21,096 nucleotides of DNA from a virus (IMGVR_UViG_3300012008_000032:1-21096); one strand, 5' to 3'. Counted from the stretch's first letter, positions 1 through 21,096 are shown. Notes: generated by a model from the sequence alone, not told the origin. Made by a program: numbers and translations.

Positions 1-2
1 AA

Positions 3-827
3 ACCTTCCCTGATGATCCCGGTAATCAAGCGAAGTACATGGATGAACTCCAGAACCGGATCAAGACATCTTCCGCCGTGATGACGAGCGCGAACCGTGA
101 AATGCAACTGAACATTCGGAACACGGTTCAGTCGGAACTTGTGCAGTCGGTTCAGGGTGGAACCCCGCCGGTTTCTTACGACCAGCTTTCGCTGAAGGCG
201 CAACAGGCTTACGACCTCGCGCCACCGGCCTTGCAGCAAGTATTCCAAAAGCAAATGCGCGCGAATGCGACTGCAGATGTGCCGCTGACCGCCGATCGAC
301 AGAGCCTCATGGACACGCTCCGTGGGGAGTCGAAGAATGAGCCAGATAAGTTCATGGCGCGGAATGTAACTGAACTTGACTTGACCCGCGTTCAAAAATC
401 GCAGGCTATTGGCTGGCAACAGGATCGGCAGAAACTCCTCGCACAGGGAACGAAAATGTCTGCCGCAATGTCCTCGATGACGCCGCTGCTGAATGATGCT
501 GGCATTGGAAAGTCGGCCACCGATACTTCGCGGAACGCGGAATATAATAAGTTCTCGGGCGTTTATGAACAGGCGCTGACTGCGTTTGAGGATCAGCATA
601 AGCGGCCCCCGAACGATAAAGAGGCGCGCGACATTGGAACAGGGTTGCTCAAAACAATCGTGACTTCGCCGGGTTACATCTACGACAGCACCGACCGCGC
701 CTACAATGCCATTGCGACTAAAACACCAGTCACACTGAACACAACCGATCCCGGCGCGCACTATGCAAGTCTACCCTCCGGTGTATCCTTTCGCGGCCCT
801 GACGGAAAATTGAGGAAAAAGCCATGA
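3..827 (+). CDS. Internal virion protein, C-terminal part (5' end outside window)
   Basis: The reading frame is open through the left edge of the window, so the ATG at 39 is probably an internal methionine and the gene starts upstream. The visible 274 codons are polar, Gln/Ala-rich and largely helical in character, with pieces such as FPDDPGNQAKY and KRPPNDKEARDIG. These resemble the C-terminal half of podovirus internal (ejection) proteins that carry a lytic transglycosylase domain at their N-terminus. That enzymatic part would lie outside the window, so the transglycosylase assignment is inference. The stop TGA (825-827) overlaps the ATG of the next gene (ATGA), which implies translational coupling with the giant virion protein. 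Both would be made late, packaged in the capsid and possibly ejected with the DNA. Confidence 0.7.
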   Translation, partial: TFPDDPGNQAKYMDELQNRIKTSSAVMTSANREMQLNIRNTVQSELVQSVQGGTPPVSYDQLSLKAQQAYDLAPPALQQVFQKQMRANATADVPLTADRQSLMDTLRGESKNEPDKFMARNVTELDLTRVQKSQAIGWQQDRQKLLAQGTKMSAAMSSMTPLLNDAGIGKSATDTSRNAEYNKFSGVYEQALTAFEDQHKRPPNDKEARDIGTGLLKTIVTSPGYIYDSTDRAYNAIATKTPVTLNTTDPGAHYASLPSGVSFRGPDGKLRKKP

Positions 828-3800
828 CCGACTGGGCCTCCGCACCAGAAACCTCATTGCCGCAGGCTCCGCAAACGCCGGATGCAACTGACTGGACAGC
901 CGCGCCTCCGGTTGACTCGACGCCGCAGACGAAAGCTGTTGTCGGCGCAATGGGCAACCCGGATGAGGCCGGGAAAGCCGTTGGGATCGCCGCACGAACG
1001 GGCATTCCGGCCCCAGTGGTGCAAACCGACCTTCCGGGTTACACGGCCCATGCGGCCACGCAGGACGCCGTTAAAGCGGTGCAAAACCCACATATTGCAT
1101 CATATGTTGACGGTCATCCAATGGCCGCGAAAGTGTCGGCTGACGACTACAATAAACTGGATGACATATCGAAACTAATTCAGGCAATATCTCCGCACGA
1201 AATAAATTCTGAATCAAATCGCCAAGTTGTGAATAGCATTCCTGAACTTGTCGAAGCACTAAGCACCGCACCGGGCCGCGCTAAACTTGGTAGCGCACTT
1301 TACAATTTACCATTCACTGCCGCTGGAGACGTTGTTGATGTACTGCGAGCGGGAACAGAAGCCGCGACCGCAGAGTTGATGCACGGCGCAACTCGACGCG
1401 CAAGTGGGGTGCCCCTAGGCTCCTTTACTGACTCGTTTATGAACCAAGTCTATGACCTCGGCCATGTTGGCGCAGGCCTTTTCGGTTGGGCGACCTCGCC
1501 GTTCCTGCCTACATTTGGCCTTGCAAAAACGTTCCTTGCCCGACCTCTTGCCATCGCTGAGAATATTCCACTAGAGCAAGCTACGAGTGATGTTGGAACT
1601 GCGCTTCTTGGAATGCGACCAACACTTGGCGGCGCTCGTGGAGTTCCTCCTGCTGAGCCTCCGAACAGTAACTTTGAAAATTTTATGTCCGCCGCTCGCG
1701 GCGCTAAAACACGTGCTGAAATGGATGACTTCCTGCGTAAGCGCGCCGAAGAAACAAATGGTGATGTTGGAAAACAACTTCAGATTACACAAGCTAAGAC
1801 TGCTTCTGAGGGTCTCGACGCCGTTGTGAAGGCCGCGCAGGACTCGAAAACCAAACAGCGGTCCCCGCAAATGTTCGAGGACTTCGCGGCGCAGCACGAT
1901 GATCCGAACCTGCATATTAACGCGCAGACGGCGCTTGACCTTTATAAAAAGGAGGGCAAGACCCCGGCCGAAGGTGACGGCCTGCTCGGCTTCATCCCTG
2001 GCCTCGCCGATCAACTCGAGACCGCAAGCGGGACCGGCGGGGAGATCACGACGCCGCTGAGTAAGTACGTCGCGAACATCGACCCAACTGTGCATGAGGC
2101 ACTGAAGGACAATATTCGCCTGCATGATGACGGGACTACGCTGGCAGAGGCCGAAGAGCTGAAAAAGACTGTTGATGTAAGTGAGATGAATGCGCCCTTG
2201 GTGCGAACACTTGCAGACCATTTCCCGGAAATGTTTGGAGAGAAGGATACGGGTGTATTACCCGATGATACAGCCGGACAGGTCACTGATGCAAATGCGC
2301 CTGCGGCCGAGGGCACCAACGTCCAAGCAACTCCCGGCGTGAACGCGAGCCGACTCGCGAAGTTGCTTGGCCCGAAGCTCTACGGCGAGCCGACGAATAT
2401 GGCGACGGTCTCTGTCAAGGAAATGATGCAAAACGCCTTCGATGCGGTGAAGGGACATCTTGAGAAGGGTATTATCACCAAGGGCAAAATTCATATTACG
2501 ACTGACGAGCAGTCGCGCACCATTACTGTTTCCGACAACGGCTCCGGTATGACACCGGAAGTTCTCGGCAAGCAGTTCCTCGAAATCGCCGGGACGAATA
2601 AGGAGACTCAACAGGCCTCCGGCGGACTTGGTATTGCGAAAATGCTATTCCTGTTCGGAAATAAGAACCTCGCTGTCCGGACCGTGCGGGATGGAAAAGT
2701 CTCGACGATGCAGACTACCGGCGAGGACCTTTTTGCCGCGCTGAATGATCCTTCGCGCGCACCGAGTATCAATATTCGGAATGCAACTCCAGAAGAACTG
2801 GCCTCGCATCCACATGGTACGACTGTTTCGGTGCAAGTGCCTGAACAGTTCAAGGACCCTTCATCCGGAGAAATGCGGAGTATCGACTTTCCTTCATCTT
2901 CATGGAAGCATCCAGTTCTTGTTAAAAGTCCTCTCTTTCACAATATTGAGGTTCGGCACAGCCGCGACATAGATAACCATACTGACGGCGATCCCCTTCC
3001 AATCGGTGCGCACTTTCCTCATAAGGACTATACTCAGTTTGCGAATATGAACTTCGACTGGGGCACAGCGCACGTTTACGTCTCGAAAGAGCCAGTTAAA
3101 GCATACAGCGAGAACAATGTTGAAGTCCTTTCAAACGGACTGTGGCAGTTCGATACCGCTATTAAAAAGAACCCACAAGAGGCGTATGGTGACAGTATAG
3201 ATCGCAAGTTCATTATTGATATTGCTCCAAGGGTCTCGCCAGAGGAGGCCGGGTATCCTTTTGACCTGAACCGGCAGCAGTTTGTCAATCAGACGAAAAA
3301 GGACTTTGGGAACTTCTTTAACTACGTTTCGAAGCTCTACAGTCAGATGGATTTCAGCACGGAGGTTAAGAACTGGGGCTCCATTCAGTATATGAAAAAA
3401 GGGCCAACCGGCGAAGTTCAGACAACCGACTCGAAGCAGCTTGCGCCCCCGGTGCCGGAACGGCCTACGGCTGCAAATGCTATTAATGAGGGTGATGAAG
3501 TTAATGTGAAGGACGGTAGGCTCGTCGTTAACGGGCGCGAAATTCCTGAACTCTCTGGAAAGGATATTAAGGACTTTCAGGTCGATGTTAATGAACTGAA
3601 ATTTGATCAGAATGACATTGATCCGACGAAGCCGATCTTGCACGATAATATCGACGTTGCTGGCGATAATAAAGTTACTTCGCTCGTACAACTTGGCCGT
3701 GAGAAGTTTGGTAAGCGCTTCGACAGCTACGTCTACGGCATCGGTCAGGCCTTCCTCGAACTTCGCGATCTTACCGCAACCATTCTTAAATATCCTGAAC

Positions 3801-6800
3801 TGAAAAAAGAGGGCCTTGGCGTCAGCTTCGATTCCAAGTATCGTGGTATCAGCATTCGCGTCCCGTTCTCTGGCATGTTCATCAACCCCGCCGTTCCTGC
3901 CTATACCGAGCCGGTCAAGGCCGCTGTCGGCATGGTCGGCACCATGATCCATGAACTCGCACACTTCAAAGTCCGCTCGCACAACGCGGAATTTCCTGCT
4001 GAAATGCAGAACATTCAAATCCATCTTGATGAATTGCAGCACTTGATGGAGTCGCTTAACGATGGTGGTGCTGCTTTCGATATGTGGGCCTTCAAAAAGA
4101 GGGTCATCAACCTTGTAAAGGATCACGCAGATGTCCTCAGTTGGCTCAACGAAACAGTCACCAAAGGGGATATTTCCCCTCGTGGAAAGCGCTTCCAAGA
4201 AGCTAGCGCCTACCAAGCCAGAAATGCAGGCGACGCTGGAAAGCTGGAACCAGGACAAGACCTTCGACCCAGCGCTGAAAGTACTGGAGACGAGCAAGGA
4301 CATTCCGGAGTTCCTCCGCAAACTCCAGAGCCAACCGCAGACGAGTTAAAGGCGGCGGCCCCGGCGGAAGCGGCGAAGCAGTCGCTGTATCTGCATCAAT
4401 TGTTCCAAGACCCGAAATCGGTTGGACTTACTGCGCCGGAGTTCAAAAAGTACTCGGACTCAGTGCAAAATGCAAATAAGGAAATGATCGAGAAGTCGAT
4501 CAAGAATGATATTCTGAAACGGAACGCGCCAGAATGGAAAGCGCGGAAAGCTGAAATGACGGCGCAGGTTGAAGATCAACTCTCGCGCGCCGGGCGCTTT
4601 GCCGCGCAAAAGTACCTCGACGAGAATAAAATTGCGCTTACCCCTGAGTCCGCCGACCAACTTGCGCCGATGTTTGGCTACGGCTCCGGCGCGGGAATGC
4701 AGGCGGCACTGAAGAACGTGCCCGATTTCGTGCAGACTGTTAAGAACGAGGTCGCCGCGCAGATGGAAGCGCGGTATGGGAACCGGATGGCACAGGCCAC
4801 GCAAGAGGCAAAGGAACTGGCGTTGAGTGATAAGTGGCAGGGTGTTCTCGCGAATGAGGTTCGCATCCTCGCGAAAGCGGCCGGGGCCGATCCTGCACTC
4901 CAACACACGGACCTTGTTCAGTGGGCCAAGGACAATTTCGAGAAGTCGAATATCGTTCAGGCCGCGGACTGGGAAAAGAACCGGCGCGCAGTTGAGAAGG
5001 GTGGCCGCGAGGCCGAAAAGGCATTGCTTAAAGGTGATAAGCTCGAGGCCTTCAAAGCCAAACAGCGCCAATTCCTCGCGGCGGTGCAGGCGAAAGAGAG
5101 CCTCAAATTACAGCGCCTGATTGACTCAGCCGAAAAGAAGATCGACAACTTCTCATCGAAGGAGACTATTCCCTCGATCGACCAAACTCACCTTGAGCAA
5201 ATTCGACAGGTCCTCGCCTCGGTTGGAGTGCCGCAACAGTTTCAGGCATCTGCCCCGCTGGAGTCGCCCGCGCAATTTGTTGCAGACTCAAACGGTCAAA
5301 TCGCAGCGGCACCGTGGTTGATAAATGGCAGGCCACCGAAGCTGCCAGAAATGACTGTGGAGCAGTTCCGTGGCTTCACTGACACGATCAAGTCGATGGA
5401 GAATGCGGGCCGCTACGCGATGACGCTGGAGAATGCGCGGGGCAAAGCGGAATTGCAAAATGTCGTGTTCGACATTAAGAAGGAACTTGATCGGTTTAAC
5501 TTCATCGACCAGCCACTTAACCCTTCCTTAGGTCAGCGCGCAAATGCACTCGGGCGCAGGATCATTGGCGCGCACCTTCTTGTTGAGCGTATGTTCGACT
5601 ATACCGACCGCTTTGATCCGCACGGCCCGATTACTGAATGGATGGATCGGCCGCTCCGCGACAGCAACTCGAAGGAAATTGCGCTGACGGAGCAGGTGAC
5701 GAAGATGCTCAGGGATCTTAAATCCCTGACCGACCCTTCGATTAACGAGTTAATTCCAAACTCAACCATTCCTGATAAGATGGCGAAGTCTGGCTTCGCG
5801 CAGATGTCGCGCGCCAACCTACGTCAACTTGCCCTGAACATGGGGAACGAGACGAACATTAAAAAGGTCGTTGAGGGCTTTGGTGTGGCCGAGGATAAAG
5901 TCTGGGGCCTCCTCAACTCGAACATGACGAAGAAGGATTGGCAATGGACTCAGGGCGTGTGGGACATTTTCGCACACCTGAAGCCAGAGGCCGATGCAAT
6001 GCAACTGCGGGATACAGGAGTTCCAGTTGATTCGAAAGTCTCCCGCGCCATTAGTAATGTGCATGGTGAGTTTGCTGGCGGTTATTATCCGATTGTTTAT
6101 GATCGGTTTAATTCTGACATACAGGGTACGCTTGCGTCTAAAAACCCTATCTTCGATAAGAACTACGTCAGCGCGACTACGCCCCACGGCTACACCGAAA
6201 GCGTCACCGGATATAAAGGAGCCCTTGATTTAACAGGCTCGTTCCTCGCCTCGCGGTTGCAGGGGATGGTGCACGATATTGCGTTCAGGGAAGCTATTCG
6301 GAATGCGAATAAACTGATCTCTAATCAGGAATTCCGCACGGCGCTGGCGCAGAAGTGGGGGAAAGAATTTGCGGAGCTTCTCCCATCTTGGTTGAAGGAT
6401 ATTGCGAACTCGCACTTGCTCGATGATAACTACGCGCAGGGCATTGCGCGGGCGATGGCGATCGTCAGGCAGAATACGATCTCAACTCTGATCGCGTTTA
6501 ATCCCGGCACCTTTATGAAGCATGGTTTCACCGCCGCACTTCTGTCCGCCGACCGCGTTGGAGGGAAACCGCTACTGGAGGCGATGAAAGATATTGGGCT
6601 GAAAGGTGCAGCCCAAACCGCGAAGGACCTCGTTATTAGAAATAAGCGCGAGCCGGATGAGGCCTTCATGCAGGCTATGAGGGACTCACTCGACCAAGGT
6701 GAGCGCGGCGATAACGTGCGCCAGTTCATTCTAGACTCCAGTCCCGTCATGCGTAACCGGCAACGCCAGTACGACGACTCGATCCGGGGCGCGGTTGACT

Positions 6801-7657
6801 CGATGAATAAAGCGGGGTTTACAAAACTCCTTGCTGATGGGCGTCAAAACGCAATGCTACTCGGTCGCATGGCCGTGGCCTACAGTGACGGTATGAGCGC
6901 GATGCCGACTTGGTGGGCAGCGTATAAGAAGGCGTACCTTGGTGGCGAGACTCATGCGGACGCGGCCTTCATCGCGGATAAGGAAGTCTCGCGCACACAC
7001 GGATCGTCCTTTGTCGGGGACCAGCCTTTAGTCACTCGTATCCCAAATGGGATGGGCGGGGAAGTTCTCCGTTGGTTCGTGCCACTGTATAAATTCTGGA
7101 ACCATGTGGTGAACAATAACTTTCAGTTAACGTGGGATGCTGCGGCGACGATACGAGGACCGCGACCGGGTGAAGCACCGGAGCCGGGCGCGAATGCGGC
7201 CTCATTAGCGAAAAAGATTGCCGTGATTATTGCCACGATTTATATCGAAGAACAATCCTCGGCGGCGCTTGACGAGAGCAAACACGGTTTCCTCGCACAG
7301 ATGGCCCTCGCCTCATTACGGTATTTCGGCGGCGGAATTATTGGTCTACGCGAAATTACCAATTCACTTGCTTATGGCAATGAGCCATCTGTTGGTATGC
7401 TCGGTACTGTTATGAAAGCAGGTGCGCAGACGATTAGGGACATTGCGAAATCAACTTCCTCTGCCGGCGCCGTTAGTAAAGATTGGCTTATCCATACCGC
7501 AACTGCAATCGGTATGCTTACCGGCGTCGGTGGAACTCAAATTGGCAAGACCGGGTCCTTTGCTAAGGACCTCGCTAGCGGAAAAGAGAACCCACAGAAC
7601 TTCAACGCCTTCCGTCAAGGCCTCCGTACTGGACACTCGAAAGCGAGGAACCACTAA
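824..7657 (+). CDS. Giant polyvalent virion protein with GHKL ATPase and metalloprotease domains
   Basis: A 2277-residue intact frame starts at ATG 824, preceded by a GAGGAA ribosome site. The N-terminus has two DW-x2-AP motifs. Residues about 520-880 look like a GHKL (HSP90/gyrase B/histidine kinase) ATPase: N box E533-M-M-Q-N537-A-F-D540, G1 box D571-NGSGM, and G2 box beginning G600-GLG. Residues about 960-1080 contain a zincin motif H1043-E-L-A-H1047, as in gluzincin metalloproteases. A Pro/Gly/Glu-rich linker follows (about 1110-1185), then long charged helical regions. The C-terminal third (ARAMAIVRQNT, then RWFVPLYKFWNH near residue 2085) resembles the C-terminal region of large podovirus internal or polyvalent proteins. 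By family logic such proteins are packaged and injected to act on host targets early. The domain calls are from motifs; the infection role is inference. Confidence 0.85.
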   Translation: MTDWASAPETSLPQAPQTPDATDWTAAPPVDSTPQTKAVVGAMGNPDEAGKAVGIAARTGIPAPVVQTDLPGYTAHAATQDAVKAVQNPHIASYVDGHPMAAKVSADDYNKLDDISKLIQAISPHEINSESNRQVVNSIPELVEALSTAPGRAKLGSALYNLPFTAAGDVVDVLRAGTEAATAELMHGATRRASGVPLGSFTDSFMNQVYDLGHVGAGLFGWATSPFLPTFGLAKTFLARPLAIAENIPLEQATSDVGTALLGMRPTLGGARGVPPAEPPNSNFENFMSAARGAKTRAEMDDFLRKRAEETNGDVGKQLQITQAKTASEGLDAVVKAAQDSKTKQRSPQMFEDFAAQHDDPNLHINAQTALDLYKKEGKTPAEGDGLLGFIPGLADQLETASGTGGEITTPLSKYVANIDPTVHEALKDNIRLHDDGTTLAEAEELKKTVDVSEMNAPLVRTLADHFPEMFGEKDTGVLPDDTAGQVTDANAPAAEGTNVQATPGVNASRLAKLLGPKLYGEPTNMATVSVKEMMQNAFDAVKGHLEKGIITKGKIHITTDEQSRTITVSDNGSGMTPEVLGKQFLEIAGTNKETQQASGGLGIAKMLFLFGNKNLAVRTVRDGKVSTMQTTGEDLFAALNDPSRAPSINIRNATPEELASHPHGTTVSVQVPEQFKDPSSGEMRSIDFPSSSWKHPVLVKSPLFHNIEVRHSRDIDNHTDGDPLPIGAHFPHKDYTQFANMNFDWGTAHVYVSKEPVKAYSENNVEVLSNGLWQFDTAIKKNPQEAYGDSIDRKFIIDIAPRVSPEEAGYPFDLNRQQFVNQTKKDFGNFFNYVSKLYSQMDFSTEVKNWGSIQYMKKGPTGEVQTTDSKQLAPPVPERPTAANAINEGDEVNVKDGRLVVNGREIPELSGKDIKDFQVDVNELKFDQNDIDPTKPILHDNIDVAGDNKVTSLVQLGREKFGKRFDSYVYGIGQAFLELRDLTATILKYPELKKEGLGVSFDSKYRGISIRVPFSGMFINPAVPAYTEPVKAAVGMVGTMIHELAHFKVRSHNAEFPAEMQNIQIHLDELQHLMESLNDGGAAFDMWAFKKRVINLVKDHADVLSWLNETVTKGDISPRGKRFQEASAYQARNAGDAGKLEPGQDLRPSAESTGDEQGHSGVPPQTPEPTADELKAAAPAEAAKQSLYLHQLFQDPKSVGLTAPEFKKYSDSVQNANKEMIEKSIKNDILKRNAPEWKARKAEMTAQVEDQLSRAGRFAAQKYLDENKIALTPESADQLAPMFGYGSGAGMQAALKNVPDFVQTVKNEVAAQMEARYGNRMAQATQEAKELALSDKWQGVLANEVRILAKAAGADPALQHTDLVQWAKDNFEKSNIVQAADWEKNRRAVEKGGREAEKALLKGDKLEAFKAKQRQFLAAVQAKESLKLQRLIDSAEKKIDNFSSKETIPSIDQTHLEQIRQVLASVGVPQQFQASAPLESPAQFVADSNGQIAAAPWLINGRPPKLPEMTVEQFRGFTDTIKSMENAGRYAMTLENARGKAELQNVVFDIKKELDRFNFIDQPLNPSLGQRANALGRRIIGAHLLVERMFDYTDRFDPHGPITEWMDRPLRDSNSKEIALTEQVTKMLRDLKSLTDPSINELIPNSTIPDKMAKSGFAQMSRANLRQLALNMGNETNIKKVVEGFGVAEDKVWGLLNSNMTKKDWQWTQGVWDIFAHLKPEADAMQLRDTGVPVDSKVSRAISNVHGEFAGGYYPIVYDRFNSDIQGTLASKNPIFDKNYVSATTPHGYTESVTGYKGALDLTGSFLASRLQGMVHDIAFREAIRNANKLISNQEFRTALAQKWGKEFAELLPSWLKDIANSHLLDDNYAQGIARAMAIVRQNTISTLIAFNPGTFMKHGFTAALLSADRVGGKPLLEAMKDIGLKGAAQTAKDLVIRNKREPDEAFMQAMRDSLDQGERGDNVRQFILDSSPVMRNRQRQYDDSIRGAVDSMNKAGFTKLLADGRQNAMLLGRMAVAYSDGMSAMPTWWAAYKKAYLGGETHADAAFIADKEVSRTHGSSFVGDQPLVTRIPNGMGGEVLRWFVPLYKFWNHVVNNNFQLTWDAAATIRGPRPGEAPEPGANAASLAKKIAVIIATIYIEEQSSAALDESKHGFLAQMALASLRYFGGGIIGLREITNSLAYGNEPSVGMLGTVMKAGAQTIRDIAKSTSSAGAVSKDWLIHTATAIGMLTGVGGTQIGKTGSFAKDLASGKENPQNFNAFRQGLRTGHSKARNH

Positions 7658-8979
7658 TGACTGTCAACACCACGACGAATAAAGCGCTTTTTGATGGAAA
7701 TGGAGCCGCGACCACGTTCGCATACACCTTCCCAATCCCAGATGCAACTTACCTCCAGTTGTGGTACACCGATGCGTCTGGAACCACAACGCAGGTTCCG
7801 CTGAGCGGGTACTCCGTTACAGGAATTGGTTCTCCGATTGGTGGCATCGTGACTTATCCACTAAGCGGGGCGCCAATTCCGAACGGCTCCGAACTCGCGA
7901 TCCTTCGCGTCCTTCCTTACAAGCAAACGACAGACCTCGTGAACCAAAGTGGGTTCTATCCTAATGTTGTTGAGGGTGGACTTGACGATTTGGAAATGCA
8001 GCTTCAGCAGTTAATTGAAGTTGAGACGCGGAACTTGACCGTCGCGGTGACGGACTCACCTCCTGGTCAACTCCCAGCTGCGGCAGCGCGCGCTAGTCAA
8101 CTTCTTGGTTTCGATGCCAGTGGTAATGCTATTGCGGCGCAACCATCTTCTGCAATCGTCTCTACCGCAATGCAGCCAGTTGTAAATGCGGCAACAGTCG
8201 CAATCGCGCTTGCGCTTTTGGGCGGCTCCTCCCTCCCAGCCGGTATTGAAGTTGACTGGCCGGGACTGGTTGCACCGACAGGTTGGTATCTTGAATACGG
8301 GCAAACAGAAAACCGTGCCGCCAACCCAAATCTTTTAGCCGCACTTGCCCCTACTTTCGCTTGTGTGATAACGAGTGGTTCAAATGCGATTACTGGCATT
8401 TCGAGTACCGACGGCTGGTATACAGGTATGCCGATTGAAAGCGCAGGCTTTCCGTCTGGAACTACCATCACGCCTACCTCGTCAACGACTGCGACGGCGA
8501 GCGTCAACGCCACCGCAGCTTCTTCCGCGATGCAAGTGTTTCCTTGGGGTAATGGCGACGGCGCAACTACGTTCAATATGCCAGACGGCCGAGGTTACGT
8601 TTATGCCGGTAAGGATAATATGGGTGGAACTCCCGTAAACCGGTTAACTACAGCGCAGTTTGGAGATGCCACGATCCTTGGTAAAACCGGAGGCAATCAA
8701 GGAGTTACGTTGACGCAAGCGCAACTCAGTGTAGCGCTTGGAACAGCGGCCTCAACCGTGTCTGACCCAGGACATGGCCACTCAGGCGCATTTTTAGCGC
8801 TTGGCACACAGTCGAGTGCCGGCGGTTCATATACGATGGGCGACGTTACTGTAAGAAATACAGGGCAATCTGCTACTGGAATTAGTGTTGCTACCACCAT
8901 CACTAATGCTGCTGGCGGCAACGCTCACTCGAACGTACAACCAACTTCAATCCGCAATAAGATCATCAAAGGAGGCTGA
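7657..8979 (+). CDS. Tail fibre/collar protein
   Basis: 440 residues starting at an ATG that overlaps the previous stop (TAATG), with GAGGAA upstream. The N-terminal ~130 residues (FDGNGAATTFAYTF..., then YPNVVEGGLDDLEMQLQQL) match the N-terminal attachment domain found in many podovirus tail fibres. The C-terminal half is a phage tail collar-type module: PTGWYLEYGQ, then WGNGDGATTFNMPDGRG, a histidine-rich GHGHS, and a final NVQPTSIRNKIIKGG, the usual shape of the collar C-terminus. A Ser/Thr-rich segment of about 60 residues (8361-8540) is inserted in the collar module. It contains a GMPIESAGFPSGTTI-like motif seen as a small beta domain in other tail proteins. It probably forms part of the host-recognition tail spike or fibre. 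Confidence 0.85.
   Translation: MTVNTTTNKALFDGNGAATTFAYTFPIPDATYLQLWYTDASGTTTQVPLSGYSVTGIGSPIGGIVTYPLSGAPIPNGSELAILRVLPYKQTTDLVNQSGFYPNVVEGGLDDLEMQLQQLIEVETRNLTVAVTDSPPGQLPAAAARASQLLGFDASGNAIAAQPSSAIVSTAMQPVVNAATVAIALALLGGSSLPAGIEVDWPGLVAPTGWYLEYGQTENRAANPNLLAALAPTFACVITSGSNAITGISSTDGWYTGMPIESAGFPSGTTITPTSSTTATASVNATAASSAMQVFPWGNGDGATTFNMPDGRGYVYAGKDNMGGTPVNRLTTAQFGDATILGKTGGNQGVTLTQAQLSVALGTAASTVSDPGHGHSGAFLALGTQSSAGGSYTMGDVTVRNTGQSATGISVATTITNAAGGNAHSNVQPTSIRNKIIKGG
8968..8975 (+). promoter_or_regulatory. Strong ribosome binding site of the endolysin gene
   Basis: AAAGGAGG lies 6 bases before ATG 8982. This near-perfect Shine-Dalgarno sequence fixes the start of the endolysin in the frame that later runs into the wrong reading frame. 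It shows that the downstream frame at 9058 is not an independently initiated gene but the continuation of this one. Confidence 0.75.
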
Positions 8980-8981
8980 CG

Positions 8982-9474
8982 ATGCAATGGCCGCATGACG
9001 ACACTATATCGAAGATGAAATTCTACGGCGATCTTCCTTTCGCGCGGCTGGCAAGACTTGAACCTGACACATTATATCCCGCCGTTCCAAATGTACTACG
9101 CGGAGCAGCCAATGAGGCATGGGTTGCTTGTTCATCACCTGATCGTACCAGCACTTACGAAAGTGTTCGAGGATATTTGGGCACAGTGTAAACAGGATCA
9201 GGCTCGGGTCGACACTCTTGGCATGAGCGATTGGGGTGGCTGCTTCAACCCGCGCCGAATTGCTTCTAGTAATAACTGGTCAAACCATAGTTGGGCCTGC
9301 GCCGTTGATATTTCACCGACTACGAACGGGTTTAATACTGGACACGGAACCCAGTCAAATATCGTAGTGTCCGCATTTAAGAGCCAAGGTGCTTTGTGGG
9401 GCGGTGACTACCACGGAAGAACCGATCCGATGCACTTTGAATTTGTCTTCAAGATAGAAAAGGAACGACGATGA
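8982..9474 (+). CDS. Peptidase M15 (VanY/Ply-like) endolysin, frame broken by one extra base
   Basis: Two overlapping frames make one protein. The first (8982-9191) starts after a strong ribosome site and gives the typical endolysin N-terminus MQWPHDDTISKMKFYGD. The second (open from 9019, ending 9474) continues with SRGWQDLNLTHYIPPFQMYY and the catalytic part. Skipping one base somewhere between about 9019 and 9057 joins them into 163 residues, a usual length for phage M15 L-alanyl-D-glutamate or D,D-endopeptidases. Zinc-site motifs are present: SNHSWACAVD supplies the first His and Asp, and DPMHFEF supplies the catalytic Asp and last His. The canonical Gly of HxxGxAxD is Ala here. It would cleave peptidoglycan peptides after holin action. 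The gene follows the tail gene by 2 bases and overlaps the holin start (ATGA). Confidence 0.85.
9458..9465 (+). promoter_or_regulatory. Ribosome binding site of the holin gene
   Basis: AAAAGGAA lies 5 bases before ATG 9471, which itself overlaps the endolysin stop. This good site argues that translation begins at 9471 and not at the GTG at 9538, where the long downstream frame could otherwise start. The holin therefore needs a frame change to be read whole. Confidence 0.6.
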
Positions 9475-9849
9475 ATACGCAAGTTGTTTTTAAGATGCTA
9501 ACCTCTGTTCATCAACTCATCGAAACTCGGTGGGTGGGTGCGCGGGGCAGTCGCTGTTGGTTTTGGTGTCTTGATTTCAAAATGGCCGGGACTCGGCAAC
9601 TACATTGATCCGGCTACACAAGCGGCTCTTGGCGGCATCGCTGCCACTATCGTTATTGGTATTTGGTCGCAGTTGACCAAGACCGACGCCGCTAAAATCT
9701 CTGCAGTGACTGATCTACCTGCTGTAAAGAACGTTGTTGTCCTGCCATCAGCTACAGATGGTGTTGCGGCGGCTGTTACTGATCCGGCACAGCCGAAGGT
9801 TATCTCGTCACTTAAACTTCCCTCTGCAACCACGAAAGGTGATAAATGA
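9471..9849 (+). CDS. Putative holin (Pam3-gp28-like), frame broken by one extra base
   Basis: From ATG 9471 the frame gives MNTQVVFKMLTSVHQLIE and then drifts into an implausible Arg/Trp/Cys-rich sequence ending near 9606. The +1 frame, open from 9502, gives LGGWVRGAVAVGFGVLIS, NYIDPATQAALGG and IAATIVIGIWSQL and runs to 9849. Skipping one base between about 9502 and 9537 yields 125 residues. Two hydrophobic segments (GAVAVGFGVLI and ALGGIAATIVIGIW) and a polar tail with DLPAVKNVVV resemble Pam3-gp28-type putative holins of alphaproteobacterial phages. Its position directly after the endolysin supports a membrane pore or lysis-timing role. If the shift is not made, only the GTG 9538 product (103 residues) would contain the membrane segments. 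Stop and next start overlap (ATGA). Confidence 0.65.
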
Positions 9850-10232
9850 AAAAGTTTCTATCAATCTGTTTGTTGACGGTGGGCCTCGCGGCCTGCGCTC
9901 AACTCAATAACGCCTACAATGCCGCCACCGGCTCTAGTCTTTCCCCAACGACAGTTATCGTTGCGGCGAATGCCTTCGACGGTGTTGAAGCAACCGCGAC
10001 GAATTATCTGCGGTTGACGAAGTGCAACGGAAACAACAGGCCAATCTGTCGTGACCCCGCTGCAACGCGACGGATCATTCCTGCGGTTCGCTCTGGCCGC
10101 GCCGCGAGAAACTCTCTCGAGGCCTTTCTGCGAGCTAACCCCGGCGCGCTCGGTCCGAGTGGATTGTATAATGCGCTGGTCACCGCGACCTCGACACTGA
10201 AACAAATCTTCCTTCAGTACAACATTCAGTAG
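9846..10232 (+). CDS. Small lipoprotein of the lysis cassette
   Basis: 128 residues with a clear lipoprotein signal peptide: MKKF, a hydrophobic core, then the lipobox L14-A-A-C17, so the mature protein would be lipid-modified at Cys17. The remainder has two more cysteines (KCNGNNRPIC) and an Ala-rich helical C-terminus. The start overlaps the holin stop (ATGA) and follows AAAGGTG. An outer-membrane lipoprotein beside endolysin and holin could be an o-spanin, but I see neither the usual Pro-rich linker nor an embedded or adjacent inner-membrane partner with an N-terminal anchor. The spanin role is therefore only a possibility. Confidence 0.7.
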   Translation: MKKFLSICLLTVGLAACAQLNNAYNAATGSSLSPTTVIVAANAFDGVEATATNYLRLTKCNGNNRPICRDPAATRRIIPAVRSGRAARNSLEAFLRANPGALGPSGLYNALVTATSTLKQIFLQYNIQ

Positions 10233-10241
10233 GAACAACCC

Positions 10242-10520
10242 ATGCTCGCAACACTTCTGACCCTTTTGACTACTATCGCCGGCGCCACCAGTGAGGCATC
10301 GACGATTACCTCAATCATCAATACACTGATCTCACTGATCCCGGTACTGGTCAAAGAGTATAAGGCCCTTGTCGGCCCAGTGAAAAATATCATCGCGGCG
10401 CTGTCAACAAACGCCGCGACCACCACGGAACAGCTTGCGACATTGCAAGAACTGGACGCGCAGGTTGATGCTGATTTCGAGGCTGCTGCGGCAGCGGCAC
10501 AGAAAGAGGATGAAGCGTGA
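10242..10520 (+). CDS. Small helical late protein of unknown function
   Basis: 92 residues preceded by AGGAA at a 6-base spacing. The first ~45 residues are rich in Leu, Ile and Thr (TLLTLLTTIAG, IINTLISLIPVL) and may associate with the membrane. The C-terminus is an acidic Ala-rich helix. I recognise it as a type of small protein common beside lysis genes of alphaproteobacterial phages, but it has no assigned function. It sits 9 bases after the lipoprotein gene and overlaps the next start (TGATG), so it belongs to the same late transcript. An accessory holin or a structural role cannot be told apart from the sequence. Confidence 0.6.
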   Translation: MLATLLTLLTTIAGATSEASTITSIINTLISLIPVLVKEYKALVGPVKNIIAALSTNAATTTEQLATLQELDAQVDADFEAAAAAAQKEDEA

Positions 10521-10685
10521 TGAGTATAGGTTTAATTTTACTGATCGTCCTCATGATCGTGTTGCTTGGTGGTTTCAGTGGTTGGGGCGGTGGCCCTTTC
10601 TACGGGCACCGGCTACTATGGAGGCGGAGGACTTGGATTGATCCTCGTGATCGTTCTTGTTCTCGTGCTTCTTGGGAGATTTTAA
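10520..10685 (+). CDS. DUF3309-like small membrane protein, frame broken by one extra base
   Basis: The start ATG overlaps the preceding stop (TGATG). The frame begins MSIGLILLIVLMIVLLGG then FSGWGGGPFYG, which is typical of DUF3309. It then turns into Arg/Trp-rich nonsense that runs to 10711. The +1 frame continues exactly as the family does, with GTGYYGGGGLGLI, a second hydrophobic run ending LVLLGRF, and a stop at 10683-10685. Deleting one G from the GGG at 10604-10606 gives 54 residues, the normal length. The product would be a tiny protein with two hydrophobic segments around a Gly-rich turn. Its function is unknown. It is too short in the corrected frame to be found as a long open frame. 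Confidence 0.65.
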
Positions 10686-10781
10686 CAGCAACGAAATCTC
10701 GCATCTATTAAAATCTTCGGCACGATCGAGGTTGGTTGTGTCGGAGACTCATCATCGGTAACAATGTAAAGGGTAAAAGTA

Positions 10782-11312
10782 ATGGAGAATAACGACAGCA
10801 AAAAGGCGCTACTGTCAATTCCTGATCCGACGATTCTTACGACGAAATCACTGGAACGTGAAGTACAACATCTTAAGGAGTTGGTGGAAACTCGTTTTAA
10901 TGGTGGTGACAAAGCGATTAAACTTCTACAAGACACTGCCGATAAAATACCGCAGCATATTATAGACGAAGTTGAAACATTGCGAGCACTCCATAATGAA
11001 CGGTTCCAAAGTATCGCTACAAAATTCGCTGATAGCAAAGTAGCTGTGGATGCCGCGTTGCAAGCTGCTGAGAAAGCAGGGAATAAGACTGAGGACAGCT
11101 TCACCAAACAGATAGATCAAATTGGAGAGCAAATTCGTGCTGGCGCAAAATCTTCTGATGATAAAATTGACGACTTAAAAACTCGTTTAACCACTATTGA
11201 GGGGCGTTCTTCTGGCCATGGAGAAACCTGGGGTTATATCGTCGGTGCTGTAGGCATGATAATTGGGCTATCGTCAGTGATAATGTTAGTAATAAGAGGG
11301 GCTGGGAACTAG
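10782..11312 (+). CDS. Coiled-coil protein with C-terminal membrane anchor, unknown function
   Basis: 176 residues starting at ATG 10782 after a weak AAAGGG. The N-terminal motif DPTILTTKSLEREVQHLKE and the later SKVAVDAALQAA and TKQIDQIG are features I recognise from a protein family common in phages and prophages of Rhizobiales, with no assigned function. Residues about 20-145 are strongly heptad-like coiled coil. Residues about 152-171 (YIVGAVGMIIGLSSVIMLVI) form one membrane segment near the C-terminus, giving a tail-anchored topology. It is the last gene of the + strand unit. Its stop TAG shares CTAG with the stop of the convergent gene on the other strand. The 96 bases before it hold no gene. 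Confidence 0.7.
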   Translation: MENNDSKKALLSIPDPTILTTKSLEREVQHLKELVETRFNGGDKAIKLLQDTADKIPQHIIDEVETLRALHNERFQSIATKFADSKVAVDAALQAAEKAGNKTEDSFTKQIDQIGEQIRAGAKSSDDKIDDLKTRLTTIEGRSSGHGETWGYIVGAVGMIIGLSSVIMLVIRGAGN

Positions 11313-12529
11313 GCTTTCGGCGCAGGAACGTAGCCGTTAACCCCGCCGGTGCAGTCGAGTTTAATTATCCCAGAGCGCACCATGATTTCAATGACCTTCA
11401 TTATATTATGCGACGGCACTTTCGAGCGAAGGAAATTTACAACTCGGTGCTCGCTGACAGGTTTCTTTTCCTTTGAATAAAAACGGAAGATAAAATCCCA
11501 GGTATCGTCAATCGCTGCCGAGTCACCAGCAACTCCCATTGTATGGAAGATGTCCACGACACGTTCTTCGGCGTTGAGAAGCCAGCCGAGGGCCGTTTGG
11601 TAGTCCTCAACACTGATAATAAGGTCTGATGATCTTGAAATTGATGCGACCATGCAGAGCTTAATAACGTGCGCGAGACGGCGCGAGTTATAATGCGTGA
11701 GCTTGTTGTGGTCGGGGACTGGTGGTAGGCCCGCGCGGTTCCATGCGGAGATCGCTTCAGCCGCCTCCTTCTCCCAAGACATCTTTCCGTAAAGGGAAGC
11801 TATCTGTTTAAGGTCGCGGAGCAATTCGAGGTAGAGCGCCTCGATGGATTTATATTCAGTTTCCTCGCTAAAGATTTCTGAGAAAATAGTTTCGCCACTG
11901 TATATGAATAGAGTGCGGGAGGTGAATCCTTGATCCCACGCGCCCTCCGGTAGGAATGAGTTAAGGTATGAGGGGGTGGTCCCGCCGAGGATCGAAAGGT
12001 GTGGGTTCTCAATTTTAAGATGGTTGACCTTGCCGGTGCGGCGGCGCTCTTCGTAGTGCTCGCCGTCGTAGAACTTGGTAAGACTGTTCATAAACAGCGG
12101 GTCGTATATCGGTAGAAATACTCCGAGTTCGGATGCGACCGCTGTGAGATAATGGAATTGTATAAACGAGGGAACCTCGTTCGGACGGATAATCTTACGG
12201 TCAGCAAGCACCAAAGAGTCCACCAAGGAAGCTGCACTAACTGAGGACGGCGTGATTTTAAGATCAGGAACTGCGCGCAGAAGACGTTCTGCTTGAGATA
12301 GTACTGCGGACTTTCCAACTCCAGGGGGTCCCACCAATATCGTATAGAGGTTCGGGTAGAGGTTTGAACCCTTTGTATGCACCCACAGCCGTCTTTCCAT
12401 TGCGCCACTGAGAATACCAATGGCCGCCCACTGACGGAATATCTTTGGCGAAGCAGTGGTCTCAGTAAGTTCGACAAAGGATGCTATCCAGTTTGGAAGC
12501 TTGCGTTGAAGAAGTCCGCTTGCGGTCAT
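11309..12529 (-). CDS. DUF3987-like ATPase, putative replicative helicase
   Basis: 406 residues from ATG 12529, chosen over the ATG at 12556 because AAGGG lies 5 bases upstream and the product then begins like relatives (LPNWIASFVE). A Walker A motif GPPGVGKS follows about 50 residues later. Downstream, VASELGVF may supply the acidic Walker B-like residue, and LSILGGTTPSYL fits a sensor region, as in DUF3987-type phage primase/helicase ATPases. The C-terminal ~90 residues look like a small winged-helix domain. I infer that it works with the polymerase next door as the replicative helicase or helicase loader. It overlaps the end of the polymerase gene by 68 bases, is the last gene of the - strand unit, and ends in the CTAG shared with the convergent gene. 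Confidence 0.7.
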   Translation of the reverse strand: MTASGLLQRKLPNWIASFVELTETTASPKIFRQWAAIGILSGAMERRLWVHTKGSNLYPNLYTILVGPPGVGKSAVLSQAERLLRAVPDLKITPSSVSAASLVDSLVLADRKIIRPNEVPSFIQFHYLTAVASELGVFLPIYDPLFMNSLTKFYDGEHYEERRRTGKVNHLKIENPHLSILGGTTPSYLNSFLPEGAWDQGFTSRTLFIYSGETIFSEIFSEETEYKSIEALYLELLRDLKQIASLYGKMSWEKEAAEAISAWNRAGLPPVPDHNKLTHYNSRRLAHVIKLCMVASISRSSDLIISVEDYQTALGWLLNAEERVVDIFHTMGVAGDSAAIDDTWDFIFRFYSKEKKPVSEHRVVNFLRSKVPSHNIMKVIEIMVRSGIIKLDCTGGVNGYVPAPKA

Positions 12530-13988
12530 CGTGGCCCTTATATTTCCGCAACCCATCCGGGTTGTCTTTGTCTTGCTTCGCCCAGTTCCAGCCGGTTTGC
12601 GCTTCTGATGGAATTATAAGGGTGCGGGCGTTGTTGAGTTGTATGGGGACTTTGATTGCTTCAAGGAGTTGGGGGAGGATTTTATCTTCTTCGTTTTCAG
12701 GATATTGAACTAAGATCGCATCATGTATTTGTAGAAGGAGCTGGCATATATTAAGGCGCCAAACGCGGAGCATTCCCTGATTTAGAATGTCCCCCACAGC
12801 GCCTTGAGGGCCGTAAGCAATGGCCTCGCGAATGGTAGTGTCATCATTACGGCGGCCGAAAAACCAGCGACGACGGCCAGTAATAGTAACCAAATTCCCC
12901 GTCTGAATAAGTTCGCTCGCGACCGCTGCGTGCCAGCGCTGGTGAGCGGGGAAGGCGGTGAAGTATTTGGTTTGGAACTCGCCGATAAGTCCTGCGGCAA
13001 GTTTGGTGTGCTTGGACATTGTGAAGGGCTTGCCGTTATAATTAGTTCCATGCCCAAGGACCTTCGCCATATGTCGATAGCTATGCTGTCGGTAGAAGGG
13101 TTGTTCAGCAACTTCTCGATCGAGTTTAATATCTTTGGATACAGACCAACTAAGATTTTCCCACGCGAGTCGACAAACAGACGTATGTAAATCCCCGGAC
13201 TCGCAGGCATCGAGGTATCGTCCGTCTCCGAACAAGTTCCACTCAATTGCTCCGACGAGTCGGGACTCGGCTTGTTCGAGATCGATGTAGGCGAACTTGA
13301 AACCGGGGTCGGCCATGAACGGACGGCGAAGTCTTTCTTCAATGTTTTGGAGATTCGTTCCAGTTCCAAAATCACTGAGTGAACTACTAAATCGGCCTGT
13401 CGTTGTACCTGCAATATTATAGGAGGTTCGCATTCTTCCATCCGAGTCAATTGAAGTTTTAAGGACTCCAATCTTTTTGCTAATATCCCGAAGCGCAAGG
13501 ATGTGGCTGATAATGGGCTGTGCATTGAAATACGTATCCAGTTTTTCGAGTGCGTTTCTATCTGCGGTGATGGTGAAAACGCCCTTGGCGTTCCGCTTCT
13601 TTTGCGGAGGCAGTTGTAGCACCTCATACAGTAGCTTCTTTAACTGGGCGGGACTATTCCAGTTGATGGGGAAGCCAATTCCCTCGACAAGGATGCGATT
13701 AAGTTGTCCCTCGATGGTTCGCAAGTCAGCGGAATAGGCTGCGATAGTTTTATCGCGCCATTCTTTATCGACCCTGACACCACGCATCCGCATCTCAAGC
13801 ACAGGTGCCTGTAGAGACTTGCTGAACTCGTAGGTTGCCCTGGTAATATTATCCAGTTGTGGCTTGATGACATCGAGAATCTCCGACGTGAGGCAGCAAT
13901 CGAGTCCGTTGTAAACCCAGTAACGGTGCATCTCGCCCATGAGGGCAATCTCGGTGGGGGTGAGGAGGTGGGTTTTGATGGCCTTCAC
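12462..13988 (-). CDS. Family A DNA polymerase, polymerase-domain half of a split enzyme
   Basis: 508 residues from a GTG start that overlaps the upstream stop (GTGA), with GAGCGAGG as ribosome site. Near the N-terminus Y26-N-G-L-D30 is the exo III motif (YxxxD) of a 3'-5' exonuclease whose exo I and II motifs lie in the separate gene at 14801-15829. The polymerase domain is complete: TGRFSSSLSDFGTGTNLQN, motif A D236-LEQAESR, motif B around RHMAKVLGHGTNYNG, and motif C H422-D-A. Motif C usually reads HDE and motif A usually DYSQIELR, so this is a divergent phage-type PolA. It should synthesise phage DNA and needs the other half for proofreading. Residues 1-22 before the exo III motif look like a new N-terminal cap. 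Confidence 0.88.
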   Translation of the reverse strand: MKAIKTHLLTPTEIALMGEMHRYWVYNGLDCCLTSEILDVIKPQLDNITRATYEFSKSLQAPVLEMRMRGVRVDKEWRDKTIAAYSADLRTIEGQLNRILVEGIGFPINWNSPAQLKKLLYEVLQLPPQKKRNAKGVFTITADRNALEKLDTYFNAQPIISHILALRDISKKIGVLKTSIDSDGRMRTSYNIAGTTTGRFSSSLSDFGTGTNLQNIEERLRRPFMADPGFKFAYIDLEQAESRLVGAIEWNLFGDGRYLDACESGDLHTSVCRLAWENLSWSVSKDIKLDREVAEQPFYRQHSYRHMAKVLGHGTNYNGKPFTMSKHTKLAAGLIGEFQTKYFTAFPAHQRWHAAVASELIQTGNLVTITGRRRWFFGRRNDDTTIREAIAYGPQGAVGDILNQGMLRVWRLNICQLLLQIHDAILVQYPENEEDKILPQLLEAIKVPIQLNNARTLIIPSEAQTGWNWAKQDKDNPDGLRKYKGHDDRKRTSSTQASKLDSILCRTY

Positions 13989-14320
13989 AGAATTTCCTCG
14001 CTCTTATTTTCGTCAATCCATCTGAGGTGGATCGGCTTATTCAGCCGCGCCGCCTTCACAATCCCGATAACCATGCCGCGAGTAATACCAAGGTCGCAAT
14101 ATACTGCAACGTGATCTGCAACCTCAAGCCACCCATCAGCAGCGGCAATACCCCGTCGGCGCTGGTCTGGGACTTTGTCATCCAACATACCTTTCTGTGT
14201 ATACAACAAGTGGCTTGCATAAGGTGATTCATCTCTCGCTAAAGAGTCAAGTACGCATCGCCTGCTGTATAACACGTTCTTCCAACCGCCAGCAAATGGA
14301 GACTCAACAATAACCCTCAT
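13985..14320 (-). CDS. DUF7768/nucleoside deoxyribosyltransferase-like protein
   Basis: 111 residues beginning MRVIVESPFAGG. The pattern (VESPFAG, RRCVLDSL, SPYASHLLYTQKGMLDD, EVADHVAVYCDLGITRGM) is that of small phage Rossmann-like proteins annotated DUF7768 or DUF4406-like and related to nucleoside 2-deoxyribosyltransferases. A nucleotide-related role is inference. It lies between the two polymerase halves, after the HNH gene (ATGA overlap) and before the polymerase start (GTGA overlap). It may have been carried in with the HNH gene, or it may be an original neighbour displaced into the split. Confidence 0.7.
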   Translation of the reverse strand: MRVIVESPFAGGWKNVLYSRRCVLDSLARDESPYASHLLYTQKGMLDDKVPDQRRRGIAAADGWLEVADHVAVYCDLGITRGMVIGIVKAARLNKPIHLRWIDENKSEEIL

Positions 14321-14799
14321 TTTAATTCGCCACGCTCTTGTGCTCTCATTCGTCTATGAAGAAGAGCGTGATATCGCTGGTCAGGACACACCACAAGATT
14401 AAAATATGAATAATTATCCGCTCTATTTTTATTCATATGATGAACTTGAGCGCCAGGAGGTAACCTTCTTCCCAAGGCCTTTTCAGCTAAGTAGATATGC
14501 TCATGAACAGGAACATCATCGACTTGAATATTGACATAGCCAGAACTGTTGTTTTGTGGGCGGATTAACTCAGTATGCCCGTTTCTAAACTTTCGAGCAT
14601 AGTGTTTATTGCACAGTCCTTTTGCTACTATGGCAGAAGCGCAATTCTCAATTGTGCAGACAAGCGAAACACCACTTACATTATTTTTATAAACTGTATT
14701 GCCCGTTCTATTCCAAAGAACGTAGTGCTTATTGCACATTCCACGCGCTGAGTTGGCTATACACGTACAGTCTTCAACAACGCATTCTGGTTTGAGCAT
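14317..14799 (-). CDS. HNH endonuclease (homing-type) between polymerase halves
   Basis: 160 residues. The C-terminal half has a full HNH signature: VHEH near 98-101, GRRLPPGAQVHH (H120, H121), then D128-N129, N134 and H144/H148, as in free-standing HNH homing nucleases of phages. The N-terminal half holds two copies of a C-x4-C...C-x2-H pattern (from C6 and from C48), each ending MCNKHY or LCNKHY. These are probably zinc ribbons for DNA contact. The gene begins 1 base after the stop of the exonuclease half and overlaps the next gene (ATGA). Such nucleases cut relatives that lack them and so spread. Its position in an apparently divided polymerase gene fits invasion of that gene. All catalytic residues seem present. 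Confidence 0.85.
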   Translation of the reverse strand: MLKPECVVEDCTCIANSARGMCNKHYVLWNRTGNTVYKNNVSGVSLVCTIENCASAIVAKGLCNKHYARKFRNGHTELIRPQNNSSGYVNIQVDDVPVHEHIYLAEKALGRRLPPGAQVHHMNKNRADNYSYFNLVVCPDQRYHALLHRRMRAQERGELK

Positions 14800-14800
14800 C

Positions 14801-15829
14801 TTAAGCGTCCCGTTTAATTGTTGCGGTTCTGCGGTTAAGAAGTTTCCACGAGGACTCGTTTGTGTATACAGAGCCTAAGAACCCAAGTCCTTTTAATGAT
14901 TCCGGTTGAAGGGCATGATGGCACAGCATTGTGTCGTCAGAGTAATTTGTTACGGTTATTCCGTATTTGACCCACAGGAAATTGATGTCGTATAAAGTAT
15001 TTTGTCCAAACTTGGGTTGGGGTAAGCTGAGAACGCGACGGACAAACCCCCATGCCAATATCTCAGCGTCTGTTGTAGGCCAATAACTTCCCACGTTACC
15101 GGGAGTAGTAACCCGAGAGTCTGTAAATGGGACAACAAGGGCTGTTCGGTGGTCGGGGGCAAAGCCGATGCAAGTAATTTGGTCTCCGCGCGTCTCAATA
15201 TCGAAAGAAATAGCTCGTGCGTTGAGGAGGTATTCGGCAAAGTACCACTCCATTTCTTCGAGGGACGGTTCAATGTAAACTATCCTTTCGGGGCGGCGGA
15301 TTTCAGGGAACTCGGCTTCGCGTTTGGCTTTTGCCAAGTCTAGTACCGTTACCGGGCGGAGGGACCAGTCGCGCTGAACATCAACTGGATGGTAGGTTGG
15401 GAGAATTTTCTTGCCCTGGGCGAATTTCCCATTGGCCTCGATAACGGTTCCGCGCGTGGCCTTGACTGAATAGGAACCGGTGAAGTACCATGAGGCGGCG
15501 GCGCCGAGGGGGACGATTATGTTGGGGTTGAGTTCCTTCAACTCAGTTTGAAGGCGCATAAGTTCAGGAAGGAACTCGGAGCGAATATAGCGTCCGGCCT
15601 TTAAGGAGTTAAGTGATGTAATCACTTGATCGGTTTTGGCGCCACAGAAGTGTTCGATGTCGTATGCCTTAATGTTGAAGACGTTTGTCATGAAACAGTC
15701 CGCGCGATGGATACTGGCCTCGTCGAACATTTTATTGAGGTTCCACCCAGCGGCCCCTGTGAAAGGGGCGCGCTGAGCGGCGTCCTCTGCGGACCAAAAG
15801 TCGCCGACGATGGCGATTTTCTGGCTCAT
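14801..15829 (-). CDS. Uracil-DNA glycosylase-like plus 3'-5' exonuclease half of a split family A DNA polymerase
   Basis: 342 residues. Residues 1-165 resemble the UDG-like domain found at the N-terminus of SPO1-type phage polymerases: G9-D-F-W-x2-E15, PFTGAAG (22-28), TNVFN (48-52), VPLGAAA and H147-P148. Residues about 200-330 are a DnaQ-like exonuclease: exo I F-D210-I-E212 and exo II Q-N277-x3-D281. The polypeptide ends at ...TIKRDA, just where intact relatives continue into the exo III motif and polymerase domain. Those parts are in the separate gene at 12462-13988. The start follows the DUF3310 gene by 5 bases without a strong ribosome site. The glycosylase part could remove uracil or simply bind DNA; activity cannot be judged. 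Confidence 0.82.
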   Translation of the reverse strand: MSQKIAIVGDFWSAEDAAQRAPFTGAAGWNLNKMFDEASIHRADCFMTNVFNIKAYDIEHFCGAKTDQVITSLNSLKAGRYIRSEFLPELMRLQTELKELNPNIIVPLGAAASWYFTGSYSVKATRGTVIEANGKFAQGKKILPTYHPVDVQRDWSLRPVTVLDLAKAKREAEFPEIRRPERIVYIEPSLEEMEWYFAEYLLNARAISFDIETRGDQITCIGFAPDHRTALVVPFTDSRVTTPGNVGSYWPTTDAEILAWGFVRRVLSLPQPKFGQNTLYDINFLWVKYGITVTNYSDDTMLCHHALQPESLKGLGFLGSVYTNESSWKLLNRRTATIKRDA

Positions 15830-15834
15830 TACTG

Positions 15835-16098
15835 TTAATCGCCTTTTCCGGGGTGTCCGACCAGCCGGTCAAGATACCACTGTGCCTTCTCGAGGTCCTC
15901 CTGCTTATTCGCCTTATGGACGGCGCGGGACAGGTAGCGGATCGCGTTACCGACGACGTAGGCCTCGGAGGCCGGGTAGAACTGCGTGATGTCCTCGATG
16001 ACGAGGATGGTCTCGATGGAGCCCTTTTTGTAGTGTGGGGGGTGGTTGACAACATCAGTTGCTCGCTTTGTATATTTCCGCTTCTTACGCTTCGCCAT
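15835..16098 (-). CDS. DUF3310 protein (T7 gp1.7-related)
   Basis: 87 residues: a very basic N-terminus (MAKRKKRKYTKR), then the complete DUF3310 pattern VNHPPHYKKGSIETI, YVVGNAIRYLSR and EDLEKAQWYLDRL. The family includes phage T7 gp1.7, a nucleotide kinase, and many small phage proteins of unproven activity, so a nucleotide-metabolism role is plausible but inferred. The ribosome site AAGGAG is 7 bases from the ATG. The start lies inside the end of the methyltransferase gene (14-base overlap), so the two are probably translated together. Confidence 0.85.
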   Translation of the reverse strand: MAKRKKRKYTKRATDVVNHPPHYKKGSIETILVIEDITQFYPASEAYVVGNAIRYLSRAVHKANKQEDLEKAQWYLDRLVGHPGKGD

Positions 16099-17362
16099 GA
16101 TCTTGCTCCTTACGTGTTAAGCGCGCCTTGCGGAGTGCAAGGTTGGCGCGGTCCATGAACTCACGATTTACTTCGAGGCCGAAAACATATTTAGCACCGA
16201 GTCCTTCTCCCGCTCGCAACGCACCTCCACTGCCACAAGTGGGGTCCAACATACAAGTGGAGCTGTCAACGAACATGCCGAAGAATTTGCTAAGCATAGC
16301 CTCCGGCTTAATGGACATATGCTCATCTCGTTGAGAGGGGCCGAAATGTGCGTTAGAAGCAGCGCGAACAACCTTACGGTCTCCTCGCGACCCAAATAGA
16401 CATGTCTCGTAAATTCGGCGAGGGCCTCGTTCGGGGTCTGGAAGAGTTCCAACATTGTCTGATTTCATCCAGATTAGAGGGAAGGGGTCCATGCGGAAGT
16501 CAGTGTAATCGGCGAAGAATTTTAAGGTCTCAGTGTAATAGTGCATTGAGAACCAAAACATGATATGACAGGAGTCGGCGCAAAGACGGTCCTGGTTCTC
16601 GGCCAAAGTATGAAGAAGTTTCCAATAGACCTCCTCCGAGTCATCATATCCGCCATGACTTGAGGCGCTCCCTTGATTAAACTTGTCCGCGCCAATCCCA
16701 TAAGGAAAATCACAGTGAATAAAATTGAACTTGACCCCGGTGTAAGCAGGCGCCCAAGTGTTGAAGTCCTCGTTGAGGATTGAGTCGGGTTGAATGGCGC
16801 CGGGCTTCGGCGGGATCAGGGCGAGCAGCGCGGCATCGTCTTTGCGGGACTCAGCCCTGCTAATCATACGGTGCGCGGTTGAGTACCGTGGGGACTCCGC
16901 GACCATCTTATTACCCGCGATAAGCTCGCGCGCGACCATTAGTTTTTTGGCGACGGACTCCTGACTGAGACCAAGGGCGGCACCGGTCTTTTCCTGCGAC
17001 CAAGATGGCTCTTCATTTTGCCGGAGCGCGTGGTACTCGGCAACAGCGCGGCACTCATCCTGCCATGGAAGGGCCTCGCGCTTGATGTTCTCTTCGAGTT
17101 CTATCGCGTGTGCTACTGTAACATCAAGCTCGTCAAGATACTGACAATTAATGTGGGTATGGCCAAGCGAAGAACAAGCGGCAAGGCGCCTTTCTCCGGC
17201 GACGAGAGCCATCTCTCGGCTGATAACAATAGGATGAATGAGGCCAAGACGCTTGATGCTATCGGCAAGTATATCCACATTCGGAAGTTCCTTTCGTTGG
17301 CGCTCTGTGCGGTTCACGATGATGTCGGCGAGGGCCACTGAGGTAAAATTGCCGGAGGTCAT
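16085..17362 (-). CDS. ParB-like domain fused to a DNA methyltransferase
   Basis: 425 residues. The N-terminus is a ParB/sulfiredoxin-fold domain with the canonical box G56-ERRLAAC63. It is followed by a helix-turn-helix-like region near 121-145 (WSQEKTGAALGLSQESVAKK). The C-terminal part is an amino-methyltransferase with catalytic motif IV D218-F-P-Y-G and, after it, the S-adenosylmethionine motif D373-PTCGSGG, the order of beta-class N6-adenine or N4-cytosine enzymes. Motif IV normally reads DPPY, so DFPY is a variant. No restriction enzyme is next to it, so it is likely an orphan phage methyltransferase that protects against host restriction or marks replication sites. Ribosome site AGGAA is 6 bases upstream. 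It is the first gene after the hairpin pair. Confidence 0.88.
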   Translation of the reverse strand: MTSGNFTSVALADIIVNRTERQRKELPNVDILADSIKRLGLIHPIVISREMALVAGERRLAACSSLGHTHINCQYLDELDVTVAHAIELEENIKREALPWQDECRAVAEYHALRQNEEPSWSQEKTGAALGLSQESVAKKLMVARELIAGNKMVAESPRYSTAHRMISRAESRKDDAALLALIPPKPGAIQPDSILNEDFNTWAPAYTGVKFNFIHCDFPYGIGADKFNQGSASSHGGYDDSEEVYWKLLHTLAENQDRLCADSCHIMFWFSMHYYTETLKFFADYTDFRMDPFPLIWMKSDNVGTLPDPERGPRRIYETCLFGSRGDRKVVRAASNAHFGPSQRDEHMSIKPEAMLSKFFGMFVDSSTCMLDPTCGSGGALRAGEGLGAKYVFGLEVNREFMDRANLALRKARLTRKEQDHGEA

Positions 17363-17423
17363 GGCCAGTTCCTAATAGTGTTATGGCGGTATGTATGCGC
17401 CGGTCATAAGTATGGTGAAAGGA

Positions 17424-17460
17424 CTCCCCCCGCGCCGGAGTCACCACAACGCGAGGGGAG
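17424..17460 (-). other. Long hairpin in the largest gap of the replication block
   Basis: 17424-17434 pairs with 17450-17460 in 10 of 11 positions (one C-A mismatch at 17430/17454), leaving a 15-base loop. The stem is very GC-rich. In the leftward transcript it is followed by TCCTTTC, only weakly like the U-tract of an intrinsic terminator, so it may be a leaky terminator, RNA processing or stability element, or protein-binding site. It directly abuts a second hairpin. Confidence 0.55.
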
Positions 17461-17492
17461 GGTCTGAGGCCAGTGGGGACTTACCTCAGACC
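17461..17492 (-). other. Perfect 9-bp hairpin over the end of the 150-residue gene
   Basis: GGTCTGAGG (17461-17469) and CCTCAGACC (17484-17492) form a perfect stem with a 14-base loop. The stem covers the stop codon of the upstream gene (17486-17488). In the leftward transcript it comes before the longer hairpin with no base between them. Tandem hairpins here suggest control of read-through from the recombination genes into the methyltransferase-polymerase genes. Confidence 0.55.
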
Positions 17493-17938
17493 TTTGCCAC
17501 GCCGCCGACATTGGCAGCGACATCGGGTTCGCCGGTCGTCTTGGACACAAAGATATTGTGCTTGACGGTGACGAGAGCTTGTTTACCGGGGATTTCGCTC
17601 AGCATCTGAGCGAGGGACTTGCCGGTTTTCTCGATCCCGAGCGCATTCTCCATCCATGCCAAGATCGGATAGTCGTTAACTTGACCATCGTTGTTAGTGA
17701 GGAAGAATGTCTGCGTAAGGAACTTACCAACGCCACCGGAAGCGGCGAGGGCCTCGGCATCGACATCAGGCTGAGCCTGAACGGTCTTGTAGGTGATGTC
17801 GATGACCGGCTTGTCGTTGATTTCCCGCTGCTTATGCGGGCCGTTGATGACGCAGAGATAGGTGCCGACCGGGAGTGGCTTCGGCTTTTCGATGCTGTCG
17901 GCGGGTTTGTTGAGAATGTCGGTAAAGTTAGCTACCAT
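17486..17938 (-). CDS. Putative ssDNA-binding-like protein of the recombination module
   Basis: 150 residues when started at ATG 17938 (MVANFTDILNKPADSIEKP), 1 base after the stop of the previous gene. A longer frame reaching 18037 overlaps that gene and lacks support. The sequence (PKPLPVGTYLCVINGP, a TYKTVQAQPDVDAEAL segment, then TQTFFLTNNDG and a long C-terminal helix) is a type I know next to Sak4-like ATPases in phages. A beta-rich OB-like core with basic patches would fit single-stranded DNA binding, but no catalytic or diagnostic motif is visible and the role rests on context. AGGAA lies 11 bases upstream, a wide spacing. Confidence 0.6.
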   Translation of the reverse strand: MVANFTDILNKPADSIEKPKPLPVGTYLCVINGPHKQREINDKPVIDITYKTVQAQPDVDAEALAASGGVGKFLTQTFFLTNNDGQVNDYPILAWMENALGIEKTGKSLAQMLSEIPGKQALVTVKHNIFVSKTTGEPDVAANVGGVAKV

Positions 17939-17939
17939 G

Positions 17940-18260
17940 TTATTTGTGTTCCTGTTCAAAGAGTTTCTGACGGAGAAGATAGCCCTCAAGTTGCCAAAGC
18001 TGTTTGAAGGCATTGTCGAAAGCATAGCGTTTTCCAACTTCGGCGTCGAAATTCGCCGGGCTTGCAGGAGCTGAAACTCCAGTTACGATGAAACCGTTGC
18101 TCATGGTCAAGATCGCAATAGTTAGTTGCTTGAGCGGCCCCGCTAAGATATACTCAGCAGATGCGATCTTATCCTTGATTGAGGCCTCGGTCACACGAGG
18201 TGCATCTTTTGTAGCCACGACCTCCTTAGCTTGATCGAGAGAAAGACTTGGTTCTTCCAT
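17940..18260 (-). CDS. N4 gp49/Sf6 gene 66 family protein
   Basis: 106 residues with the family signature: RVTEASIKDKI, a LTIAILTMSNGFIVTG strand pair, then SPANFDAEVGKRYAFDNA and a terminal WQLEGYLLRQKL. Proteins of this family are widespread in podoviruses and temperate phages and have no firm function. The gene is 1 base downstream of the ATPase stop, with ribosome site AGGAAG 4 bases before the ATG, so it is translated as part of the recombination cluster. Confidence 0.82.
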   Translation of the reverse strand: MEEPSLSLDQAKEVVATKDAPRVTEASIKDKIASAEYILAGPLKQLTIAILTMSNGFIVTGVSAPASPANFDAEVGKRYAFDNAFKQLWQLEGYLLRQKLFEQEHK

Positions 18261-18261
18261 G

Positions 18262-19039
18262 TTACTTCCTTAAGGTTTCAAAAAACGTAGCGAGCCCGGT
18301 CTCAAGTGGGAGGGTAGGCGACATGGTGAAACTTGCCGGGTTCTTTAAGTCCACCAATGCCGTAGGGACAGTTTGGATAGTCCGCTTATTTCCGATGCCG
18401 GTTTGGCACAGGATCATGTTGTCGAAGTAAGCGGGAATTGTGGGGCCGAGGGCCTTACCAACGGAGGCCGGGTAGCCCTTCATGGTGCCATCTGGACGAT
18501 CCTGCCAAGAGACGTGCGCGATCACCACGAGGTTCGTGTCGAACGACTCCGCTGTAAGCATCGCGATTGTATTCTCAACCGCCTGCTGCGCGGAGTAAAA
18601 CCACTGGCGCGGGTCTTTCGCAGTCGGGTTCATTGACTTGGCCCAGTTGTAAGCCGCGTCGCTGAAGAACGTTAGCGAGTCAAGGACGAATATAAACTCA
18701 GGTCCCCATTTCGCTGGAACGGTTCCGTCAGTCCACTTATCCATAAGCTCCAAAGAGCGAGTGAAAGACTTAGGAATGCCATCAGGAATGGGGCCAAGAG
18801 CGGACGCCTTGAACTTGTCGCGAACTGCTTCATAGTCTACATTCCCTATTTTGTCGGCGCACTCGCGCTTGATAACTTGCGGCAAGATGGCCGGAAGCGA
18901 GTTTGTTGTCGAGGTCGAGGACGCGGAGCTTGTAACCGGCTTTGACCAAACTCGCAAGCGCGCCGGTTTTGCCGGTGCCGGAGTCGCCGAGGAGAATGCA
19001 CTTGGTGATCTTGTGAGTGGCGGTTAATTCGAGTTTCAT
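18262..19039 (-). CDS. Sak4-like AAA_24 RecA-fold ATPase, frame broken by one extra base
   Basis: The start ATG 19039 overlaps the HNH stop (ATGA). The first frame (19039-18830) gives MKLELTATHKITKCILLGD with Walker A G18-DSGTGKT25 and VLDLDNK, then goes astray. The second frame (open through 18957, ending 18262) gives ILPQVIKREC, GNVDYEAVRDKFK, Walker B FVLD120 and sensor-like NLVVIAHVSW, and ends ETGLATFFETLRK. Skipping one base in about 18880-18912 joins them into 258 residues, the normal size of AAA_24 proteins. Members such as Sak4 promote single-strand annealing or strand exchange in phage recombination. The gene sits with a Cas4-like nuclease and a possible ssDNA-binding protein, which together make a coherent recombination set. 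Confidence 0.85.
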
Positions 19040-19455
19040 ACTCTTGGCTCATGTTTAAAACGAGTTATTTCTGAAATCGTTGCTTTCGAAACCCCAAAAA
19101 TACCAGCAACTCTTCGTTGAGTTAGCTTTGTAGTATTTATAAACTCTCTAATCATGTTGCGCTCCATAAGAGAAAACGTGTCCGGCCTTCCTAGTGGACG
19201 ACCTTTAGCTTTGGCATCTTCTGAGTTCTCTTTTGCTGTTCCCTCAAATAAACGCTCGATATTTACACAAAGAGGATTGTCGCAGGAATGACAAACGAAT
19301 AAACTTGGCCAACTACCATGATGAAGTTTCCATGCAACAATATGAGCGTACTCTGTACGTCTATCAATACGAAAGCGCCCATAGCCATTAGAACAAGCTG
19401 TCCACTCAATACAGCCGTTTTCTCGTTTGATCGTCTTGTCCCAAAATCTTTTCAT
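19036..19455 (-). CDS. HNH endonuclease with C-terminal helix-turn-helix, catalytic site possibly degraded
   Basis: 139 residues from ATG 19455, which overlaps the nuclease stop (ATGA); an ATG at 19479 would reach into that gene without need. The core AHIVAWKLHHG, VCH56SCDNPLCVN65 and FEGTAKENSEDA is a phage HNH type in which the last metal ligand normally lies in a P-x-HL motif. Here that place reads IER68L, so the third His is missing and cutting may be weak or lost. Residues about 107-131 (TTKLTQRRVAGIFGVSKATI) form a helix-turn-helix for site recognition. Both ends overlap neighbours by ATGA, so the gene sits seamlessly between the recombination nuclease and ATPase, as expected for a selfish homing gene. 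Confidence 0.82.
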   Translation of the reverse strand: MKRFWDKTIKRENGCIEWTACSNGYGRFRIDRRTEYAHIVAWKLHHGSWPSLFVCHSCDNPLCVNIERLFEGTAKENSEDAKAKGRPLGRPDTFSLMERNMIREFINTTKLTQRRVAGIFGVSKATISEITRFKHEPRV

Positions 19456-20448
19456 CAGCGGGCCACCAAAGGATTCCATTCTTTTTTTGTAAAATCGGTT
19501 TCCAGGAATTTTTGTCTGACTTCTGGAGATTTAGAGCATACTTTTCTAAAAGCACAACCTCCATAGATCGAGCAAGACTTGTCGTTCATGGGCCAGAAAT
19601 CAGCCTCAGCAAAGCTTTCGGCAATTGAAAACCAGTGCTTGGTATCGTCGAGCCACTCGTTGATTTGCGCATCCGTTCTAAACGTAAAGCCTCGGCTAAA
19701 GCGGGTGAAGCCGACAGCGATCTGTGCCGCATCAATAATGATTCCCTTAACAGGAGTTTGATAAATAACTTTCGCTGCGAGCGTGTAGAGCGACATTTGG
19801 TTGTCGGGGTTGTACTGGTCAAAGTAATAACTCCCGATGGTCGTGGAAGAGGTCTTGCGGTCCATGACGTAAGTGCCATCGTTGAAGTTAACAAGGCGGT
19901 CGAGGTGGCCGGAGAGGACGTAAGGCTGTGCAGGTACATCCACGATTTCTTCAGCGCCTTCAACCCTACGAAATTGTATTACTGCACTTTGGCCCCCAAT
20001 CCATCTCCATCTTAAAACTCAGTTCCACCGCCGGTTTCCCGTTCGCGAGAATAACTGTCTGCGCCGCGTCCGAAGGACCGAACTCCTCAACGTACCAGAT
20101 GACAGAGCGGATCAGGGTTTCGCGGGTCTTGAGATTGTGCCCGGCGTCCCAAGGACCGGCGGAGGCTGACTCAGTAGCCTCTATCCACGTCAATTTGAGC
20201 AAGTCCCACACAACGTCAATCAGCGCATCATCATGCGAAGCCCCTTCCGCGCGCCGTCGGTCGTAGGACTCGAGGCCGTGATGATACCACAGACCGAAAT
20301 CGAGGTGGACTGAGTTGCCCTTCGAGCGCCACTGCTCGATCATGGAGTACTGGTAGAGGCGCGGGCAGGTTTTCAGCCAGCCCAAACTAGTCGAGTCCCA
20401 AGCGTACTGAACTTTGGTCCCCGGCAAAAACGGCGAAGAACTATTCAT
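19455..20448 (-). CDS. Cas4/RecB-like PD-(D/E)XK nuclease with Fe-S cysteines, frame broken by one extra base
   Basis: Translation probably starts at ATG 20448 (GAGG 6 bases upstream); ATG 20460 is the alternative. The first frame runs to 19966 and carries SLGWLKTC28PRLYQY and a G-x3-H-x2-LE-like segment. The second carries SGHLD183RL, VMD196RK198T, FDQYNPDNQMSLYT and a cysteine cluster C292-x5-C298-x5-C304, ending at 19455. Removing one G from the G5 run (complement of 19993-19997) gives a smooth join and 330 residues. The catalytic D...DxK core and the N-terminal plus three C-terminal cysteines match Cas4/AddB-type nucleases holding a 4Fe-4S cluster. It probably resects or processes DNA ends with the Sak4-like ATPase. 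Numbers refer to the joined protein. Confidence 0.84.
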
Positions 20449-20584
20449 ATTGAGCCTCATCCCCAGGTGAAAACATTTGTAACGAGTTAATTTTATTTCT
20501 TGTCGCTGTTAAATCAAATGCCGTAACCTCACCGTCGTAGAGACGCTGTATTTCAAGGGCCAAAGCCTCGAGAATAGCACATAC
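20441..20584 (-). CDS. Small hypothetical protein (47 residues)
   Basis: From ATG 20584 the frame reads MCAILEALALEIQRLYDGEVT and continues with FDLTATRNKINSLQMF to a TAG at 20441-20443, overlapping the nuclease start by 8 bases. It looks like a real, helical, acidic phage protein, but I cannot name it. A further ATG at 20609, overlapping the previous stop as ATGA, gives MTQYELNKD in another frame; it would join this one if a single base were skipped near 20580. The 47-residue reading needs no such event but has a poor ribosome site. Without this gene the 20461-20607 interval would be empty. Confidence 0.5.
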   Translation of the reverse strand, partial: VCAILEALALEIQRLYDGEVTAFDLTATRNKINSLQMFSPGDEAQYE

Positions 20585-20607
20585 ATCTTTGTTAAGTTCA
20601 TATTGAG

Positions 20608-20817
20608 TCATTTGATAAGGTCCATCAAGTCGTCGAGCCCCGTCTTCGGCGCATCAGGATCGGCCTTCGCGGCCTTCGCCTTTTTCGTGCTCCCGGCGGA
20701 TTTCTCGCCGTTAGCGAAATTCACGCGCGCGCCTCGGTAGTAAGTGATGATCTCACCGATGGACTCTTTGGTGTGCTTTAGAGGGTCGCGGGCGAAAAGT
20801 TCTGTCATGTCGGACAT
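20608..20817 (-). CDS. Small conserved phage protein of unknown function
   Basis: 69 residues with TELFARDPLKHTKESIGEII, then a Lys/Ala-rich linker (KKAKAAKAD) and a C-terminal GLDDLMDLIK. I recognise the DPLKHTKE type as a small gene often found upstream of phage recombination nucleases; no role is known to me. The flexible basic linker flanked by two short helical ends could be an adaptor. The start overlaps the preceding stop (TAATG), so it is coupled to the gene before it. Confidence 0.65.
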   Translation of the reverse strand: MSDMTELFARDPLKHTKESIGEIITYYRGARVNFANGEKSAGSTKKAKAAKADPDAPKTGLDDLMDLIK

Positions 20818-21002
20818 TATCGTACAGCCTCAATTTTGCCGATTGTTTTTGGCTCGCAGTCAAGAATATAGCTTGGATCTTCATTTGCATATTGTTGTGC
20901 GGCATTTATAATATCATCTTCGGATAGAATAGTTTGCCCTTCCCAATTATCGGAGTTCTCTTCCCATTCAAAAATTACTGTTGCCTGAACCTTGACTTTC
21001 AT
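20817..21002 (-). CDS. Small acidic hypothetical protein
   Basis: 61 residues, MKVKVQATVIFEWEENSD and onward, acidic, with an opening beta-strand pattern and a central helix (DDIINAAQQYA). A strong ribosome site (GGAGGGAG, 5 bases before ATG) fixes the start. The frame is also open upstream to the window edge, so a longer protein cannot be excluded, but the ribosome site argues for a start here. Not recognised. Confidence 0.55.
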   Translation of the reverse strand: MKVKVQATVIFEWEENSDNWEGQTILSEDDIINAAQQYANEDPSYILDCEPKTIGKIEAVR

Positions 21003-21096
21003 AGAATCTCCCTCCAGCTTAATTTGGGTTTCGGGAACGGACTCAAATGACTCAACCGCGCCACCAGTTACCTCATCCAGATGCTTCTTAATCAGC

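Follow-up and report, generated by a model that had tools for sequence, protein, structure and literature searches.

The stretch of DNA analyzed here, called the window throughout, comprises 21,096 bases and is one of the virus records of IMG/VR. On its plus strand, the ORF 824-7657 encodes a protein of 2277 amino acids, as a sequence-only reading had claimed, and the residues which that reading had assigned to the N, G1, and G2 boxes of a GHKL ATPase and to a HELAH motif are all found in this one protein under the numbers given to them. The gene order around the ORF is the same as in Bordetella phage BPP-1. In BPP-1-like phages, the Bbp10-type gene is preceded by the genes of an internal virion protein and of a structural transglycosylase; the upstream fragment in the window has no match among the PHROGs, and its matches come from IMG/VR relatives in which this large gene is also present. 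Hence, the internal virion protein that had been proposed as a neighbor is right in kind. All features are collected in Table 1. Elsewhere in the window, a DNA polymerase (phrog_17) is distributed over two ORFs within 12462-15829 on the minus strand. The break apparently lies within the 3'-5' exonuclease part, Rfam indicated no intron there, and the arrangement reflects either a polymerase that is split or the insertion of a homing element.

Table 1 Features of the large ORF and of its surroundings in the window. Fractions refer to aligned copies of the module
Feature	Position	Strand	Evidence or remark
Upstream gene, 3' part, probable internal virion gene	3..827	+	Matches upstream genes of L012, L013, L015, E 6e-16 to 1e-11
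Bbp10-family polyvalent protein, whole ORF, 2277 aa	824..7657	+	ATG start; phrog_9880 E 2e-125; tblastn matches to proteins of podoviruses, among them BPP-1, Carin1, and AF
LPD22 domain of the conserved N-terminal scaffold, aa 44-121	953..1186	+	Pfam E 1.4e-11, above the curated cutoff; also in BPP-1, HU1, and Carin1 homologues
Last part of the N-terminal shell, conserved scaffold, aa 319-450	1778..2173	+	Shared with many relatives, among them L012, L013, and L015
GHKL (Bergerat-fold) ATPase domain, aa ~501-690 (predicted)	2324..2893	+	Pfam HATPase_c_3/HATPase_c; AF2 model, Hsp90/GyrB Z~20
N-box KEMMQNAFDA, aa 532-541 (E533, N537, D540)	2420..2446	+	58/58 relatives having residues there
G1 box DNGSGM, aa 571-576	2534..2551	+	D571, G575, M576 59/59; G573 36 Gly/23 Ala
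G2 box SGGLGIAKM, aa 599-607	2618..2644	+	G600, G603, A605, K606 59/59
Transducer (S5-like) domain, aa ~700-850 (predicted)	2921..3373	+	Hsp90 N+M/GyrB 43K/TopoVIB alignments; Q775, F776, R817 59/59
Wss1-like zincin domain, aa 925-1130 (predicted)	3596..4213	+	AF2 pLDDT 94 (modeled alone); Wss1 Z 8.0-8.5; profile match Wss1p 5xbn E 0.02
HELAHFKVRSH, predicted zinc site (HELAH 1043-1047)	3950..3982	+	H1043, E1044, H1047 59/59; H1053 57/59
Conserved C-terminal Bbp10/phrog_9880 scaffold, aa 1170-2277	4331..7654	+	Relatives in podoviruses and in IMG/VR at 22-45% identity
Downstream tail fiber/collar-domain gene	7657..8979	+	phrog_8763, phrog_1640 tail protein; Pfam Collar
Polymerase ORF	12462-13988	-	phrog_17, profile 805-1242
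Nucleoside 2-deoxyribosyltransferase-like ORF	13985-14320		Between the polymerase ORFs
HNH endonuclease	14317-14799		Between the polymerase ORFs
Polymerase ORF	14801-15829	-	phrog_17, profile 480-788

A conserved shell around a cargo slot

In a phage collection, tblastn found 40 relatives of the large protein, all through the C-terminal amino acids 1193-2277. They include Bbp10 of Bordetella phage BPP-1, gp32 of Cobetia phage Carin1, and proteins of Pseudomonas, Vibrio, Xanthomonas, and Caulobacter phages. Judged by this homologous C-terminal part of ~1000 amino acids and by its LPD22 N terminus, the product is a member of the Bbp10 family. LPD22, the segment of amino acids 319-450, and the C terminus are shared by 80 IMG/VR relatives, none of which matches amino acids ~450-1170. 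Because the shell is common to all 80 and this inner part to none, the latter represents a cargo slot. A Pfam scan of the slot in 75 relatives revealed ART-PolyVal in 24 of them; others contain PBECR1/3/5 RNases, GNAT, ddrB-ParB, RadC, or LPD domains. A GHKL domain was found in none of the 75 and is herein carried by the window protein only. The nearest relative of the window scaffold, L012, has a C terminus that is 45% identical and, as read from its sequence, an ART-like insert in the slot.

A single giant protein of the virion cassette that combines effector domains of unrelated kinds is characteristic of polyvalent proteins, and the cargo-slot architecture matches the one described by Iyer et al. 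2017 (PMC5512222). The features in common are the giant multidomain protein of the virion cassette, LPD22, ART/PBECR/GNAT/ParB cargo in the relatives, and a zincin. In contrast, the text of PMC5512222 contains no GHKL, Hsp90, histidine-kinase, or gyrase domain, and the zincins described therein use Glu as the third ligand, whereas the module zincin would use His. BPP-1 Bbp10 (phrog_9880) resembles the window protein in LPD22, a helical segment, the C-terminal 1100 amino acids, and the gene adjoining the tail fiber. It differs in its PBECR1 RNase cargo and in the CLCA_X-type zincin (PMC3650047), the signature of which is absent from the window protein, where a Wss1-like zincin lies in the cargo instead.

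The GHKL ATPase and the zincin of the slot

The Pfam models HATPase_c_3 (amino acids 529-637, E 7.7e-8) and HATPase_c (amino acids 531-673, E 1.7e-6) match above their curated cutoffs. Conservation was counted over 59 aligned copies of the module, which share about 23 to 50% identity; in addition to the residues of Table 1, N1021 and P1022 are present in 59/59. The AF2 model of the module, calculated from the 59-row alignment, has a pLDDT of 81 and a pTM of 0.71. Its residues 12-360, corresponding to amino acids 497-845, align with Hsp90 N+middle, GyrB 43K, and TopoVIB at Z 18-20. Because the first 360 residues of the model match these proteins, a transducer is placed directly after the GHKL domain. 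The predicted structure thus bears out the GHKL fold read from the sequence (Hsp90/GyrB Z~20), and the protein, as modeled, contains GHKL-type boxes and a Bergerat fold followed by an S5-like transducer. The module profile also finds TRAP1 and HtpG (E about 1e-10), and R817 may be the counterpart of the catalytic Arg of Hsp90. The order of a GHKL and a transducer/middle domain is the same as in Hsp90 (HtpG, TRAP1) and GyrB, with Z about 20, but the module continues with a zincin and not with the C-terminal dimerization domain of Hsp90 or the Toprim domain of gyrase. GHKL proteins with a transducer are ATP-driven closing clamps, as is established for Hsp90, GyrB, and MutL.

HELAH 1043-1047 is the only HExxH in the 2277 amino acids. 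A third His follows six residues past the second, which results in HExxHxxxxxH, the spacing of the Wss1/WLM type. The Pfam models WLM and YgjP-like zincin match this region below their cutoffs (21.7 bits versus a cutoff of 26 for WLM), and they match 11 and 14 of 50 relatives, respectively. The best structural matches of the zincin model are Wss1 of Saccharomyces cerevisiae and Schizosaccharomyces pombe with Z 7.4-8.5, the VIA-align matches at Z 8.0-8.5 having an rmsd of 2.9-3.1 over 104-114 residues; SPRTN (6mdw) reaches Z 5.9, which is under the level where a match informs. The top sequence matches of the zincin profile, Wss1p and proabylysin, are both marginal. Structure prediction hence yields the expected zincin, resembling Wss1 at Z~8, yet Foldseek returned nothing significant for the model (best E 0.29), so that the likeness to Wss1 is based on the third-His motif, the weak profile matches, and a Z of about 8. 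By these features, the HELAH zincin is predicted to be of the Wss1/WLM type with H1053 as the third His ligand.

Wss1 and SPRTN are DNA-protein crosslink proteases that share HExxHxxxxxH with the module and bear a likeness to it in fold (Z 8 for Wss1, 5.9 for SPRTN). The module differs from them by its fusion to a GHKL ATPase, by its net negative charge, and by having no visible DNA- or ubiquitin/SUMO-binding tails. The GHKL part has a median net charge of about -4, the zincin one of about -6; as neither is positive, direct DNA binding gains no support. An HxN motif (amino acids 940-942, positions 3641-3649) is located in the strand before the zincin helix, with H940 in 56/59 and N942 in 54/59 copies, and possibly lies near the active site.

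Polyvalent virion proteins, including some with zincins, are already known, and so are phage GHKL ATPases (rIIA, topoisomerases). The combination of GHKL with a Wss1-like zincin appears to be undescribed in the searchable literature: no such fusion was found in the main texts of openly available papers, and a survey of jumbo phages, the only paper that came up for GHKL proteins in this connection, does not describe it. We know of no earlier GHKL ATPase directly fused to a protease.

Coupling and mobility of the module

Sequence comparison identifies GHKL and zincin as a mobile module of ~650 amino acids (amino acids ~500-1130) that is present in several unrelated giant phage proteins. IMG/VR was scanned with separate seeds, herein the N-box pattern matched 76 contigs and the IHELAHFK pattern 18, mostly with the same module. 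Because the two seeds are separate, they provide a fair test of linkage. All three HExxH residues are present in every one of the 46 copies from the N-box seed, and the copies from the zinc-pattern seed have all GHKL residues wherever that part is complete. Among N-box ORFs with at least 600 amino acids downstream, 53/59 contain an HExxH 430-760 amino acids downstream, whereas control stretches taken from these ORFs contain one in 2.8% of cases. With amino acids 486-1169 as query, blastp found full-length matches in about 60 contigs at 27-48% identity, in proteins of 1000-3500 amino acids. As the module of ~650 amino acids recurs in large phage proteins, the pairing of GHKL and zincin is not due to chance. 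Thus, of the proposed combination of a GHKL ATPase and an HExxH protease in one virion-family protein, the joining stands and is conserved in many phages, but it is not peculiar to one protein. That GHKL is unique to this phage was likewise rejected: it is absent from the 80 nearest relatives, but the motif scans found other carriers.

A profile-seeded scan extends the list to 193 IMG/VR contigs that encode a relative of the module. HExxHxxxxxH is present in 80/80 of the best full-length matches of these contigs, a figure that is biased upwards by the selection. Among the named, cultured phages of the phage collection, no carrier was found; the virus protein A0A516L4L2 of UniProt matches by structure, with 34% identity over 688 columns. 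The single window sequence as query gave no module match in viral and genome contigs, where motif patterns and the 59-row alignment succeeded. The search of genome contigs yielded three metagenome-assembled contigs with module relatives (L188, L189, and L190), which are binned as Deltaproteobacteria, Neisseriaceae, and Woesearchaeota and are perhaps phage contigs or prophages.

The C termini of the carriers belong to at least three scaffold types, namely a large DarB-like group, LPD38/39, and the Bbp10 type. DarB-like carriers match phrog_10089, whereas the window protein matches phrog_9880 and not phrog_10089. DarB-like antirestriction virion proteins (phrog_10089; Bcep22/JC1 gp69, P1 DarB) therefore correspond to the C-terminal part of other carriers such as L125, but not to the Bbp10-type scaffold of the window protein. 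The copy of the module closest to that of the window (48-50% identity) is found in L125, with its DarB-like C terminus. In the module tree, which is a quick tree with long branches flagged, the window is placed beside L125 (SH-aLRT 93) within a fully supported group of 18, and the remaining four carriers of the Bbp10 type group apart from it in a clade of their own with a support of 100. Since the Bbp10-type carriers sit in two places, the tree requires at least two changes of scaffold, and the module entered Bbp10-type proteins at least twice. One carrier, L176, is chimeric, its N terminus grouping with Bbp10-type and its C terminus with DarB-like proteins. That a conserved ATPase-protease pair has moved among giant virion proteins of unrelated origin suggests that one and the same target or barrier in the host is involved.

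Possible action at the start of infection

Virion-borne effectors are active in the first minutes of infection, ahead of phage gene expression, and are mostly uncharacterized. The two-enzyme module is probably such an effector of the start of infection, and no earlier description of it was found. We favor, with a probability of roughly 0.55, that the product of ORF 824-7657 is an ejection protein of the Bbp10 family, the cargo slot of which holds an ATP-driven GHKL ATPase and a Wss1/WLM-like protease that act in the new host. The family, the position of the gene, and the detection of the DarB-like gp69 of phage JC1 in virions by mass spectrometry (PMC9144972) suggest that the product resides in the virion. 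From homology, we infer packaging, ejection, enzymatic activity, and gating of the protease by ATP. The particle would pack the protein, which would enter the host together with the DNA. Cytoplasmic ATP would then bind to the GHKL part and close the clamp, as in Hsp90, GyrB, and MutL, and the conformational cycle would strip or present a substrate protein for cleavage by the zincin. As a tentative suggestion, drawn from the likeness to Wss1/SPRTN and from the DarB-like scaffolds, the substrate could be a protein of the host that binds the phage DNA as it enters. Somewhat more speculative is the generalization to a mobile injected class, in which a GHKL clamp would feed proteins on incoming DNA to a Wss1/SPRTN-type protease, as a counterdefense analogue of DNA-protein crosslink repair.

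The main rival explanation, which we consider rather unlikely, is self-processing: the zincin would cleave its own polyvalent protein before packaging or after entry, and the GHKL part would act as a chaperone by which the resulting pieces are refolded or kept apart. Autoproteolysis has been proposed for zincins of polyvalent proteins, with the processing of P1 DdrB as an example (Iyer et al. 2017, PMC5512222). In nearly all Bbp10 relatives, an HExxH precedes the C-terminal module by about 100-130 amino acids and is embedded in the signature DLSTxLHExGH ... HEQFARGFExYL ... EGKAPS; this type of zincin was described in 2013 as CLCA_X (PMC3650047; CLCA_X/MPTase type). It is missing from the window protein, and the module zincin could therefore fill its role. 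However, in the Bbp10-type carriers L103, L104, L107, and L159, the module is followed by a second HExxH (with EGKAPS in two of them), so that the module zincin is not a mere substitute. Furthermore, a profile comparison of both zincins aligns 20 columns around HExxH and no more, which argues for different enzymes. Because only the HExxH helix aligns and four carriers have both zincins, HELAH is part of the cargo module rather than of the scaffold; its identification as the zincin of Bbp10 itself, which is also contradicted by the different motif, was ruled out. The nearest relative L012 has no HExxH at all, hence the family can dispense with one, and the family zincin is not strictly defining. 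The HExxH sites in giant virion proteins thus comprise at least two unrelated zincins, likely with different jobs.

Alternatively, the module might be a counterdefense or superinfection factor of the rIIA kind, in which a virion protein acquired a T4 rIIA relative that was joined to a variable effector partner, here the protease. Among phage proteins, it is indeed rIIA proteins that match the GHKL part most closely, and T4 rIIA and rIIA-like proteins are phage-encoded GHKL ATPases with a remote resemblance to the module in sequence and fold. Yet the likeness is weak (tblastn E 0.2 to 5e-4, phrog_2979 E 0.044), and Hsp90s rank equally high in the structure search; among the PHROGs, the GHKL part matches phrog_6203, of unknown function, with E 3e-7. 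Moreover, rIIA-type proteins differ in being stand-alone and intracellular and in having an unrelated C-terminal part, and we know of no case of rIIA as a virion protein. This makes a role of that kind improbable. A transplanted stand-alone phrog_6203/rIIA protein as the source of the whole module was rejected, as two rIIA-type proteins examined contain no HExxH and no Wss1-like zincin. A structural or decayed domain that is kept in the scaffold without enzymatic function is very improbable, given that the residues of the ATP and zinc sites are fully or almost fully conserved among copies of about 23 to 50% identity and that enzymes otherwise occupy the cargo slot.

Further domains accompany the module in individual carriers. 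An extra conserved HELLH is located ~130-320 amino acids upstream of the module in the DarB-like proteins L173, L165, L177, L178, L171, L114, and L151. Odd fusion partners in the carriers (alignments A5/A6) comprise the FtsK gamma domain (four), sigma-70 region 1.1, the C-terminal domain of H-NS, an FAD oxidoreductase, and RadC.
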